NCBI RefSeq assembly: GCF_029278565.1
Contig: NZ_CP119559.1
Coordinates: 2,480,001 to 2,544,000, forward strand
Length of the DNA: 64,000 nucleotides
Direction of reading: 5' to 3'
Source of the DNA: Haloarcula halophila
GTDB taxonomy: Archaea > Halobacteriota > Halobacteria > Halobacteriales > Haloarculaceae
Below the pieces are notes generated by a model. It saw nothing but the letters and a program-made list of their open reading frames with translations, had not been told where the DNA came from and ran no database searches. Position numbers and translations under genes: made by a program. How positions within the stretch are numbered: position 1 is the stretch's first letter; every line of letters begins with the position of its first letter. Below, piece by piece: positions 1-64,000 of this stretch.

Positions 1-165
1 GAGGAGAAACACGTCGAGAAGTTCGAGTCGGTCGGCGCGGACGAGATCATCAACCCCCGGACCATCGGCGGCCAACTGCTGGGGCGGTCCGTGCTGGACG
101 AGGCCGCCACGGAGTCGGTCGTCGAGGACCTGGACCCGGTCGCCGGGGACGATGCACCGGACTGA
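1..165 (+). CDS. TrkA-like NAD-binding protein, C-terminal fragment
   Basis: The window opens inside an open frame whose last 54 residues are visible and which stops with TGA at 163-165. The stretch ESVGADEIINPRTIGGQLLG resembles the end of a TrkA-N (RCK-like) domain, where 'GADEIINP' follows the last Rossmann strand of the K+ channel/transport regulators of this family. The tail is acidic (DLDPVAGDDAPD). Such proteins bind NAD(H) or nucleotides in the cytoplasm and gate potassium channels or Trk carriers. The start and most of the protein lie outside the window, so neither a pore domain nor the full nucleotide site can be judged. Confidence 0.6.
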   Translation, partial: EEKHVEKFESVGADEIINPRTIGGQLLGRSVLDEAATESVVEDLDPVAGDDAPD

Positions 166-236
166 GCCGCCCGGGACCGTTTCGTGCCACTGTCCCCTCG
201 ATACAATTAACACGACGCGTCCGAGTATGGTAACGT

Positions 237-2093
237 ATGGCAACCTCTGAGGGGGGCGTCGAGTCGTCGCTCGCGAAGCTCCTGGCCCCGCTGGCAGCGC
301 TCTCCGGGGCCATCGTCTTCGCGGGCTTTTTCTTCGGCGATCTCGTCGGCGAGGTGGTGACCGGGCAGGGATGGCTGGCCGTCTCGCTGGTGTTTTTCGG
401 GTCGGGACTGGGGTATCTGGCGGTGCTCCCGTACGCCGACGACCAGCGGGACACCGGCACCGACGAGTCGTACCTGCTCGCCGTCCGGCGACGACAGGTC
501 CGGCACACGCTCCGGGGGTTCCTGGCGAACCAGGACCCGCTGGCCTTCGGCGTGCCGGTGACGGTGTTCGCCGCCTTCTTCGCGTTCCAGACGGCGTTTC
601 CGGCACGGACGACGGCGGCCGTCGACGCCGTCTCCGGAACCATCCTCCGGACTGGCGGCCCCCTGTTCCTCGTCGCCATGCTGCTGGCGGTGTGTTACTG
701 CGCCGTCCTCCTGTTGGGGCCGTGGGGTGACATCAAACTGGGTGGCCCCGACACCGAACCGACCTACACCTACCCGACCTACTTCAGTCTCGTCTTCACC
801 GCCGGTATCGCGGCCGGCCTCGTGTTCTGGGGGCCTGCGGAGGCGCTCTTTCACTACCAGACGCCGCCACCGTACTTCGGGGCGGCCCCGGAGTCTAGCG
901 CCGCGCTGGCCGATTCGCTGGTGTACGTCCTGTTCCACTGGGGGGTTTCGGCCTGGAGCGCCTACGCCGTCATCGGCGTCCCCGTCGCGTACTTCGTGTT
1001 CACGCGCGGTGCCCCGCTGCGGGTCTCGACGGTTCTCGCGCCGTTTCTGGGCGTCGACGGCCTCGATTCGCTGTGGAGCCGTCTGGTCGATACGCTGGCT
1101 GTCTTCGCGACCATCGGGGGTATCGCTACCTCGGTGGCGCTGGTCGGCCAGCAGTTCCTCGCGGGCATCTCCTTCCAGTGGAACGTCGCCATCGGGCCGA
1201 CCGGCCCGCTCCTGTTCGTGGGCGGGTTGACGCTGATATTCGTCCTCTCCAGCGTCACCGGTATCCACCGCGGCATCCGGCGGATCGCCGCCCTCAACGT
1301 CGTCCTCTTCGGCCTGTTCGCCCTGCTGATAGCCGTTCTCGGCCCCCACGGGTTCGTCCTCGAACGGGGCACCCGGGCGCTGGGCCGGTACGTCGTCCAC
1401 TTCGTCCCGCTGAGTCTCTACACCGGCGGGGAGTGGGTCGCCAACTGGACCGTCTGGAACTGGTCGTGGTGGTTCTCGTGGGCACCTTTCGCCGGCCTGT
1501 TCGTCGCCGCGCTGTCGCGTGGCCGCAGGGTCAGGACCGTCGTGTTCACGACCGTCGTCGCCACCTCGGCCGCGACCATCGTCTGGTTCCTGTTGCTCGG
1601 CGGCACGTCGCTGTTCGTCCAGCACACCGGGCAGGCGAGCGTCCTCGCCGCTATCGCTCGGCGTGGCGGGTCCGAGTCCGTGGCCGGCTTCCCGCTGTTC
1701 GCGGCGCTCCCGCTGGGGGAACTGCTGATGTTCCTGTTCCTGGCGCTCATCGTGGTGTTCATCACCACCTCGGCGGACACGTCGACGCTGGTGGTCTCGA
1801 TCCTGGCGACCCGGCGCGGGCTGTCCCCCTCGAACGGGAGCATCGTCTTCTGGGGCGCCTTCCAGGGGGCGGTGGCCGTCGCGGTGTTGCTCGGCGGCGG
1901 TGCCGAGACGCTACAGGCGCTTGCGGTCCTCACCGGCGGTCCGTTCGCCGTCGTCTCGCTGGTCGCCGTCGGGGGGCTGACGATGACGTGGTATCGACAG
2001 GAGCGGGGCCACACCTCCATCGTCCGCCGGGCCGTCGACCGCCTCCCGGCGATCCAGACCCACCACGACATCGATCCGCCGGAAAAAGAGTGA
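237..2093 (+). CDS. BCCT family osmolyte transporter (betaine/carnitine/choline type)
   Basis: A 618-residue, strongly hydrophobic protein with about 12 membrane segments. The family's tryptophan box is intact at about residues 403-412 (NWTVWNWSWW), followed by the aromatic WAPFAGLFVA segment. Residues 189-207 match the family's conserved glycine-rich helix and its FWGPAE continuation, though the usual GMGIG core reads AGIAAG, so the coupling ion cannot be predicted with certainty. BCCT proteins import quaternary ammonium or sulfonium osmolytes such as glycine betaine, choline, carnitine or DMSP, driven by Na+ or H+. In a halophile the likely role is compatible-solute uptake. It faces the pabBA pair tail to tail. 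Because a folate-dependent demethylase lies downstream (16232-17611), uptake of methylated compounds as a C1 source is possible but is inference. Confidence 0.88.
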   Translation: MATSEGGVESSLAKLLAPLAALSGAIVFAGFFFGDLVGEVVTGQGWLAVSLVFFGSGLGYLAVLPYADDQRDTGTDESYLLAVRRRQVRHTLRGFLANQDPLAFGVPVTVFAAFFAFQTAFPARTTAAVDAVSGTILRTGGPLFLVAMLLAVCYCAVLLLGPWGDIKLGGPDTEPTYTYPTYFSLVFTAGIAAGLVFWGPAEALFHYQTPPPYFGAAPESSAALADSLVYVLFHWGVSAWSAYAVIGVPVAYFVFTRGAPLRVSTVLAPFLGVDGLDSLWSRLVDTLAVFATIGGIATSVALVGQQFLAGISFQWNVAIGPTGPLLFVGGLTLIFVLSSVTGIHRGIRRIAALNVVLFGLFALLIAVLGPHGFVLERGTRALGRYVVHFVPLSLYTGGEWVANWTVWNWSWWFSWAPFAGLFVAALSRGRRVRTVVFTTVVATSAATIVWFLLLGGTSLFVQHTGQASVLAAIARRGGSESVAGFPLFAALPLGELLMFLFLALIVVFITTSADTSTLVVSILATRRGLSPSNGSIVFWGAFQGAVAVAVLLGGGAETLQALAVLTGGPFAVVSLVAVGGLTMTWYRQERGHTSIVRRAVDRLPAIQTHHDIDPPEKE

Positions 2094-2100
2094 CTGGCGG

Positions 2101-2673
2101 TCAGGCGTCGGCCACCGACGTACAGAAGTTCTCGACGATGCGCTTGCCGGCGTCGGTGAGGATGCTCTCGGGGTGGAACTGGACGCCGACGTGTGGGCGC
2201 TCGACGTGTTCGACGCCCATCACGACGTGTTGTTCGTCCTCGGTGTGGGCCGTCTCGACCAGGGCCGCCGGGAGGTCGGTGTCTTCGACGGCCAGCGAGT
2301 GGTAGCGGCCGACCTCGAAGGGATCGGCGACGCCGTCGTATATCGGGGTGTCCTCGTGGTGGACCGCCGAGGGTTTCCCGTGGACGACTTCGGGCGCGTG
2401 CCCGACCGGGACGCCGTGGGCGGCACACAACGCCTGGTGGCCAAGACAGACCCCGAGCGCGGGGTAGGTCGTCTCGGCGAAGACGTCGACGGAGACGCCG
2501 GCCTCCTCGGGGGTTCCGGGGCCGGGCGAGACGACGATACCGTCCGGGTCCAGTTCGCGGATGCCGGCAACGTCGATGGCGTCGTTGCGCCGGACGACCA
2601 CGTCGTCGAACTCCCCGACGTACTGGACGAGGTTGTACGCGAAGGAGTCGTAGTTGTCGACGATGAGTATCAT
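2101..2673 (-). CDS. pabA: Glutamine amidotransferase subunit of aminodeoxychorismate/anthranilate synthase
   Basis: A 190-residue class I glutamine amidotransferase. It starts [15 protein letters not shown], typical of TrpG/PabA, carries the oxyanion loop [11 protein letters not shown], the nucleophile elbow [10 protein letters not shown] with the catalytic Cys, and the His/Glu pair in VQFHPES. It releases ammonia from glutamine and passes it to the chorismate-binding partner encoded just upstream. The ATG overlaps the partner's stop in a TCAT (ATGA on the coding strand) junction, indicating translational coupling and a heterodimer. A longer frame runs upstream to about 2901, but the family N-terminus fixes the start at 2673. 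PabA and TrpG cannot be told apart by this subunit alone. Many microbes share one subunit between folate and tryptophan synthesis. Confidence 0.88.
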
Positions 2674-4169
2674 CTGACCTCCCCGGTCGATTCGACGGAG
2701 AACGAGCCCTGTTCGCCCAGTGCCTCGTCGACGGCGGTCACGAGCGCGCGGGCCTTGTCGAGGGTCTCCTGGTACTCCTGTTCGGGGACCGAGTCGTGGA
2801 CGATCCCGCTTCCGACGCGCAGGCGGTACTCCCCGTCGCGGTGGACTAGCGTCCGGATCGTGATGTTCAGCGTCGCCCGCTCGTCGAACCCGAAGACGCA
2901 CATCGAGCCGGTGTAGGGTCCGCGCCGGGTCCGTTCGACCTCGTCGATGATCTCCATGGTCCGGGGCTTGGGCGCGCCGGTGATGGTGCCGCCGGGGAAC
3001 ACCGCCGCCACGGCGTCGGCGACGCTCGCGTCCGCCCGCCGTTGTCCTTCAACGAGCGAGACGAGGTGCATCACCTCCGAGTAGCGGTCGACACGGCGGT
3101 ACTCCGTGACGTCGACGGTACCGTACTCGCTGACCTTCCCGAGGTCGTTGCGCTCTAAGTCGACGAGCATCGCGTGTTCGGCCCGCTCTTTCTCGTCGCT
3201 CGTCAGGTCCGCCTCCAGGTCGGCGTCTTCGGCGGGCGTGTCGCCCCGGGGACGCGTCCCGGCGATGGGTTCGGTGAGCAGGCGGTCGCCGTCGACGTCC
3301 AGCAGGAGTTCCGGGCTGGCGCTCACGAGGTCGACCCCGGGGAACTCGATCAGGCCCGAGTAGGGCGCGGGATTGACCCGCCGGACGGCGTCGTACGTCT
3401 CGACGGGGTGGACCGCTGCAGGGGCCACGAGCCGGTGGGAGACGTTCGTCTGGAACGTGTCGCCGTCGCGGACGTACTCCTTGATCGTCCTGACGCGGTC
3501 GGCGAAGGCGGCGGCCCCGCACTCGCTCTCGAAGGTGGCCTGCCGGGTCGCGGTCGGGTGTGACCGGACGTGGCGCTCGCCGTCGAGCGCCCGCCGGGCG
3601 AGATCGAGCGCCCGTCGGTGGCCCGTCTCGTAGGCCGCCGCGGCGTCCTCGTGGTCGTCCAGCCGCGGACAGGCCGTCACCCGGATGGTAACGTCGCCCT
3701 GGTGTGGTTCCTCCCAGGCGGCGACCCGGTCGAACACGCCCAACTGGAGGTGGGGAAGCCCGTCCGACGCCGTCGTTTCCGGGATGTCCTCCAGTTCGCG
3801 GGCGATGTCGTAGGAGAGCCAGCCGAACGCGCCACAGGGATAGGGGGCGTCACAGTCGCCCCGGACGAGCGTCTCCCGGTCGAGCAGCGCGTCGATCGCT
3901 TCGATGCTGGGGCTCCCGCCCGCGCTCCCCGCGTCCGGATCGACCCTGACCTGCTCGACGGGGTCGATCGCGAAGTAGCCCCAGCCGGACTGACCGCCGG
4001 TGGTCTCGAAGAACACGCCCGGGGCGTCGGGACTCCTGGCCCGCCGGTACGCCTCGAAGGGGTCCGAGGCGGTGACTCGGACCTCGACGGGAACGCGGGC
4101 ACCGGGCGGTGCCCCGCGTGCTGTCTCGACGAACGATGCCTGGTCGGTGACGACAGTCGTCTCTTCCAT
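2670..4169 (-). CDS. pabB: Chorismate-binding subunit: PabB-like aminodeoxychorismate or anthranilate synthase component I
   Basis: A 499-residue member of the chorismate-utilising family (TrpE/PabB/isochorismate synthase). The catalytic C-terminal half includes [53 protein letters not shown] and [10 protein letters not shown]. The N-terminal half resembles, from memory, haloarchaeal proteins annotated as PabB. One residue argues the other way: the motif is PIAGT, whereas PabB enzymes usually carry PIKGT with a lysine that attacks chorismate, and anthranilate synthases carry Ala here. The gene overlaps the amidotransferase by 4 bases and is divergent from folD, which favours a folate role. 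No pabC-like aminotransferase follows, because the transporter gene converges there. I favour PabB by context and family resemblance, with TrpE as a serious alternative. Confidence 0.72.
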
Positions 4170-4469
4170 GTGATATGTCGGCCTCCGCGGACGCCGTATC
4201 GGTCCGCGAGTAGTTACTGTGAGCTATCCACGGCTTCGGACAAAAAACCTTGCGTGGGGTGCATATACGGGCGGTACAGTCGATGTTTGCCGAGTAGTCG
4301 CGGCCGATTCTGGACGGACATCCGATAGTATTTCAATGGGTGGACTATTCCGCGTCGGCAGTTATTTTCGGAGCGTCGGTTGGTGAGGGGCAGAGCCGTT
4401 TCACGCGGTGTGTCGGGGAGGAGCCGCAGCGTTCCGGCACGGGAGAGACGGCCACAGCGAGATTCAAGC
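4170..4469. promoter_or_regulatory. Divergent promoter region between pabB and folD
   Basis: This 300-base gap separates two divergently transcribed genes. It is less GC-rich than its surroundings. It holds A/T-rich boxes that could be archaeal TATA elements: GCATATAC near 4260-4267, possibly for pabB, and GTTATTTTCG at 4361-4370, possibly for folD. The latter would leave a leader of roughly 80 bases before the folD ATG, longer than usual for haloarchaea. No RNA gene or clear riboswitch fold was recognised. Confidence 0.4.
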
Positions 4470-5363
4470 ATGACAACGGTAATCGACGGTAACGGGATCG
4501 CCGACGGTATCAGAGCGGACGTGAGCGACTGCGTGGAGACACTCGCCGACGAGGGGGTGGTCCCCGGATTGGCGACGGTCCTGATGAGCGACGACGGGGC
4601 CAGCGAGACGTACGTCTCGATGAAACAGCAGGCCTGTGAAGAAGTCGGTATCCGGGGGTTCCACCACGAGATCGATCCGGACGCGCCGGCCGAGACGTTG
4701 TTCGAGAAACTCGACGAGCTGAACGACGACCCTGACGTCCACGGGATCCTCGTCCAGATGCCCGTCCCCGACCACGTCACGAAACGGACTGTCTTAGAGC
4801 GTATCGACCCCGAGAAGGACGTCGACGGCTTCCACCCGGAGAACGTCGGCCGACTCGTCGCCGGTAACGCCCGGTACAAGCCGTGTACGCCACACGGCGT
4901 CCAGAAGATCCTGGCGGCGGCCGGCGTCGACACCGAGGGGAAAGACGCCGTGGTCGTCGGCCGGTCGGACATCGTCGGCAAGCCGATGGCGAACCTGCTC
5001 GTCCAGTACGGCGAGGGCGGCAACGCGACCACGACGGTCTGTCACTCCCGGACCGAGGACCTCGCCGCGAAGACGCGAGCGGCCGACATCGTCGTGGCCG
5101 CGGCGGGGGTCCCGGAGATGATCGACGGGGAGATGCTCTCGGAGGGTGTCACCGTCGTCGACGTGGGGATCAACCGCGTCGACGCCGACACGGAGAAAGG
5201 GTACGAACTCGTCGGCGACGTCGACTTCGAGAGCGCCCGGGAGAAGGCGGAGGTTATCACGCCGGTCCCCGGGGGTGTCGGTCCGCTCACCATCGCGATG
5301 CTCATGTACAACACGGTCAAGGCGGCTAGCCTCCAGTCCGGCGTCGCTGTCGACCTGCCCTGA
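4470..5363 (+). CDS. folD: FolD: methylene-THF dehydrogenase / methenyl-THF cyclohydrolase
   Basis: A 297-residue protein of normal FolD length. It carries the substrate motif YVSMKQQAC with the catalytic Lys (YxxxK), the signature IDPEKDVDGFHPENVG, the Rossmann segment VVGRSDIVGKPMANLL, and the C-terminal PGGVGPLTIAML. FolD oxidises 5,10-methylene-THF with NAD(P)+ and hydrolyses the methenyl product to 10-formyl-THF, in the cytoplasm and reversibly. The start at 4470 (ATG ACA ACG GTA) fits the family. A longer in-frame extension to 4380 has no similarity. It stands upstream of the formate dehydrogenase and glyA genes on the same strand, so it probably links serine- or demethylation-derived C1 units to formyl-THF and formate. 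Confidence 0.95.
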   Translation: MTTVIDGNGIADGIRADVSDCVETLADEGVVPGLATVLMSDDGASETYVSMKQQACEEVGIRGFHHEIDPDAPAETLFEKLDELNDDPDVHGILVQMPVPDHVTKRTVLERIDPEKDVDGFHPENVGRLVAGNARYKPCTPHGVQKILAAAGVDTEGKDAVVVGRSDIVGKPMANLLVQYGEGGNATTTVCHSRTEDLAAKTRAADIVVAAAGVPEMIDGEMLSEGVTVVDVGINRVDADTEKGYELVGDVDFESAREKAEVITPVPGGVGPLTIAMLMYNTVKAASLQSGVAVDLP

Positions 5364-5421
5364 GCGGGACTCATCGGGTCACTCTTCTGACTGATTGAGC
5401 CTCCGAGTACTGACTGTTCCG

Positions 5422-5622
5422 TCAGCGTGTCTCGACGGTTCCACACTCCGGACACGTGATGGCGACGGTGTCAGCCGACCCGTCCGCGTCTTCGAGGACG
5501 TCGTGACCGGCCGCACACTGCCTGTGGAGGTACACCTCGTGGTCCCCGTGCCCGTCCAGCAGGATGTGGTTCGACTCGTCGGCCGAGACGATGCCGTGAC
5601 AGAAGTGACACTCGCCGCTCAT
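5422..5622 (-). CDS. Small zinc-ribbon protein (66 aa)
   Basis: A 66-residue acidic protein with paired metal ligands: CHFC near the N-terminus and CPEC near the C-terminus, with His and Cys residues between (HRQCAAGH). This spacing suggests one zinc-ribbon or rubredoxin-like knuckle. Haloarchaeal genomes encode many such micro-proteins, and several have been linked to regulation, but no function can be assigned here. It starts with ATG and lies between folD and another zinc micro-gene on the same strand (5686-5820), so the two may be co-transcribed. Confidence 0.72.
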   Translation of the reverse strand: MSGECHFCHGIVSADESNHILLDGHGDHEVYLHRQCAAGHDVLEDADGSADTVAITCPECGTVETR

Positions 5623-5685
5623 ACGCTGCCCTATCTACGAGTAGGAAAATAAGTATTCGCCCCTGACACTCCGTTGCCCGGCCGC

Positions 5686-5820
5686 TCAGTCCGCCGGGGA
5701 CTGCTGGTACCAGCGACAGGACCGACAAACGCTCATTCCTCCCCGCTGTTTGAGTTCGGCTCCGCAGGCCGGACACGCGTGTCCGGGTGTGGTACTTCCG
5801 CTGTGTCGTCCGTGTTGCAT
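5686..5820 (-). CDS. Micro zinc-ribbon protein (44 aa)
   Basis: A 44-codon gene. Translation from the ATG at 5820 gives a basic N-terminus, then CPACG and CRSC 14 residues later, ending in RWYQQSPAD. Two CxxC pairs of this kind form a zinc ribbon. An in-frame GTG at 5832 would add four residues (V/M-S-E-R) and cannot be excluded. The gap to the next zinc gene downstream (5422-5622) is 63 bases on the same strand. Function unknown. The coding call rests on the intact Cys motif, the proper start and stop, and similarity in style to the many haloarchaeal CxxC micro-proteins. Confidence 0.65.
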   Translation of the reverse strand: MQHGRHSGSTTPGHACPACGAELKQRGGMSVCRSCRWYQQSPAD

Positions 5821-5832
5821 CCGTTCGCTCAC

Positions 5833-6328
5833 GTCATTATTCGGGCACGCTCCCGGCATCAACGTGTGTGTTGACCTGTACGTCAGTTTATCAGGGCTCC
5901 CTGTCGCCCTCGAACCGCGATCTCGGGTGGCTACTTAAACACCGCCCACACTGGCGACGTGTTTTTAAGCCGGTTTCCCCACAGAGTTCAGATGGGTCCA
6001 GCAGGGGTGCAAGCGTGTCAGTCGTATCCCAGTTCCCGACGGACCCGTACCGTGAGCGAGTCCCTTCGAGGTCCTTTCGACGGCCCCTGTGGCCATCCCA
6101 CTGCGGGCCGTTTCCGGTATGAACGCCGCGTACCAGCGGCGCCGACGCCGTCGAGAAGTGATAGACACTCGATAGCTTGAAGATGACCCACGGTCACCGC
6201 CGACCCGAGCCATGCGGAGCTATGGTGGGTTGCTGACGCCGCTGACGGCGGTTTCGTGACGGGTGTCCACCGCCGTTGCCGGGTCTTTATTATTCTCCAC
6301 CGGAAACTCCATTCAGGTACGCTATCAA
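5833..6328. other. Intergenic region upstream of the formate dehydrogenase operon
   Basis: About 500 bases with no supported gene. Short frames on both strands here lack any family motif. It contains T-rich archaeal promoter-like boxes, CTACTTAAACACC around 5930 and GTTTTTAAGCC around 5961, which could drive transcripts from inside this gap. A box closer to the operon is listed separately. A small RNA cannot be excluded. Confidence 0.4.
6283..6295 (+). promoter_or_regulatory. Putative TATA box of the formate dehydrogenase operon
   Basis: The sequence GTCTTTATTATTC lies 34-46 bases before the ATG at 6329. This is the spacing expected for an archaeal TATA element with a leader of roughly ten bases. 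No additional operator repeat was recognised. Assignment is by position and composition only. Confidence 0.45.
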
Positions 6329-7804
6329 ATGACATCGATTCTATCCGGAGACGAGACGGTTCTCCGCTACTCGGCAACCGGGCCGCCCGAACTATCCGAG
6401 GTGGCGGCCGACGCCGGCGTCACGGTGGCCGCCGTCGGGCCGTCTGGAGCCCCGGCGATCGAACCACTCGTCTCGGTGACACAAGGGGGACAGACGACGT
6501 TTCACACACGGTGTTCAGCCGACGAACTGCGCGAGTTGACGGCGGGACTCGACGACGGCCTCCCGACGGACCTGGCCGACGCCGTCGTGGACCACGACCC
6601 GTCTGCAACGTCGCTGCCCGTCCCGGACCTGGCGGGACTCGACGCCGGGACGCGGCGCGTCACCGGTGGGTGGGGGTGGCGGCGACCGACCGATCCCGAC
6701 GACCACGAGGCCGCCGGCGGGTTCGTCACCGCGACGGCCGAGGAGACGGAGCGGGCCGGCGAGAGCCTGCGTGGGCGGGGCTGGGGGGACTGGTGCCAGG
6801 ACGAACCGCTCGCGGACACCTGGGAGACTGCTCGGCACACCGACGGCGAGGCCACCGTGGTCGTCAACGCCCACGGGACGACCGCCGACGCGCTGTTGCT
6901 CGCGAGCAGTCCGTTCGACGTTCTCGAAGGCGCTTGCGCGACCGCGCGAACGGTCGACGCGGACCGCGTGGTCGTCTACGTCTCCGAGGCCGACGAGGAC
7001 GCCGCTGCCAGCGTCCGCGAGGCTGCCGACGCCTACCCGGATCTCCCGGTCGCCGCCGACGTGGTGACCGGACCGTCGGTCTACCGTGCGGCCGAACCGA
7101 CGATGGCCATCGAAGCCGTCGAAGGAAACCACCGGCTGGAGGCACGGCTCCGTCCGCCCGGTCCGGCAGAGGTGGGGATCGACGGCCGGCCGACGGTGGT
7201 CCACACCGCTCGGACGCTCGCACAGTTGGCCCACACGCTCCGCCAGGACGGGCCGACGACGCGACTCGTCACGGTGACCGGTGACGTGGCCGACCCGGTG
7301 ACGGTCGAACTGACCGAGGGGGACAGCCTCGCGTCGGCGGTCGACGCGACGACCGTCGAGGGGTCGCTGAAGGCCGCCTGCGTCGGCGGCCGGTTCGGTG
7401 GGCTCACGGCCTCGCTCGACGTTACCGCGGACCCGGCGTCGCTGATCGACGCGGGGCTGGGAACCGAGGGCGTCGTCGAAGTACTGTCCGAGAGTCGCTG
7501 TGTCGTCGAGTTCGTCGGGCGGCGGGCGCAGTTCGCCGCCGACGAGAACTGCGGGCGCTGTGTCCCCTGCCGCGAGGGGACGACACAGCTCGCGGAGCTT
7601 CTCAGAGACCTCTACGACGGTCGCTACGACCGCGACGGTATCGAGGAACTCGACCGTGTCATGCGGACCAGCAGTATCTGCACGTTCGGCGTCGACGCCG
7701 GCCGCCCGGCTCGGACCGCGATGGCGGCGTTCGAGTCGGAGTTCGAGGCCCACGCCGACGGCCGGTGTCCGGCCGGGGCCTGTACAGCGGAGGTAACACC
7801 ATGA
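6329..7804 (+). CDS. NuoF-like (complex I 51 kDa) subunit of formate dehydrogenase with degenerate flavin/NADH motifs
   Basis: A 491-residue protein of the NuoF/HoxF/FdsB family. The C-terminal iron-sulfur ligands are all present: ENCGRCVPCREG gives C408, C411 and C414, and SSICTFG gives C451. By contrast the flavin and nucleotide motifs look eroded. The canonical LRGRGGAGFPTG reads LRGRGWGDWCQD (147-158), NADEGEPG reads NAHGTTAD (180-187), and the GAGAYICGEETAL segment reads GPSVYRAAEPTMA (248-260). So the fold and the N3-type [4Fe-4S] cluster seem kept while FMN and NADH binding are doubtful. It is the first gene of the operon and overlaps the Fe-S subunit by ATGA. The start at 6329 follows a promoter-like box. 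Its role may be structural or electron transfer to an acceptor other than NAD+ (inference). Confidence 0.82.
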   Translation: MTSILSGDETVLRYSATGPPELSEVAADAGVTVAAVGPSGAPAIEPLVSVTQGGQTTFHTRCSADELRELTAGLDDGLPTDLADAVVDHDPSATSLPVPDLAGLDAGTRRVTGGWGWRRPTDPDDHEAAGGFVTATAEETERAGESLRGRGWGDWCQDEPLADTWETARHTDGEATVVVNAHGTTADALLLASSPFDVLEGACATARTVDADRVVVYVSEADEDAAASVREAADAYPDLPVAADVVTGPSVYRAAEPTMAIEAVEGNHRLEARLRPPGPAEVGIDGRPTVVHTARTLAQLAHTLRQDGPTTRLVTVTGDVADPVTVELTEGDSLASAVDATTVEGSLKAACVGGRFGGLTASLDVTADPASLIDAGLGTEGVVEVLSESRCVVEFVGRRAQFAADENCGRCVPCREGTTQLAELLRDLYDGRYDRDGIEELDRVMRTSSICTFGVDAGRPARTAMAAFESEFEAHADGRCPAGACTAEVTP

Positions 7805-8727
7805 GTTCTGACCACACACACGAGACGGATGCACCGCCACTGACAGAGACGATCGCGCCAGGGACGGCCAGTGATCCATCGGTCAGCGGGACCGAACGCG
7901 CGACGATCACCGTCGACGGTACCGACGTCACCGTCGAGTCCGGGTCGACCCTGCTCGACGCCGTCGAGGCCGCCGACACCGACGACACCGTGCCGGCGCT
8001 CTGTCACTACGACCGCGAGGACGAGATCGGCCCCCGCAGCGAGTGTCGGACCTGCATGGTCGAGACGGACGCCAACGGCGTCGTCCCCGCCTGTAGTCAC
8101 CCGGCCGAGGACGGCGCGACCGTCCGGACGGCCGCCGATCCCGCTGCGGAGGCCCGGGACGTGAACCTCGATCTGGTCCTCTCGGACCACAACCTCCGCT
8201 GTACGACCTGCGGGAAGAACGGCCGCTGTGAACTCCAGGACGCCGCCATCGAGCAGGACGTCGACGAACCGCGCTACGGCGTCCTGGACGACCGCGACGC
8301 CTACGAACCGCTCGACGACACCTCGTCGTTCATCCAGATCGACCGCAACAAGTGCATCCTCTGTAACCGCTGTGTCGAGGCCTGCAACGACGTCCAGGTC
8401 GAGGGTGTCCTCCGCGTCGAGGGGTCCGGACAGGACACTCGCATCGGCTTCCAGAGCGACGTCGAGACGATGGAGGACTCGGCGTGTGTCTCCTGTGGTC
8501 ACTGTGCGACCGTCTGTCCGACCGGCTCGCTCGTCGAGAAGGGGATCGAGGACGCTACGACCATCCCGCTGCCCGGCTTCACTCAGAAGAACAGCGTCGG
8601 CAAGAGCCACGAGCGCCACGGGAAGTCCAAGGGGCCGATGACGCCGAAGAAACGCGTCGACAGTCCCGCTACGGAGGACTCGCCGGCGGACGACCCGGAC
8701 GACGCCGACGGGGGGGAGTGGCCGTGA
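7801..8727 (+). CDS. Formate dehydrogenase iron-sulfur subunit (NuoG/FdhA N-terminal type)
   Basis: A 308-residue protein that corresponds to the N-terminal Fe-S module of large formate dehydrogenase alpha chains, encoded here as a separate chain. Ligands seen in order: a [2Fe-2S] domain (C68, C82, C85, C98), a His-ligated [4Fe-4S] site (H130, C134, C137, C143), and two ferredoxin-type [4Fe-4S] motifs (C185/C188/C191/C195 and C229/C232/C235/C239). These clusters form the wire between the molybdenum/tungsten site and the NuoF-like subunit. The C-terminus is a hydrophilic acidic tail. Its ATG overlaps the upstream stop and its own TGA overlaps the GTG of the catalytic gene, so the three are tightly coupled. 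Cytoplasmic; no signal peptide. Confidence 0.9.
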   Translation: MSSDHTHETDAPPLTETIAPGTASDPSVSGTERATITVDGTDVTVESGSTLLDAVEAADTDDTVPALCHYDREDEIGPRSECRTCMVETDANGVVPACSHPAEDGATVRTAADPAAEARDVNLDLVLSDHNLRCTTCGKNGRCELQDAAIEQDVDEPRYGVLDDRDAYEPLDDTSSFIQIDRNKCILCNRCVEACNDVQVEGVLRVEGSGQDTRIGFQSDVETMEDSACVSCGHCATVCPTGSLVEKGIEDATTIPLPGFTQKNSVGKSHERHGKSKGPMTPKKRVDSPATEDSPADDPDDADGGEWP

Positions 8728-10991
8728 GCGACGACGACAGCGGCGTCGCCGACTACATGCGCAACGCCAAGGAACAGGCGCTACAGAACGTCGAACACGT
8801 CGCCGAGGGCGTCGCCGCCGAGACGCTGCCGGAAGGGAAACTGTTCGAGATCGCTCAGTCGATCGGCGACAAGCGCCTGGAGGAACTGAACGTCGCCGAC
8901 ACCACCTGTGGCTACTGTGCTGTCGGCTGTCGGTTCGACCTCTACTCCGACGGCGAAGAGGTGCTGGCGGCCCGCCCGACCGCCGAGGAGGACGCCCCGG
9001 TCAACGGCATCTCGACGTGTGTCAAGGGGAAGTTCGGCTACGACTTCGTCAACTCCGACGATCGCCTGACGACGCCGCTGGTCCGCGACGAGAACGGCGA
9101 GTTCCGTACCGCTAGCTGGTCCGAGGCACTGGACCGCGTCGCCGAGGGGTTGGGCGCCATCAAAGACGACCACGGCGGCGAGGCCCTCTCCGTGATCGCT
9201 TCCTCGAAGGCCACGAACGAGGAGAACTACCTGATGGGGAAGTTCGCCCGGCAGGTGCTTGGCACCAACAGCGTCGACAACTGCAACCGGCTCTGTCACT
9301 CCTCGACGGTCGCGGGCCTCGCACAGACCTACGGCTACGGCGCGGCCTCGATCAGCACCGAAGACCTCGAACTGGCCGACTGTATCCTGCTGACCGGGTC
9401 GAACACGACCGAAGCCCATCCGGTGCTTGCGACCCGTATCAAACAGAACGTCCGGGACGGTGCGGATCTGCTCGTCTTCGATCCCCGGGAGATCCAGATC
9501 GCCGAGTACGCCACCCAGTACAGCCGCGTACAACCGGGGTACGACGCTGTCTGGATCAACGGGATCACGCGGTACATCATCGATAACGACCTCTACGACG
9601 AATCGTTCGTCGCCGAACGCACTTCGGGGTTCGAGGACCTGGCCGAGTCCCTCCAGGAGTTCACGCCGGAGCGCGTCGAAGAGGTCACCGGCGTCCCTCA
9701 CGAGGAGATCGTCTCGGCCGCCGAGACTATCGCCGACGCAGACCGTTGCGTGTTCGGCTGGACGCTCGGACTGACGGAGCACTCCCATGGCACCGAGAAC
9801 GTCCTGGCGATGGCGAACCTCGCCGCGGTGACGGGCAACCTCGGCAAGCCGGGGGCCGGCGTTTCGCCGTTCCGGGGCCAGAACAACGTCCAGGGCGGGG
9901 GCGGCGACATGGGGCCGCTGCCGGACAACTTCCCGGGCTACCAGGACATCGCCGACGACGAGGTGCGCGCGAAGTTCGAGGACGCCTGGGACTGCGAGAT
10001 CTCGCCCGACTACGGCCACTACACGACCCAGATGTTCCTGGCCGCCGACCGGGGCGACCTCCGCGGGATGTACATCATCGGCGAGAACTCGGCGCTGTCG
10101 GAACCGGGCGTCAACCACGCCGAGGAGGTACTCGAAGAGTTGGAGTTCCTCGTCGTTCAGGACCTGTTCGTCACCGAGACTGCGGAGTACGCCGACGTGG
10201 TGTTGCCCGCCTGCTCGTTCGTCGAGAAGACCGGCACGTTCACCAACACCGACCGGACCGTCCAGATGGTCAAGGAGGTGATGGAGCCCAAGGGCGATTC
10301 GCGGCCGGACTGGGAGATCCTCCAGGCACTCGCCAACCGAATGGGGTGGGACTGGGACTACGACTCGACGGCCGAGATCATGCGGGAAGTGAACTCGTTG
10401 ACGCCGCTGTACGGCGGTGTCACGCACGAACGCGTCGAGAGCGAGGGCGGTCTCCAGTGGCCCTGCTGGGACGAGGATCATCCCGGCACCGAACGCCTCT
10501 ACGAGGAGGAGTTCAACACCGACGACGGCCTGGCCCACCTCCAGGGGGTCGGCTTCAGCGAACCGGCGGAGACGCCAGACGATGAGTTCCCGTTCACCCT
10601 GACGACGGGACGGGTGCTGTATCAGTACCACACGGGGACGATGACCCACCGCGAGGAGGGGATCATGCAGTACACCCCGAGCGACTTCGTGGAGATCAAC
10701 CCGCGGACGGCCGCGGAGTACGGCATCGAGACCGGCGACATGGTCCGCGTCGAGTCCCGGCGCGGGTCGGTGACCGTGCCGGCACAGGTGACCGACCGCG
10801 TGGGTCCGGAGTCCGTGTTCGCGCCCATCCACTTCGCGGAGAGCGCGATCAACCGGCTGACCGACGAGGAACACCTCGATCCGCAGGCGGCGACGCCGGA
10901 GTTCAAGGTGTCGGCGGTGCGTATCGCACCCGCGGACGCCGACTCGGGGATGCCGACGGGCGACACCGGGACGAGCACGGGGGACGACTGA
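8724..10991 (+). CDS. fdhA: Formate dehydrogenase catalytic subunit (molybdopterin oxidoreductase)
   Basis: A 755-residue molybdopterin enzyme. It has the N-terminal [4Fe-4S] motif (C62, C65, C69, C99) with the electron-relay Lys in CVKGKFG. The active-site strand NRLCHSSTVAGL supplies Cys191 as metal ligand next to His192, the pattern of Cys-type (non-selenium) formate dehydrogenases. Typical downstream blocks include TGNLGKPGAGV, RGQNNVQGGGDMG and the C-terminal dinucleotide-binding domain. It interconverts formate and CO2 with Mo or W bis-MGD. The GTG at 8724 overlaps the upstream TGA. A long frame running further upstream belongs to a different reading of the Fe-S gene. No Tat signal is present, so it is cytoplasmic. 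Followed after one base by a DUF1641 gene. Confidence 0.93.
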   Translation: MSDDDSGVADYMRNAKEQALQNVEHVAEGVAAETLPEGKLFEIAQSIGDKRLEELNVADTTCGYCAVGCRFDLYSDGEEVLAARPTAEEDAPVNGISTCVKGKFGYDFVNSDDRLTTPLVRDENGEFRTASWSEALDRVAEGLGAIKDDHGGEALSVIASSKATNEENYLMGKFARQVLGTNSVDNCNRLCHSSTVAGLAQTYGYGAASISTEDLELADCILLTGSNTTEAHPVLATRIKQNVRDGADLLVFDPREIQIAEYATQYSRVQPGYDAVWINGITRYIIDNDLYDESFVAERTSGFEDLAESLQEFTPERVEEVTGVPHEEIVSAAETIADADRCVFGWTLGLTEHSHGTENVLAMANLAAVTGNLGKPGAGVSPFRGQNNVQGGGGDMGPLPDNFPGYQDIADDEVRAKFEDAWDCEISPDYGHYTTQMFLAADRGDLRGMYIIGENSALSEPGVNHAEEVLEELEFLVVQDLFVTETAEYADVVLPACSFVEKTGTFTNTDRTVQMVKEVMEPKGDSRPDWEILQALANRMGWDWDYDSTAEIMREVNSLTPLYGGVTHERVESEGGLQWPCWDEDHPGTERLYEEEFNTDDGLAHLQGVGFSEPAETPDDEFPFTLTTGRVLYQYHTGTMTHREEGIMQYTPSDFVEINPRTAAEYGIETGDMVRVESRRGSVTVPAQVTDRVGPESVFAPIHFAESAINRLTDEEHLDPQAATPEFKVSAVRIAPADADSGMPTGDTGTSTGDD

Positions 10992-10992
10992 G

Positions 10993-11730
10993 ATGGCCGA
11001 GCCACAGGAGGCGGTCCCCGAAGCGGCGACCCACGGCGGCAGCGCCGACCGACAGACGGGCGAGGGCGAGGCTGCGCTCCGGGCAGTCCTCGACGACCAG
11101 GGCGAGGCGTTGGCCGCCGCGCTCGACCGCACCGACGAACTCGAAGACGCGCTCGTTACAGCGATCCTCGTCCTCGCGAGCGCCGACGACGACGAGGTCG
11201 ACCACGTCACCGACTCGACTGCCAACCTCGTCGCCGCGGCCGACGGGCTCTCGACGGCGGAGACGGCTGCCCTCGCCGAGCAGGTCGGCACCGACGCCGA
11301 GGACCTCGCCGACACGCTCGATGCGGTCGTCCAACTCCAGCGGTCGGGTGATCTGGATGCCCTGCTCGACATCGCGACGGCGCTGACCGACGGGCTCTCC
11401 GAGGCGGAGCGCAACCGACTGGCGTCGATGCTGGAGGCCGACGGTGCCGACCTCATCGACGCGCTGGACACCGTGCTGGCGCTCCAGCGGGAGGGCGATC
11501 TGGACGCGCTGGTCGACCTCGCGGGAACTGCCGCGGCGCTCGACCTCGACGACGACGCCGTCGCGGGGCTGAACGCGGTGCTTGGCGCGGTCGGCGAGGC
11601 ACAGCGAGAGAGCGAACCGGTGTCACTGTTTGGTGCGGTCGGCGCGCTCCGGAGCAGCGAAGGGCGGGCCGGACTCGGCTACGCCGTCGGCGTCCTCAGG
11701 GCACTGGGCCGGCGGCTCACGGGGCGCTAG
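10993..11730 (+). CDS. DUF1641 protein associated with formate dehydrogenase
   Basis: A 245-residue, very acidic, mostly helical protein. The end GRAGLGYAVGVLRALGR is the hallmark of DUF1641 proteins, which are found next to formate dehydrogenase genes in bacteria (for example yrhD beside yrhE in Bacillus) and archaea. Its exact role is not established; an accessory or linker subunit of the complex is commonly suspected. The middle part contains internally similar helices, with 'LQRSGDLDALLDIATALTD' echoed by 'LQREGDLDALVDLAGTAAA' about 50 residues later, pointing to an internal duplication. The ATG lies one base after the stop of the catalytic gene, clearly in the same operon. Confidence 0.83.
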   Translation: MAEPQEAVPEAATHGGSADRQTGEGEAALRAVLDDQGEALAAALDRTDELEDALVTAILVLASADDDEVDHVTDSTANLVAAADGLSTAETAALAEQVGTDAEDLADTLDAVVQLQRSGDLDALLDIATALTDGLSEAERNRLASMLEADGADLIDALDTVLALQREGDLDALVDLAGTAAALDLDDDAVAGLNAVLGAVGEAQRESEPVSLFGAVGALRSSEGRAGLGYAVGVLRALGRRLTGR

Positions 11731-11742
11731 CTCCGTGGTGCG

Positions 11743-13701
11743 ATGAGCGACGGCGACCCCGACCGATCGACGGTCTGCCCCCGCTGTGGGGTGGGCTGTC
11801 GCCTCGCCCCGGCCGGCGCAGACGGCCGCGCAACCGGCCGGACCGGACCGGCGAACCCGAACGGACGGCTCTGCCCGGAGGGAATAAACGCCCTCGAAGG
11901 AATCAGCGGACGGCTGACCGAACCGCAGGTCCGCGAGGACGGGACGCTGGTTCCGGTGTCGTGGGCCGAGGCGACCAGTCGCGTCGTCGACGCCGTCGAG
12001 ACGACGGTCGAGGCCCACGGTCCGGACGCGCTGGCGTTCCTCGGTGCGCCCCACTCGACCACCGAGGAGAACTACCTGCTCGAAAAGCTCGCCCGGACTG
12101 TCGGGACGAACAACGTCGACAACCGGGCGCGCCACTGCCACGTCTCGACCGCCCGGGCGCTCGACGCGCGCCTGGGGTGGCCCGCGACGACGAACGGGCT
12201 CGACGACCTGACCGAGGCCGACGTCGTCCTGGTCGTCGGCGCCAACCCGGCGGCGCGTCAGCCGGTGGCGTTCAACTCCTTCGTCCGGCCGGCCGTCGAC
12301 GACGGGGCGACGCTCGTCCACGTCGACCCGGCCGGCAACCGGACGACGCGACTGGCCGACCTCCACGTCGCTCCCCGCCCCGGCCGGGACGCGCTGGTCC
12401 TCGACCTGCTCTGCCGGCGCGTCCTCGCTGCCGGGGACGCCGACCGGGCGTTCGTCGCCGACCGGACCCGGGAGTTCGCCTCCTTCGCCGCCAGCGCCAG
12501 ACACCTCGACGACGGGGCGGGCGTCGACGCCGCCGGCGTCGACCCGACTACGCTTGACCGCGTCGCGGCGCTCGTCGGTTCCGCCGACCGAGTCGCTGCC
12601 GTCGTGGGCACCGGGCTCGAAGGCGACGACGGGGACCCGGCGGCGGGGACGGCCGCGGCCCCGAACGCGCTGTTGAACCTCCTGGCGCTCACCGGGAACC
12701 TCGGCCGGCCGGGGACCGGCATCCACGTGTTCCGCGGGCCGCCCAACGAACAGGGGGCGGTCGACGCCGGCTGTGTCCCCGACCGTCTGCCGGGCCACCA
12801 ACCGGTGACCGATCCCGAGGCCCGCGCCCGGGTCGCCGCCGAGTGGGGCGTCGACCCGCCGGCGACTCCGGGGCTCCCCGCGCCGGACCTCCTGTCGGCG
12901 TTCGGCGAGACGGTCCGGGCCGCAGTCGTCGTCGGCGAGAACCCGGCGATAGCGAAGCGAGATCCCGACTGGGTCCGGCGGCAACTCGACGCACTCGACC
13001 ATCTCGTCGTCCTCGAACTCACCGAGAGCGAGACGACGGCCCACGCCGACGTCGTGTTGCCCGCGGCGGCCGGCACCGAGAAGCGCGGGACGGTCACGAA
13101 TCTGGACCGTCAGGTACAGGCACTGCGCCCGGTCGCCCAGCCGCCCGGGGACGTTCGGACAGACTTCGAGGTCATCAGTGAACTGGGCCGCCGGCTCTCG
13201 TGTGCGAGCGGGGGGTTCGACTACGACCGACCGGCCGAGGCGTTCGTCGAACTGACCCGCGTCGCGCCGCCCTATGCCGGCCTCTCGATCGACCAGGTCG
13301 TCGCGGGCGGACAGCGGTGGCCGGCCGATACCGGCTCGACCCTCTACCGCGAGCGGTTCCGGACGCCCGACGGGCGTGTACCGTTCGTCCGACCGCCGTC
13401 GGCCCCGGCGAGTCGGACCGACTGCGTGGCGGGCCTCCGACTCGTCGTGGGCGGGCGTACCGGCGGGCGTGACGAGGACGCCGACAGTCGTCTACGCCTC
13501 CACCCGAGCGAGGCCGACCAGGCCGGCGTCGGGGCCGACGACGCCGTGACCGTCTCGGACGGCGACCTGACGGTCCGGACGCGCGTTTCGCCCGACCCGT
13601 CCGTTCGCCGGGGGACGGCCTTCCTCCACGCGGTACTCGCCGACCCGTTCGTCCGCGCCGGGACGACTACCGTCTCTATCGAACCCGCCGATCCGGCGTG
13701 A
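11743..13701 (+). CDS. Second molybdopterin oxidoreductase, formate dehydrogenase-like
   Basis: A 652-residue paralogue of the preceding catalytic subunit, about 100 residues shorter. It keeps the [4Fe-4S] ligands (C12, C15, C19, C44) and a Cys-His pair at the active-site position (ARHCHVSTARAL, C132/H133). Two deviations stand out. The relay lysine after the fourth cysteine is absent (CPEG instead of CxKG), and the active-site segment is less conserved than in the first copy. The C-terminal dinucleotide-binding domain is present. It starts 12 bases after the DUF1641 gene and shares its operon. It may be a second formate dehydrogenase isoform, an assembly partner, or an enzyme for a related substrate. 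Sequence alone does not decide. Confidence 0.8.
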   Translation: MSDGDPDRSTVCPRCGVGCRLAPAGADGRATGRTGPANPNGRLCPEGINALEGISGRLTEPQVREDGTLVPVSWAEATSRVVDAVETTVEAHGPDALAFLGAPHSTTEENYLLEKLARTVGTNNVDNRARHCHVSTARALDARLGWPATTNGLDDLTEADVVLVVGANPAARQPVAFNSFVRPAVDDGATLVHVDPAGNRTTRLADLHVAPRPGRDALVLDLLCRRVLAAGDADRAFVADRTREFASFAASARHLDDGAGVDAAGVDPTTLDRVAALVGSADRVAAVVGTGLEGDDGDPAAGTAAAPNALLNLLALTGNLGRPGTGIHVFRGPPNEQGAVDAGCVPDRLPGHQPVTDPEARARVAAEWGVDPPATPGLPAPDLLSAFGETVRAAVVVGENPAIAKRDPDWVRRQLDALDHLVVLELTESETTAHADVVLPAAAGTEKRGTVTNLDRQVQALRPVAQPPGDVRTDFEVISELGRRLSCASGGFDYDRPAEAFVELTRVAPPYAGLSIDQVVAGGQRWPADTGSTLYRERFRTPDGRVPFVRPPSAPASRTDCVAGLRLVVGGRTGGRDEDADSRLRLHPSEADQAGVGADDAVTVSDGDLTVRTRVSPDPSVRRGTAFLHAVLADPFVRAGTTTVSIEPADPA

Positions 13702-13818
13702 GCCAGTGCGCTCGACACGGGTCCGTCCCCGCCAGATTACGGGAGACATATCACCTCATTTCCCGGACAGGTTGTGCCGGTCCCTGAATTATTCAACGGT
13801 CCGCCCCTGAGGTATGGT

Positions 13819-15066
13819 ATGACCTACGAGAAAGTACGGGAGGCGGACCCGGCAGTCGCAGACGCCCTGGAGGGCGAGCGACAGCGGCAGAACGAGACGC
13901 TAGCGATGATCGCCAGCGAGAACCACGTTTCGGAGGCGGTCATGGAGGCCCAGCGTTCCGAGTTGACGAACAAGTACGCCGAGGGCTATCCGGGCGAGCG
14001 GTACTACGGCGGTTGTGAGTTCGCTGACGACGTCGAGGAGTTGGCGATCGAGCGCGCCAAGGAACTGTGGGGTGCCGAGCACGTCAACGTCCAGCCCCAC
14101 TCGGGGTCCCAGGCCAACATGGGCGTCTACCTCGCCGTGTTGGACCCGGGCGACAAGATCCTCTCGCTGGATCTGACCCACGGGGGGCACCTCTCGCACG
14201 GCCACCCAGCGAACTTCGCGGGCCAGGTCTACGAGGTCGAGCAGTACGAGGTCGACGAGGAGACGGGCTACGTCGACTACGAGGCGTTGGCCGCGACGGC
14301 GGAGTCTTTCGAGCCGGATATCATCGTTTCGGGCTACTCGGCGTATCCGCGAGAGGTCGAGTTCGAGCGGATCCAGGAAGCAGCCGATTCCGTCGGGGCG
14401 TACCACCTCGCGGACATCGCTCACATCACGGGGCTGGTCGCCGCCGGAGTGCACGAGTCGCCGGTCGGCGTCGCGGACTTCGTGACGGGGTCGACCCACA
14501 AGACGATCCGGGCGGGCCGGGGTGGGATCATCATGTGCGAGGAGGAATACGCCGAGGACATCGACAACGCGGTGTTCCCCGGGTCCCAAGGCGGGCCGCT
14601 GATGCACAACGTGGCGGGCAAGGCAGTGGGCTTCGGGGAGGCATTGAACCCCGAGTTCGAGGCCTACGCCGACCAGACCGTCCAGAACGCGAAAGCGCTG
14701 GGCGACCAACTCCAGGACCACGGGCTCGAACTGGTCTCCGGGGGGACGGACAACCACCTCGTCCTGATCGACCTCCGGCCGTCACATCCGGACACGACAG
14801 GCAAAGAGGTCGAAGAAGCATTAGAAGACGCCGGGATCGTACTGAACGCGAACACCGTCCCGGGAGAGACGCGGTCGGCGTTCAACCCCTCGGGTATCCG
14901 AGCAGGCACGCCCGCGCTGACGACGCGTGGGTTTGACGAGGCCGCCTGCCGGGAGGTCGCGGACCTGATCGCCGAAGTCGTCGACGCGCCCCACGACGAG
15001 AGCGTCGTCGCCGAAGTCAGCGACCGCGTCGACGAACTCACCGACGACTACCCCCTCTACGACTGA
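13819..15066 (+). CDS. glyA: Serine hydroxymethyltransferase
   Basis: A 415-residue SHMT. Conserved blocks: ASENHVSEAVMEAQ, NKYAEGYPGERYYGG, HSGSQANMGVYL, the PLP-lysine strand TGSTHKTIRAGRGG, and the C-terminal FNPSGIRAGTPALTTRG. It converts serine and THF to glycine and 5,10-methylene-THF with PLP in the cytoplasm. The ATG at 13819 (MTYEKVREADPAV) fits the family; a longer frame from 13774 adds an unsupported leader. It lies 117 bases after the second molybdopterin gene, so it may have its own promoter. Its product methylene-THF is the substrate of FolD encoded upstream, tying it to the C1 district. Confidence 0.96.
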   Translation: MTYEKVREADPAVADALEGERQRQNETLAMIASENHVSEAVMEAQRSELTNKYAEGYPGERYYGGCEFADDVEELAIERAKELWGAEHVNVQPHSGSQANMGVYLAVLDPGDKILSLDLTHGGHLSHGHPANFAGQVYEVEQYEVDEETGYVDYEALAATAESFEPDIIVSGYSAYPREVEFERIQEAADSVGAYHLADIAHITGLVAAGVHESPVGVADFVTGSTHKTIRAGRGGIIMCEEEYAEDIDNAVFPGSQGGPLMHNVAGKAVGFGEALNPEFEAYADQTVQNAKALGDQLQDHGLELVSGGTDNHLVLIDLRPSHPDTTGKEVEEALEDAGIVLNANTVPGETRSAFNPSGIRAGTPALTTRGFDEAACREVADLIAEVVDAPHDESVVAEVSDRVDELTDDYPLYD

Positions 15067-15084
15067 GTCGCCCACGCTCGGTCT

Positions 15085-15106
15085 GACCGGGGCTCGGGAT
15101 TTTTTG
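15085..15106 (+). terminator. T-run terminator after glyA
   Basis: A run of six T (15100-15105) follows GC-rich sequence 34 bases after the glyA stop. Archaeal termination commonly uses such T-runs. There is no strong hairpin, so this is a positional call only. Confidence 0.4.
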
Positions 15107-15129
15107 TCTCCGGTGGCCGTGTGACGACC

Positions 15130-15600
15130 ATGGAAGCGGCTAACCTGACCCTCCACGGTCCGGACGCCGACCGCTTCGCCGACGCGTTCCTCGACTCGAA
15201 GGCCGAAGCGGCGAGACGGTCGCTCAACAAGCGCGGCGCTCGGAACATCCATCGCTACCGGGGAGACGGCTTCACACAGATCACCTACGAACGGGCGGCG
15301 GCCTACGAAAGCTCGTGGGTCGTCATCTCGCTGCTCGTCGAGGAGGTCGACGACGAGACGGCGACCGTCGTCGTGTTCGTCGGCGGGGGCGGGGAGGGAC
15401 CGTTCAAACTCGAAGAGCTTTCGCCCCGACGCCTGCTCAAAGGGGAGGAGTCGGTCGGACAGGCCGGCCGCTTCGCCACCGTCCTCGAAGACGTCGCCGC
15501 GGTCTGCTCGGAACTGTCGGTGTCCGTCGAGACGGAGTGGGAGTCGGAAACCGAACAGAGCGTCGCCCGGACGATCCAGCGGAAGATATTCGACACCTGA
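15130..15600 (+). CDS. Hypothetical protein (156 aa)
   Basis: An unrecognised cytoplasmic protein. It begins MEAANLTLHGPDADRFADAF, contains a strand-rich centre (WVVISLLVEEV, TATVVVFVGGGG) and ends with an acidic helical part. The codon usage matches its neighbours and the frame is closed by proper stops, so it is likely real. A GTG at 15121 would add three residues. It follows glyA on the same strand but a T-run lies between. No enzymatic motif, membrane segment or metal site is visible. The double-wound look of hydrophobic strands may suggest a small alpha/beta fold, but this is a guess. Confidence 0.6.
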   Translation: MEAANLTLHGPDADRFADAFLDSKAEAARRSLNKRGARNIHRYRGDGFTQITYERAAAYESSWVVISLLVEEVDDETATVVVFVGGGGEGPFKLEELSPRRLLKGEESVGQAGRFATVLEDVAAVCSELSVSVETEWESETEQSVARTIQRKIFDT

Positions 15601-15737
15601 GGCGACGTGGGCCGGGCTTACTTTCCTCCGACGGCGACGGTCGGGTCGTGCCGAGGAGCTACCCGAACGCGACTCCGTACCTGTCGATCGAGCGAACATT
15701 TATCTCGGTAGTTCCGGAACGTCTCCACGTGGTCGCT

Positions 15738-16190
15738 ATGGAGGACGAGGTAACCCGCGTCGAGAGCGTCCACTATCTGGAGGGGGCCACCGGGCACGCG
15801 GTCGTGAGCACGCTCTTTCTCGTCCCGGCCGGCGGGCTCCTGCTGGCCGACCGCTGGGGCTTCGCCGCCGTCTGTGTCGTCGTCGCCACTGGCGTCTCGC
15901 TGAACGGGCTCTCCATCTACGCCTGGGACGCGGTACGGGAGCGGTTCGAGACGCTACTCGGCCGGGAGGAGTCGGAGCCGGACCGCGAGCTGAGACCACA
16001 CCACGTCTCCGACGAGATGAAAGCGGAACTGATCGCGGGACTGCTCCTGGTCGGCGGCCTGATCGTCGCGCTCACCGTCGGGTCCGTCGTCCTCCGTACG
16101 GTCGGGTTCCGGGTCGGTCTCTCCGCGACTGCGGGCGCGCTCTTCGTCGGCAACGTCTGTGGCCTGCTGTGGAGCAGCCGCAATCGGTAG
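15738..16190 (+). CDS. Hypothetical membrane protein (150 aa)
   Basis: A 150-residue protein with four hydrophobic stretches: roughly residues 18-36, 40-62, 95-118 and 123-145. A charged loop in between (LLGREESEPDRELRPHH) is probably cytoplasmic. No family was recognised. The start at 15738 (MEDEVTRVESVHYLEGATG) gives a short acidic N-terminus before the first helix. It is convergent with the GcvT-family gene on the other strand, with 41 bases between their ends. Confidence 0.6.
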   Translation: MEDEVTRVESVHYLEGATGHAVVSTLFLVPAGGLLLADRWGFAAVCVVVATGVSLNGLSIYAWDAVRERFETLLGREESEPDRELRPHHVSDEMKAELIAGLLLVGGLIVALTVGSVVLRTVGFRVGLSATAGALFVGNVCGLLWSSRNR

Positions 16191-16231
16191 CACGACGCAG
16201 CGAAAAAGGGTGGTATGAGGCCCTTGGGTCG

Positions 16232-17611
16232 TTAGTCGTCGCTGCTCTCCGCTTCCTTGCGAGCGTTGAGTTTGGCTTGCTCGCGTGCGCTCGGGTTGAC
16301 AGACTCCTTGAACGGAACCTTCGCGGTCGTCGCGAACACCGGCTCACCGGGCTCCTCTGCGTACTCGTCGGGGAGGTGAACCTGGAACTCTAGGTCGAGA
16401 TCCTCGTCGTAGATATCGTCGTTGAGCGGCGTGTCCGTCACTTCCTGGATCTTGTCCGCCGGGACGAAGCCCATGGCGATGTTCGTCTCGAGGTCCGGGT
16501 TCCACCACGGCGAGGTGATGTACCCGCACTCTTCGCCCGTCTCGGGGTCGGAGATGAGCCAGAAGTCAGGCGCGTAGTCCCGGATCGGCTCGCCGGCCAT
16601 CTTCAGACCGATGAGCTTGTGCTCGAACGGGTAGTTGCCGTTCTCGATCTGCTCTTTCTGCTCCTCGAGAACCTCTTTGCCGATGTAGTCGGCCTCCTTG
16701 TCGTCGGGCACGTGGTAGCCGAGGTTGACCTGGAACGGCGAGGTCTCGTGGTCGAGGTCCTGGCCCCAGGACATGATACCGGCCGCGATGCGGCGGTGGT
16801 GGCCCGGCGCGATCTGACGACCGCCGTGGTCTTTGACGGACTCCATGACGGGGTCCCAGACCTTCTCGGCTTTCTTGTGGGCGTCCTTGACGTAGATCTC
16901 GAAGCCAGCCTCACCGGAGAACCCGGTCTGGCTGATGAGGACTTCGGCACCGTTGATCTCGGCGTCCATCAGGCCGTAGTACGGCACGTCTTTGACCTCG
17001 TCACCGACGACGTCGACCATGACGTCCTCGGACTTGGGCCCCTGAATCTGCATCGGGGCGACGTCGATCTCGTCGATCTCCACGTCGAAGTCGTTGTCGA
17101 CGTTGACGCCCTGGAGCCACTGCATGAGCGTCGAGTCGGAGATGGAGAACCAGAACTCGTCCTCCTCGGGACGCAGGAGGACCGGGTCGTTCAGGACGCC
17201 GCCGTCCTCGTTACAGAGGATGACGTACTTGCCGTCCATGGCGTCCATGCCCGTCACGTCACGTGTGACAACGTAGTTCGTCAACTCCTCGGCGTCGGGG
17301 CCTTTGACGCGGATCTGCCGCTCGACGGCCACGTCCCACAGCGTCACGGCGTTGGTCAGCGCGTCGTACTCTTTCATCACGCCGCCGTCTTCCGGTTCGA
17401 TGAGGCCACGAGGGTGATAGAGGCGGTTGTAGACGGTAGCTCGCCAGGCCCCCTCTTCGTTGAACGACTTGTGGAAGAACGGAGACTTTCGAACCCGGGT
17501 CGAGACCAGCATTTCGATGTTCGGGTCCCCCGTCTGGCGGAGGTTCCGCGGGACCGTCCGATCTGACTGGTCGACACTGGGATGGTTTGGATGCTCTTGG
17601 TCTTCGGTCAT
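16232..17611 (-). CDS. GcvT-family folate-dependent demethylase (DmdA/LigM-like aminomethyltransferase)
   Basis: A 459-residue protein of the aminomethyltransferase (GcvT) superfamily, longer than classical GcvT (about 360-370). Residues around LWDVAVERQIRVKG, GGVLNDPVLLRP and FWFSISDSTLMQWLQG resemble DMSP demethylase DmdA, and MQIQGPKSEDVMVDV is the folate-domain strand typical of the family. The early part (NIEMLVSTRV) recalls LigM/DesA O-demethylases. Such enzymes move a methyl (or methylene) group from a sulfonium, methoxy or methylamine donor to THF. The donor here is unknown. The N-terminus is acidic and polar, so the protein is cytoplasmic. An A/T-rich promoter box lies about 30 bases before the ATG. 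folA is encoded just upstream on the same strand, which fits a folate-consuming reaction. Confidence 0.78.
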   Translation of the reverse strand: MTEDQEHPNHPSVDQSDRTVPRNLRQTGDPNIEMLVSTRVRKSPFFHKSFNEEGAWRATVYNRLYHPRGLIEPEDGGVMKEYDALTNAVTLWDVAVERQIRVKGPDAEELTNYVVTRDVTGMDAMDGKYVILCNEDGGVLNDPVLLRPEEDEFWFSISDSTLMQWLQGVNVDNDFDVEIDEIDVAPMQIQGPKSEDVMVDVVGDEVKDVPYYGLMDAEINGAEVLISQTGFSGEAGFEIYVKDAHKKAEKVWDPVMESVKDHGGRQIAPGHHRRIAAGIMSWGQDLDHETSPFQVNLGYHVPDDKEADYIGKEVLEEQKEQIENGNYPFEHKLIGLKMAGEPIRDYAPDFWLISDPETGEECGYITSPWWNPDLETNIAMGFVPADKIQEVTDTPLNDDIYDEDLDLEFQVHLPDEYAEEPGEPVFATTAKVPFKESVNPSAREQAKLNARKEAESSDD

Positions 17612-17633
17612 GCCTGTGGATCAAGATTGCAAA

Positions 17634-17648
17634 TACAAATAAAAGATA
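17634..17648 (-). promoter_or_regulatory. TATA box of the GcvT-family gene
   Basis: On the minus strand the sequence reads ATCTTTTATTTGTAT, 24-37 bases before the ATG at 17611. This matches the position of an archaeal TATA box for a leaderless or nearly leaderless mRNA. A second A/T-rich stretch (TAATATAAACG) near 17671-17681 could act as terminator region for folA or as an upstream element. Confidence 0.5.
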
Positions 17649-17727
17649 ACGTTCACCACACCATCCGTTTATATTACGGGGGGTTTTCAGCCGAGACCGT
17701 CTCCGGTGGGGGAGCCGACGACGACCC

Positions 17728-18228
17728 TCACTCCCGGATGTTCTCGGCCCGGGCGTAGCGGACGATGTCGAACTCGTCGTATTGCTCCCGCGCTGTCTCG
17801 GTCCAGTCGTCCCACGTCACCGTCGGGAACGTCGTGTCGCCCGCGTGAGCCGCGTCGAGTTCGGTCAGCAGTAGTTCGTCGGCCAGCGGGAGGAACTGCT
17901 CGTAGACGGTGCCACCACCGGCGACGTAGGCCGTTCGGGCTCCCGTACGTGCGGCGGCATCGACGGCCCCGTCGACCGACCCGACGACCGTGACGCGGTC
18001 CGTGATCGTCTCGGGCCGGCGCGTGAGGACGATGTTGTCACGGTCCGGGAGCGGCCCGCCGACCGCCTCCGTAATAGCCTCGAAGGTCCGTCGTCCCACG
18101 ATGACGGGGTGTCCCGTCGTCGTCCGTCTGAAGTGTCGCAGATCCTCGGGGTGTTCCCAGGGGACCGTGCCGTCGGCACCGATGACGCCGTTGGCGGCGA
18201 CGGCAGCGACGAGCGAGAGTTTCACCAT
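17728..18228 (-). CDS. folA: Dihydrofolate reductase
   Basis: A 166-residue DHFR of standard length. It shows the family landmarks: [12 protein letters not shown] (N-terminal strand and Met20-like loop), [15 protein letters not shown] with an acidic residue in helix B (E/D of the PEDL segment), [17 protein letters not shown] and [23 protein letters not shown]. It reduces dihydrofolate to THF with NADPH in the cytoplasm. It lies 116 bases upstream of the GcvT-family gene on the same strand and next to an AT-rich gap of about 490 bases. No thymidylate synthase gene is within view, so the source of DHF is not shown here. Halophilic DHFRs are known to be acidic, as this one is. Confidence 0.95.
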
Positions 18229-18715
18229 CTACGTTCGGCGTCTGCTCGGAATAAATCGTGTGGGTACGCAGGTACCGACCTGTGTCGACGCCGCCGGGTA
18301 GCCGCGGTTCTGAAATATATACAAAATGGTAGCTACCGAATTGTAGACTAAAACTGACACAGAACAAACGCCGAGGACAGGCACAAAAGAACGCATTCAT
18401 ACAGATTATCCGGAGACTTTTATACGACCTCAATATCGAAGAAAGGAACGAGGCGGGAGCAAAAACGACGAAAACCGCTGAAACGATGAAAGAGACGATC
18501 TGAGAGGAAAACGGAAACACGCTGGCGTATTTTCGAATGTCCAATACTTCGAAAGCTAGGTACGAAAACATATCGTATCTTTTCTACTAGTATTTTTTAT
18601 GCCTGGCTACGCGGTCACGACAGCATCCGACGACTGGGTGAGTGCGATACGCTACCGGACGACCCGGTACCGAACCTCGCGTGTCACTTATTCGATTCGG
18701 ACACGTAGTGTGTGT
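18229..18715. other. AT-rich gene-free gap with an inverted repeat
   Basis: About 490 bases markedly richer in A/T than the rest of the window, especially 18300-18600. No supported protein gene: a frame on the minus strand (to about 18571) merges into the shadow of folA and has unusual codon use. Several TATA-like boxes occur (AAATATATAC near 18314, CTTTTATACG near 18418, TATTTTTTATG near 18592). The perfect 5-bp inverted repeat TACGA/TCGTA with a 7-base spacer (18561-18577) could be an operator. It may hold the divergent promoters of folA and the small membrane gene, or an RNA. Confidence 0.45.
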
Positions 18716-18979
18716 ATGGCTACAGTTCGAGTTTCGCCCGGGCCGTCGGCCGCCCACGCGTTCCGGCTGGGAATGATCGTCGGGGGACTGCTTGGACTCA
18801 CCGTGATCGGTTTACTGTACTGGATCGGTGTCCTCCAGGTGCTCTCGCTCGGCTACACGCTGGTTCTGCTCTTCCCGACCTACCTGGTGATCGTCGCGTG
18901 TCTCCTCAGCGTGTGGCTGGGATACGACAAAGGTCCGGCGTCGCTGCGTCGGGTGACCCGGAACAACAAGTTGGAGTAA
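18716..18979 (+). CDS. Small two-helix membrane protein (87 aa)
   Basis: An 87-residue protein with a short polar N-terminus (MATVRVSPGPSAAHA), two strong hydrophobic helices (about 18-38 and 45-68, including LGLTVIGLLYWIGVL and LVLLFPTYLVIVACLL) and a basic C-terminus. The ATG at 18716 is preferred because the upstream in-frame extension from 18599 has untypical composition. No family recognised. It converges on the HTH_10 regulator gene with a gap of 7 bases. Located in the cytoplasmic membrane by inference. Confidence 0.6.
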   Translation: MATVRVSPGPSAAHAFRLGMIVGGLLGLTVIGLLYWIGVLQVLSLGYTLVLLFPTYLVIVACLLSVWLGYDKGPASLRRVTRNNKLE

Positions 18980-18986
18980 CGACGGC

Positions 18987-19646
18987 TCAGTCTTCGGTCT
19001 CGGCCTCGACGAGCGTCGCGCCGATGAGGTTGCGCATCCCGCGCCGGAGGCGACCGCTCATCGCGGTCGACGACAAGCCGAGTTCGTCTGCCACCTCGTT
19101 CAGCGAAACCTCGCGCGGCTCGCCGAAGTACCCCTTCTCGTGTGCGAGTGTCAGCGCCGCCTTCTGTTCGTCCGTTAGCCCGTACGACGAGGTTCCGCCG
19201 GTGTCGTTGTTCCCGTAGATCTCGATGATGTCGAGAGAGATCCCGTTCTCGTTCGAGAACTCCCAGATGGTGTTGAGTGCGTCCCTGTCGGGCAACAGCA
19301 GACTGACGAGCCATCCCTCACCTTTCGTCTCCGTGTGGGCGAGGAACCCGTTGACGTCCGTGACCACGGAGCTGATCAGCTTCGTCTCGGGCGTGTTCTC
19401 GATGTAGTAGATTCCCGTGTTTTCGGTCCAGTCGATAAGTTCGTAGCTCTCGACGGTCGGGTCGTCGTCGAGCATCCGTTCGAGGAGAGTCCGGTCCTCG
19501 TGTTCGATGAGGTATGGGAACACCTGGACGCCGGGGTTCGTCGTCCCCTGTGTGATGACCCTGATGCTTATGTCGTCGAGTGTCCGGAGCGTCGGGACGA
19601 GCGAGAGGCGTTCGTGCTGGATGTGTATTTTGGCTGTGATCGACAT
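18987..19646 (-). CDS. HTH_10 (Bat-type) transcriptional regulator
   Basis: A 219-residue regulator. The C-terminal 55 residues contain the HTH_10 pattern LTDEQKAALTLAHEKGYF, a short linker with P-R-E, then NEVADELGLSSTAMSGRLRRG. This domain is characteristic of haloarchaeal regulators related to bacterioopsin activator. The N-terminal part (about 150 residues) is a strand-rich sensor-like domain of the type that precedes HTH_10 in this group, without recognisable PAS or GAF motifs. It would bind DNA in the cytoplasm; its target is unknown. The ATG at 19646 fits the MSITAKIHIQH start; further upstream codons are not family-like. Transcribed away from rdfA, whose start lies 166 bases off. Confidence 0.85.
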   Translation of the reverse strand: MSITAKIHIQHERLSLVPTLRTLDDISIRVITQGTTNPGVQVFPYLIEHEDRTLLERMLDDDPTVESYELIDWTENTGIYYIENTPETKLISSVVTDVNGFLAHTETKGEGWLVSLLLPDRDALNTIWEFSNENGISLDIIEIYGNNDTGGTSSYGLTDEQKAALTLAHEKGYFGEPREVSLNEVADELGLSSTAMSGRLRRGMRNLIGATLVEAETED

Positions 19647-19811
19647 ACGGTGTGGCTGGGTCGTTGTCTCGTTCCTATGCGTTTCGAGATAATGTACGTT
19701 CCGCGTGTGGGAACCCGATCGAGTCGTTGGTAAATGGTCACAGCCGACCCATAAAAGCATTCGTCGATCCAGTCGGCGGGTCGGACGCACTCACCTGTCA
19801 CGAAAGCTATA

Positions 19812-20447
19812 ATGCCAGACCGCAGCTATCTGCCCGGGATGACAGCGGAGTCGGAGCCGACCTGTAAGATCGACCGGGTCGCGGCGAAGTGGGACCTGGA
19901 GGGGATCGACCGACGACTGCGGGCGCGACGGGCGGCCGGTGACAGTCTCCGCGACCTCGAAACCTACTTCAACGAATCCGTCGTCGCCGCGGCCCTCGAC
20001 CGGGCACAGGCCGAGACGGTCGACGGCGAAGCGGCGAACCTCTATCGGTTGTTGACCGGGACAGACGTGAGCGCCGGCAAGCGCGTCGACGCGGAGTCGA
20101 AGCTCAGACGCAACGGTATCGATCCGGAATCCCTCGCAGACGACTTCGTGAGCTACCAGACGGTCCGGACCCACTTCAACGACTGCCTGGAGACGCCGAC
20201 CGAGCGCGAGACGACGCTCACGGTCGACGACGCCCGGACCACCGTCCTCAAACTCGTCTCACGCACCGAGTCGGTCGCACACCGGACGATCGAACGCCTC
20301 GTGCGTTCGGGAGCGCTGACGATCCCGGCTCCCTCCGTCACCGTGAGCCTCCGGGTCACGTGTTCCGAGTGTAACGACGAGTACTCGTTCACCCGCCTGC
20401 TGGATCGCGGTGGCTGTTCCTGTGGCGGCGAACCGAGCCGGGACTAG
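19812..20447 (+). CDS. rdfA: Rod-determining factor RdfA
   Basis: A 211-residue protein. The opening CKIDRVAAKWDLEGID, the middle helical region (NLYRLLTGTDVSAGKRVDAESKL) and the C-terminal zinc-like motif CSECNDEYSF...GGCSCGG fit the RdfA family, described in Haloferax volcanii as needed for rod shape. From memory, the family is often encoded beside an SMC-like Sph protein, exactly as here. It probably works as a cytoplasmic regulator or DNA-associated factor. Alternative start: ATG at 19839 (MTAESEPTCKID). A TATA-like ATAAAAG at 19751-19757 precedes the gene by about 55 bases. Its TAG stop is shared as a CTAG palindrome with the convergent sph gene. Confidence 0.85.
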   Translation: MPDRSYLPGMTAESEPTCKIDRVAAKWDLEGIDRRLRARRAAGDSLRDLETYFNESVVAAALDRAQAETVDGEAANLYRLLTGTDVSAGKRVDAESKLRRNGIDPESLADDFVSYQTVRTHFNDCLETPTERETTLTVDDARTTVLKLVSRTESVAHRTIERLVRSGALTIPAPSVTVSLRVTCSECNDEYSFTRLLDRGGCSCGGEPSRD

Positions 20448-22375
20448 TTGTCGAGTGTGGCCGTCGAGATGCTGTCGTACGCCCCGTTCAGTCGCTCGTG
20501 TTCCTCCGGGAGGACGGTCGCGACGACGTACTCGGCGTGGTCGCTGAACTGTTCCACCAGCCCGCGGATGCGCTCGGCGTCGAACATCTCGACGGCGTCG
20601 ACGACGATGAACGGGATTTCCTCGCCGACGTCGTGGGCCAGATACCCCGCGAGACCGACGACCAGTCCGATCACTTCCCGTTCGCTCTTGCTCAGGTTCT
20701 CGACCGTGTCGTCGTAGGCGGCCCCCTCGTCGGTCGAGCGCACGACGTGGAGGTCGAACGTCGCGTCGGCCGTCACCTCGTCCGTGTCACCGCCACGGCG
20801 TTCCAACCAGATCCGCTCTACGGCCCCGTAGCCGAGCGTGTCGAGAACCGCCTGCATCTCCTCGTTGAACCTGTCGACGAGGTCGCGTTCGAGGCGCACG
20901 ATGCGCTCGCGCTGGTCGGTGAGCTCCGCCGCGACCGTCTCGCGCCGGGGTTCGACGGTCGGTCGCTCCGAGAGCGCCCTCTCGATGTCGTCGAGTTCCG
21001 CCTCGACGTCGTCGAGATCCGTCGTGAGCCGGCCACGTTCGTACTCCAGATCGGTGATCTCGTCGTAGTACTCGGACAGTTTCGCCTCCCGACCGGATGC
21101 GGGGTCGTCCGTCCGTGACGCCTCGATCTCCTGTTCGAGTTCGGCGAGTTCCGTCTCCAGTTCCGACCGCGTCTCCCGGCGCTCGGCGAGTTCCTGGCGT
21201 AGCTCTGCGCGCCGGTCGCGTAGCTCCTCGCGCTCCGTTCGCTGCCGTTCGAGCTCGCGTTTCCGCTCTGTCAGTAGCTGGATGCGCTCCGTGACGGTGT
21301 CACGCTGGTTGCGTTTGTCCTGAAGGAGTTCCCGAACGGTCTCGACCTGCGTTTCGATCTGTGACCGCTCGACCGAACTCCCGCAGGTCCAACACGACAC
21401 TGTCCGCGTCGATGGATCGAGATCGGCCGTGATGTCGTCTGACTGGAGAGCCTCGGGGACCCGCTGTCCGTCGTCGAGCAGTCGGGTGTTCAGCTCCACG
21501 AGCGGGGCTAGCGCGTTGACCGTCGACGTGAGTTCTTGTTTCCGCTGGTGGAGGGTTTCGAGGTCGGCTTCCAGTTCCGCGACCGTGGTGTCCGTGTCGT
21601 CCGGTCCGATCTCCTCCAACTCCGCCGTCACCGTCTCCAGTTCCGCTTCGAGGGAGGTGATGGCGTCGGCGGTGGTCTCCAGCCGGTTCCTGATCTGGGT
21701 CCGTTCGGCGCGTCGCTCGTCCGACTCCTCGGTTCCGTCGCTTTGCCCTCCGAGGTCCGTCTCGATGTCGGCGACGGTCTCCCGTTTCCGGTCGAGTACG
21801 GTTTCGACCTCGTCGAGGTCGGCTTCGAGTGTGGTCCGCCGTTCGCGGAGCTCGGAGCGCCGGGCCTCCATGGCGTCGAGTTCGTCCAATCTGTCGTCGA
21901 GCCGGTCTTTCTCGGCCTGCAGCCGCCGTATCTCGGCCGCTATCTCGTCGGTGTCGACAGGCCGCATGAGCAAGTCGTAGAGGTCGTCGCCGGCGAGGAC
22001 AGCCTGCCGGATCGGGTTCGTCTCGGTCAGCGTGACGAAGAGTTCACACCGGTCGGCCGCCTCGGAGTACGGCTTCGCACTGGTCACTCTCGTCTCCCGT
22101 CCGTCGCGAGCCAGTTCGAGATGGTACGTCTCGGACCCCAGCGTCATCTCGACGGAGCCGGTGTCAGTGTCGCTCTTGACCGGTGGCACGGGACCGCCGA
22201 GGACGCCGGCGAGCGATCTGAGAAGCGACGACTTGTTGGTCGCGTTCCGGCCGGCAACCAGGGTGATTCCCGGTCCGAGCGTGACCGTCGCCGCGGAGAT
22301 TCCCCCGACGTTGCGAATCGTCAATCGTGGTGTGGTTCCGGTGTCGTACACTTGGTCGATTTCCTGTTCGGTCAT
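20444..22375 (-). CDS. Archaeal SMC-like protein Sph, partner of RdfA
   Basis: A 643-residue ATPase of the SMC/Rad50-like Sph group. The Walker A is VAGRNATNKSS (about 40-50), where Asn-Lys replaces the usual Gly-Lys. Long acidic coiled coils fill the middle and are interrupted by a Rad50-style zinc-hook motif, SCWTCGSS. The C-terminal ABC signature region (NLSKSEREVIGLVVGLAG) precedes a Walker B strand IPFIVVDAVEMFDAERI. The short coiled coil makes it a mini-SMC. It is convergent with rdfA and shares the stop palindrome with it. In Haloferax the related Sph3 gene sits next to rdfA and affects cell shape (recalled, not checked). Role here: shape or chromosome-linked control, by inference. Confidence 0.85.
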   Translation of the reverse strand: MTEQEIDQVYDTGTTPRLTIRNVGGISAATVTLGPGITLVAGRNATNKSSLLRSLAGVLGGPVPPVKSDTDTGSVEMTLGSETYHLELARDGRETRVTSAKPYSEAADRCELFVTLTETNPIRQAVLAGDDLYDLLMRPVDTDEIAAEIRRLQAEKDRLDDRLDELDAMEARRSELRERRTTLEADLDEVETVLDRKRETVADIETDLGGQSDGTEESDERRAERTQIRNRLETTADAITSLEAELETVTAELEEIGPDDTDTTVAELEADLETLHQRKQELTSTVNALAPLVELNTRLLDDGQRVPEALQSDDITADLDPSTRTVSCWTCGSSVERSQIETQVETVRELLQDKRNQRDTVTERIQLLTERKRELERQRTEREELRDRRAELRQELAERRETRSELETELAELEQEIEASRTDDPASGREAKLSEYYDEITDLEYERGRLTTDLDDVEAELDDIERALSERPTVEPRRETVAAELTDQRERIVRLERDLVDRFNEEMQAVLDTLGYGAVERIWLERRGGDTDEVTADATFDLHVVRSTDEGAAYDDTVENLSKSEREVIGLVVGLAGYLAHDVGEEIPFIVVDAVEMFDAERIRGLVEQFSDHAEYVVATVLPEEHERLNGAYDSISTATLDN

Positions 22376-22766
22376 CGTTGTAGTCGCGTGTCACACTTGG
22401 GAGTAGTTCTCGGAGCGGGCCGCTTGCCTTCCTCGGGGCAGCGGTGTTGGCGGAGAATACAGTAATACACTGCTGTCATCGTCCTCGTCTAGTGCGTTTC
22501 GGTGCGAGCCGCGCAGTTGCGTCTTCTACCTATCGGCCCAGCGAAGCTATCGTGTCCGTTTGGTCAGTCGGATCAAAGTTAAACACGTTGAATTTTCCAC
22601 GTACGCATTTAACGATTATCGGCAGAGCCGGTACCGTCCGGGCGGGTACGGCGCCGCCCGTCGCCCCATCGAAATCCATTAACGATCGTGTATAATTCTG
22701 CGTAATAAATACCCGCAGTTGTACGCCCCAACCGTGATGCGTGGTCGGGTACAACGGAGAGATACG
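22376..22766. other. Intergenic promoter region before the small acidic gene
   Basis: About 390 bases, AT-rich toward the right end. TATA-like boxes GTGTATAATTC (22688-22698) and GTAATAAATACC (22702-22713) are 55-75 bases before the start at 22767. The string TTAACGAT occurs twice, near 22607 and 22679. No gene or RNA was recognised on either strand. The left part also serves as the upstream region of sph on the minus strand. Confidence 0.4.
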
Positions 22767-22934
22767 ATGAGCGTCACAGAGCACACAGAGACGAACCAAG
22801 ACGAGTTTGACGAGCACGACTTCTACCTCCCAGCGGTCGCGGTTCCCCCGAACCTGGACCGGATCGAAGCCGTCGTGAGCGACCTCTTCGAAACCCACGG
22901 CGTCGTACTGATCCCGGATACGTACAACAGCTAA
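22767..22934 (+). CDS. Small acidic orphan protein (55 aa)
   Basis: A 55-residue acidic protein: MSVTEHTETNQDEFDEHD, then a hydrophobic C-terminal part with LPAVAVPPNLDRIEAVVSDL. A purine-rich Shine-Dalgarno-like GGAGAG lies 10-15 bases before the ATG, and a promoter-like AT-rich stretch precedes it. No family, Cys pair or membrane segment is seen. An in-frame extension from 22719 exists but has no ribosome site. A regulatory or peptide role is possible; nothing indicates which. Confidence 0.55.
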   Translation: MSVTEHTETNQDEFDEHDFYLPAVAVPPNLDRIEAVVSDLFETHGVVLIPDTYNS

Positions 22935-23009
22935 AACCGACCGCTTCCCCTGTCGAAGTCGTTTTCGCCGGCTATCGAACGTGACCGATAGCTACCGACA
23001 GGACCGTTC

Positions 23010-24245
23010 TTACTCTCCGAGCAGTCGGTCGACGATCGCTTCGGGATCGAACTGCTCGATGTCGTCGTAGTCCTGGCCGGTCCCCAGAAAGAGGATCGGC
23101 TTCCCGGTCACGTGGGCGATCGAGATCGCCGCTCCGCCCTGTGGATCGGCGTCGGCTTTCGTCAACACGGCGCCGTCGATCTCGGCGGCGTCGTCGAACT
23201 CCCGGGCGCGGTTGACCGCGTCCTGGCCGGCGACGGCCTCGTCGACGAACAGCGTCATGTCGGGGTCGATGTTCCGATCGATCTTCCCCAGTTGGGCCAT
23301 CAGGTCGTCGGACGTGTGGAGCCGACCCGCTGTATCGCCAAGCACCACGTCGATATCGTTGGCGTTGGCGTACTCGACGGCGTCGTAGATGACCGCCGTC
23401 GGGTCCGAGCCCTGTTCGTGGGCGATGACCTTCTTGTCCAAGTTCTCGGCGTGTTTCTGGAGTTGCTCGTTGGCGCCGGCCCGGTACGTGTCGCCGTTTG
23501 CCAGCACCGCCGAGAGCCCGCGGTCCTCGAAGTACTGGGCGAGTTTGGCGATCGTCGTAGTCTTGCCGACACCGTTGACGCCGGTGAAGACGATGACGAC
23601 GGGCTTGTCGGCCGCCGCCACGCGCTCGTCGAAGTCGAACTGACCGACGCTGATGACGTCGTACAGCGCCTCTCGCACCGCGTCCTGGACCATGTTGCCC
23701 GTACTGGAGAGGCGTCGTCGGGTCTCGCCGGTGAGGTTCGACTTGACGCCTTCCAGAATCTCGTTGGCGACGCCCATCTCCACGTCGCTGGACAGCAGCG
23801 CCAGTTCCAGGTCGTCGAGGTGGCCCTGTAGGTCCTCCTCCTCGATGACCGTCTTTCCGGTGGCCACGATCTTGGCCTTCTCCGTGAGGCTTCGGCTGCT
23901 GTCGTCGTCCCCGGTCCCGGAATCAGCTTCGTCAGTCTCGGCAGTCTCGGCTGCTTCGGACTCGGGCACTGACGACTCGCTTGCGGCTGTCTCGGTCGGC
24001 TGAGGCGCCTCGTCGGAGTCAGCTACAGACCCCTCGACGGCTGCCGTCTCTGCCGTGTCCGTCGTCGCGGCGGCGTCCGCGCTCGCCGTCTCGTCGGCCG
24101 CAGTAGGGACTCCGTTGTCGGTTTCTGCCTCGACATCGGCGTCGGAGGGTTCCTCTGGGAGCCCCTCCTCGTCGGCTTCCTCGTCGACGTCTTCCTCGAC
24201 GTCGTCGGTGAAGCTACTGAGCTTGTCTTTCAGTCCGTCGAACAT
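23010..24245 (-). CDS. ftsY: Signal recognition particle receptor FtsY
   Basis: A 411-residue SRP GTPase. The first 130 residues are a very acidic, low-complexity region, as usual in haloarchaeal FtsY. The NG domain follows with P-loop GVNGVGKTTTIAKLA, the DTYRAGANEQL box, VVLGDTAGR, VLTKADADPQGG and the closing LGTGQDYDDIEQFDP. It docks SRP-bound ribosomes at the membrane and, with SRP54 (encoded at 44867-46273), reciprocally hydrolyses GTP. It is the third gene after rpl18a and pfdA on the minus strand with a gap of 7 bases, the standard archaeal arrangement. Confidence 0.96.
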   Translation of the reverse strand: MFDGLKDKLSSFTDDVEEDVDEEADEEGLPEEPSDADVEAETDNGVPTAADETASADAAATTDTAETAAVEGSVADSDEAPQPTETAASESSVPESEAAETAETDEADSGTGDDDSSRSLTEKAKIVATGKTVIEEEDLQGHLDDLELALLSSDVEMGVANEILEGVKSNLTGETRRRLSSTGNMVQDAVREALYDVISVGQFDFDERVAAADKPVVIVFTGVNGVGKTTTIAKLAQYFEDRGLSAVLANGDTYRAGANEQLQKHAENLDKKVIAHEQGSDPTAVIYDAVEYANANDIDVVLGDTAGRLHTSDDLMAQLGKIDRNIDPDMTLFVDEAVAGQDAVNRAREFDDAAEIDGAVLTKADADPQGGAAISIAHVTGKPILFLGTGQDYDDIEQFDPEAIVDRLLGE

Positions 24246-24252
24246 GGCGGCC

Positions 24253-24729
24253 TTACTCGTCGTCGGCGCCTTCCTGCTGTTGTTGCTGTTGCATCATCTG
24301 CTGCATCTGCTGTTGTTGCATCTGCTGGGCCTGCTGTTCGAGTTCCTCTTTCTCGGTCTCGACTTCGGCCTTGTCGGACTGGAGCTCCTCGATCTGGTCG
24401 TCCAGGGTCTCCTTTTTAGTCTCTAGCGTGCTGATAGCGCCGTCTTGGTCGCGCTCGGCGGCGTAGCCGCCACCCAGGGAGACGACGATCTGGTCGATGT
24501 CGTCGACCGTCGCGCGGATGTAGGCGTCGCCGCCGACCGGGACCTGGACCGTCGAGCCGGTTTCGAGGGTCTCGATGGCCTCGACGGCGTCGTCGATGTC
24601 GGTCTGCTTCTCGCGCAGGCGCTCGATCTCGTCGTCGATGGCCTGGACTTCCTGTTCGATCTGCTCGATCTCCTGGGAGAGCTGCTGCATCTGGCCGCCG
24701 CCGCCGCCACCGCCGCCGCCACCCATCAT
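24253..24729 (-). CDS. pfdA: Prefoldin subunit alpha
   Basis: A 158-residue coiled-coil protein. A glycine-rich start (MM then ten G) leads into helix one (QLSQEIEQIEQEVQAID...), a central beta-hairpin region (TVQVPVGGDAYIRATVDD), a second coiled helix and a glutamine/methionine-rich tail (QQMQQQQMQQMMQ). Prefoldin alpha pairs with beta subunits to form a hexameric holdase that passes unfolded proteins to the thermosome. The ATG at 24729 overlaps the stop of rpl18a in an ATGA junction. The G-run and Q/M-rich tail are low-complexity additions common in haloarchaea. Confidence 0.94.
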   Translation of the reverse strand: MMGGGGGGGGGGQMQQLSQEIEQIEQEVQAIDDEIERLREKQTDIDDAVEAIETLETGSTVQVPVGGDAYIRATVDDIDQIVVSLGGGYAAERDQDGAISTLETKKETLDDQIEELQSDKAEVETEKEELEQQAQQMQQQQMQQMMQQQQQQEGADDE

Positions 24730-24899
24730 GCTGCCACCTCGTCGATGGTGATCTGTGTACGCTTGAGGTTGTGCTGGGAGCCGAAGTCGCTGTAGACGCG
24801 CTCCTGGGCGACATCCTCGTTGGGTGCCTCGACCTCCTTCTCGAACTCCTGAGGCCCGTCTCGGGCCGGGAAACTGCCGCGAACAGTGTACGTGCTCAT
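24726..24899 (-). CDS. rpl18a: Ribosomal protein L18Ae (LX, eL20)
   Basis: A 57-residue ribosomal protein. The sequence starts MSTYTVRGSFPARDG and ends NLKRTQITIDEVAA, the normal length and pattern of archaeal LX/L18Ae. It binds the large ribosomal subunit. First gene of the rpl18a-pfdA-ftsY set, with an ATGA overlap to pfdA. Upstream on the minus strand is a 284-base stretch without a supported gene that presumably holds the promoter (T-rich GCCTTTTTGTT, 24940-24950 on the plus strand). Confidence 0.92.
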   Translation of the reverse strand: MSTYTVRGSFPARDGPQEFEKEVEAPNEDVAQERVYSDFGSQHNLKRTQITIDEVAA

Positions 24900-25183
24900 A
24901 CCTTCTGGTGTGGGCAGGGTAGGGAAGTATCTTCCCCTTCCGCCTTTTTGTTGCGGAGGTCGCGGTGCGACCCGAAACTGCAAGAATCGAGCGATATCGG
25001 CCGGGAGACCTGGCTTCGCCGCACTCGCGGGGAAACGGCGTCGTGGTGTCCCCTCCGCTCCATTCGCACCCCACCTTTCCTCATCCCTGTGAACAGCGTA
25101 CGCGGACTCCACAGAGCACTGCGCTACCCTCGGCACTCGGTTGCGACTGCTGGCGCGCTCTCGCTCCCAGCGGATCGCCCCGT

Positions 25184-25345
25184 TCAGGACGGATATTGGT
25201 GACCGATCCGTTCCGCAACGCCGCTGGGCACCGGCGTCCCGCAGTCGACACACGCCCAGGTCCGTGTGGTCCCGCTCCGGTCGACGGTGAGATCCTGCCG
25301 GTACCGGATGGCCTTCCCGCAGATACACTGGTGTGTGGCAGCCAT
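25184..25345 (-). CDS. Small zinc-ribbon protein (53 aa)
   Basis: A 53-residue protein from the ATG at 25345. It carries two metal pairs: CICGKAIRYRQ near the N-terminus and ACVDCGTPVPSG toward the C-terminus, about 24 residues apart. This is a zinc ribbon with a basic centre (RYRQDLTVDRSGTTRTW), so binding of nucleic acid is possible. It is divergent from another zinc-ribbon gene (25426-25545), and the shared 80-base gap contains A/T-rich promoter-like sequence. Function unknown. Confidence 0.68.
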   Translation of the reverse strand: MAATHQCICGKAIRYRQDLTVDRSGTTRTWACVDCGTPVPSGVAERIGHQYPS

Positions 25346-25425
25346 GCGATGGGTTTGTTTCGGGACCGCTAAAACCGACCCGGTATAGTGACAATAGTTA
25401 ACAGTAGTGAGGAGCAAGGTTCGAT

Positions 25426-25545
25426 ATGGCACAGACGGCCCAGCACCCGTTCGTTTGCCGGAAGTGTGACTACGGAACAGACGTACTGCGGGCGTTCTGT
25501 CCCGAATGCGGCGGGGACATCATCGCCAACCCGGCCGCCGAGTAG
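25426..25545 (+). CDS. Micro zinc-ribbon protein (39 aa)
   Basis: A 39-residue protein: an N-terminal MAQTAQHPFVCRKCDYG, then CPECGG 16 residues later. Two CxxC pairs define a compact zinc ribbon. A purine-rich GAGGAGCAAGG precedes the ATG by a few bases, a reasonable Shine-Dalgarno-like site. Its stop is directly adjacent (no gap) to the stop of the convergent membrane gene at 25546-25899. Unknown function. Confidence 0.66.
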   Translation: MAQTAQHPFVCRKCDYGTDVLRAFCPECGGDIIANPAAE

Positions 25546-25899
25546 CTACGCGCTGGCGAGTGTCAGCGCGTTCAGCGCCACGACCACCAGCGAGACGACG
25601 GCGAAGACGGCGAGGACGACGGTCGCCCGGTTGTCGTCGAAGAGCGCCCACAGTGTGACGACCAGCACCAGCGCACTGAACTTCAGGAGGCCGATCCCCG
25701 GCGCTCCGTAGGTATCGATGAACGCGCGGGCGACGGCGTTCCCCTCGGCCAGCCCCACTCCCAGGCCGACCATCGTGGTGACCACGTCGAACAGCGAGGC
25801 CAGGATGACGACCGTCCAGAGGACGGCGTGGTTCTCCGAGAGCTGTCGCTTGCTGGGTACCCGTCCGACACCGTCGATCCACGAGTGATCCGGCCCCAC
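25546..25899 (-). CDS. DUF5658-like membrane protein (117 aa)
   Basis: A 117-residue protein with about three membrane helices. The segment LFDVVTTMVGLGVGLAEGNAVAR resembles the DUF5658 signature (a D, then TT, G, then EGN-xxxR). The middle and last helices are KFSALVLVVTLWALF and VVLAVFAVVSLVVVALNAL. The start is a GTG at 25899, giving a 25-residue polar leader before the first helix. The family is widespread in haloarchaea and its function is unknown. Convergent with a zinc-ribbon gene. Confidence 0.68.
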   Translation of the reverse strand: MGPDHSWIDGVGRVPSKRQLSENHAVLWTVVILASLFDVVTTMVGLGVGLAEGNAVARAFIDTYGAPGIGLLKFSALVLVVTLWALFDDNRATVVLAVFAVVSLVVVALNALTLASA

Positions 25900-25949
25900 C
25901 GGTATCCGGAGTATCGTCCGGCCGCCTCAAAAAGCCACGAGGTCGGGGC

Positions 25950-27188
25950 TCAGTTCTGCAGGACCGCGACGGAGACGTTTGTCCCGCTCTGGGTCTGTAC
26001 AGTCACGGAGTAACTGCCGCGAGGTTCGACTGTCCATAGGGTCCCGCTGTTGTCGGTCGTTCCGACCTGGTGGTCGCCGACGGCGACCGTTCCGGTCACT
26101 GGCTCGCCCGTGTCGTTGTTCTGGACGGCGACGTGGATCGGTCCGGTCTCGTAGGTCCGTGTCACTTCGAGGCGGACCGACTCGTTGACTGTCACCCGCG
26201 TCTCGCTGGTCCTGATCGTCGACAGTTGCAACTGCTGGGACTCGTGGAACACGTCCGTCGTCCCGCCGTCGATATAGGTCGTCAGTTGGCCGCTGGGGTG
26301 ATTGGCGGTCAACCGATATATGCTGCTGGTGCCGAAGGTGTTGACGCTGGGGAGCTGCTGGGAGTAGAGCCACGGATAGAGGACCTCAGCGCGGGTGTTA
26401 GCCGCTCGGAGTGGATCGGAGTTACTCGTGACGAACTGATCGTCCGCCGTCGGATCGCGTGCGCTCGCCAGATGTGTCTCCCGGATGTACGACTGGCCGG
26501 TTGTCGTCGCAAACATGTAATCCTGTGTGGATGCCATCACGTACACGGCGTTCGGTTGGGTTTCGCCGGTGAACGTTTGGCCGAGCCGCTCGCCAACCGG
26601 GCCCCGAAGGACGCGGATCTCCCCTCTGATGTTCTCCAGGCGGGTCTGTTGCCCGCTCGTCATCGTAAAGGTCGGTTCGGTCCGTTCGACCCGGTCGATC
26701 GTATCGAGCGTCCGGGCCAGTTCTCGCGCTTCGGCGTCGATCAGCGCACGCGTTCGCATGACCGATTCGACGGATGCCGAGCCGTCAGCGTACTGCTGGA
26801 GTTGCTGCTGTTGGCGTTGTTGAAGCGTCTGTTGACGCTGTTCGATGCTGTCTAGCTCCGACCGGACCAGCCGAGTTCGAGCCGATTCGTTGTTGGCCCT
26901 GAAGAACCGCTGCTCGAACGTGCGCGCATCATGTTCACGGTGGAGCCGCTGTGAGGTGAGCGAGACGGCCGCACCGACGTCGATCCCGGTCGTCCCGTAC
27001 TCGGATTGCTCGATGTCTTCGTCGGGGATCGTGAGATGGTTAGTGAGGTTGTCGACCGTCGTCACACGGGGCAGACTGTCTCCGTCGGCAGCAGTCGCCG
27101 TCTGTGTGGGTACCACTCCCTGTGTGGTCGGGGCGGCGAGGGCGACCACCACGAGGAGGATACCCAGGAGAGCGGGGAGGCGTCGCAT
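25950..27188 (-). CDS. Secreted, membrane-anchored haloarchaeal protein (DUF7096-type)
   Basis: A 412-residue protein with a Sec signal peptide (MRRLPALLGILLVVVALAAP), so most of it lies outside the membrane. A central Gln/Arg-rich coiled segment (EQRQQTLQQRQQQQLQQ) is followed by a strand-rich C-terminus with Ig-like features (GPIHVAVQNNDTGEPVTGTV). It resembles haloarchaeal proteins labelled DUF7096, recalled but not verified. No catalytic residues are recognised. It is divergent from the membrane-anchored HTH gene at 27345, which shares its envelope theme, and the two may be co-regulated from the 156-base gap. Confidence 0.6.
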   Translation of the reverse strand: MRRLPALLGILLVVVALAAPTTQGVVPTQTATAADGDSLPRVTTVDNLTNHLTIPDEDIEQSEYGTTGIDVGAAVSLTSQRLHREHDARTFEQRFFRANNESARTRLVRSELDSIEQRQQTLQQRQQQQLQQYADGSASVESVMRTRALIDAEARELARTLDTIDRVERTEPTFTMTSGQQTRLENIRGEIRVLRGPVGERLGQTFTGETQPNAVYVMASTQDYMFATTTGQSYIRETHLASARDPTADDQFVTSNSDPLRAANTRAEVLYPWLYSQQLPSVNTFGTSSIYRLTANHPSGQLTTYIDGGTTDVFHESQQLQLSTIRTSETRVTVNESVRLEVTRTYETGPIHVAVQNNDTGEPVTGTVAVGDHQVGTTDNSGTLWTVEPRGSYSVTVQTQSGTNVSVAVLQN

Positions 27189-27344
27189 CGGTGCCGGATA
27201 GAGCGCCGGAATACAAAAATTCCCCACATTCACATACTGGATATCCGTGCTTGAGAGGCGCCGAGACGTTTCACAAGGGGCGTTGATGTTTTATTCCCGG
27301 ATGGAAAGGGTTTTCCCCACGGGCTGTGGACTCACGTCTGGAAA

Positions 27345-28454
27345 ATGTCCCTGCGGCTATCCGGTCCTCTCCTTGCCCTCCTGCTTGCGCCACTGTTGCT
27401 CGCACCGGCGGCGACAGCGATGGCTGCAAGCCCGGCGCCGATCGCCCCCCAACAGTCGACGCCAACACCGACGGACGAGGTGATCTCCGAGTCGACGGTC
27501 ATCGAACTCCAGCTCAGACCGAACGGGGACGCACAGTGGACCGTAACGCAGACCTACGCCCTGGAGAGTTCAACGGAAGTCGAGACCTTCCGGTCGCTCG
27601 GTGAGGACTACGCCGCGGGCGAGACCGGAACCGGGCAACTAGTGGCGTTTCGTCGGGCGAACCGCGCGGCGACGGACGCCACCGGCCGGCAGATGAACAT
27701 CACCGGTGTCGATCGATCCTACGACGTCGACGGGAACCGGGGGACGCTCACGCTGTCGTTCACCTGGACGAACTTCGCGACCAGTGAGAACGACCGGCTC
27801 GTCATCGACGACGCGTTCAACACGACCGAAGGGACCTGGTTCCGCAGTCTCGGGGAGAACGACACGTTCATCATCTCGCCGCCGACGGGCTACGGCGTCG
27901 ACAGCGCCCCCGTCGGAGTCGAGAACGGACAGCTCCGGTTCGAGGGGCCACGGACGTTCGACCCCGGGACGCTCAGAATAGTCTACACCGGCGATCAGGC
28001 GACACCGACGGCAACACCGACAGCGAATCCGGATGGCCCCTTCGCCGGCGGCGTCCCGCTGTGGCTCGGCATCGCGATCATCGTCGTCGGTGTCGTGGCC
28101 GTCGTCGGATACATGACCCGGCAGGGGACCGGCGACGAACCCGCTACGGAGCCGTCCGGTCCCGACGACGATGGACAGCCGCCGACGGCCGATACCGACG
28201 ACGAGAGCGAGGACTCGACCGAGCGGATCGACACCGAACTGCTGAGCGACGAGGAACGGGTCGAGCGCCTGCTGGAGCAAAACGGCGGCCGGATGAAACA
28301 GGCCCGAATCGTCAAGGAGACCGGCTGGTCGAACGCGAAAGTCTCCCAACTCCTCTCGTCGATGGACGAGGAGGGTCGGATCGACAAGCTCCGGATCGGC
28401 CGCGAGAACCTCATCTCGTTCCCCGACGAGGATATCACCGACTTCGACGAGTAA
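27345..28454 (+). CDS. Membrane-anchored winged-helix regulator with extracellular domain
   Basis: A 369-residue protein with this order: signal peptide (1-28), a strand-rich extracellular domain (about 40-220, e.g. VIELQLRPNGDAQWTVTQ), a membrane helix (LWLGIAIIVVGVVAVVGYM, about 240-258), an acidic linker, and a C-terminal winged helix (LSDEERVERLLEQNGGRMKQ, then KETGWSNAKVSQLLSSMDEEG). This layout suits a one-component membrane sensor that controls transcription directly. DUF7345/DUF7343-type domains are the probable family names, from memory. The ATG at 27345 begins the signal peptide. Divergent from a secreted protein gene, the likely neighbour or target. Confidence 0.72.
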   Translation: MSLRLSGPLLALLLAPLLLAPAATAMAASPAPIAPQQSTPTPTDEVISESTVIELQLRPNGDAQWTVTQTYALESSTEVETFRSLGEDYAAGETGTGQLVAFRRANRAATDATGRQMNITGVDRSYDVDGNRGTLTLSFTWTNFATSENDRLVIDDAFNTTEGTWFRSLGENDTFIISPPTGYGVDSAPVGVENGQLRFEGPRTFDPGTLRIVYTGDQATPTATPTANPDGPFAGGVPLWLGIAIIVVGVVAVVGYMTRQGTGDEPATEPSGPDDDGQPPTADTDDESEDSTERIDTELLSDEERVERLLEQNGGRMKQARIVKETGWSNAKVSQLLSSMDEEGRIDKLRIGRENLISFPDEDITDFDE

Positions 28455-28630
28455 GCGGTCGTTACCGCGCTCTCCCGCTCTCGCGTCACTCGTCTGGTGC
28501 TCGGCGAGACGCCGATAGTGAGCATCGAGGCGAGATCGGCGAAGCGCGGACCGGTCACGGATGGCCTCGGGGAGGCCGCCGGCGTCATGTGTCGTCAGGT
28601 ACTTTTCGGGGTGGTCCTAACCGGGAGGTG

Positions 28631-29473
28631 ATGGAGTATCTAGAGCAGCGACGTGACCGCGTCGAGGAGCGGTTGCGAGACGTCCTCGACGATGTCGAGC
28701 CGACGGAGCTAGCAGCGCAGATCCGTCACGTCGCGCTCTCAGGCGGGAAGCGCGTCCGACCGACGGTCGCGGTGCTGGTCTGTGAGAGTCTGGGTGGTGA
28801 TCCGGCCGACGCCGTCGACTACGCCGTGGGCATCGAACTCGTCCACAACGCCTCGCTGGTCATCGACGACATCATCGACGAGTCCGAACTCCGGCGTGGC
28901 ACCCCGGCCGCGTGGGCCGAGTACGGCCACGGTCCGGCGATCATCGCCTCCGACGGGCTACTCGGGGAGGCCTTCGCCCTGTTTTCGGCCGACGAGCGGG
29001 CGATGCAGACCGTCGCGGAGTCGATGGTCGAACTCGGCGAAGGGGAGGCGACCGAACTGATCGCCCAGCCCGCTAACGAGACCGAGTACATGGAACTCGC
29101 CCGGCGCAAGACCGGCGCGCTGTTCCGGGCGGCCGCGGAACTGGGTGCGATCGCCGCCGACGCCGACCCGTACACGGTCGAGGCGGTCGGGACCTACGCC
29201 GAGCGTGTCGGGGTCGCCTTCCAGATGCGAGACGACGTGTTGGACGCCACCGCCGACGCGGAGACGCTGGGCAAGCCCACGGGCCACGACGCTGAGATGG
29301 AACGCCCCTCGCTCGTCGAGGTGACGGAGCTCACCCCCGAGGAGGCAAACCAGCGGGCTCGCGACGAATCCGACGCGGCTCTGGAGGCTCTGGCGACGGT
29401 CGACGCGCCCGACTCCCAGTCTCTGGAGTACCTGAAGGACCTCGCGGAGTTCGTCGTCGTACGCGAACGGTAG
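28631..29473 (+). CDS. idsA: Polyprenyl (geranylgeranyl/farnesyl) diphosphate synthase
   Basis: A 280-residue trans-prenyltransferase. Key motifs: GGKRVRPTV, the first Asp-rich motif in LVIDDIIDESELRRG, GEAFALF, and the second Asp-rich DDVLD motif in FQMRDDVLDATAD. It condenses isopentenyl diphosphate with allylic diphosphates to make C15-C25 precursors of archaeal lipids and carotenoids, in the cytoplasm. It is somewhat shorter than the common 300-350 residues because of a trimmed N-terminus; the ATG at 28631 is the start that keeps the conserved block. Upstream in-frame extension from 28061 is a shadow. Followed after 32 bases by the UPF0200 gene. Confidence 0.9.
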   Translation: MEYLEQRRDRVEERLRDVLDDVEPTELAAQIRHVALSGGKRVRPTVAVLVCESLGGDPADAVDYAVGIELVHNASLVIDDIIDESELRRGTPAAWAEYGHGPAIIASDGLLGEAFALFSADERAMQTVAESMVELGEGEATELIAQPANETEYMELARRKTGALFRAAAELGAIAADADPYTVEAVGTYAERVGVAFQMRDDVLDATADAETLGKPTGHDAEMERPSLVEVTELTPEEANQRARDESDAALEALATVDAPDSQSLEYLKDLAEFVVVRER

Positions 29474-29505
29474 GGCTTTTGCCCGCCGCTGGCCAACCCA
29501 CGCCA

Positions 29506-30066
29506 ATGACAGTCATCGGTATCGTCGGGCTGCCGGGCAGCGGCAAGAGCGAGGCGGCAAACGTCGCCGCCGACCGGGGGGTCCCCGTCGTGACTATGGG
29601 CGACGTGATCCGTGCGGAGTGTCGCGAACGTGGCCTCGACCCGGCCACCGAACACGGGACGGTCGCGAAGGCCCTGCGCGAGGAGAACGGCCCGGGTGCC
29701 ATCGCCGAACGCTCCCTGCCGATCATAGAGGACAACCTCGACGACGCCGAGACGGTGCTGGTCGACGGTATCCGGTCGGACACCGAGGTCGAGGCGTTCC
29801 GGGAAGCCTTCGGCGAGGCGTTCGTCCTCGTCGAGATCGACGCCCCCTTCGAGTTGCGCGCCGAGCGGTTGGACCTGCGTGGTCGTGACGCCGGTGCCGA
29901 CGACGGCGGCGAGTCCTTGGAAGAGCGCGACGACCGGGAACTGGGCTTCGGGATGGGCGAGGCGATCGAGATGGCCGATCTCACCATCGAGAACACGGAG
30001 ACGCTGACGGCCTTCCAGCGGAAGGTCCGCACGCTCTTACGTGAGGGGCCGGAGGGACTGGCATGA
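29506..30066 (+). CDS. UPF0200 P-loop NTPase (dephospho-CoA kinase-like)
   Basis: A 186-residue protein with a P-loop GLPGSGKSEAANVAA and the motif VTMGDVIRAECRERG followed by VLVDGIRSDTEVEAF. It looks like the UPF0200 family, related to small nucleotide kinases. The substrate is not established. It is soluble and acidic at the C-terminus. The gene begins at the ATG at 29506; an upstream frame adds a short unlikely leader. Its stop overlaps the next ATG (ATGA), so it is co-translated with the UPF0201 gene and then the HAD gene. Confidence 0.85.
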   Translation: MTVIGIVGLPGSGKSEAANVAADRGVPVVTMGDVIRAECRERGLDPATEHGTVAKALREENGPGAIAERSLPIIEDNLDDAETVLVDGIRSDTEVEAFREAFGEAFVLVEIDAPFELRAERLDLRGRDAGADDGGESLEERDDRELGFGMGEAIEMADLTIENTETLTAFQRKVRTLLREGPEGLA

Positions 30067-30479
30067 GCGCCGTCTACAGCGTCGACGTCCGCATCGCCGC
30101 CCCGGTCAACGACACCGAAGTGACTGACCGGGTCGCCGACGCCGTCCGGACCCTCTTCCCCGAAGCCGACCCCGAGCAACGGCCCGGCGAGTTGGCCGCC
30201 GAGGTCCACACGATGGACGGCTTCTCGCAGTTACTCCACGAGTACGAGATCCTCGACACCGCCCGCTCCGTGTTCTTCGACTCGCTTTCGGGGGATCGCT
30301 TCGCCTTCGACCTGAAGAAGCAGGCGGCCTTCGAGGGCCGGGTGAACTTCGCCGTCGGCGACCCCTCCGAGTTGGGCGACATCCACGTCGAAGTGATCGT
30401 CCGGGAGCCAGACGCGGAATCGTACATCGACTACGTCGCGCCGCCGACCGAGGACGGCACCCCTGTCGACACTGAATGA
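30063..30479 (+). CDS. UPF0201 (DUF54) protein, possible RNA-binding
   Basis: A 138-residue protein of the archaeal UPF0201/DUF54 family: VYSVDVRIAAPVNDTEVTDRV at the start, then LSGDRFAFDLKKQAAFEGRV with the conserved basic/aromatic stretch. The family adopts an L5-like or RNA-binding fold in the literature as I recall; a role in RNA metabolism is suspected but unproven. It overlaps both its upstream partner and the downstream HAD gene by ATGA, so the three form one translational unit. Confidence 0.85.
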   Translation: MSAVYSVDVRIAAPVNDTEVTDRVADAVRTLFPEADPEQRPGELAAEVHTMDGFSQLLHEYEILDTARSVFFDSLSGDRFAFDLKKQAAFEGRVNFAVGDPSELGDIHVEVIVREPDAESYIDYVAPPTEDGTPVDTE

Positions 30480-31093
30480 CTACCGCGGTCTGTTTCGACC
30501 TCGACGGGACGCTGGTCCATCGCACAGCACCCCACGAGACGGTCACCCGGGCCGTCCTCGCGGACCACGGAATCGAGGCCGACGACGCGATCGTGACGAC
30601 AGCCCAGGAGCGGTTCCGGGCGGCCCAGAACGCCCTCGAACCGAACCCGTTCGAACGGTCGATGCGGGCCGTCCTCGACGAGACCGGGCGGGACGGCGAC
30701 CCCGAGGCGATGGTCGAGACGCTCCGGGAACGGGCCTACGCGACGACGACGGTCCCCGAAGCCGCCGCCGACTGCCTCGACGCGCTCGCCGCCGACGGCC
30801 CGCTGGGTCTCGTCACCAACGGGACCCGGGACTGGCAGCTCGGCAAACTCGCCCACCACGGCCTGGCGGAGTCCTTCGACGCCGTCGTCACGTCTTACGA
30901 GGCCGGTGCCCACAAGCCTGACTCGGCCCCGTTCGATCTTCTCCGCGAGCGGCTGCCCGCCGACGAGTACGTGATGGTCGGTGACGACTCCGAGGCCGAC
31001 GTGGTGGGCGCCCGCGGGGCCGGGTTCGTCCCGATCCACTACGAGGAAACCGACGGCCCCTCGTTCTGGGCGACGCTGCGGGCGATGGTCTAG
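30476..31093 (+). CDS. HAD-family hydrolase
   Basis: A 205-residue HAD phosphatase-like enzyme. Motif I is CFDLDGTLVHR (nucleophile Asp), motif II is LVTNGTRD, motif III lies around AGAHKPDSAPF (Lys) and motif IV is MVGDDSEADVVGARGAG. A helical cap sits between motifs I and II. Substrates are probably small phosphorylated metabolites, but none can be named. Third gene of an ATGA-linked operon with UPF0200 and UPF0201. It converges with the sulfite-oxidase-fold fusion gene, whose stop overlaps its own by four bases. Confidence 0.9.
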   Translation: MTTAVCFDLDGTLVHRTAPHETVTRAVLADHGIEADDAIVTTAQERFRAAQNALEPNPFERSMRAVLDETGRDGDPEAMVETLRERAYATTTVPEAAADCLDALAADGPLGLVTNGTRDWQLGKLAHHGLAESFDAVVTSYEAGAHKPDSAPFDLLRERLPADEYVMVGDDSEADVVGARGAGFVPIHYEETDGPSFWATLRAMV

Positions 31094-32145
31094 AGGCCGC
31101 TGACGAAGATCGCCAGCCACTCGCCGACCTCGCGGCGCTTGCTCACCCTGATCTCGGTGACCCACTTCACCCACTGGAACCCGCGGCGGTCCGGCGCAAC
31201 GAGCCGCAGTGGGAAGCCGTGGCCGTGGGAGAGGCGTTCGTCGTCGACGTGGGTGGCCAGCAGCGCCTCCCGGGCTTCCTCGATGGGGAGGCTCCAGCGG
31301 TAGCCCGTCACCGAGCGGAACTGCACCCAGGCGGCGGCCTCGTCGGCGTCGGCGGCGTCCAGCAGGTCCCCCACCCGGACGCCGCGCCACTCGTGTTCGG
31401 AGTACCAACCGCTCGTACAGTCCAGCAATGCGTCCTCGCTGGCGGCGGGGCCGACCTCGTCGGCGGCGTACTCGCTCGGAGTACGGACCCGACCCGTGAC
31501 CGCCAGTGACCACTCCCGTGGATCGACTGGGTCGGGGTCGTCGGCGACCCAACTGGTCACCGGGAACTGGTTGCCGTCGCCGCTGCCGTCCTCGCGGGAG
31601 CCGGTGAACCGCCGATCCGCGCCGGCGGTCCCCAGCAGGTCGTTGATCGGCTGCTGGACGCGCCAGGTCAGTGCCCCCGCGGTGAGCACGCCGGCGTAGG
31701 CGACGACGTTGCGCCGGCCGCCGACGGTCCGTCGGGTGGGGGTGTGGAACCGGTAGCGAAGGTGCCACAGCAACAGCGGCGGGACGAGCAGGCCCAGGCC
31801 GACGTGGAGGTGGAAGAGTCCCCACGGACCCAGATCCAGCGTTCCGCCGAAGATCCACCAGGCCCCCGTGGCCAGGGCCGCCGTGGCGTCGACCGCAAGC
31901 AGTACCGAGAGTACCCGCGGCGCGGTCAGCCGGTCGGGCGTCACGCGGTGGCGGACCCGCCAGAGTTTCATCGGGAGGAGAACGACGAGGACGACGCCGG
32001 CGACGGCGTGGAGGTCGACGACCCAGGCGGTCGCGGGGGTTCCGGTGAACATCGTCGCGACGCCGGTCGCAAGCAACGTCGCGACCGAGACCAGCAGGCC
32101 CCAGTCGACGGCCCGCGGCGAGGGGGTCAACCGCCGGTAGTCCAT
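31090..32145 (-). CDS. Fusion of a cytochrome-b-like membrane domain and a sulfite-oxidase-fold molybdopterin domain
   Basis: A 351-residue protein. Residues 1-165 hold about five membrane helices with His46, His114 and His128 placed as possible haem ligands. Residues 190-351 form an oxidoreductase molybdopterin-binding domain: LLDCTSGWYSEHEWRGV has C243 as the Mo ligand, and GFPLRLVAPDRRGFQWVKW is the usual sulfite-oxidase/MsrP block. The order (membrane first, then Mo domain) resembles a single-chain version of a MsrP-MsrQ type system. By inference the Mo domain faces outside and receives or donates electrons via the membrane part. Substrate unknown. No Tat signal is seen, because the membrane domain leads. 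Confidence 0.82.
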   Translation of the reverse strand: MDYRRLTPSPRAVDWGLLVSVATLLATGVATMFTGTPATAWVVDLHAVAGVVLVVLLPMKLWRVRHRVTPDRLTAPRVLSVLLAVDATAALATGAWWIFGGTLDLGPWGLFHLHVGLGLLVPPLLLWHLRYRFHTPTRRTVGGRRNVVAYAGVLTAGALTWRVQQPINDLLGTAGADRRFTGSREDGSGDGNQFPVTSWVADDPDPVDPREWSLAVTGRVRTPSEYAADEVGPAASEDALLDCTSGWYSEHEWRGVRVGDLLDAADADEAAAWVQFRSVTGYRWSLPIEEAREALLATHVDDERLSHGHGFPLRLVAPDRRGFQWVKWVTEIRVSKRREVGEWLAIFVSGL

Positions 32146-32247
32146 ACCTGTCGTTGGCGCCGGACGGACAAATACTGCCGGGCGAGCGCGCAGTACTGCG
32201 TCCCCCTGTCTTCCCCGCCAGAGGATACCACTGGCTCGTCGCCTCGC

Positions 32248-33231
32248 TCAGTACGACCGTTCCAGCACGACCGTCCCCGACGCGTCCCGCACGGTGACCG
32301 TATCGCCGCCGTTGTTCCAGACCGCGCCGTCACGCCCCCAGTAGCGGTCGGTCTCCGTGTCGGTCCCGCTGCCGGTGTGGAGCGTGACCGACGCGCCGGG
32401 CGCGAGCGTCAGGTCCGCGAACGTGTAACGGTGGGCCGCCTCGTCGCTGACCGTCCAGCCGTCGAGCGAGAGCGACTCGTCCCCACGGTTGGTGACCGTC
32501 ACCGACTCGGCGTTCAGGTTCTCGTTGTCGTTACCGGGCGCGTCGTACGCCAGGGCGGTGATCGCCAGCTCCGACTCGCCGGCGGTGACGGTCCCCCCGT
32601 CGGCGACGGGTGTCCCGCCGTCGGCACACTGCCACAGCCCCCGTCCCGCTCCTCTGGCGCTCGCTTCGGCCCGGTCGAAGGCCGCTCTCCGGGTGAAGTC
32701 GCTCTCGTAGACCCGCGCGTGCCCGCTCCGGACCAGCCGGTAGTTGAACAGGCGGTCCTCGACGACGACGTAGGCGAGCAACCGGTCGTAGTAGCCCCGC
32801 CGGTCGAGGTTCGGGTCGAACGCCAGCCCCACCGTCCGGCCGAGGAGGCGGTCCTTGGCCAGGTTCGAGGCGTCGACGCCGGCCTCGCGGAGGCAGGTCG
32901 CCCCCGCCGTCGTGTCCGGGACGCCCTCGAACTCCGGCGGGTCGTTCTCGGCGTGGACTTCCGGGGTGTCGACGCCGACGAGTCTGACGGTGTCGGTCGT
33001 CCCGTTCGCGTACTCGATCCGGATCGTATCCCCGTCGACGACGGCGGTCACGGACACCCTGACGGCGGCCTCGGGGACGGAGATGTCGGCGGCCGTCCCC
33101 GTCGCCGAACTCGTCGCCGTCGCTCGCTCGCCGGTCGTGGTGGAATCGACTGCTGGGCTGGCCGGTGTCGAGAGGCCGCTACAGCCGGCGACGACGAGCA
33201 GGAGACAGCAGACGACCGCAGGGACTCGCAT
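32248..33231 (-). CDS. Lipoprotein with thermonuclease (SNase) and lamin-tail domains
   Basis: A 327-residue secreted lipoprotein. A signal peptide ends at the lipobox VVAGCSG (Cys about 17), followed by a Thr/Ser-rich linker. The SNase domain carries VTAVVDGDTIRIE, VRLVGVDTPEV with catalytic-type Arg, and DRRGYYDRLLAYVVV. The C-terminal 110 residues read like a lamin-tail (LTD) beta-sandwich: NLNAESVTVTNRG, LDGWTVSDEAAHRYTF. Together this predicts a surface-attached nuclease degrading external DNA or RNA. The start at 33231 is fixed by the signal peptide, not by the much longer upstream frame, which is antisense shadow. Confidence 0.9.
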   Translation of the reverse strand: MRVPAVVCCLLLVVAGCSGLSTPASPAVDSTTTGERATATSSATGTAADISVPEAAVRVSVTAVVDGDTIRIEYANGTTDTVRLVGVDTPEVHAENDPPEFEGVPDTTAGATCLREAGVDASNLAKDRLLGRTVGLAFDPNLDRRGYYDRLLAYVVVEDRLFNYRLVRSGHARVYESDFTRRAAFDRAEASARGAGRGLWQCADGGTPVADGGTVTAGESELAITALAYDAPGNDNENLNAESVTVTNRGDESLSLDGWTVSDEAAHRYTFADLTLAPGASVTLHTGSGTDTETDRYWGRDGAVWNNGGDTVTVRDASGTVVLERSY

Positions 33232-33336
33232 TGCCGGGTCGAGGGGAGCCACGAACACAAACCTGCCGGGCCGCCGCGGGCGACCGGCTTGGCAACCGGC
33301 AGTTATTCCCCGCGACCGTGTGTGGAAACGGTACGC

Positions 33337-34230
33337 ATGCTCGTCGACCTGCCCGTCCGGGATCTGATGAACACACCTGTTCGGACCGTTACGGCCGAAA
33401 CTGCGATCGTCGACGCCGCCGCGCGGCTCCGGTACGAGGGGATCGGTTCGCTCGTCGTCCAGTCCGACGGCGAGAGCGTCGGCATCATCACCGAGAGCGA
33501 TATCGTCGCGGTCACCGCCGCGGAGGGGGACACCCGGGCGCTGACCGTCGGCGACGTGATGTCGACGGCGCTGGTGACCATCGGTCCCGACGCGACCGTC
33601 GAGGAGGCAGTCGAACGGCTCCGGACCCACGGCATCAAGAAACTCCCCGTGGTCGAGGACGGAACGTTGCTCGGTATCGTGACGACGACGGACATCTCGA
33701 ACTACCTCCCGCACATGGAGCATCCACAGCCGACGACCGAGACGCAGTCCCAGCGGAGCCGGTTCGAGCGACCGGACACCAGCTACGAGCGCGACGACTG
33801 GGAGTTCGAGAGCTACGGCGTCGCCGACGGTATCGACGTCGGCGACCACGTTCGGTTCAGCAAGACCATCGATCAGGCGGATGTCGAAGCGTTCGCCGAG
33901 GCCAGCGGCGACACCAACAGCCTCCACCTCGACGAAGAGTTCGCAGCCGGAACCCGCTTCGGCCGGCGGATCGTCCACGGGACGCTCGTCTCGGGGCTCA
34001 TCAGTGCCGCCCTGGCGCGGCTCCCGGGACTGACCATCTACCTCTCGCAGGAAGTCAGCTACCGCGGCCCGGTCGACATCGGCGAGCGCGTCACCGCCCA
34101 CTGTGAGGTCGTCGAACGGATCACCGACGACCGCTTCCGATTGACGACTGCAGTCGACGACGCCGAGGGCAACAGCGTCGTCGAGGGCGTCGCGGTGGTC
34201 ATCTCCGACCCTATCCCCGACTCCGGGTGA
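33337..34230 (+). CDS. CBS-pair fused to a MaoC-type (R)-hydratase domain
   Basis: A 297-residue protein. Residues 1-125 contain two CBS repeats (VRDLMNTPVRTVTA and VGDVMSTALVTIG), which commonly bind adenosine nucleotides. After a polar linker, residues 155-290 form a MaoC/hot-dog hydratase: SGDTNSLHLDEEFA supplies the Asp192 and His197 catalytic pair, followed by RIVHGTLVSG and YRGPVDIGERV. MaoC enzymes hydrate enoyl-CoA to (R)-3-hydroxyacyl-CoA, for beta-oxidation or PHA synthesis. The fusion suggests that the hydratase activity is gated by cellular nucleotide state (inference). ATG at 33337 chosen; a GTG at 33319 is possible. Confidence 0.88.
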   Translation: MLVDLPVRDLMNTPVRTVTAETAIVDAAARLRYEGIGSLVVQSDGESVGIITESDIVAVTAAEGDTRALTVGDVMSTALVTIGPDATVEEAVERLRTHGIKKLPVVEDGTLLGIVTTTDISNYLPHMEHPQPTTETQSQRSRFERPDTSYERDDWEFESYGVADGIDVGDHVRFSKTIDQADVEAFAEASGDTNSLHLDEEFAAGTRFGRRIVHGTLVSGLISAALARLPGLTIYLSQEVSYRGPVDIGERVTAHCEVVERITDDRFRLTTAVDDAEGNSVVEGVAVVISDPIPDSG

Positions 34231-34296
34231 CTCTCGGGCCGAGACGACGGTTCTTGTTAGCGGACGATAACGATTATGCGGGTGCGAACAAATACC

Positions 34297-35037
34297 ATGG
34301 GTATGGATGCCATCGAACGACCGACGTTCGAGTCGGACACGGCCAGCGAACTGTACCAGTACGTCGAGCGCCACGGGACGGCGACGCGCGAGCGGGTTCG
34401 GGAGGCGATCCGGCTGCCACCGGCGGAGTTCGACGAGACGCTGGACCAGTTGCTGTCGAAGGGGTATCTCCAGGAGCAAGGCGGGAAACTGTCGCTCGCG
34501 CTGGATATCGGTGCCGTCGAGTCTCACACGACCGGCACGGAGACGTACGTCATCCGCCCGTCCCGGCCGGCGGATTTCGACGGACTGGTCGATCTGATCC
34601 GGGACGTCTCGGCCGGCGGGACCTACGTCATCGCCGAGAGCATCGCCGAGCAACTGCTCTACGAGGACGCGATCACGCGGCACAACACCGTCGAGTCACG
34701 CGTCTTCTTCGTGGCGACGAAGGACGAGGAGATCGTCGGGTGGTGTCACCTGGACCTCCCGCAGGTCGAGACACAGCGGGGGACCGCCCAACTGACCGTC
34801 GGGGTCGCCCACGACGCCCGCGGCCAGGGGATCGGCAGCCAACTGCTCGAACGGGGGACCGACTGGGCGCGGGCCAACGGCTACCGGAAACTGTACAACT
34901 CCGTCCCGCTGCGCTCCGAGCGGGCGCTGGCGTTCTTGGACGACCACGGCTGGCACACCGAGGGCATCCGGAAGGACCACTACACCATCGACGGCGATCT
35001 CGTCGACGAGGTGATGATGGCCTACACCATCGAGTAG
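34297..35037 (+). CDS. GNAT acetyltransferase with N-terminal winged-helix-like domain
   Basis: A 246-residue two-part protein. Residues 1-75 form a helical, winged-helix-like region (LYQYVERHGTATRERVREAI, then LDQLLSKGYLQ). Residues 90-246 form a GNAT domain with the acetyl-CoA loop VGVAHDARGQGIGSQLLERG (Q/R-x-x-G-x-G pattern) and a C-terminal LAFLDDHGWHTEG. It would acetylate a small molecule or protein amine; target unknown. The start could be the ATG at 34297 or 34303. It overlaps the convergent membrane gene by 16 bases at its 3' end. Confidence 0.8.
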   Translation: MGMDAIERPTFESDTASELYQYVERHGTATRERVREAIRLPPAEFDETLDQLLSKGYLQEQGGKLSLALDIGAVESHTTGTETYVIRPSRPADFDGLVDLIRDVSAGGTYVIAESIAEQLLYEDAITRHNTVESRVFFVATKDEEIVGWCHLDLPQVETQRGTAQLTVGVAHDARGQGIGSQLLERGTDWARANGYRKLYNSVPLRSERALAFLDDHGWHTEGIRKDHYTIDGDLVDEVMMAYTIE

Positions 35038-36044
35038 TCGGGCACGAGCAACACCGCCAGCGCCAGCGCGATCCAGACGATCTTCAGTCCGGTGTTGACG
35101 ACGATGACCTTCGAGCCGAACTCCCGGCCCCAGATGCCGTACTGGAACGGGATCGACCGCTTGAACGTCGAGACGGCAAAGGAGATGATCCCGCCGACGA
35201 GCATCGTCGCGACGGCGGTCCGGGCGGTAAAGGTCCCGTCGCGGACCAGCGGCGAGAGCACCGTCGCCCCGCTGGTGGTGTCGAGTGCGAACGCCGCTAC
35301 CACGGGGATCGCCGCCCCCGGGAGTCCCAGCACGCTCGCGGCCCCGTCGGCAGCGGTCGTCACCGTCGTCCCGCCCTGTCCCAGTGCTGCCATGATCGTG
35401 TCGGCGTAGGCGACCACCAGCGAGACGACGACGTAGATGGCCGCCAGGCGCGGCAGGATCTCCCGGACCTTCTCCCGGGTCTCGCCGACGGCCTCCCGGA
35501 CGGCTGCCTCACGGGTCGCCGGTCCCTCGTCGAGTGCGTCACCGTGACCCCCGTCGGGGGCGGCCGTGCTCGCCGCGGTCCCGATGTTCGAGCCGTCCAG
35601 CAGGAGGCGGCCGGCAGCGATCCCCGTCAGCGTGATCGCCAGCGCCACCAGTCCGCGCATCGTGACGTACAACAGACCGACCCGCAGCCCGAGGATCGGG
35701 ATCAGGATCGGCGCGTAGAAGGTGACGATGTGCTGGGCGAACCCGAAGAACGTGTTGATGGTCACGGCCACCAGCGTCGCTCGGTCGTCCAGTGTCCCGG
35801 ACTCCCGGAAGTCGGCGAGCATCCCGTAGCCGGCGGTCGGCGAGGCCGTCGTCGTCAGGATGGCGGTCCCGACCTCGTCGGGGAGGTTCGCCGGCGCGGT
35901 GAGATACTGGGAGACGACGGCGATCTTCTCGACGAGACCGAACGCCACCGCCAGGTTCGCCAGGAACACGCCCAGCGAGAGGAAGACCGTGATCCGCAGG
36001 ACGCGGACGGCGACGTCTGCCAGCAGATCGACCAGCACAGGCAC
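35022..36044 (-). CDS. Nucleoside-recognition (Gate) domain membrane protein
   Basis: About 340 residues, mostly hydrophobic, with two 'Gate'-type halves. The first half has LADVAVRVLRITVFLSLGVF and TTTASPTAGYGMLAD; the second has SGATVLSPLVRDGTFTARTAV. This matches haloarchaeal proteins annotated as nucleoside recognition domain, related to spore maturation SpmA/B and concentrative nucleoside carrier segments. The substrate is unknown. A TTG at 36071 extends the frame by nine residues, but GTG at 36044 (VPVLVDLL) is more usual. It is transcribed away from the histidine kinase and converges on the GNAT gene. Confidence 0.7.
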   Translation of the reverse strand: MPVLVDLLADVAVRVLRITVFLSLGVFLANLAVAFGLVEKIAVVSQYLTAPANLPDEVGTAILTTTASPTAGYGMLADFRESGTLDDRATLVAVTINTFFGFAQHIVTFYAPILIPILGLRVGLLYVTMRGLVALAITLTGIAAGRLLLDGSNIGTAASTAAPDGGHGDALDEGPATREAAVREAVGETREKVREILPRLAAIYVVVSLVVAYADTIMAALGQGGTTVTTAADGAASVLGLPGAAIPVVAAFALDTTSGATVLSPLVRDGTFTARTAVATMLVGGIISFAVSTFKRSIPFQYGIWGREFGSKVIVVNTGLKIVWIALALAVLLVPDYSMV

Positions 36045-36126
36045 GGTCGGCCGTACGCCCGGCGCGCGCAAAGGGTCGTCGGTTCGACCGGAATGTTTTC
36101 CCTACTCGGCACCGTCCCGTTCTGCC

Positions 36127-38262
36127 ATGGACGAGGGGGCGTCCGCGGTGATCGACGTACACTACGTCGATCTCCGACCGTCGGTGGCGTCGGCCGTCGA
36201 ATCCGGGTTCGAGAGCGACCGAATCGCGGTCTCGACGGCTACCGACGCCGACCGGGCGCTGACAGCCCTCGGGGACGGCGCAGTCGACTGCCTGGTGGTC
36301 GTCTGCCGGGACGAGGACGACGGTTCGCTCGCGCTGGTCGAGAGGGCGGCGGCGACGGCACCCGAGGTCCCGCGGCTGGTCGTCACGGGCGGCACCGCCG
36401 GAATCGCCGAGGCCGCCCTCGGCGCGGGTGCGACCGACTGCGTGGTGGCCGACGACGAGGACCGACGGGTACTGTTACCCCATCGCATCCGGACGGCCGT
36501 CGAGAACGCCCAGGTCACACGCGAGACCCGTGCTGCCGCCGCCCGGTTCGAGTCGCTGACACAGAACACGAGTTTCGCCGTCCTGACGATCGACGAGGAC
36601 AGTATCGTCCAGTACGCCAGCGAGGCTGTCGCCGACCTCTTCGGGTACACGCCCGCGGAACTCGTCGGCGAACCGCTCACGACGATCATGCCCGAGCGGT
36701 TCCACGACGCTCACCACGCGGCGGTCGCCGACTACCTCACCACTGGCGAGCGGGCGCTGGACTGGGACTGGATCGAGTTGCCCGGCCGGCACCGCGACGG
36801 CACCGAGATCCCACTGGGTGTCTCCTTCGGCGAGCGCGAGGCCGACGACGGATACCGCTTTACCGCCGTGGTTCGGGACATCTCCGAGCAGAACGAGCGG
36901 GTCGAACGGCTCGACCGACTGGCGACGGCACTCGAAGAGTCGATGGACGGGGTCGCACTGCTGGACGAAGAGGGCCGGTACGTCCTGGCCAACGAGGCCC
37001 ACGCTGACATCTACGGCTACGACACCGACGATCTCGTCGGCGAACACTGGCAAATGCTGTACGACGAGGACCAGACCGAACAGTTCCGCGAGGAGGTCAT
37101 GCCTACGGTCCAGCGGGACGGCGAGTGGCGCGGGGAGGCACGGGGTCGGCGGGCCGACGGGTCGACGTTCCCGCAGGAGCTATCGCTGACCCGGCTCGAC
37201 GACGGCGGACTGGTCTGTATCGTCCGTGACATCACCGACCGGATCGACCGCCGCCAGGAACTCGAATCGGAGCGCCAGTTCGTCCGGGCGGTCATCGATA
37301 CGCTCCAGGACGTCTTCTACGTGCTCGATACGGACGGCTGTTTCACCGAGTGGAACGACCGGATGGCCGAGGTGACCGGCTACACCGACGAGGAACTGGA
37401 CGGGATGCCGGCAGTGAACGTCATCCCGCCCGAAGACCACGAGTACATCGCCGAGAACATCCACGCTGTCATCACCGAGGACGCCGACCGGACGCCCCGG
37501 TCGGCACTGCTGACCAAACAGGGTGACCGCATCCCCTACGAGTTCACCGGGAGCCAACTCACCGACGCCGACGGCGAGGTCATCGGACTGACGGGCATCG
37601 GCCGGGACATCTCGATGGAGACGCTGCGCGAACAGCGCCTCTCGGTGCTCTCCCGCGTGCTCCGACACAACGTCCGCAACCGACTCACGGTCGTGCTCGC
37701 ACAGGCGGAACACATCGTCGAGACGGCCGACAGCGAGCCGTCCCGCGAGGGAGCCGAGCGGATACTGCGGGCCGGTTCGAAGCTCCTGAGCGCCGCTGAA
37801 CAGGCCCACCGCGCCGAGACGCTGCTTCGGGATCGCCCGACGAAACAGCGGGTCGATCTCGTCGAACAGGTCCGGGCCGGACGCGAGCGCGCCGAGGCCG
37901 CTCCCGACCGCGTCGACCTGGCGGTCCCCGAGACCGCCCCCGTCGTCGCCACGCCGATCGTCGAGAGGGCCGTCGCCGAACTGCTGGAGAACGCGCTCAC
38001 ACACGTCTCCGATCCCACAGTAGAGGTACGGGTCGTCGTCGACGGGGAGACCACGCGGGTCGTCATCGCGGACGACGGGCCGGGACTCCCGGACCACGAG
38101 CGCGCCGCGCTGGTCGGGGAGGGGGAGACACCCCTGGAACACGGGACCGGCCTCGGCCTGTGGCTCGTCAACTGGATCGTCACGGCCTCGGGCGGTCGCG
38201 TCACCGTCCGCGAGGACCGCCCGGGGACTACCGTCGAACTCTCCTTCCCGACGGTCGAGTGA
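36127..38262 (+). CDS. PAS sensor histidine kinase with a pseudo-receiver domain
   Basis: A 711-residue soluble kinase. Residues 1-125 look like a receiver fold, but the phospho-acceptor Asp is missing (DCLVVVCRDEDD). Three PAS domains follow (about 140-260, 265-380, 390-505), e.g. LTIDEDSIVQYASEAVADLFG. The kinase part has the H-box SRVLRHNVRNRL, N-box AELLENALTHV, G1 DDGPGLP and G2 GTGLGLWLVNWIV, all intact. PAS domains sense redox, light or ligand; no cofactor residue was recognised. No response-regulator gene is beside it. No membrane helix, so cytoplasmic. ATG at 36127 chosen; the long upstream frame is not coding. Confidence 0.9.
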   Translation: MDEGASAVIDVHYVDLRPSVASAVESGFESDRIAVSTATDADRALTALGDGAVDCLVVVCRDEDDGSLALVERAAATAPEVPRLVVTGGTAGIAEAALGAGATDCVVADDEDRRVLLPHRIRTAVENAQVTRETRAAAARFESLTQNTSFAVLTIDEDSIVQYASEAVADLFGYTPAELVGEPLTTIMPERFHDAHHAAVADYLTTGERALDWDWIELPGRHRDGTEIPLGVSFGEREADDGYRFTAVVRDISEQNERVERLDRLATALEESMDGVALLDEEGRYVLANEAHADIYGYDTDDLVGEHWQMLYDEDQTEQFREEVMPTVQRDGEWRGEARGRRADGSTFPQELSLTRLDDGGLVCIVRDITDRIDRRQELESERQFVRAVIDTLQDVFYVLDTDGCFTEWNDRMAEVTGYTDEELDGMPAVNVIPPEDHEYIAENIHAVITEDADRTPRSALLTKQGDRIPYEFTGSQLTDADGEVIGLTGIGRDISMETLREQRLSVLSRVLRHNVRNRLTVVLAQAEHIVETADSEPSREGAERILRAGSKLLSAAEQAHRAETLLRDRPTKQRVDLVEQVRAGRERAEAAPDRVDLAVPETAPVVATPIVERAVAELLENALTHVSDPTVEVRVVVDGETTRVVIADDGPGLPDHERAALVGEGETPLEHGTGLGLWLVNWIVTASGGRVTVREDRPGTTVELSFPTVE

Positions 38263-38829
38263 CTACACGAGCAGCCGGACGACCCCGAACAGCACCAGCA
38301 CGCCCAGCACGTCACAGACGTTCGTGACCACCGGGATCACAACGTCGTCGGGGTCGAGTTCGAACCGGTAGGCCGCGTAGGTCGTCACCGTCGTGACCAG
38401 CACCGCGAGCACGGCGAGCGTGACGCCGCTTACGGTCGCGACGGCGACGACGGTACCGGGGGGAAGGCGGGCACCGCCGAGGAGCGTCTGTAACAGCCAC
38501 GCGCCCGCACCGACCAGCGGGAACACGGTCAGCGCCAGGGCGACGGTGGCGACGGCGTTCCCCCCGAGCCGGTCGTCGGCCGGCGAGAACGAGACCAGTC
38601 CAAGATGGACTGCCGTGGAGAGCCGGGAGGCGAGGACGCTCCCGAGGTTCCCGGCCATCCCGATGGTCACCGGGACCAACACGAGCAGCGAGGGGTACTG
38701 CAACAGCGTCCCTTCGAAGGTATCGAGTACCAGCCCGCTCCCCAACTCGATGGCGGTCAGGACCGCCAGGACGGGGAGCATCGTCCTGAGGATGCCCGCG
38801 ACCGACCACTGTGTCTCGTGGCCGGACAC
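38263..38829 (-). CDS. mgtE: MgtE-type membrane half-protein (second)
   Basis: A 188-residue protein with five membrane helices that match the MgtE/SLC41 membrane domain. Landmarks: LLVLVPVTIGMAGNLGSVLASRLSTAVHLG and DPDDVVIPVVTNVCDVLGVLVLF, where the Asn and Asp residues line the ion path. It starts with GTG at 38829, one base after the stop of the partner half. Haloarchaeal transporters of this family are often encoded as two half-size genes without the bacterial N and CBS domains. Likely transport: Mg2+ or another divalent metal, as heterodimer with the partner (inference). Confidence 0.82.
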   Translation of the reverse strand: MSGHETQWSVAGILRTMLPVLAVLTAIELGSGLVLDTFEGTLLQYPSLLVLVPVTIGMAGNLGSVLASRLSTAVHLGLVSFSPADDRLGGNAVATVALALTVFPLVGAGAWLLQTLLGGARLPPGTVVAVATVSGVTLAVLAVLVTTVTTYAAYRFELDPDDVVIPVVTNVCDVLGVLVLFGVVRLLV

Positions 38830-38830
38830 G

Positions 38831-39409
38831 TCACCCCCCTCCCAGCGCCAACACCAGCCGCGTCGCCAGTAGCAGCGTCGCGATGCCGACCACGTCACCG
38901 GTCGTGGTCACGACGGGTCCGGCCAGCGTGTCGGGGTTCAGTCCCCGCCGATAGCCGACGAAGACGACCGAGACGACCGCGACCGTGAGTACCAGTCCGG
39001 AGACGAGACCGGCGATCAGCGCGATGCCGACCAGCGTCCCCAGCGAAGCGGATGGCCGACCCAGCACAGCGAGCAGAGCGACGGTCATCACGGCCGCCAG
39101 TCCGCTGACCAGGACGCCGTTTGCCAGGGCCGCCGAGACGGCCGCGTTGACCCGACGGTCCCCCGTCGAGAACTGTGGATCGATCAGCCCCTGGTGGAGC
39201 GCCGAGCCGAGCCGTGCCCCCAGCGAGCCGTAGACGTTCCCCCGGGTCGCCAGCAGCGCGGGCACCAGCACGAGCAGGCCAGCGACCTGCTCCAGTTCGG
39301 CGTCCATCCCGCCCAGGACGACGCCAGCGAAGAGGCCGCCGACGGCACTGAGCCCGAGGACGGGCAGCGCCTCCCGATAGGCCTCTGTCGCGACCTCGCG
39401 GACGGTCAT
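38831..39409 (-). CDS. mgtE: MgtE-type membrane half-protein (first)
   Basis: A 192-residue protein homologous to the neighbouring half. It has five helices, with LLVLVPALLATRGNVYGSLGARLG and TLAGPVVTTTGDVVGIATLLLATRL as the divalent-ion signature segments. The N-terminus MTVREVATEAYREALPVLG is cytoplasmic, followed by the first helix. Co-transcribed with the other half in a pair spaced by one base. No CBS or N-domain magnesium sensor is present, so gating must differ from bacterial MgtE. Starts 51 bases after the stop of the hemerythrin fusion gene on the same strand. Confidence 0.82.
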   Translation of the reverse strand: MTVREVATEAYREALPVLGLSAVGGLFAGVVLGGMDAELEQVAGLLVLVPALLATRGNVYGSLGARLGSALHQGLIDPQFSTGDRRVNAAVSAALANGVLVSGLAAVMTVALLAVLGRPSASLGTLVGIALIAGLVSGLVLTVAVVSVVFVGYRRGLNPDTLAGPVVTTTGDVVGIATLLLATRLVLALGGG

Positions 39410-39459
39410 TGTGGGTGGACACTGTGGCCATCGGCAAAAGGCCCGCGGTGCCGGCTCCC

Positions 39460-41295
39460 TCAGTCGCGGTCGACCCGGTGGAGGCGCCCGGCGTCGTCGA
39501 ACTCGCCGTAGTCGCCGGTGTGGTACCACCCATCCTGTGTCGCGCTGACGGCGACGTCGCTGGTCTCCCAGTAGCTGTCGACGACGTGGTCGCCCCGGAA
39601 GAGGATCTCGCCGTCCTCGGCGATGGCGACTTCGGTGCCCGGCATCGGGCTCCCCAGCGCCTCGGGAGTGGCCGAGTCGTGTTCGACCAGACAGCCGACG
39701 CCGGTGAGTTCGGTCGCGCCGTACACCTGACTCACTGGGATGTCACAGCCCCAGAAGAAGTACAGTAGGTCCGCCGGCAGGGTCCCCAGCCCCGACAGCG
39801 CGTGCTCGACGTTGCCCAGGCCCAACTGCTCGCGGACCGGCCGGAGGACGAGCCGGGCGGCTGCCGAGTCCGTGAGCGAACTTCCGCCCACACCGCTGCG
39901 TGCCTCGCCGCGCTCGATCGCTGCTCCATCCGCTAGCCGGCGTTTCATCCTCCCGAGATCGTCGATACGGTCCTGGAACGTGTCGTGGAGGTGTTCGTAC
40001 ACGCGAGGGACGCCGACGAGGATCTCCGGTTCCACGGCCTGCAGTCCGTCGACGAAGTCGTCGGCCGGGAGATAGGCGGTGCCCGCACCGTTGTCCCAGA
40101 GGTAGTACGTCGCCACCCGTTGGAAGACGTGCGAGAGGGGCAACAGACAGGTCCCTGTCGCGCCCGGGGAGACGGGGAACTGGTGGCCCAGCGTCGCCAC
40201 CGCCGCCAGCAGGTTCCGGTGGGTGATCGAACAGCCCAGCGGATCGGCGTCCCGGCCGATCTGGTGGACGACGGTCGCGATGTCGTCCGGATCGGCGTCG
40301 AAGCCGGGGAGGTCCTCGATCTCGGCCGTCGGGAGCGCATCCAATCCGAAGACGGTGTCGGCGACCTCCGTGACCGCCTCGCTGGCAGTGTCGTCGGTCA
40401 CGAGGACGCTCACGCCGTCGGTCGTTTCGGTTGCGACCGCCCGCTCGTCGCTGAACGCCGGATAGATCGGCACCGAGATCAACCCCGCGAGATGGCAGGC
40501 AGCGTCGACGACCGACCACTCGTAGGACGGGGCTGCCCGGATGCCGACGGTCGTCCCCGGTTCGACGCCCGCATCGAGGAACCCCCCGGCGACCCGACGG
40601 GCGCGCTCGTAGAACGCCTCGAAGGTCCGCGTCTCGTACCCGGCGTCTGTCCGGACGTAGGCGACCGGTCGGTCGGCGTAGTCGGCTGCCCGGTCGGCGA
40701 GCCAGTCGGCCATCGTCCCGTGGGGGATCGAGACGGCACCGCCGACGTGGACGTTGCTACGGAGGACGACTGCCGTCTCGTCGGCGGGCGCCTCGTAGGT
40801 CCGATCACCCTCTCGTGTCGTGTTTAGTTTCCCGGGGCTGTACTCGTAGTCATCGGGGACGGACTCCCGGTAGTAGCCCGCGTATTTCTGGTCCTCGTCG
40901 CTGGCGGCGATGTGGGCGTCCAGCCAGTCACGGGCGAACTCCAGGACGTCCATCGTGATCGGCTCCCCGTTCTCGTGGCGCTCACGGAACTCGCTGACCG
41001 TCTGTGCGAACTCCTCGTGCATCTCCCGGTGGTTGTAGAAACAGTCCGCACAGTCCATCGCGTACCCACAGTCCTGCATGAACTCCTCCTCGTCGCCGAA
41101 GTGGTACTCCGTGTAGCGCTCCAGTTCCCGCAGGATGTCCCCGATCGCCTCCTCGGAGTGTCCCTCGTCCATCGCGACGTAGAGGTCGTTCAACAGACCA
41201 AAGAGGTGTTTGTGCTGCTCGTCGAAGCGGTCGATATCTGTACTGTACCGGTCGTCGATCCACTCGATGAACGTCTCGCCCGACCGAGATTCCAT
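39460..41295 (-). CDS. Hemerythrin domain fused to a degenerate, truncated AMP-binding (acyl-CoA synthetase-like) domain
   Basis: A 611-residue fusion. Residues 10-140 form a bacteriohemerythrin with a complete di-iron site: H28 in DEQHK, H65 and E69 in HFGDE, H89 and H93 in HREMH, H128 and D133 in HIAASD. Residues 185-611 resemble long-chain acyl-CoA synthetases: VYGATELTG (524-532) and GWYHTGDYGEFD (589-600) are recognisable. Two essential parts are not. The ATP loop (normally SGTTGxPKG) reads HQIGRDADPLGCSITHR (344-360), and the protein ends at VDRD, so the C-terminal lid with the catalytic Lys is absent. A cysteine cluster (C76, C82, C85) adds possible redox or metal sites. Probably a sensor or pseudoenzyme tied to O2, NO or iron (inference). 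No frameshift continuation was found downstream. Confidence 0.85.
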   Translation of the reverse strand: MESRSGETFIEWIDDRYSTDIDRFDEQHKHLFGLLNDLYVAMDEGHSEEAIGDILRELERYTEYHFGDEEEFMQDCGYAMDCADCFYNHREMHEEFAQTVSEFRERHENGEPITMDVLEFARDWLDAHIAASDEDQKYAGYYRESVPDDYEYSPGKLNTTREGDRTYEAPADETAVVLRSNVHVGGAVSIPHGTMADWLADRAADYADRPVAYVRTDAGYETRTFEAFYERARRVAGGFLDAGVEPGTTVGIRAAPSYEWSVVDAACHLAGLISVPIYPAFSDERAVATETTDGVSVLVTDDTASEAVTEVADTVFGLDALPTAEIEDLPGFDADPDDIATVVHQIGRDADPLGCSITHRNLLAAVATLGHQFPVSPGATGTCLLPLSHVFQRVATYYLWDNGAGTAYLPADDFVDGLQAVEPEILVGVPRVYEHLHDTFQDRIDDLGRMKRRLADGAAIERGEARSGVGGSSLTDSAAARLVLRPVREQLGLGNVEHALSGLGTLPADLLYFFWGCDIPVSQVYGATELTGVGCLVEHDSATPEALGSPMPGTEVAIAEDGEILFRGDHVVDSYWETSDVAVSATQDGWYHTGDYGEFDDAGRLHRVDRD

Positions 41296-41389
41296 ACGGA
41301 TCTATTCGTCAGTGAATACAAAAAGCGGAGCCGGCGTTCCCAGGGGTTGAAAACGGTCGCCGACCGGTCGGACGCTCGTTCAGGGGGGC

Positions 41390-41788
41390 TCAGGTATCTC
41401 GTCCGCTACAGACCAGTACCGGTCGGTCGGTATCGAGGACGACACGCTGGGTAACACTCCCGAACAGCACCTTCCCCGTGGGCGTGCGCTTGCGGCCGGC
41501 GACGACGATCAGGTCGGCGTCCCGGTCGTCGGCCGTATCGAGGATGCCGTCCGCGGGGGTGCCCGTCGCGGACGCCAGCGAGACGTCCAGTCCGTCCGCC
41601 TCCAGCGTCTCGCGTGCCCGCTGGACCGCGGGAACCTCGTCGACGGCCCCGCTCTCCTCGGGGTCGTCGAACGTGTGTTGCAGCGTCACGTGGACTGTCT
41701 CGTCCGCGAACGGCATGTCCAAGATCTCCTCGGCTTGGATGCGAGCCCGGTCCTCGTTGTCGTCGATACCCATGACGATCTCGTACAT
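41390..41788 (-). CDS. Universal stress protein (UspA family)
   Basis: A 132-residue UspA protein: MYEIVMGIDDNEDRARIQAE at the start, then DADLIVVAGRKRTPTGKVLFGSVTQRVV, which holds the G-2x-G-9x-G(S/T) ATP-binding pattern in degenerate form (GRKRTPTGKVLFGS). It is a cytoplasmic stress protein with unknown client. The start at 41788 agrees with the family. It is divergent from surE (95-base gap) and lies upstream of the hemerythrin fusion gene on the same strand (94-base gap). Possible joint stress regulation is only suggested by position. Confidence 0.88.
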   Translation of the reverse strand: MYEIVMGIDDNEDRARIQAEEILDMPFADETVHVTLQHTFDDPEESGAVDEVPAVQRARETLEADGLDVSLASATGTPADGILDTADDRDADLIVVAGRKRTPTGKVLFGSVTQRVVLDTDRPVLVCSGRDT

Positions 41789-41882
41789 ACGTGAATCGAG
41801 GGGCCGCTCCCTCCTGATACTACTGGTCGTCCCGACGCCCGGACCGAAGCGTTGACCCGCCAGGCTCCCCCAGCGGAACCCA

Positions 41883-42770
41883 ATGGCCGAGCCACAGGTC
41901 CTACTGACCAACGACGACGGCATCGACGCGCCCGGACTGGCGAGCGTCTACGAGGAACTGTCTGCGGTCGCCGAGGTCACGGTCGTCGCGCCGAGCGAGA
42001 ACCAGAGCGGCGTCGGACGGACCCGCAGCCACCGGACTGTCCGGGAGTCACACCCCTGGGGGTACGCCCTGGCCGGGACGCCCGCAGACTGTGTCGCCTA
42101 CGGGCTCCGCGGGCTAGAGACCGAGTTCGATCTGGTCGTCTCGGGCTGTAACCACGGCCCGAACGCCGGCAACTACCTCGTCGGGCGCTCGGGGACCGTC
42201 GGCGCTTGCATCGAGGCGGCATTCCTCGGAACGCCGGGGGTCGCCGTCTCGGCGTACCACGGCGAGGACTTCTTCGTCTCTCCGCCGGCGTCCTACGACT
42301 TCGACCGGCCGGCCCGGGTCACCCGCGAGGTCGTCGTGCGCGCGCTCTCGGCGGCCGCCTTCGACAGCGCGGACATCCTCAACGTCAACGTCCCCGTCGA
42401 CGTGGCCGACCCGCCGATGCGCCTGACCGATCCCCACCACGACTACGATCTGGTCGTCGATCACGAACCGGCCGCGGACGCCGAAGACGGCGATGCGTCG
42501 GCGGCCGTCGGAGCCGACGGCGATACGGGCGACATCGCGCTGCGGGACGTGGTCTGGCCCGAGACCGTGGGCTGGGAGAACCCCTTCGGAACCGACGCCG
42601 CTCTCGACGAGCGCTACCCCGTCGGGAGCGACCGCCGGGCGCTCGTCGACGGCGAGATCAGCGTCTCGCCGCTGTCGGTCCCCGTCTCGGAGGTCTCGGA
42701 CCCGACGCTCGACGAACTGGTCGCCGGGTTCAACGAGAACGAGGCCGCCCGCCGTGCCGGTGGAAACTGA
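41883..42770 (+). CDS. surE: 5'/3'-nucleotidase SurE
   Basis: A 295-residue SurE enzyme. The metal site starts with LLTNDDGIDAPG (DD), and follows with VVAPSENQSGVG and SGCNHGPNAGNYLVGRSGTVGACIEA. It removes phosphate from nucleoside 5'- and 3'-monophosphates with divalent metal, in the cytoplasm. A haloarchaeal acidic insertion is visible (PAADAEDGDASAAVGADGD), absent from bacterial SurE. The start MAEPQVLLTNDDG at 41883 is clear. Followed by a small DUF2892-like membrane gene 27 bases later. Confidence 0.95.
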   Translation: MAEPQVLLTNDDGIDAPGLASVYEELSAVAEVTVVAPSENQSGVGRTRSHRTVRESHPWGYALAGTPADCVAYGLRGLETEFDLVVSGCNHGPNAGNYLVGRSGTVGACIEAAFLGTPGVAVSAYHGEDFFVSPPASYDFDRPARVTREVVVRALSAAAFDSADILNVNVPVDVADPPMRLTDPHHDYDLVVDHEPAADAEDGDASAAVGADGDTGDIALRDVVWPETVGWENPFGTDAALDERYPVGSDRRALVDGEISVSPLSVPVSEVSDPTLDELVAGFNENEAARRAGGN

Positions 42771-42797
42771 TTATAGGGTCGCGCCCCAACGCCCGGT

Positions 42798-43016
42798 ATG
42801 GCATTCGATCGGAACGTCGGCGGGATCGACCGCCTCGGCCGCGCACTGCTCGCAGTCGTCCTCACCGTTGTCGCGCTGCGTGCCCTGACGAGCGGGCGCC
42901 GAACCACTGGCCTGCTGGCCGGTCTGGGTGCCGTCGGTGCCGGGTTCAACGCGACGACCTGTTTCTGCGGACTCAACGCCGCGCTCGGGATCGACACGAC
43001 GAGCGACGGGGAGTGA
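42798..43016 (+). CDS. Small YgaP/DUF2892-like membrane protein (72 aa)
   Basis: A 72-residue protein starting MAFDRNVGGIDRLGRALLAVV, the typical DUF2892 opening (N-x-G-x-x-D-R). Two hydrophobic stretches follow (LLAVVLTVVALRAL and LLAGLGAVGAGFNAT), then the CFCGLNAALG motif with two cysteines. This family is found fused to rhodanese domains in YgaP or alone. Role unknown, membrane-located. Lies between surE and a YihY/BrkB-like gene. Confidence 0.8.
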   Translation: MAFDRNVGGIDRLGRALLAVVLTVVALRALTSGRRTTGLLAGLGAVGAGFNATTCFCGLNAALGIDTTSDGE

Positions 43017-43056
43017 CCACCCCTCCTATTTGACGGTCGCCGTCGAACCACTCCGC

Positions 43057-44103
43057 ATGCACGTCAGTCGGGACCGGGTCAAGCGGGTGTTGCTGGCCAT
43101 CGTCCACGAGGTCAGAACCGAGAAGATCACGTTTCTCGCGGGATCGATCGCCTATCACGCCTTCCTCTCGATCCTCCCGCTGTTGTTGCTGTTGCTGGCG
43201 ATCATCCAGCAGACGCGGTCGATCGCCCTACGGGACTCGATCGTCCAGATCATGCAACTCGTATTGACGAGCCAGGCCAGCGACGTGATCCAGCAGGGGT
43301 TGGCACAGGCTGATACGTCGGTGTCGCTGCTCGGCGTCGCGATCCTCGTCTGGGGTGCCCTGCGGATCTTCCGCGGGCTCGACACCGCGTTCTCGGACAT
43401 CTACGAGACGGAGAGCGCGAACACGTTCGTCGACCAACTGGGCGACGGCCTGCTGTTGCTCGTGACCGTCGCGCTCGCGATCGTCGGCGCCAGCGTGCTG
43501 GGGGGTCTCTTCGCGGTCAGCGGCGACGGGCTGCTCGCGGGGGTGCTCCGACGTGCCGTCACGGCCGCCGGACTCTTTCTGGTCTTCTATCCGATGTACT
43601 ACATCTTCCCGGACGCGGACTGCTCGTTCGCCGAGGTGGTCCCGGGGACGGCCTTCGCCGCCGTCGGGATCGCCGTCGCACAGGTCGTGTTCACCGCGTT
43701 CAAGTCCGGCAGCGCCGGCGGGAACCTCGTCGCGAGCATCCTCGTGTTGCTCACCTGGCTCTACGTCGTCGGACTGGTGATCCTGCTGGGGGTCGTGATC
43801 AACGCCGTCCTCTCGAACCGCTCGAAGGACGTCGACATCGAACCGGTCATCGGCGGGGTTCCGCGGCGAAAGGGCTCGACGGAGGCGGCGGTCGACCGGG
43901 GGACGCTGCTGGCGGAGCTAGACACCCTCTCCGAACGGCTCCGCCAACCCGGCGAGCCCGTCCGGATCGAGGTCGACGGCCGGACCGTCGTGCTCGAACG
44001 GCCACAGGCAGCACACGTCGACCGCACCAGCGCCGTCTTCGGGCTGGATAGCTCGGTGGGCCTGACGCTGCGGTGGTGGCCCGACACCGACGGCACAGAG
44101 TGA
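43057..44103 (+). CDS. YihY/BrkB-like membrane protein
   Basis: A 348-residue protein with six predicted helices of the YihY/virulence factor BrkB family: FLAGSIAYHAFLSILPLLLLLL near the start, then GVAILVWGALRIFRGLDTAFSDIYE and FLVFYPMYYIFPDADCSFAEVVPGTAFAAVG, then ASILVLLTWLYVVGLVILLGVVINAVLSNRSKD. The C-terminal 80 residues are hydrophilic and family-specific to haloarchaea. The biochemical function of the family is unknown. ATG at 43057 is the family start. Followed by a strong hairpin terminator. Confidence 0.88.
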   Translation: MHVSRDRVKRVLLAIVHEVRTEKITFLAGSIAYHAFLSILPLLLLLLAIIQQTRSIALRDSIVQIMQLVLTSQASDVIQQGLAQADTSVSLLGVAILVWGALRIFRGLDTAFSDIYETESANTFVDQLGDGLLLLVTVALAIVGASVLGGLFAVSGDGLLAGVLRRAVTAAGLFLVFYPMYYIFPDADCSFAEVVPGTAFAAVGIAVAQVVFTAFKSGSAGGNLVASILVLLTWLYVVGLVILLGVVINAVLSNRSKDVDIEPVIGGVPRRKGSTEAAVDRGTLLAELDTLSERLRQPGEPVRIEVDGRTVVLERPQAAHVDRTSAVFGLDSSVGLTLRWWPDTDGTE

Positions 44104-44105
44104 GC

Positions 44106-44142
44106 CGCGTTCGCCGAACCAGCGAACGCGCCTCCCCTTTTT
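44106..44142 (+). terminator. Hairpin plus T-run terminator
   Basis: A perfect 9-bp stem, CGCGTTCGC (44106-44114) with GCGAACGCG (44122-44130), a 7-base loop, then a T5 run at 44138-44142, just after the YihY-like gene. This looks like a classical intrinsic terminator. Hairpins are not essential for archaeal termination, so the T-run may be the working part. Confidence 0.65.
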
Positions 44143-44168
44143 ACTGACGGGCGGCAGTACGGGCGAGC

Positions 44169-44519
44169 GTGGCCGGTGACTGTGACCCCGCCGACGTGTT
44201 CGCCCTCCTCGACGACGAGTACGCGCGCTCGCTGCTCGCCGCCACGAGTCACGAACCCATGACAGCACCCCAACTCAGCGACCAGTGTGAGATGTCCCTC
44301 TCGACGGTGTACCGACGGCTCGACCAGCTCGAAACCTGTGGCCTCGTCGTCGCCGAGACGATCCCCGACCCGGACGGCGACCACACCAAGACCTACGAGG
44401 CCCACCTCGACGAACTCCTCGTCAGCTTGGAGGACGGGGAGTTCGCGGTCAGCCTCTCGACGGCTTCGACGACCGCGGAGTTCGCCGACGCCTTCACCGA
44501 CCTCTGGGAGGGGCTGTGA
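44169..44519 (+). CDS. Winged-helix (ArsR-like) transcriptional regulator (116 aa)
   Basis: A 116-residue DNA-binding protein: VFALLDDEYARSLLAATSHEPMTAPQLSD is followed by the recognition helix MSLSTVYRRLDQL and a wing (DPDGDHTKTYEAHLDEL). Cytoplasmic. It starts with GTG at 44169 and overlaps the next gene (GTGATG junction), so it probably acts with it. Haloarchaeal winged-helix genes paired with a small membrane gene of the DUF7521 type are frequent. Target genes are unknown; autoregulation is plausible. Confidence 0.8.
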   Translation: MAGDCDPADVFALLDDEYARSLLAATSHEPMTAPQLSDQCEMSLSTVYRRLDQLETCGLVVAETIPDPDGDHTKTYEAHLDELLVSLEDGEFAVSLSTASTTAEFADAFTDLWEGL

Positions 44520-44821
44520 TGCAGGTGGCTGGTATCCCGACCGACGTCTGGTGGCTCTTCGGCCGTGGGCTGATGGCGCTGTCGCTGGTGGTCGGGCTCG
44601 GTATCTTCGGACTCGCGTTCTACGGCTACCGCCGCAACGACAGCCGCTCGATGCTGTTTCTCGGGAGTGGTATCGTGACGCTGACCGTCTTGAGTTGGGC
44701 TGGGACGGTCTTCAGCGCACGGTACGTCGCCCCCGCTGTCATCCCAACTGTCAGCAGTCTGTTCGACCTCGCCGGGATGGCGATGATACTGTACGCGATT
44801 GTCCTGGCTCGCAGAGAATAG
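44519..44821 (+). CDS. DUF7521-like small membrane protein (100 aa)
   Basis: A 100-residue protein with three hydrophobic helices: LMALSLVVGLGIFGLAFYGY, MLFLGSGIVTLTVLSWAGTVF and SSLFDLAGMAMILYAIVLA. It follows and overlaps the winged-helix regulator. The pair (small regulator plus this protein) recurs in haloarchaea, recalled under DUF7521. The start may be the GTG at 44516 or the ATG at 44519. It may act as a membrane signal input for the regulator, but this is speculation. Confidence 0.7.
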   Translation: MQVAGIPTDVWWLFGRGLMALSLVVGLGIFGLAFYGYRRNDSRSMLFLGSGIVTLTVLSWAGTVFSARYVAPAVIPTVSSLFDLAGMAMILYAIVLARRE

Positions 44822-44866
44822 CCTGCCGTCAACACGCCCCGAATCCGCCCGGTATCGAACCGTTGT

Positions 44867-46273
44867 TCAGTCCCCGAACGGACCGCCGGGACCGCCCATG
44901 CCGCCCATACCGCCACCGCCGCCACCGCCGCCCTGTTGCATCTGTTTCATCATCCGTTCCATGTCGCCGTCGCCCATCCCCTGGAACTGCTTGAGCATCT
45001 GTTCCATCTGGCGGTGTTGGTCGAGCAGTTCGCGCACCCGCTCTTCGGGCTTGCCCGATCCCCGAGCGATGCGTTCGGTCCGGGACTGGCCGACGACGCG
45101 GGGGTTCTCCATCTCCGCTTCGGTCATCGAGTCCATGATGACGTCGAAGTCCTGCATCCGCTCCTGGGTCACGTCCATCGCGTCGTCCGGGAGCTGGTCC
45201 ATGAGCCCCCCGCCCAGGCCCGGGATCATGTCCATCACCTGGTCCAGCGGCCCCATGTTGTTCATCGTCTGCATCTGCTTGCGCATGTCCTTGAGGGTGA
45301 ACGCACCCTCCATCATGTCCTCGGGGTCCCAGTCCTCTTCCTCCTCGCCCGTCTCCTCCATCGCCCGCTCGACGCGCTCGGTGAGTTGCTTCAGGTCGCC
45401 CATCCCCAGCAGCCGGGAGATGAATCCGGAGGGCTCGAAGCGCTCGATGTCCTTGACCGTCTCCCCCGAGCCGAGGAAGGCGATGGTCGAGTCGGTCTCG
45501 TTGACCGCGGCGAGCGCGCCCCCACCTTTGGCCGTCCCGTCGAGTTTGGTGATGACGACGCCGTCGATGCCGATCGAGGCCTCGAAATCGGCCGCCTGGC
45601 TCTTGGCGCTTTGCCCCATCGCCGCGTCCAGGACGAGCAGGTTCCGGTCCGGGTTCACCGCCTGCTCGATACGCTCGATCTGGTCGATCAGCTCCTGGTT
45701 GAGCCCGTCACGACCGGCCGTGTCGACGATGCGGACGTCGGCGTCTTTCGTCGCTTCCAGACCCTCCCGGGCGATCGTCACGGGGTCGTCCTCGTCGGGG
45801 TCGCCGTAGAAGTCGACCTCGGCGCGGTCGGCCATCTCCTTCGATTGGTCGTAGGCACCGGGGCGGTCGGTGTCGGTCTGGATGATCGCCGGGCGCAACC
45901 CCTTCGTCGAGAACCACCACGCCATCTTGGCGGCGGTGGTCGTCTTCCCCGACCCGTAGAGGCCGGCGAGCATGATCGTCTGCTCTTCGAGTGGGAGGTC
46001 CGTCGACTCCCCGACCATCTCGACCAGTTCCTCGTAGACGATCCGCAGGACCCAGTCCCGTGGTGTCGTGCCGGCCGGCGGCTCCTCGTCTAACGCACGG
46101 GTCTCGATGTTGTCCGAGAGTTCTTGGACGAGGCTCACGTCGACGTCGGCCTGGAGCAGCGACCGCTGGATCTCCTTGACGATGTCCTCGATGTCCTCCT
46201 CGGAGAGCCGTGACTTCCCCCGGAGGTCGTCTAACGTCCCCCTGAGTGAACTGCCGAGATTATCGAGTACCAT
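44867..46273 (-). CDS. srp54: Signal recognition particle SRP54
   Basis: A 468-residue GTPase. N domain at 1-90, then G domain with P-loop [15 protein letters not shown], the [11 protein letters not shown] box, [25 protein letters not shown] and [13 protein letters not shown]. The Met-rich M domain follows ([36 protein letters not shown]) and a Gly-rich tail ends the protein. It binds signal sequences and 7S RNA and pairs with FtsY (encoded at 23010-24245) at the membrane. Its stop is about 45 bases from the end of the convergent DUF7521-like gene. The 7S RNA gene itself was not seen in this window. Confidence 0.97.
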
Positions 46274-46380
46274 TGTTATCCCGAGGTACGCAACCGCACC
46301 GGTAAAGGCTTGTTGTCACACCGTGACGAACCGAACTCGGTTTCCGAAGGCTCAAGCCCCCGAACCGACCAGCGGGGGAC

Positions 46381-47292
46381 ATGGACGCGGCCGCCGGTCG
46401 GTTCGTGTATCTGCTGGGGATGCTCGCGGTGGGCGTCGGCGCCCGCTCCCTCGGGCTCCTCGACGAGCACCGGCGCGACCGGCTCAACGCTCTCGCCTTC
46501 TACGTCGTCCTCCCGTCGCTGATCTTCGTCTCGACGTACGACCGGGCGCTGGCGACGCTGTTGTCGCCGGAACTCGTCTTCGGCGTCTTCGTCGTCCTCT
46601 TTGCCACCGTCGGTCTGGCCTGGCTGATCCACCGCCGGCGGAGCCGGACCGATCGCCGCGGGGTCGCGGTCGTCCAGTCGTACCACTCGAACCTGGGGTA
46701 TCTGGGGCTGCCCCTCGTCGCCGCGACCTTCGGCCCCGACGCCACCGCGACCGCCGGCCTCCTGCTCGGCCTCGTCACGCTCACACAGGTGCCCGTCACG
46801 GTCTGGGTGCTGGTCACCGTCGCCGACGCGGAGGTGTCGGTACTCGATCAGGTGCGCGAACTGGTCACCAACCCCGTGCTGATCGCCCTGGCGCTCGGTA
46901 TCGTCGTCGCGTGGTTCGGTCTCGGCGTTCCCGCCGCCGTCGTGACGCCCCTCTCGCTCGTGGGCGAGCTAGCGCTGCCGGTCGCGCTGATCCTCGTCGG
47001 CTCGGCACTGGAACTCGACCAGTCCATCGTCGACCCAACGGCGACGGCGAGCGTCGTCGCGCTCAAACTCTGTTGGATGCCCCTTGCGGCCTGGCTCACC
47101 TTCTCGACGCTGGGGGTCGATTCGGCCGTCTTCACTGCGAGCGTCTTCATGCTGGGGATGCCCACGGCCGTCTCGACGTTCGTCTACGCGACGGAACTGG
47201 GCGGGGACGCCGAGTTCGCCTCGCTGAACGTCTTCGCGACGACGCTTGCCTCGGTCGGAACCTCGTTCGTCCTCATCCTCCTGCTGGGGTGA
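46381..47292 (+). CDS. AEC-family transporter (auxin efflux carrier type)
   Basis: A 303-residue membrane protein with about ten helices. The first helices (FVYLLGMLAVGVGARSLGLLDE, LNALAFYVVLPSLIFVSTYDRAL) and the middle YHSNLGYLGLPLVAATFG follow the AEC pattern, with a kinked helix at LPSLIF. Family members export organic anions such as malate or auxin-like acids; no substrate can be predicted. The start MDAAAGRFVYLL at 46381 is well placed. Divergent from srp54 with a 107-base gap. Confidence 0.88.
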   Translation: MDAAAGRFVYLLGMLAVGVGARSLGLLDEHRRDRLNALAFYVVLPSLIFVSTYDRALATLLSPELVFGVFVVLFATVGLAWLIHRRRSRTDRRGVAVVQSYHSNLGYLGLPLVAATFGPDATATAGLLLGLVTLTQVPVTVWVLVTVADAEVSVLDQVRELVTNPVLIALALGIVVAWFGLGVPAAVVTPLSLVGELALPVALILVGSALELDQSIVDPTATASVVALKLCWMPLAAWLTFSTLGVDSAVFTASVFMLGMPTAVSTFVYATELGGDAEFASLNVFATTLASVGTSFVLILLLG

Positions 47293-47334
47293 TCGTGGGG
47301 GAACTGGTTTCTCCCGGGCGACGCAAACCCAGCT

Positions 47335-47709
47335 ATGGCCTACCACACGCTCGATCCCGATGCCTTGCCCGAGACCGACGACTACCCCTGTGACCGGCGG
47401 GGGCTCTCCGACGCCGCCGAGTTACACGCCTTGCACGCCGCAACCTACGCCATGGACCCAGGCGAGCAGTTGCCCCGGACGTATCACTACCACGAGCAAC
47501 GCGAAGAGCTGTTCTACGTCCTCGACGGGACGCTTCACGTCGAGACACCCGACGGGGAGTTCGTCGTCCCCGCCGACCAGGTATTCGTCGCCGAGCCGGA
47601 GAGCGCCCACCGGGCGTACAACCCCGCGGACGCCGACGGTCCAGTCCGGGTGCTGGGCGTCGGCGCCCCCAAGACCGACATCGCATTCCCCTACGACCCC
47701 GACGAGTGA
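47335..47709 (+). CDS. Cupin-domain protein
   Basis: A 124-residue single-domain cupin. Motif 1 reads HYHEQREELFYVLDGTLHVE (H-x-H-x3-4-E then G), with the metal-binding pattern, and motif 2 reads FVAEPESAHRAYNP (second His region). It may bind a metal and a small molecule, or protect it. No catalytic partner is named by context: it stands between the AEC gene and the KDPG-type aldolase. Cytoplasmic. The gene starts at 47335 (MAYHTLDPDALP). Confidence 0.85.
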   Translation: MAYHTLDPDALPETDDYPCDRRGLSDAAELHALHAATYAMDPGEQLPRTYHYHEQREELFYVLDGTLHVETPDGEFVVPADQVFVAEPESAHRAYNPADADGPVRVLGVGAPKTDIAFPYDPDE

Positions 47710-47765
47710 CGCGCCTGTGACTCGATGAGAGTAGGTTTTTGCCCCCTCCCTGCGCACCCGCAGCT

Positions 47766-48416
47766 ATGACGAGCAAACAGGAGACCCAGCAGCGACTCAT
47801 CGACAGCGGCGTCACAGCCGTCCTCCGTGGCATCCCCGAGGACCAGATGGTCGACGTAGCGACGGCGATCCACGAGGGCGGGGTCACCGCGCTCGAACTC
47901 ACCGCCGACGCCAAGCGGTGTTCGGACATGATCGCCGCCGTCGACAAGGAACTGGACGACACGGACGCCGTCATCGGTGCCGGCACCGTCATGGACGCTG
48001 CCGCGGCCCGCAACGTCATCGAGGCCGGCGCGGAGTTCGTCCTGGCCCCGAACCTCAACGAGGACGTCATCGACGTCTGCAACCGCGAGGGGGTCGTCTG
48101 TATCCCCGGCGTGATGACGCCGACCGAGGCCGCCCAGGCGATGGAGGCCGGTGCGGACATCCTGAAGATGTTCCCCGCCTCGACGGTGGGGCCGGGTCAC
48201 ATCGGCGCGCTCCAGGGACCGCTCGGCGACGTGCCGATCATGCCCACCGGCGGCGTCTCGACGGACAACGTCGCGGACTACTTCGACGCCGGCGCGGTCG
48301 CGGTCGGGGCCGGCTCGGCGCTGGTCGACTACGAGGCCATCGAGAACGACGACATGGACGGCGTCCGCGAGAGCGCCGCCGCGTTCGTCGAGGCCGTCGA
48401 GGCCGCCCGCGAGTAG
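47766..48416 (+). CDS. KDPG/KHG-type aldolase
   Basis: A 216-residue class I aldolase of the KDPG/KHG family. It begins TQQRLIDSGVTAVLRGIPEDQ and has EGGVTALELT, IGAGTVMDAAAAR, FVLAPNLNEDVI and CIPGVMTPTEAAQAMEAGADILKMFPAS, where Lys in LKMFPAS is the Schiff-base lysine. It ends with MPTGGVSTDNV. It splits 2-keto-3-deoxy-6-phosphogluconate (or 4-hydroxy-2-oxoglutarate) to pyruvate plus an aldehyde. In haloarchaea the modified Entner-Doudoroff pathway often uses such an enzyme. ATG at 47766 is preferred over the longer frame from 47739. Preceded by a T-run (47736-47740). Confidence 0.9.
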   Translation: MTSKQETQQRLIDSGVTAVLRGIPEDQMVDVATAIHEGGVTALELTADAKRCSDMIAAVDKELDDTDAVIGAGTVMDAAAARNVIEAGAEFVLAPNLNEDVIDVCNREGVVCIPGVMTPTEAAQAMEAGADILKMFPASTVGPGHIGALQGPLGDVPIMPTGGVSTDNVADYFDAGAVAVGAGSALVDYEAIENDDMDGVRESAAAFVEAVEAARE

Positions 48417-48459
48417 GGAACCCGAATTCTGAAGAAACCCCGCTGCCAACGCTCCCTCA

Positions 48460-49764
48460 ATGCACGTAAGCATCGTCGGCAGCGGCTACGTCGGGACGAC
48501 GGTCGCGGCCTGTCTCGCGGACTTCGGCCACGAGGTCACGAACGTCGACATCGACGAGGGGATCGTCGCCGCCATCAACGACGGCGAGTCGCCGATCCAC
48601 GAACCGGGGCTGGACGAACTCGTAGCCGAACACGGCGGCGACCGCCTGCAAGCGACGACCGACTACGGCGTCGTCCCGGAGACGGACCTGACGATGCTCG
48701 CGCTCCCGACCCCCTCGAACGAGGACGGGAGCATCGACCTCGCCTACATGGAGGCCGGCGCGGAATCCGTCGGCAAGGCTCTGGCCGCCGCCGAGACCGG
48801 CGACGACCCCCACCTCGTCGTCACCAAGTCGACGGTGATCCCGACGACGACCGAACGGCGGCTCGCGCCGGCGATCGCCGACGCGGGCCTCGAACGCGGT
48901 ACCGACTTCCTGGTCGCCTCGAACCCCGAGTTCCAGCGGGAGGGAACTGCCGTCGAGGACTTTCGCAACCCCGACAAACTCGTCTTCGGCGCCGACGACG
49001 ACCGCGCGTTCGCAACCTTACGGGATCTGTACGCGCCGCTGGTCGCGGCTGCCGACGACGAGGTCCCCGTCGTCGAGACCGGCATCGCCGAGGCCGAGAT
49101 GATCAAGTACGCCAACAACACGTTCCTCGCGAGCAAGGTCAGCCTCATCAACGACATCGGGAACATCTGCAAGGTGTTCGGCGTCGACGCCTACGAGGTC
49201 GCCGAGGCGATCGGGCTGGACGACCGCATCGGCGAACAGTTCCTCCGCAGCGGCGTGGGGTGGGGGGGTAGCTGCTTCCCGAAAGACACGGATGCGATTA
49301 TCGCTGCGGCCCGCGAACGCGGCTACGACCCGGTCGTCCTCTCGGCGGCAGTCGAGCTGAACGACGCCCAGCCCGGCCGACTCCTCTCCTTGCTCGACGA
49401 CCACGTCGACGTCTCGGGCAAGCGCGTGGCCGTTCTGGGACTGGCGTTCAAACCTGGAACCGACGATATCCGGAACACGCGGGCGGTCCCGATCATCGAG
49501 GGCCTTCTGGAGCGGGGTGCCGACGTGGTCGCCTACGATCCCGTCGCCACCGAGAACATGCGCGAACGGTATCCGGACATCGAGTACGCCGACTCGGCGG
49601 CAGCGGCACTGGAGGGGGCTTCGGGCGCGGTCGTCGTCACCGACTGGGACGAGTTCGCGGCGCTGGACGACGAGTTCGACGCGATGGCCGATCCCGTCGT
49701 CGTCGACGGCCGACGGATCGTCGAACCCCGTGACGGCATCACCTACGAAGGGCTGACCTGGTAG
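48460..49764 (+). CDS. UDP-glucose/nucleotide-sugar 6-dehydrogenase
   Basis: A 434-residue protein of the UDP-glucose/GDP-mannose dehydrogenase family. It starts with the Rossmann motif [21 protein letters not shown], has [14 protein letters not shown] and [18 protein letters not shown], and carries the catalytic Cys in [13 protein letters not shown]. The C-terminal domain includes [20 protein letters not shown]. It oxidises the 6-hydroxymethyl of a UDP-sugar to a uronate with NAD+. In Haloferax, AglM does this for the S-layer glycan; whether this is AglM itself is not decided here. Preceded by the aldolase gene (43-base gap). Cytoplasmic. Confidence 0.92.
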
Positions 49765-49773
49765 CTGAGGGAT

Positions 49774-50280
49774 TCACGCCGTCGAGGCGTGCTCACGGCT
49801 CGCCGAGACGTACCGGTCGAGCAGGAAGACCGCGACTGCGACGCTCACCGCGACGACCGTGACACGGCTATCGGACGTGACGTAGAGGCTCGGCGTCGGC
49901 GGTCGCCAGTAGATCGGATACAGCCAGAAGTTGCTCCGTCCGTCGGCGAACACCCGAAGCCCGTCGACGACGAGCGCGCTGGTGCCACCGAACAGCAACG
50001 CGGCGTACGCACGACGACGTAATCTATCGCCGAACAGCAGGCTGATCGCCGCTCCGATGACGAGCACGCCGGCCAGCGAACTGATCGGCGACCAGGTGAA
50101 ACCGTGGCCGATCGCCTGCTCGACCGTCTTCGAATCGAGGACGATGGCTATCTTACTCAGATCGGGAATCGCGGCCCCGCCCATCGCGACGGGAACCCAG
50201 CGCCGGTCGAACTCGACGCGCCAGCCCGCGATCGTGAGGAGCACGTACGGAACGAGGACGTGCGTGAGCAACTCAGCCAT
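49774..50280 (-). CDS. YdjM-like membrane protein (metal-dependent hydrolase family)
   Basis: A 168-residue membrane protein. It opens MAELLTHVLVPYVLLTIAGW, with the conserved H in ELLTHV, then has the segment GGAAIPDLSKIAIVL (P-D-x-D/S type) and a later helical part. This recalls the YdjM/LexA-binding inner membrane hydrolase family, often annotated metal-dependent hydrolase. True hydrolase activity is unproven. It is co-transcribed with, and overlaps by 8 bases, the upstream membrane gene on the same strand. Confidence 0.7.
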   Translation of the reverse strand: MAELLTHVLVPYVLLTIAGWRVEFDRRWVPVAMGGAAIPDLSKIAIVLDSKTVEQAIGHGFTWSPISSLAGVLVIGAAISLLFGDRLRRRAYAALLFGGTSALVVDGLRVFADGRSNFWLYPIYWRPPTPSLYVTSDSRVTVVAVSVAVAVFLLDRYVSASREHASTA

Positions 50281-50776
50281 CGCTGTCCTCCCTGGGGACG
50301 AACGCCCACTGGGACAACTCCGGCCGCCAGCGCCGGAAGAAGGCCACGAGGACCAGCACGGCACCGACCGCCGAGGTGGCGTACTTGACGGTGGCCGACG
50401 AACCCACGGGGTTGACGACGACGACGTTCGTGGCTTCGATCGTCTGTCCGGGTCCGAGCGTCCCGTACACCTGTACGGTCCCGCCTGGCTCGACAGCGGC
50501 GTCGAACTCGGTCACGGAGAGTTCGAGCGTCCCTTCCGTCGTTTCGAGTCGAATCACCGCTGTCCCGTTGGCCGGATCGACTGTCCGAACAGTTCCCCAC
50601 AGGAGCGTCGTCTCGCCGACGAACTGCTCGTAGTCGGCAGCGATGTCGTCACCACGCGGATACGGCCAGTGTTGCTCCGACTGCGGTCGGTCCATTCCCG
50701 CGTGCAGTCCCATCCCGAACACCAGCCCGACGAGGACTACGATCGCTACGACACGACGAGGGGTCGTCCACTCCAC
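50273..50776 (-). CDS. Hypothetical envelope protein with N- and C-terminal helices (167 aa)
   Basis: A 167-residue protein: an N-terminal membrane anchor or signal (PRRVVAIVVLVGLVFGMGLHAG), a strand-rich middle with an OB-like flavour (YEQFVGETTLLWGTVRTVDP, then VEPGGTVQVYGTLGPGQ), and a second membrane helix near the end (AVGAVLVLVAFFRRW). The central part is probably outside the cell. Family not recognised. It precedes the YdjM-like gene with an 8-base overlap, so the two may form a membrane unit. Confidence 0.6.
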   Translation of the reverse strand: MEWTTPRRVVAIVVLVGLVFGMGLHAGMDRPQSEQHWPYPRGDDIAADYEQFVGETTLLWGTVRTVDPANGTAVIRLETTEGTLELSVTEFDAAVEPGGTVQVYGTLGPGQTIEATNVVVVNPVGSSATVKYATSAVGAVLVLVAFFRRWRPELSQWAFVPREDSDG

Positions 50777-50850
50777 GGCGAGAGGTGAACGCGGTCCCGA
50801 TTAGCTGTTACGCTCTGGCGGCCGTCCGTCACTCCCGCTGTTTCGGAAGG

Positions 50851-50861
50851 ATTAAAAATAT
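50851..50861 (+). promoter_or_regulatory. TATA-like box before tRNA-Pro
   Basis: The sequence ATTAAAAATAT lies about 30-40 bases before the tRNA 5' end at 50891. Its A/T content and location match an archaeal tRNA promoter. Confidence 0.5.
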
Positions 50862-50890
50862 CACCGCCGTCGGTCTAGTTGCTATCGCAC

Positions 50891-50963
50891 GGGCCGGTGG
50901 GGTAGCCTGGTATCCTTCGGCCTTCGGGTGGCCGTAACCGCGATTCGAATTCGCGCCGGCCCA
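50891..50963 (+). tRNA. tRNA-Pro (anticodon CGG)
   Basis: A cloverleaf can be drawn by eye: acceptor stem GGGCCGG (50891-50897) with CCGGCCC (50956-50962), then discriminator A. The anticodon arm is CGGCC, loop TTCGGGT, GGCCG, giving anticodon CGG for the proline codon CCG. The T arm is CGCGA-TTCGAAT-TCGCG. The D-arm contains the GG pair. No intron, and CCA is not encoded apart from the discriminator A. No duplicated 3' end was seen nearby that would suggest an integration site. Confidence 0.93.
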
Positions 50964-51132
50964 TTTTCATCCTACTTCGCACCGACGAGTGTCGCAAGGA
51001 GCCCGTAGTAGCGTATCAATGTCGGCGACGAGGATTCAGTTTCCCAACACACGAGCGGTCTATCTGTCGGTAACAGTGTGTTGAGCATCCGCTGCCGGTG
51101 TCTCGATAAAAAACGGAAAAGCAGCGAGTCAG

Positions 51133-51597
51133 TTATGCTTCGGGACCGGAGTCCTGGCCGAGCGTGGCCGAGGAGTCGCCTTCAGCGGACTCATAGATAA
51201 CTCGGATATCATAGGTTCCGTCCGGAGCGGCCGAGGCAGGACCAGTACCGTCGATAGTAATTCCTTGGCCAGCACTGACTTCAGTGCCACCACCACCGAA
51301 ATTACTCCATTGCAAATTCGCGTTGGTAGCGCTACCCGAAAGCCGTCCACGGATGTACAGTTCGTCTCCGTTAATCGTGTCACCGCCGTCGTGGGTAACA
51401 CTCAACGAGTTAGGGCTTCCAGTCTCGTAGTCGAACGAGAAGCTGGCCTGTGGCGTGGCGTTCTGTGTCTGGTCCCCGAGCCCGAGGACGAACGATGCGA
51501 TTACTGCAGCGAGGATGACCGTGATCGCGACCATCAGGATGACGCCGATAACCGGCGAAACGGCATCATCGTCGTTGAACAGTTGCTTCAGATCCAT
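51133..51597 (-). CDS. Type IV pilin-like protein
   Basis: A 154-residue archaeal type IV pilin. After a short charged leader (MDLKQLFNDDDAVSP) comes the long hydrophobic helix VIGVILMVAITVILAAVIASFVLGLG, the class III signal that PibD/FlaK-type peptidase cleaves before the helix. The C-terminal part is a strand-rich, acidic, Gly/Ser-rich head (ASFSFDYETGSPNSLSVTH). It would form adhesion pili or a related filament. No pilin assembly genes adjoin, which is common for dispersed haloarchaeal pilins. A TATA box lies 24-33 bases before the ATG at 51597, consistent with a leaderless mRNA. The longer upstream frame is not supported. Confidence 0.9.
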   Translation of the reverse strand: MDLKQLFNDDDAVSPVIGVILMVAITVILAAVIASFVLGLGDQTQNATPQASFSFDYETGSPNSLSVTHDGGDTINGDELYIRGRLSGSATNANLQWSNFGGGGTEVSAGQGITIDGTGPASAAPDGTYDIRVIYESAEGDSSATLGQDSGPEA

Positions 51598-52931
51598 TAC
51601 ACTCCCACCGTAGACGGTGATTATTATAAAGTAATAGCTCGTTTCACACAGAATCGGCAGTTCAAGCGGCTCTTGGGTGGTTTCAGCGCCGTCTTGAAGA
51701 CCTGTGGAGACCACGGTCTCCCGTATCTCAACTGATATCGTGCGTTCAAAACCCGGTGTGGTGGCTGTCTTACCCGATATTCCGGCGTCTATCCGCGATT
51801 TCGAGCCGGTGCTGTGACGAGGCGTCCTCACGTGTTGGCGGTGTCGCTCTCACTGGCGAGATCCCCTGCTGTGAGTGTTCAAGCCCCGATTGAATCCCTA
51901 TCGCTATCGGGTCGAAACACTTGAAAACGGCGGTGAAAACCACTCGTGGCGGCGAATACGGCTTTTCGTGGCTGTGGGCGCTTGCTCGCATCTCAGAACG
52001 GCTACGGGGGCTGGCAGTCGATTCGAAACCGGTGGGGACGGGCCACCTGGCGAGGGTGGGCCACGAGCCCCAGAGAGTGACGGACGGCGCGTGGCGTCAT
52101 GTAGACCAGGCGCCGAGGGTCGGACAGCTGGCGGTCGGGCCCCGGCCGTAACGCTGGGGGGCGATCGGGAGGGGATACGGAGCGGGAACCGGGACCCAAG
52201 AGTACGGTGTGAGGGGTCCGAAATAAGTTTTCTGAACCCTGCAAACGATGGCGGACGAGTCCCCTCAGTCTATCCGGATGCTTCTACCGGGACCTCGGGT
52301 TCAGTACGCACTGTGAAAGCACTGCAGACCCGATCACACGACTACAACGCGATCGATGTGTACATTCTTTCGATCGTTACTATAGCCACGCCGGGCGCCA
52401 AGACAAGCGGGACGAGGGGGCAACTGTACCGAGACCAAATGTCCCTCTGAAGCCTTTGAGCGCGACTTCTCGGAGCGGTCCGGTGGTCGTGGTCAAAAGC
52501 GGGCACGAGTCCCGCTGGGTCTCTCGACCGCGCGCGGAGCAGCTTTGTACCCCTGCCCCTGCTCGCTGTCCTCGACGAGACCCACGTGTACAGAGACAGA
52601 TGCGATTGTTGGTAGTTTCGGCTCCGTGATCGCCGAAGTAACCACGGGAACGGACCGTCGAGCAGTACTGCGACGGGGCGCGCTCGACCCGTTTCGGATC
52701 GTTGCGCTGGGGCTCGGGGAGGCCCCCGTGACGATATCGTCGCACTCGCTGTCCGGACCCTGGAGGGTGGCACGGAGCGGCCGACGACGGCTGCAGGAGC
52801 CGAGGCCGCAGTCGAAGACTGAGAAAACTGCCGCTATCGTGACGGTTGAACCGAGCCAGGGACCGATCGCACCGGTGTCGTGCGACCGGGTGTGCAGCGG
52901 GGTTCACTGGCTACGATAGAAGACGACAGCG
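51598..52931. other. 1.3 kb stretch without a supported gene
   Basis: Frames on both strands (for example about 51875-52450 plus, 52342-52773 minus, 52545-52919 plus) overlap each other and show Arg/Pro/Gly-rich translations without family motifs, typical of GC-rich noncoding DNA. A stem-loop-like GGGGTCC...GAACCCT lies at about 52214-52241 with an A/T-rich loop (AAATAAGTTTTCT). The plus frame ending near 52811 has a short protein-like stretch (DDIVALAVRTLEGGTE) that could be the tail of a decayed gene. The rest could be a transposition scar, RNA genes or degraded sequence. No repeat or tRNA copy was recognised. Confidence 0.45.
51621..51632 (-). promoter_or_regulatory. TATA box of the pilin gene
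   Basis: The minus-strand sequence ACTTTATAATAA (51621-51632) is about 24-35 bases before the pilin ATG at 51597. The position suggests a leaderless transcript, common in haloarchaea. Confidence 0.55.
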
Positions 52932-53039
52932 TCAGACGTCGCGACCACAGGAGAGGCAGACTGTCGGCAGCCAGGGTTTGTCTTCGTGGACTGGCTGTTC
53001 TCCGTTGCAGTGTGAGCAGAACTCGGTTTTCGTCGCCAT
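52932..53039 (-). CDS. Micro zinc-ribbon protein (35 aa)
   Basis: From the ATG at 53039 the 35-residue product is MATKTEFCSHCNGEQPVHED followed by KPWLPTVCLSCGRDV. It has CSHC and CLSC pairs 17 residues apart, a compact zinc ribbon. The start and stop are proper, and the codon use matches coding sequence. The next plus-strand gene is trmY, 118 bases away and divergent. Function unknown. Confidence 0.66.
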   Translation of the reverse strand: MATKTEFCSHCNGEQPVHEDKPWLPTVCLSCGRDV

Positions 53040-53157
53040 CGGATAGCCATATGTTACCATGGTTGTTAAAGATTAGCGTGCAGACAGGTATTGCGGTCGA
53101 CGCCCGACGCTCGGACCGTGTCGATGCACGTAAGTCGGCGCTGGGCGATCACAGCGT

Positions 53158-53754
53158 ATGCGCCAGTTCGTCGTCGTCGGCCACGACGCGCCGACAACGC
53201 CGGAGTTCTCGCTCGACGACCTCGCAGGTGGAGCCGGCCGTCTCGACGTTCTTTGCCGGTGTGTCACGAGCGCGTTCTTCCTGAGCCACGCCATTCGGGA
53301 GGCCGTCAGGACACACCTGGTCCTGGCCGACGAGTACACGATCACCTTTGAGGGTGCCGACCTGCGTCGGCTCAACCCCGACGAGCGTTCGACGGCCGCA
53401 CTCGTACGCAACGCGCTCGAAGAACGCGAGGAGGCTATCGGCCATATTCCGGTCGAGACCTCACCGGGTGTCTCGCTCGTCCGACGTGGATTCGAGGGGA
53501 CGATCGAGGCCGTCGCCGACGAGGGGACGGTCGTCCAACTCCACGGTGACGGCGACCCAGTCGTCGACGTGGCGACGCCGACAGCTCCCGTCTTCGTCCT
53601 CTCGGACCACCACGATTTCCGCGAGACGGAGGCCGAGATGCTGGCCGAGTACGCCGACGAACGGGTTTCGCTCGGTCCCGAACGGCTCCACGCGGACCAC
53701 GCGATCACCGTCGCGCACAACTATCTCGATACGGACGGGTTCACGACGTACTGA
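53158..53754 (+). CDS. trmY: tRNA (pseudouridine(54)-N1)-methyltransferase TrmY
   Basis: A 198-residue SPOUT methyltransferase. The start MRQFVVVGHDAPTTPEFSLD and the block GRLDVLCRCVTSAFFLSHAI match haloarchaeal TrmY. The trefoil-knot C-terminal part includes VFVLSDHHDFRETE and RVSLGPERLHADHAITVAHNYLD. It uses SAM to make N1-methylpseudouridine at position 54 of tRNA. The gene lies in a region with other tRNA-modification genes (tgtA, arcS), though not in the same operon. ATG at 53158 agrees with the family start. Confidence 0.95.
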   Translation: MRQFVVVGHDAPTTPEFSLDDLAGGAGRLDVLCRCVTSAFFLSHAIREAVRTHLVLADEYTITFEGADLRRLNPDERSTAALVRNALEEREEAIGHIPVETSPGVSLVRRGFEGTIEAVADEGTVVQLHGDGDPVVDVATPTAPVFVLSDHHDFRETEAEMLAEYADERVSLGPERLHADHAITVAHNYLDTDGFTTY

Positions 53755-53859
53755 CACGCCTGGGGCCGGAAGACATATGCCCTGCTCCCCATAGAAGGGC
53801 GGTATGCTCGCGTCTCCCGCTCCGTGTGCTATCGCCTCCGCCTGCGTGAGGCCACACGG

Positions 53860-56019
53860 ATGACCGACGACCCTACCGGGCGAGTCGACCGTCGAACAGT
53901 ACTCCGAACAGTCGCAGGTGTCGGCGGCGCGGCCCTGGCCGGCTGTCCCGGGACCGCTCCACAGTCCGACGGGCCGACGGTCCAGGTGACCGACGGCGGC
54001 GGAACGGGGACACAGTCCCCCGATTCCGACCCGTATCTCGACCTCGTCCGGACGTACGCCCCGACGCTGTACTTCGACACCGACGAACGGTGGTTCCCGA
54101 CCGACCCGCGGCCCTACACGAGCGAGCGCGACGGCGAGACGATCGTCGACGGCTTCGACGCCTTGGACGGCTACCACGCCGAATCCGAGCCCGGAGAGCC
54201 GCCTGCGCCGACCGCCTTCTACAACGTCGTCGAATACGAGGACTCACCGTTGGTGGGACTCCAGTACTGGCTCTACTCGGCGTTCGATCAGTTCACGACG
54301 AACTTCCACTGGCACGACTGGGAGGTCCTACATGTCTTCGTCGACACCGACACCGGCGAGCCACAGCTGTACGTCGCCAGTTCGCACTCCCGGAAGGTCC
54401 CGAACAACGAGTTTCTCGACCCCGAACCCGAACAGGTCCCCCGTGTCCTCTCGGAGTTGGGCTCACACTCCAGTGCGCTGTCCGTCAACGACGTCCCCGA
54501 CCAGTTCCAACGGCTCCCGACCGACGGGGGCCTCGCCGACATCACGAACAGCGCGCTCGAAGGGATCGAAGACGTGGCGTCGATCCCGGTCGCCTACGGG
54601 CTGCCCCGCGACGAGGGATCGCGACTACCCTACGTCGTTCCGGAACTCGACGGGGAGCCGCTGTACGAGCACGACCGGCTCCCGAACGTCGACCGGGCTG
54701 CACTGGTTCCGCCCGCGCTGACCGTCCGATCGTTCACGGACCTCTCGGAGCCACCGGGGGACCTCCCGCGACGGGAGAACGGACTGGCCTTCGCTCACAG
54801 CGGCCGCGACGTGTCCGCCGACATCGACTACGATCTGGTACCCACGACAGAGATCGAGCACATTACCGACTTCACCGGTCCGCAACTGAGTTTCGAGTTC
54901 AGCGTCCCGGAGGCCGTCGAGGACGCCATCGCCGGCCACATAACGACGACGGGTGCGCCGTGGGGACAGCCGCGCTACCAGAACCCGGCGGCCGACATCA
55001 CGGAACCGAACCACCGGCAAGCACTGGCACAGCGGTACGACGCGATCGGCGCTCCAGCACCCGGAACGGTCGTGTTCGGGAAAGTCGCGGAGACCGTCGC
55101 CTCCCCGGACGCCCCCGAGAACTCCGGCGTCCGCACCGAACCGACGTCCTACGAGGCGGTCGCGCTGTTGGAGAGCGAGCCCGAAGCCGTTCCGACCTTC
55201 GGAGGGACGGCAGTCGTCCGTGACGTCCCGGCAGGGGAACACCGCTTGACGGTCAACGCCGCCGGTACCGCACCGCACAGCGAACGGATCACCGTCGAGG
55301 AGAGCGGGGGACCGACCGTCGCCGGCGTCGACGGACAGATCCCGCTGGTCGCCAACGCCGACGCGACGAAGGTCACCGTCGATCCATCACAGGCCGACAG
55401 CGAGTTGACTGGCCTGGCTCTCCTCGACGACTTCGCTGGCCGGCTGTACGACGCACCGCTGACCGGACCCGACGCCGTCTACGTCCACAGCGGCGGTGCC
55501 TACACGACCGAAGTCCGGGACACCGACGACGCGGTCGGGGCGTTCCGCGTCAATCCCGCGGTCGACGCCACGTCGGTCGCTATCGAGAACCCGAAGACCG
55601 GCAAGGCCTCGCTAGCCAGGTTCCTGGCGGCGATCGCCTCGGAGACGGAGGCGGATATCGCGGCTGCGGCCGACATCGAGAGCGGCGATCTCGACACCGA
55701 CGACGCGGTGGACGCCGTCGACGAGGTGGTCTCCGGGAACGGTGACGTGACCGGCCAGGCCAACGCTATCCGTGGGCTGACACAGGCGCTCGCGTCGGTC
55801 GCGTCGGCAGCAGGGAAAGCTGCCGACAGGGCAGCGGCCGGCGATCGGGCGGGCGCGGACAACCAGCTCAGGGGTGTCTCCAACGCGCTCGAACAGGTCG
55901 GCGAACGGCTGTCGGTCGCACGCTCGGCGCTCCCCGACGAGATCGGCAACGCCGCCGACAGACGGCTCGACGCGGCGACCCGCCGCGCCGAGCAAGCACG
56001 GCAGCAGTCGAAGCTCTAG
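53860..56019 (+). CDS. Tat-exported lipoprotein with Vps62-like domain
   Basis: A 719-residue protein. The leader has the twin-arginine motif DRRTVLRTVAG followed by the lipobox ALAGCPG (Cys about 28), so it is exported folded and lipid-anchored. Residues about 55-240 (LVRTYAPTLYFDTDERWFP, FTTNFHWHDWEVLHVFVD) resemble Vps62/plant-type DUF946 proteins with a conserved H-W-H-D-W-E segment. A later region is Ig- or carboxypeptidase-like (VVRDVPAGEHRLTVN), and the C-terminus is an Ala-rich helical part (QALASVASAAGKAADRAAAG). Enzymatic role unknown; the HWHDWE cluster could bind a metal. ATG at 53860 begins the leader; the earlier frame start is not family-like. Confidence 0.72.
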   Translation: MTDDPTGRVDRRTVLRTVAGVGGAALAGCPGTAPQSDGPTVQVTDGGGTGTQSPDSDPYLDLVRTYAPTLYFDTDERWFPTDPRPYTSERDGETIVDGFDALDGYHAESEPGEPPAPTAFYNVVEYEDSPLVGLQYWLYSAFDQFTTNFHWHDWEVLHVFVDTDTGEPQLYVASSHSRKVPNNEFLDPEPEQVPRVLSELGSHSSALSVNDVPDQFQRLPTDGGLADITNSALEGIEDVASIPVAYGLPRDEGSRLPYVVPELDGEPLYEHDRLPNVDRAALVPPALTVRSFTDLSEPPGDLPRRENGLAFAHSGRDVSADIDYDLVPTTEIEHITDFTGPQLSFEFSVPEAVEDAIAGHITTTGAPWGQPRYQNPAADITEPNHRQALAQRYDAIGAPAPGTVVFGKVAETVASPDAPENSGVRTEPTSYEAVALLESEPEAVPTFGGTAVVRDVPAGEHRLTVNAAGTAPHSERITVEESGGPTVAGVDGQIPLVANADATKVTVDPSQADSELTGLALLDDFAGRLYDAPLTGPDAVYVHSGGAYTTEVRDTDDAVGAFRVNPAVDATSVAIENPKTGKASLARFLAAIASETEADIAAAADIESGDLDTDDAVDAVDEVVSGNGDVTGQANAIRGLTQALASVASAAGKAADRAAAGDRAGADNQLRGVSNALEQVGERLSVARSALPDEIGNAADRRLDAATRRAEQARQQSKL

Positions 56020-56089
56020 TCCCGCCGCCAGCGCCCACACCGAGCGCGGAGACAGCGAGCCGACCGTCGAACCCGGCCGAGACGAACGA

Positions 56090-57733
56090 TCACTCGCGGA
56101 CAGTCACCCACAGCGGCCCGACCCACGCCATGCCACCGTCGGCCTGGACGACCCGGAGGTAGTAGCAGTCGTCCTCGGTTCCGCGTTCGTCGTCGTAGGC
56201 CATGCCGGTCACCGGTTCGTCGTCGGTCAGCGTCGCCGTCAGGGTAAACGACTCCAGGCCCGCGTCCGGATCGGTGGTTCCCTCGACTGTCGCCCACACC
56301 CGGTTGTTCTTGACGACCTCGATCACTTCGATCGGGGCGGTCCCGGCCACGTCGATCGAGAGGGTCCGCGGTGCCGTGGGATCGTCGATCTCGACGGTCG
56401 AACCCGCTTCCCCGACAGAGATTCCGCCGAGCGAAAAGTCGACGAGGATTCGATCTGGCTGTGTGGTCCCGTAGACCCGACGGGTCGAGAGCGCGTCGAA
56501 GACGCCGTCCCGGGTGTGGCTCTCGGCCCGGAACGCCGTCAGACCGCCGGGATGGCTCGGCTCGTTCCAGACCCGCCAGATGTGGCCCCACCCGATCCCG
56601 TCCTCCCGCCACTCGGCGAGGCTGGGGAGGTGTGGCTTCGTGTGGACCAGCGAGTGGCCGGGATGGGGGCCGTGGTAGTCCGACCCGGCGAGCATCCCCA
56701 CACGGTTGCCCAGTGCGAGGGCGTCCCGAACGTAGTGGCCGTCCTCGTCGATCTCGCCGGAGCCCATCGTCACCGGTCGACGGTTGCCCTCGCGGCCGGG
56801 GTACTCGCTGGAGCCCCACTGTGAGTACACCTCCACGAGCGGGGCAACCTCGTCGTCGTAGTCGACGCCGGCGAAGTCGAACGGGTACATCGATTCCGCC
56901 GGGTGGTGTGAGATCGCGACGGCCTCGTTGTCGCACTCGGCGTTGTACTCCCGGAGCCGGTCGAACAGTTTCTCGTAGGTGTTGCTCCGGGCGGCCAGGG
57001 AGTCGAACAGCACTGCCCCGTCGGTATCGCGGAAGTAGACGTTGACGTGACCGCCCACGTGGGGCTGTTTGGTCCACTCGTAGGCGAACAGGGTGACGAA
57101 CTCGCCCGGGTCGTCGAGCCGATCCGTCCGGGCTTTCATCTCCTGGAAGTTCGAGCGGTCCATGAGCCAGCGCTGGAGCTGTGGCGGGATGAAAAACCCC
57201 ATCGTGTCGTGGTCCGTGTAGGCGACGACGTCGAGCGCCATCACGTCCCGGCCGAACCGCATCCCCTTCGACATCGACCCCGCGCCGTCGGAGAACCGCG
57301 AGTGGAGGTGGATATCGCCCCACAGCGTCCGCCTGTCGGGTTCGGACTCGTGGACGCGGATCGGGTTGGTGTGAAACTGCCGTCCGGTCACTTCGTCGGT
57401 CAGCGTCAGGTAGTGGGTCCCCGGGCTGGCAAACGACAGGCCGTCGACCGTGGCGTACCCGTCGTCCTCCCGCTGGAGCGCCACGCGGTCCGGGACCGTC
57501 GCCCGGTCGTCCGTCGCGGTCACCCGGAACCGTCGGTCTGCAGCGTGCAGCCGCTCGTACTCGTCCCAGAGCTGGACCGTCACGGTGACCGACTCGTCGA
57601 CGACGGCGTCGGAGGGCACGATCGCGTGTACCCGGTCGAACCGGCCGGTTCGACTGGCCAACAGCTCCCCGACCGATGGGCGTCGCTGCGTGAACACCCG
57701 GAGGACTTCGGCGAACTTCGCGAGGACCGACAT
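56090..57733 (-). CDS. DUF3604 (PHP-like) metal-dependent hydrolase
   Basis: A 547-residue protein. The central domain carries PHP-like metal motifs: LWGDIHLHSRFSDGAG, VAYTDHDTMGF, AISHHPAES, and GMLAGSDYHGPHPGH. Residues 1-130 form a strand-rich N-terminal domain and the last 110 a beta-sandwich (DISVA/ISVGEAGST type). DUF3604 proteins are considered phosphodiesterase- or phosphatase-like, with no proven substrate. No signal peptide is visible. Convergent with the Tat lipoprotein gene (70 bases). The start MSVLAKFAEVLRVF at 57733 is taken as annotated. Confidence 0.85.
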   Translation of the reverse strand: MSVLAKFAEVLRVFTQRRPSVGELLASRTGRFDRVHAIVPSDAVVDESVTVTVQLWDEYERLHAADRRFRVTATDDRATVPDRVALQREDDGYATVDGLSFASPGTHYLTLTDEVTGRQFHTNPIRVHESEPDRRTLWGDIHLHSRFSDGAGSMSKGMRFGRDVMALDVVAYTDHDTMGFFIPPQLQRWLMDRSNFQEMKARTDRLDDPGEFVTLFAYEWTKQPHVGGHVNVYFRDTDGAVLFDSLAARSNTYEKLFDRLREYNAECDNEAVAISHHPAESMYPFDFAGVDYDDEVAPLVEVYSQWGSSEYPGREGNRRPVTMGSGEIDEDGHYVRDALALGNRVGMLAGSDYHGPHPGHSLVHTKPHLPSLAEWREDGIGWGHIWRVWNEPSHPGGLTAFRAESHTRDGVFDALSTRRVYGTTQPDRILVDFSLGGISVGEAGSTVEIDDPTAPRTLSIDVAGTAPIEVIEVVKNNRVWATVEGTTDPDAGLESFTLTATLTDDEPVTGMAYDDERGTEDDCYYLRVVQADGGMAWVGPLWVTVRE

Positions 57734-57773
57734 ACCCGTACGGAGACGGCCACAGCGGAAATGCGTGCCGGCG

Positions 57774-57899
57774 CTACGCGCCGAGCCAGCGGGCCAGCGC
57801 GCCCGCCAGCACCACGAGCGCGCCGGTGATGAACGTTCCCGGAAGCGGGAGGACGAACAGACCGATACCGAGCAGGACGACTATCGTCGATATTCTCAT
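57774..57899 (-). CDS. Hydrophobic micro-protein (41 aa)
   Basis: A 41-residue gene: MRISTIVVLLGIGLFVLPLPGT then FITGALVVLAGALARWLGA. It has two hydrophobic stretches split by a Pro-Gly turn, so probably a hairpin membrane peptide. It lies 40 bases upstream of the DUF3604 gene on the same strand and is divergent from the NUDIX gene. The PLPG turn and the conserved-looking ends recall small haloarchaeal membrane peptides of unknown role. No ribosome-site evidence was decisive. Confidence 0.55.
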   Translation of the reverse strand: MRISTIVVLLGIGLFVLPLPGTFITGALVVLAGALARWLGA

Positions 57900-57985
57900 G
57901 CACCGACAGTTCCGCCGCCGCACGTGTACCTCTTGTGGCACCGCCGACCGTTACGGGTTTGCCACCGGCGGACACACCACGAACC

Positions 57986-58531
57986 ATGACGGACGACCTC
58001 GCCTGGGAGACGCTGGCTGCCGAGACCGCCTACGACTGTCCGGGGTTCGACGTGGTTCACGAGGACGTGCGACTCCCGGACGGGACCGAGACCGACTTCG
58101 ATTACCTCCGGGAGGGAGACAGCGTCGTCGTCCTCCCGTTCACGCCCGAGGGTGCGGTGGTCGTCATCGAGGAGTGGCGGCAGGCCGTCGGTCGGGTCAA
58201 TCGGGGTCTTCCGGCCGGAAGCATGGAAGCCGACGATCCGGACCCGCGGGCGGCCGTCGACCGGGAGTTACGCGAGGAGACCGGCTACGAGGCCGGGAGC
58301 GTCGAGTTCCTCTACACCGCCGAACCGGCGAACGGCTACGCCGATTCAGTGTTCCACTACTTCCTGGCGACCGACTGCGAGTCGACAGGCCAGCAGGACC
58401 TGGATTTCAACGAGTCGATCCGCGTCGAGACGACGGCGTTCGACGACCTGCTCGACGGCGTCCGAACCGGCGACATCCGGGACGGCCGTTCGGCGGTCGG
58501 GATCATGTACTACGCGCTGTTCGAGCGGTGA
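57986..58531 (+). CDS. NUDIX hydrolase (ADP-ribose pyrophosphatase type)
   Basis: A 181-residue NUDIX enzyme. The motif region is PAGSMEADDPDPR followed by DRELREETGYEAGSVEF, where the REL-x-EE-x-G core is intact and the first Glu of the box appears as Asp. Upstream it has DSVVVLPFTPEGAVVVIEEWRQAVG and downstream the YADSVFHYFLA helix. It hydrolyses nucleoside diphosphate derivatives such as ADP-ribose with Mg2+. Cytoplasmic. It begins at the ATG at 57986. tgtA follows after 54 bases on the same strand. Confidence 0.88.
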   Translation: MTDDLAWETLAAETAYDCPGFDVVHEDVRLPDGTETDFDYLREGDSVVVLPFTPEGAVVVIEEWRQAVGRVNRGLPAGSMEADDPDPRAAVDRELREETGYEAGSVEFLYTAEPANGYADSVFHYFLATDCESTGQQDLDFNESIRVETTAFDDLLDGVRTGDIRDGRSAVGIMYYALFER

Positions 58532-58585
58532 GCCGGCCCCTCGCGGAACACAACCCTTAGGCACGCGCCGCGTCCACGGCAGGTA

Positions 58586-60058
58586 ATGAGCAACTTCGAG
58601 GTCAGGACCTACGACGCCGCTGGCCGGCTGGGCGAACTCACAGTCCCCAGGGCCGGGGTCACCGTCGAGACGCCGACGCTGATGCCGGTCGTCAACCCCC
58701 ACGTCCAGACGGTCGCGCCGTCGACGCTCGAATCCGAGTTCGGCGCGGAGATCCTCATCACCAACAGCTACATCCTGCATGGCTCGGACGAACTCCGCGA
58801 ACCGGCCGTGGAGCGGGGACTGCACGACCTGCTGGACTTTTCCGGGGCGATCATGACCGACTCCGGCTCGTTTCAACTGGCGGAGTACGGCGAGATCGAC
58901 GTCACGACCGAGGAGATCCTGACGTTCCAGTACGACATCGGGAGCGACATCGGGACGCCGGTCGACATCCCGACGCCGCCGGACGTCGCCCGCGAGCAGG
59001 CCGTCGACGAACAGGAAACGACACAGGAACGGTTGGAACGAGCGACCGAGGTCGACACCGGCGAGATGCTGGTCACCGCACCGGTCCAGGGTTCGACGCA
59101 TCCGGACCTCCGGGAGCGGGCCGCTCGGGAGGCTGCCGGGACCGGCCTGGACGTGTTCCCGCTCGGTGCCGTGGTGCCGCTGATGAACGAGTATCGCTAC
59201 GACGACCTGGTCGACGTCGTCGCCGCGTGCAAACGCGGCCTGGGCGAACGTGGTCCGGTCCACCTGTTCGGGGCCGGCCACCCCATGATGTTCGCACTGG
59301 CGGCCGCGCTGGGCTGTGACCTGTTCGATTCGGCGGCCTACGCGCTGTACGCCCGGGACGACCGCTATCTGACGGTCCGCGGGACCGAGCAACTCGACGA
59401 CCTGGCGTACTTCCCCTGCGAGTGCCCGGTCTGTACCGCCCACGAGCCCGACGCGGTCAGGTCGATGGCCGACGACGACCGGGAGGAACTGCTGGCTCGA
59501 CACAACCTCCACGTCACCTACGGCGAGATCCGGACCGTCCGGCAAGCGATCCGGGGCGGCAATCTCCTGGAACTTGTCGACGCCCGGGCGCGCGGGCACC
59601 CGACGATGCTGGACGGCTATCGGACGCTGCTGGACCACGCCGCGCAACTCGAACGGACCGACCGGGTCTCGAAAGACGCCTTCTTCCACACCTCGACGGA
59701 GAGCGCCCGTCGGCCGGAGGTACTGCGCCACCAGCAGCGTCTCGACCGGTTCGAACTCGCCGGCGACGAGGTCCTGCTGACCGAGGGCGGTTCCAACAGC
59801 GACTACGACGAGACCTGGGGCGTCGTTCCGCCGTTCGGTCCCTATCCGCGGGGGCTGTCGGAGACCTACCCGCTGACGGCCGAGGTGCCCGACCGGACCG
59901 ACCGGCGGGCCTACGAGGTGGCCGCCGACGGGGTCGCACGGCTCGTCGACCTCCACCCCGACGTGTCGTTTACCCTGGTCCACGACGACTGGCCGGCGAC
60001 GGCACTGGAGCGCGTTCCCGACCGGGTCCGACTCCGTGATCTCCACGCCCGCGAGTGA
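58586..60058 (+). CDS. tgtA: tRNA-guanine(15) transglycosylase (archaeosine pathway)
   Basis: A 490-residue catalytic TGT. Catalytic core: [51 protein letters not shown] and the zinc site [12 protein letters not shown] with His later. It exchanges guanine 15 of tRNA for preQ0 in the first step to archaeosine. It lacks the C-terminal PUA-type domain within this chain, as in haloarchaea where ArcS is separate. ATG at 58586. Followed by a convergent CBS gene; the other archaeosine gene, arcS, is at 61116-62903 on the same strand. Confidence 0.94.
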
Positions 60059-60088
60059 GAAACGGTCAGGGGGCCTGTACTGCCTGTC

Positions 60089-60460
60089 TCAGTGCATCTC
60101 GCCGGTGATATCCGACGAGGAGACCATCCCGACGTAGTCGTCGTCGACGACCGGAAGGTGGTTGATCCCGAAGTTCGTCATCATCGCCGCCGTCTCGGAG
60201 AGCGGCAGGTCCGGCGGGACCGTCTCGACGGATTCGGTCATCAGATCCGAGACCAGCAACTCGGCGGTGTCACGCTCCTGTGCGACGGCGTCGAGGATGT
60301 CCGTGCTGGTGATGATCGACGGGGGCGCAGTCGTCACGAGCAGAGCGCTGATGTCCTTGTCGCGCATCGTGGCCGCGGCCTCGGTGACCGTCGCGTCCGG
60401 GCCGGTCCGTTCCAGCGGCGTCGTCATGATGTCTTCGACGAGTGTTCGATCGTGTCCCAT
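60089..60460 (-). CDS. Two-CBS domain protein
   Basis: A 123-residue protein composed of two CBS repeats: LVEDIMTTPLERTGPDATVTEAAATMRD and LLVSDLMTESVETVPPDLPLSETAAMM, with MTNFGINHLPVVDDDYVGMVSSSDI. CBS pairs bind adenosine nucleotides or similar ligands and regulate partners. No partner domain is attached. The start at 60460 (MGHDRTLVEDIM) is preferred; an ATG at 60472 adds four residues. Convergent with tgtA. Confidence 0.85.
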   Translation of the reverse strand: MGHDRTLVEDIMTTPLERTGPDATVTEAAATMRDKDISALLVTTAPPSIITSTDILDAVAQERDTAELLVSDLMTESVETVPPDLPLSETAAMMTNFGINHLPVVDDDYVGMVSSSDITGEMH

Positions 60461-60542
60461 GGGACCACCCAAGGTCGGCCAGGGGTATTGATCTTTGTGC
60501 CGCGCAGTCGGTAACGGCGGGTTTCGATACGCCTCACCTGCG

Positions 60543-60730
60543 CTCTTCGACGATGCGGTGTCTGCACACGAAACCTATGCCGACCACGAACTCAGTTTCA
60601 CCGATGCGACGACTGTTGTGCTGGTCGAACAGCACGACATCGACGCTGTACCGAGTTTCGACGACGATTTCGACGGTATCGTCGACCGACTCGAACCGAC
60701 GGCAGTTGCCGACAGAGAGCCGTTCGCTGC
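60543..60730 (+). pseudogene. C-terminal remnant of a PIN-domain (VapC-like) toxin
   Basis: The plus frame encodes ALFDDAVSAHETYADHELSF, then TDATTVVLVEQHDIDAVPSF and DDDFDGIVDRLEP. This is the C-terminal third of haloarchaeal VapC/PIN proteins (SFTDATT.. and SFDDDFDG motifs, with the last acidic active-site residues). The N-terminal part with the first catalytic Asp and Glu is missing, and upstream sequence (60480-60542) has no PIN-like frame. It is therefore a truncated gene, most likely inactive. The downstream end reaches the convergent zinc-ribbon gene. A short ORF from 60495 could be translated but would not form a full PIN fold. Confidence 0.7.
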
Positions 60731-60997
60731 TCACTCGTCGCCCCGGATCTCTAGCCGACTCCCGTCCCGCGGGCAGTAGTCGTAGGACGCGACGGTGGCC
60801 TGGAACCCACAGTGGGGACACTCCTGGACGACAGTCGGCCCGTCCGCACCGAGTCGGCGAAACAGGAACGGGACGAACGGGACCAGCAGGAACACGAGGA
60901 CGGTGTCGAAGTACCACCACAGCACCGCGGTCACCAGCAGGCTCGCGGCCACCCCGACGGCGGCCGTCGCGGTTCGGGACCCGACCATGGCGGGCAT
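60731..60997 (-). CDS. Small membrane protein with C-terminal zinc ribbon (88 aa)
   Basis: An 88-residue protein. It starts MPAMVGSRTATAAVGVAASL, has two hydrophobic stretches (GVAASLLVTAVLWWYF and LVFLLVPFVPFLF), then a cytoplasmic tail with CPHCGFQATVASYDYCPRDG, a CxxC...C zinc ribbon. This order is a known style in haloarchaea (membrane hairpin plus zinc finger). Function unknown. The start at 60997 or 60988 is uncertain by three residues. It lies between the PIN remnant and arcS (divergent). Confidence 0.68.
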   Translation of the reverse strand: MPAMVGSRTATAAVGVAASLLVTAVLWWYFDTVLVFLLVPFVPFLFRRLGADGPTVVQECPHCGFQATVASYDYCPRDGSRLEIRGDE

Positions 60998-61115
60998 AGC
61001 CGACCGACCCGGAAAAGCCCACTCCACTGGCTTGGAGCGGGCCGACGGGAGGAGGGGTCGTCCGGCCAGTCCCCGAAGAGCAAGATAGTTACTCGCCCGT
61101 GGCGGATGGGTGGGC

Positions 61116-62903
61116 ATGACCGACTACTTCGAGGTCCACGAGCGCGACGCCGCCGCGCGACTGGGCGAACTCCGTCTCGCCGAGTCCGTGACGACGCCGG
61201 CGCTGGTGGACGACGCCGACGCTGACACGCCCGGGGACCCCCACCGGATTCTCTCTGACGCGGGGAGCCGCTGGGCGAGCGACCCCGATCCGCCGGAGGG
61301 CGACGAGTCGACACTGACGGTTCTCCCACACCGCGGACTCCCGGCCGGGACGCCCGAGGAGGTCAGCGAGGCGTTCGCCGCCGACCCTACGGAAGTTGCG
61401 TTCCCGAGCGCTGCCGTCGTCTCGCCGGCGACCGCCGCCGACCACGGGACCGACGCCTACGTCCTCTCGGGCGCGCCCGGTGCCGTCGGCCACGCCGCCG
61501 CCTTCGTCGATGCCGTGACGACCGTCCGCGAGGCAGTTCCGGCCGACACGGCGCTGTATCTGCCCGGCGTGGCGACGCCCCGCAACGTCGCGACGATGGT
61601 CTACGCCGGCGTCGACCTCGTCGACCCGCATCGTGCCGTCGTCCGAGGGACCGAGGGTCGCTATCTCACGACCGACGAGGCGTACTTCCTGGAGGATCTG
61701 GACGAACTCCCCTGTGCCTGTCCGGCTTGCCAGACGCCCCGTGAGGCGTTCGACCGCCAGGACTGTGTCGCCCACAACGTCAACGCGCTGGCCGCCGAAC
61801 TCCGGCGGGTCCGCCGACGGGTCCGTGACGGCCGACTCCGGGACTACGTCGAGGGCCAAGCCCGACAGGACAACTGGCTGACGGCGACGGTCCGTCGGCT
61901 CGATCAGGAGTACGGCTACATGGAGGAGCGCACCCCGCTCGTCCGTCGGGCCGAACTCGCCGCGGCCACCGAGGACGCCATCCGTCGCGTCGAGATCCAG
62001 CGGTTCGCCCAGCGGGTCACCGAGCGGTACCGGCCCCGGTTCGACGACCGACCGCTCGTCCTGGTCCCCTGTTCGGCGCGCAAACCCTACAGCGACTCCC
62101 AGAGCCACAAACAGTACCACGACGCGATCCAGTGGCGCGCCCACGTCGTCTCGATGACCTCGCCGATCGGGGTCGTTCCCCAGGAACTGGAACTGACCTA
62201 CCCCGCCCAGCACTACGACTCGGTGGTGACGGGGCGCTGGAGCGCCAACGAGATCGAGTTCGTCAGCCGGGTCCTCCGGAACTACCTCGAAGACACCGAC
62301 TACCCGGAGATCGTCGCACACGTCCCCGGTGAGGGATACCGGGAGATCTGTGAGCGCGTCGAGGACGCTCTGGACCTGGAGTTTTCCTACACCGTCACGG
62401 ACCACCCGACGACCGCGGACTCGCTGGGCAACCTCGCGGCCGAGTTGGAGGGGTGGGGCAAGTACCCAAAACGCGAACGCGAGCACAACACGATCCGTGC
62501 GGTCGCCGACTACCAGTTCGGGGCCGGTGCCGGCGACGAACTGTTCGAGGACCTCTCGACGCAGGGGCGGTATCCACAACTCCGGGCCGACGACGCCGAC
62601 GGCGAGCAACTGGCGGCGCTGGCCCAGCAGTACGGCACGCTGTCGCTGACGACGGCCGGCGCGCGCCGCTGGGTCGACAGCGACGTGCCGACCAAGACCG
62701 TCGAGATCGAACCGTTCGTCCCGCACGGCTCCGTGCTGGCCCCGGGGATCGTCGACGCCGGCGACGACATCCGCGTCGGCGACGACGTGGTCGTCCGGGG
62801 CGAGGCAGCCTTCGGGGTCGGCCGCGCCGAGATGAGCGGCCCCGAGATGCGATCCTCGACGCGGGGTATCGCCGTCCAGATGCGCCACGTCGAGGAGCAG
62901 TAG
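61116..62903 (+). CDS. arcS: Archaeosine synthase ArcS
   Basis: A 595-residue protein homologous to TgtA, but with the family-specific ArcS motif LVPCSARKPYSDSQSHKQY. The N-terminal part is a degenerate TGT fold (CACPACQ zinc ligands still visible). The C-terminus ends in a PUA-like domain (TKTVEIEPFVPHGSVLAPGIVD and GRAEMSGPEM). It converts preQ0-15 tRNA to archaeosine (in haloarchaea with glutamine or lysine as the nitrogen source, as reported for the family). Start: ATG at 61116; a GTG six bases upstream would add two residues. Separated from tgtA by the CBS, PIN-remnant and zinc-ribbon genes. Confidence 0.94.
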   Translation: MTDYFEVHERDAAARLGELRLAESVTTPALVDDADADTPGDPHRILSDAGSRWASDPDPPEGDESTLTVLPHRGLPAGTPEEVSEAFAADPTEVAFPSAAVVSPATAADHGTDAYVLSGAPGAVGHAAAFVDAVTTVREAVPADTALYLPGVATPRNVATMVYAGVDLVDPHRAVVRGTEGRYLTTDEAYFLEDLDELPCACPACQTPREAFDRQDCVAHNVNALAAELRRVRRRVRDGRLRDYVEGQARQDNWLTATVRRLDQEYGYMEERTPLVRRAELAAATEDAIRRVEIQRFAQRVTERYRPRFDDRPLVLVPCSARKPYSDSQSHKQYHDAIQWRAHVVSMTSPIGVVPQELELTYPAQHYDSVVTGRWSANEIEFVSRVLRNYLEDTDYPEIVAHVPGEGYREICERVEDALDLEFSYTVTDHPTTADSLGNLAAELEGWGKYPKREREHNTIRAVADYQFGAGAGDELFEDLSTQGRYPQLRADDADGEQLAALAQQYGTLSLTTAGARRWVDSDVPTKTVEIEPFVPHGSVLAPGIVDAGDDIRVGDDVVVRGEAAFGVGRAEMSGPEMRSSTRGIAVQMRHVEEQ

Positions 62904-63160
62904 CGGCCGACACACGGGAACGGACGCTTCGTCCGCCGCTGACGGTGGGTTCACCCGACACCGATACGCCGACCGGGCTGTCGACACCCTGGAATGAGCC
63001 CTATCGGCTAGCCTGAACTCTCCCGGTGGTGTGAGCGGAGGGTGGTTCGGAGAGGCGACGGCCTCGGCGCAAATCCGAAACGAACCGTCCGTTTACTCGG
63101 TTGTGAGTTACAATGGATTTATGCTCCCTACGCCCACCGGTTCTTGGCGTGGTATAACAT

Positions 63161-64000
63161 ATGTCAATGAGAGCAGTCGTATACAAAGGCGAGAAGGAGG
63201 TTGCCGTCGAGGAGGTCGACGAACCGGAGATAGAGCACCCCAACGACGTGGTAATTGATATCACGACAACATGCATCTGTGGGTCGGACCTGCACATGTA
63301 CGAGGGGCGGACAGCCGCCGAGCCGGGTATCGTGTTCGGCCACGAGAACATGGGGATCGTCTCGGCGGTCGGCGACGCCGTCAGCGACCTGGAGATCGGC
63401 GACCGGGTCGTTGCGCCGTTCAACGTCGCCTGCGGGTTCTGCGAGAACTGTGAGAACGGGTATACCGGGTTCTGTACCAACGTCAACCCCGGCTTCGCCG
63501 GCGGTGCCTACGGCTACGTCGCCATGGGGCCGTACACGGGTGGCCAAGCCGAGAAGCTCCGCATCCCCTACGCGGACTTCAACGCGCTGAAACTGCCGGA
63601 CGGTGACGAGCACGAGGAGTCGTTCTCGCTGCTCGCGGACATCTTCCCGACAGGGTGGCACGGCACAGAACTGGCGAACCTCAAAGCCGGCGACTCCGTC
63701 GCGGTCTTCGGGGCGGGTCCCGTCGGGCTGATGGCGGCCTACAGCGCGAAACTGAAAGGCGCAAGCGAGATCTACGTCGTAGACCGGGTTCCCTCCCGAC
63801 TGGAACTCGCGGAGGAGCACTGCGACGCCCACGCCATCAACTTCGACGAGGGCGATCCGGTCGACCAGATCATCGAGGAGCACGGCGGCGAGGTCGACAA
63901 GGGCGTCGACGCGGTCGGCTATCAGGCCCTGGACCCCGAGCAGACCAGCAAGGGCGACGACTACGCCTACGATCCTGCCAAGGAGAACCCGGCGGTCGTC
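63161..64000 (+). CDS. Glutathione-independent formaldehyde dehydrogenase (zinc alcohol dehydrogenase family), N-terminal part
   Basis: Open frame running off the right edge, 280 codons visible. The opening is MSMRAVVYKGEKEVAVEEVD (ATG at 63161; an inner ATG at 63167 gives MRAVVYKG). Family motifs: CICGSDLHMYEGRT, GIVFGHENMGIVSAVG, the structural zinc site CGFCENCENGYTGFC, and the Rossmann segment VAVFGAGPVGLMAAYSAKL. The 'SDLHMYEGRT' and 'YVAMGPYTGGQAEKLRIP' blocks fit the glutathione-independent formaldehyde dehydrogenase type (P. putida FdhA-like), which oxidises formaldehyde to formate with tightly bound NAD. It would feed formate to the FDH in the same window (inference). A TATA-like GATTTATG lies 38-45 bases before the ATG. 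Confidence 0.85.
   Translation, partial: MSMRAVVYKGEKEVAVEEVDEPEIEHPNDVVIDITTTCICGSDLHMYEGRTAAEPGIVFGHENMGIVSAVGDAVSDLEIGDRVVAPFNVACGFCENCENGYTGFCTNVNPGFAGGAYGYVAMGPYTGGQAEKLRIPYADFNALKLPDGDEHEESFSLLADIFPTGWHGTELANLKAGDSVAVFGAGPVGLMAAYSAKLKGASEIYVVDRVPSRLELAEEHCDAHAINFDEGDPVDQIIEEHGGEVDKGVDAVGYQALDPEQTSKGDDYAYDPAKENPAVV

Follow-up and report, generated by a model that had tools for sequence, protein, structure and literature searches.

A conserved fusion of a hemerythrin to a lid-less acyl-CoA synthetase domain in Haloarculaceae and a candidate low-oxygen operator

How should a gene be read that joins a hemerythrin to an acyl-CoA synthetase domain stripped of its catalytic parts? Such a gene lies within a 64-kb stretch of the Haloarcula halophila chromosome (the window; Table 1), whose genome, G000, falls in a genus-level group shared with Haloarcula and Halomicroarcula genomes. 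Its reading frame begins with ATG and contains no internal stops, and the 611-aa product exceeds the Pfam gathering score in both halves, matching Hemerythrin at residues 20–134 (E 2.5e-12) and AMP-binding (PF00501) at residues 201–576 (E 6.8e-46). An AlphaFold2 model (pLDDT 83) comprises a helical hemerythrin, a poorly predicted interdomain linker (residues 131–173) and an ANL N-terminal domain. Sequence comparison identifies the product as a real, conserved and uncharacterized protein, not a broken copy. By the same comparison it is a member of the hemerythrins and is not an acyl-CoA synthetase, because two features that define those enzymes, the phosphate loop and the lid, are missing.

Table 1. 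Features of the fusion locus, in window coordinates.
Feature	Position	Strand	Details
Fusion gene (hemerythrin and pseudo acyl-CoA synthetase N-terminal domain)	39460..41295	-	611 aa; profile matches, homologues
Bacteriohemerythrin domain	40858..41274	-	aa 8-146; ligands H28, H65, E69, H89, H93, H128, D135; NCBIfam profile, DcrH-Hr alignment
Invariant cysteine loop C76-x5-C82-x2-C85	41041..41070	-	between the H-x3-E and H-x3-H ligands
Pseudo-ligase, ANL N-terminal domain without lid	39463..40728	-	aa 190-611; stops at hinge
Degenerate ATP/pyrophosphate loop	40234..40266	-	aa 344-354; HQIGRDADPLG for YTSGTTGxPKG
Operator TTTTCAACCCCTGGGAA	41337..41353	-	41 nt ahead of the ATG; consensus across the family, TTYYCA-N5-YGRGAA
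TATA-like T-rich box	41320..41326	-	about -27 from ATG
Two adjacent half-size MgtE genes	38263-38898 and 38831-39409	-	one PF01769 domain each

The hemerythrin half scores 111.2 bits against the NCBIfam bacteriohemerythrin profile NF033749 (cut-off 84), and its iron ligands were located by alignment to DcrH-Hr (2avk, E 5e-14). The last ligand pair of hemerythrins is usually spaced H-x4-D. The original prediction, made from the window sequence, that all seven di-iron ligands are present holds with one amendment: six show the standard spacing of the diiron signature, while the last aspartate sits at H-x6-D. All iron ligands, D135 included, are kept in 35/35 fusion loci, which represent 34 distinct genes since L009 is identical to L035. 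Three cysteines (C76, C82, and C85) are likewise invariant across the fusions. Both the C-x5-C-x2-C loop and the H-x6-D spacing also occur in stand-alone haloarchaeal hemerythrins, and are common to haloarchaeal hemerythrins whether fused or not; these features could mark a redox or metal site.

The second half retains the fold of an ANL N-terminal domain, as judged by Pfam and by Foldseek, which returned ANL enzymes and isolated ANL N-domains as the best solved matches to the AlphaFold2 model, among them 5oe3, a lone N-domain in complex with an adenylate. The original prediction described this half as lacking the ATP loop and the C-terminal catalytic part and as ending at the VDRD motif, and each of these points was borne out. 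The window copy has HQIGRDADPLG at the position of the loop, and because the protein stops at the VDRD hinge, the lid with its catalytic lysine is absent. The same losses extend to the homologues: the TSGTTGxPKG loop is missing from every fusion copy, residues T345, S346, and K353 are kept in 0/23 representatives, and all copies terminate at or near the hinge, with a lid in none. A frameshift continuation downstream had been denied, rightly, as the nearest downstream gene, of MgtE type, has a possible start at 39409, some 50 nt beyond the fusion stop, and no homologue carries a lid. Within the remaining domain the A4 segment (LPLxHxYQR...YxLW) is strongly kept and many other sites are invariant, and the fusion length is nearly constant, with 611 aa for the Haloarcula set and 605–623 aa for most other copies. 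Many members show erosion of the A5 and A7 adenosine motifs, and this, together with the loss of the loop, weakens the proposal that the pocket senses acyl-adenylates, though the window copy retains A5 and A7 intact (YGATE and YHTGD).

A search for the same fusion in other genomes, suggested at the outset, recovered it in 35/146 Haloarculaceae genomes from six genera, all sharing the losses of loop and lid; outside the family, samples of 392 genomes from the order and 345 from the phylum yielded none. The Haloarcula copies lie on large secondary replicons and are annotated as bacteriohemerythrin only, as is the fusion of Haloarcula hispanica. Homologues that keep the loop and the catalytic lysine were sought as a sign that the window copy is merely damaged; the fusions lack both, and the relatives that are intact are unfused. 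These nearest unfused relatives (L065 and L052, then L066–L069) are intact enzymes, among which the fusions nest as a single clade with 96% support, adjoined by intact L065 with 100% support. Because the unfused relatives are intact and the fusions form one clade, the loop and lid, and catalysis with them, probably disappeared a single time, on the branch that gave rise to the fusion. A 963-aa frame (L024/L052) considered as a fusion of hemerythrin to an intact enzyme was set aside, as its likely start (MASEIHRG) leaves the protein without a hemerythrin.

Gene order around the fusion varies across genera, and the sole conserved neighbor is a divergent gene about 100 bp upstream, encoding a 143–145 aa FMN-type split-barrel protein (Pfam Pyridox_ox_2, PF12900) whose solved relatives include NimA-related proteins. 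The orthologue group of this gene, delimited at E below 1e-58, is present in 28/146 family genomes and adjoins the fusion, about 100 bp away, in 28/28. The partner accompanies the fusion in 28 of the 35 genomes that carry it; the genome of the window, the others of its lineage (G002, G010, G017, and G025), G355 and Salinibaculum KK48 have no such gene. No partner lid gene was found at the conserved fusion locus. Nearby MgtE and UspA genes had been taken as a hint of stress physiology, and this hint is not supported, because the neighbors are limited to the lineage of the window: in the loci compared, the MgtE halves lie downstream of the fusion only in that lineage, and UspA lies upstream only in the window itself. 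In Halovenus, a RuBisCO large-chain gene lies directly 3' of the fusion (L044 6901-8160 and L048 6904-8163), with a PF00016 match in the L044 gene.

A second conserved element lies in the promoter. At 34/35 fusion loci, the plasmid copy L037 being the exception, a 17-bp imperfect palindrome, TTYYCA-N5-YGRGAA, is found 40–42 nt before the ATG; a T-rich box stands behind it near -27, an arrangement that suggests a leaderless promoter. Shuffled upstream regions reached 11/12 operator matches in 0.02% of trials, and the operator of the window fusion is the only such site in the 64 kb when up to two mismatches are allowed. Searching 17 genomes for the operator together with the T-rich box returned sites in 17/17, while a reversed-pattern control in the same genomes returned none. 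An ATG reading frame begins 40–42 nt downstream at 42/58 unique sites, against 0.55 expected.

The genes behind the operator in these 17 genomes include the fusion, a DmsR_N plus HTH_10 regulator, DoxX, halocyanin, small membrane proteins and a stand-alone hemerythrin, the last a paralogue in G017 with the same operator as the fusion (operator loci include G000:C1:2654434 [L110], G012 L121, G017 L141, and G134 L117). The operator also precedes an Htur_1727 (TIGR04031) gene, behind which stands a radical-SAM frame that we read as being of the heme-synthesis type, and one site lies between a COX1/COX2 gene set, read as a ba3-like oxidase, and a heavy-metal-domain gene, read as a copper ATPase. 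Anaerobic growth of Haloferax volcanii requires the anaerobic heme gene ahbD (PMC5746218), and DmsR and NarO are regulators of anaerobic respiration (PMC11218638). The DmsR-type regulator found here (PF24277 and PF04967) carries a CxC-x7-C cluster, and at 8 sites the operator stands 42 nt before its ATG; because its own promoter carries the operator, our guess is that this DmsR-type protein binds TTYYCA-N5-YGRGAA. The published denitrification motif, CGAAYATDKTYG (PMC11218638; PMC10062603), is not the conserved element at the fusion promoters. We infer that the operator set is a second low-oxygen regulon in Haloarculaceae, apparently undescribed. An O2- or NO-linked role for the fusion, part of the original prediction, gains support from an operator held in common with putative low-oxygen respiration genes.

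Whether the pseudo-ligase half is still maintained was approached through codon models, which replaced pairwise NG86 ratios because distant pairs were saturated. In the same 10 Haloarcula genomes, the hemerythrin half had an omega of 0.037 and the pseudo-ligase half one of 0.099, compared with 0.070 in an intact long-chain acyl-CoA synthetase (FACS) paralogue, and therefore the dead half is constrained by purifying selection, though less than the hemerythrin. Such selection, together with the same losses in homologues from independent genomes and genera, refutes the reading of this gene as a damaged or mis-assembled remnant of a once complete enzyme, frameshifted or truncated in this genome; a stop placed exactly at the hinge and a lost loop would fit that reading, which we nevertheless regard as barely credible. 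A more serious rival, and the main one, is that the hemerythrin works alone and the ligase half is a passenger in slow decay, whose frame stays open by chance or for the sake of folding. The pseudo-ligase omega is indeed about 2.7 times that of the hemerythrin half, and in the lineage of the window, where the values are 0.06–0.07 for the hemerythrin half and 0.16–0.175 for the pseudo-ligase, the latter is more worn, with eroded motifs and damaged copies. L006 of this lineage contains a short frame-shifted stretch in its pseudo-ligase half, and G017 carries, besides a full copy near a contig end, a second, split copy (L053, G017:C1:66813-68632) with the same operator, as well as the stand-alone hemerythrin paralogue under that operator. 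Against mere decay stand an omega of 0.10, close to the 0.07 of a working paralogue, a full-length frame kept in 35 genomes, a length that scarcely varies, and the invariance of the A4 segment and many other sites; we consider the passenger reading unlikely. In Halomicroarcula sp. SYNS111 (L050 4785-5402 / L054 5330-5947), also of the lineage of the window, a large internal deletion has removed nearly the whole ligase half; the gene was considered as a hemerythrin freed from its ligase, and because it also lacks the first iron ligand, it is apparently a degraded gene.

At the other extreme, the ligase half may still be an enzyme, performing for example a lid- and ATP-independent acyl transfer or hydrolysis, or borrowing a lid in trans. 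Retention of the overall ANL fold and the A4 segment would suit such an activity, as would YGATE and YHTGD in the window copy. However, the phosphate loop is lost from all copies, A5 and A7 residues are lost from many, and the conserved locus offers no gene for a lid, so that continued catalysis appears improbable.

The explanation that we favor, with moderate confidence, is that the fusion is a diiron O2- or NO-binding protein of a low-oxygen respiration regulon, in which the pseudo-ligase half serves as a non-catalytic binding or docking module. The compared sequences show a conserved ligand set, the same missing loop and lid, selective constraint on either half, the operator and, in most lineages, the PF12900 linkage. 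From these we infer iron, O2 or NO binding, a ligand, and the regulator of the fusion. When oxygen falls, a DmsR-type HTH_10 protein would act at the operator, and the hemerythrin site would then buffer, scavenge or sense O2 or NO. In lineages that have it, the split-barrel flavoprotein may re-reduce the diiron site or join the same reaction, and the pseudo-ligase may link the state of that site to a ligand (an acyl chain or CoA) or to a partner protein, working without making acyl-CoA. We count against this explanation the roughly 2.7-fold higher omega of the pseudo-ligase, the worn lineage of the window, the missing PF12900 gene in the window genome and the poorly predicted linker. More tentatively, and with appreciable doubt, the fusion could represent a new gas- or redox-responsive protein whose diiron site governs the pseudo-ligase or is governed by it, served by a split-barrel redox partner in most lineages and belonging to an undescribed low-oxygen DmsR-type regulon marked by TTYYCA-N5-YGRGAA.

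As far as our literature search reached, ANL pseudoenzymes coupled to an O2-binding domain are unstudied. Given 35 genomes, a probable single origin, a linked partner gene and a shared operator, the function of this one is testable in the tractable Haloarcula hispanica, and the operator outlines what may be a further low-oxygen regulon, one set apart from the denitrification motif and with a candidate regulator.

The closest published description is a single clause in a 2016 survey, which mentions archaeal sequences that combine an O2-binding hemerythrin and an AMP-binding domain and places this architecture in Methanococci (PMC4919030). Because of the fusion distribution found here, we suspect that haloarchaea were meant. 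The clause names this pair of Pfam domains for archaea and is silent on the loop and lid, the gene context and the function; beyond it, our search of the literature on haloarchaeal hemerythrin fusions and ANL pseudoenzymes found nothing. The claim that no such pairing had been described is thus nearly right, in that the pairing has apparently not been the subject of a study, and fails only on this clause. The same survey covers DcrH-Hr, joined to an MCP, and Hr-GGDEF, which like the fusion have a terminal four-helix diiron domain with its ligand set joined to another domain (PMC4919030). Unlike in these proteins, the partner here is a dead acyl-CoA synthetase N-domain instead of an MCP or GGDEF output, and the fusion differs from them and from bacteriohemerythrins in spacing its last ligand pair as H-x6-D and in having three additional invariant cysteines. 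With the AMP-forming acyl-CoA synthetases of the ANL group (L065, L052, and L066–L069) it has in common the N-terminal fold and the A4 segment, whereas it lacks their phosphate loop and lid, is joined to a hemerythrin and has eroded A5 and A7 motifs in many copies. Finally, the NarO/DmsR regulons of Haloferax and Halobacterium likewise contain a DmsR_N plus HTH_10 regulator with a CxC-x7-C cluster and respiration genes; their published motif is CGAAYATDKTYG, whereas the genes assembled here share one operator of the form TTYYCA-N5-YGRGAA.
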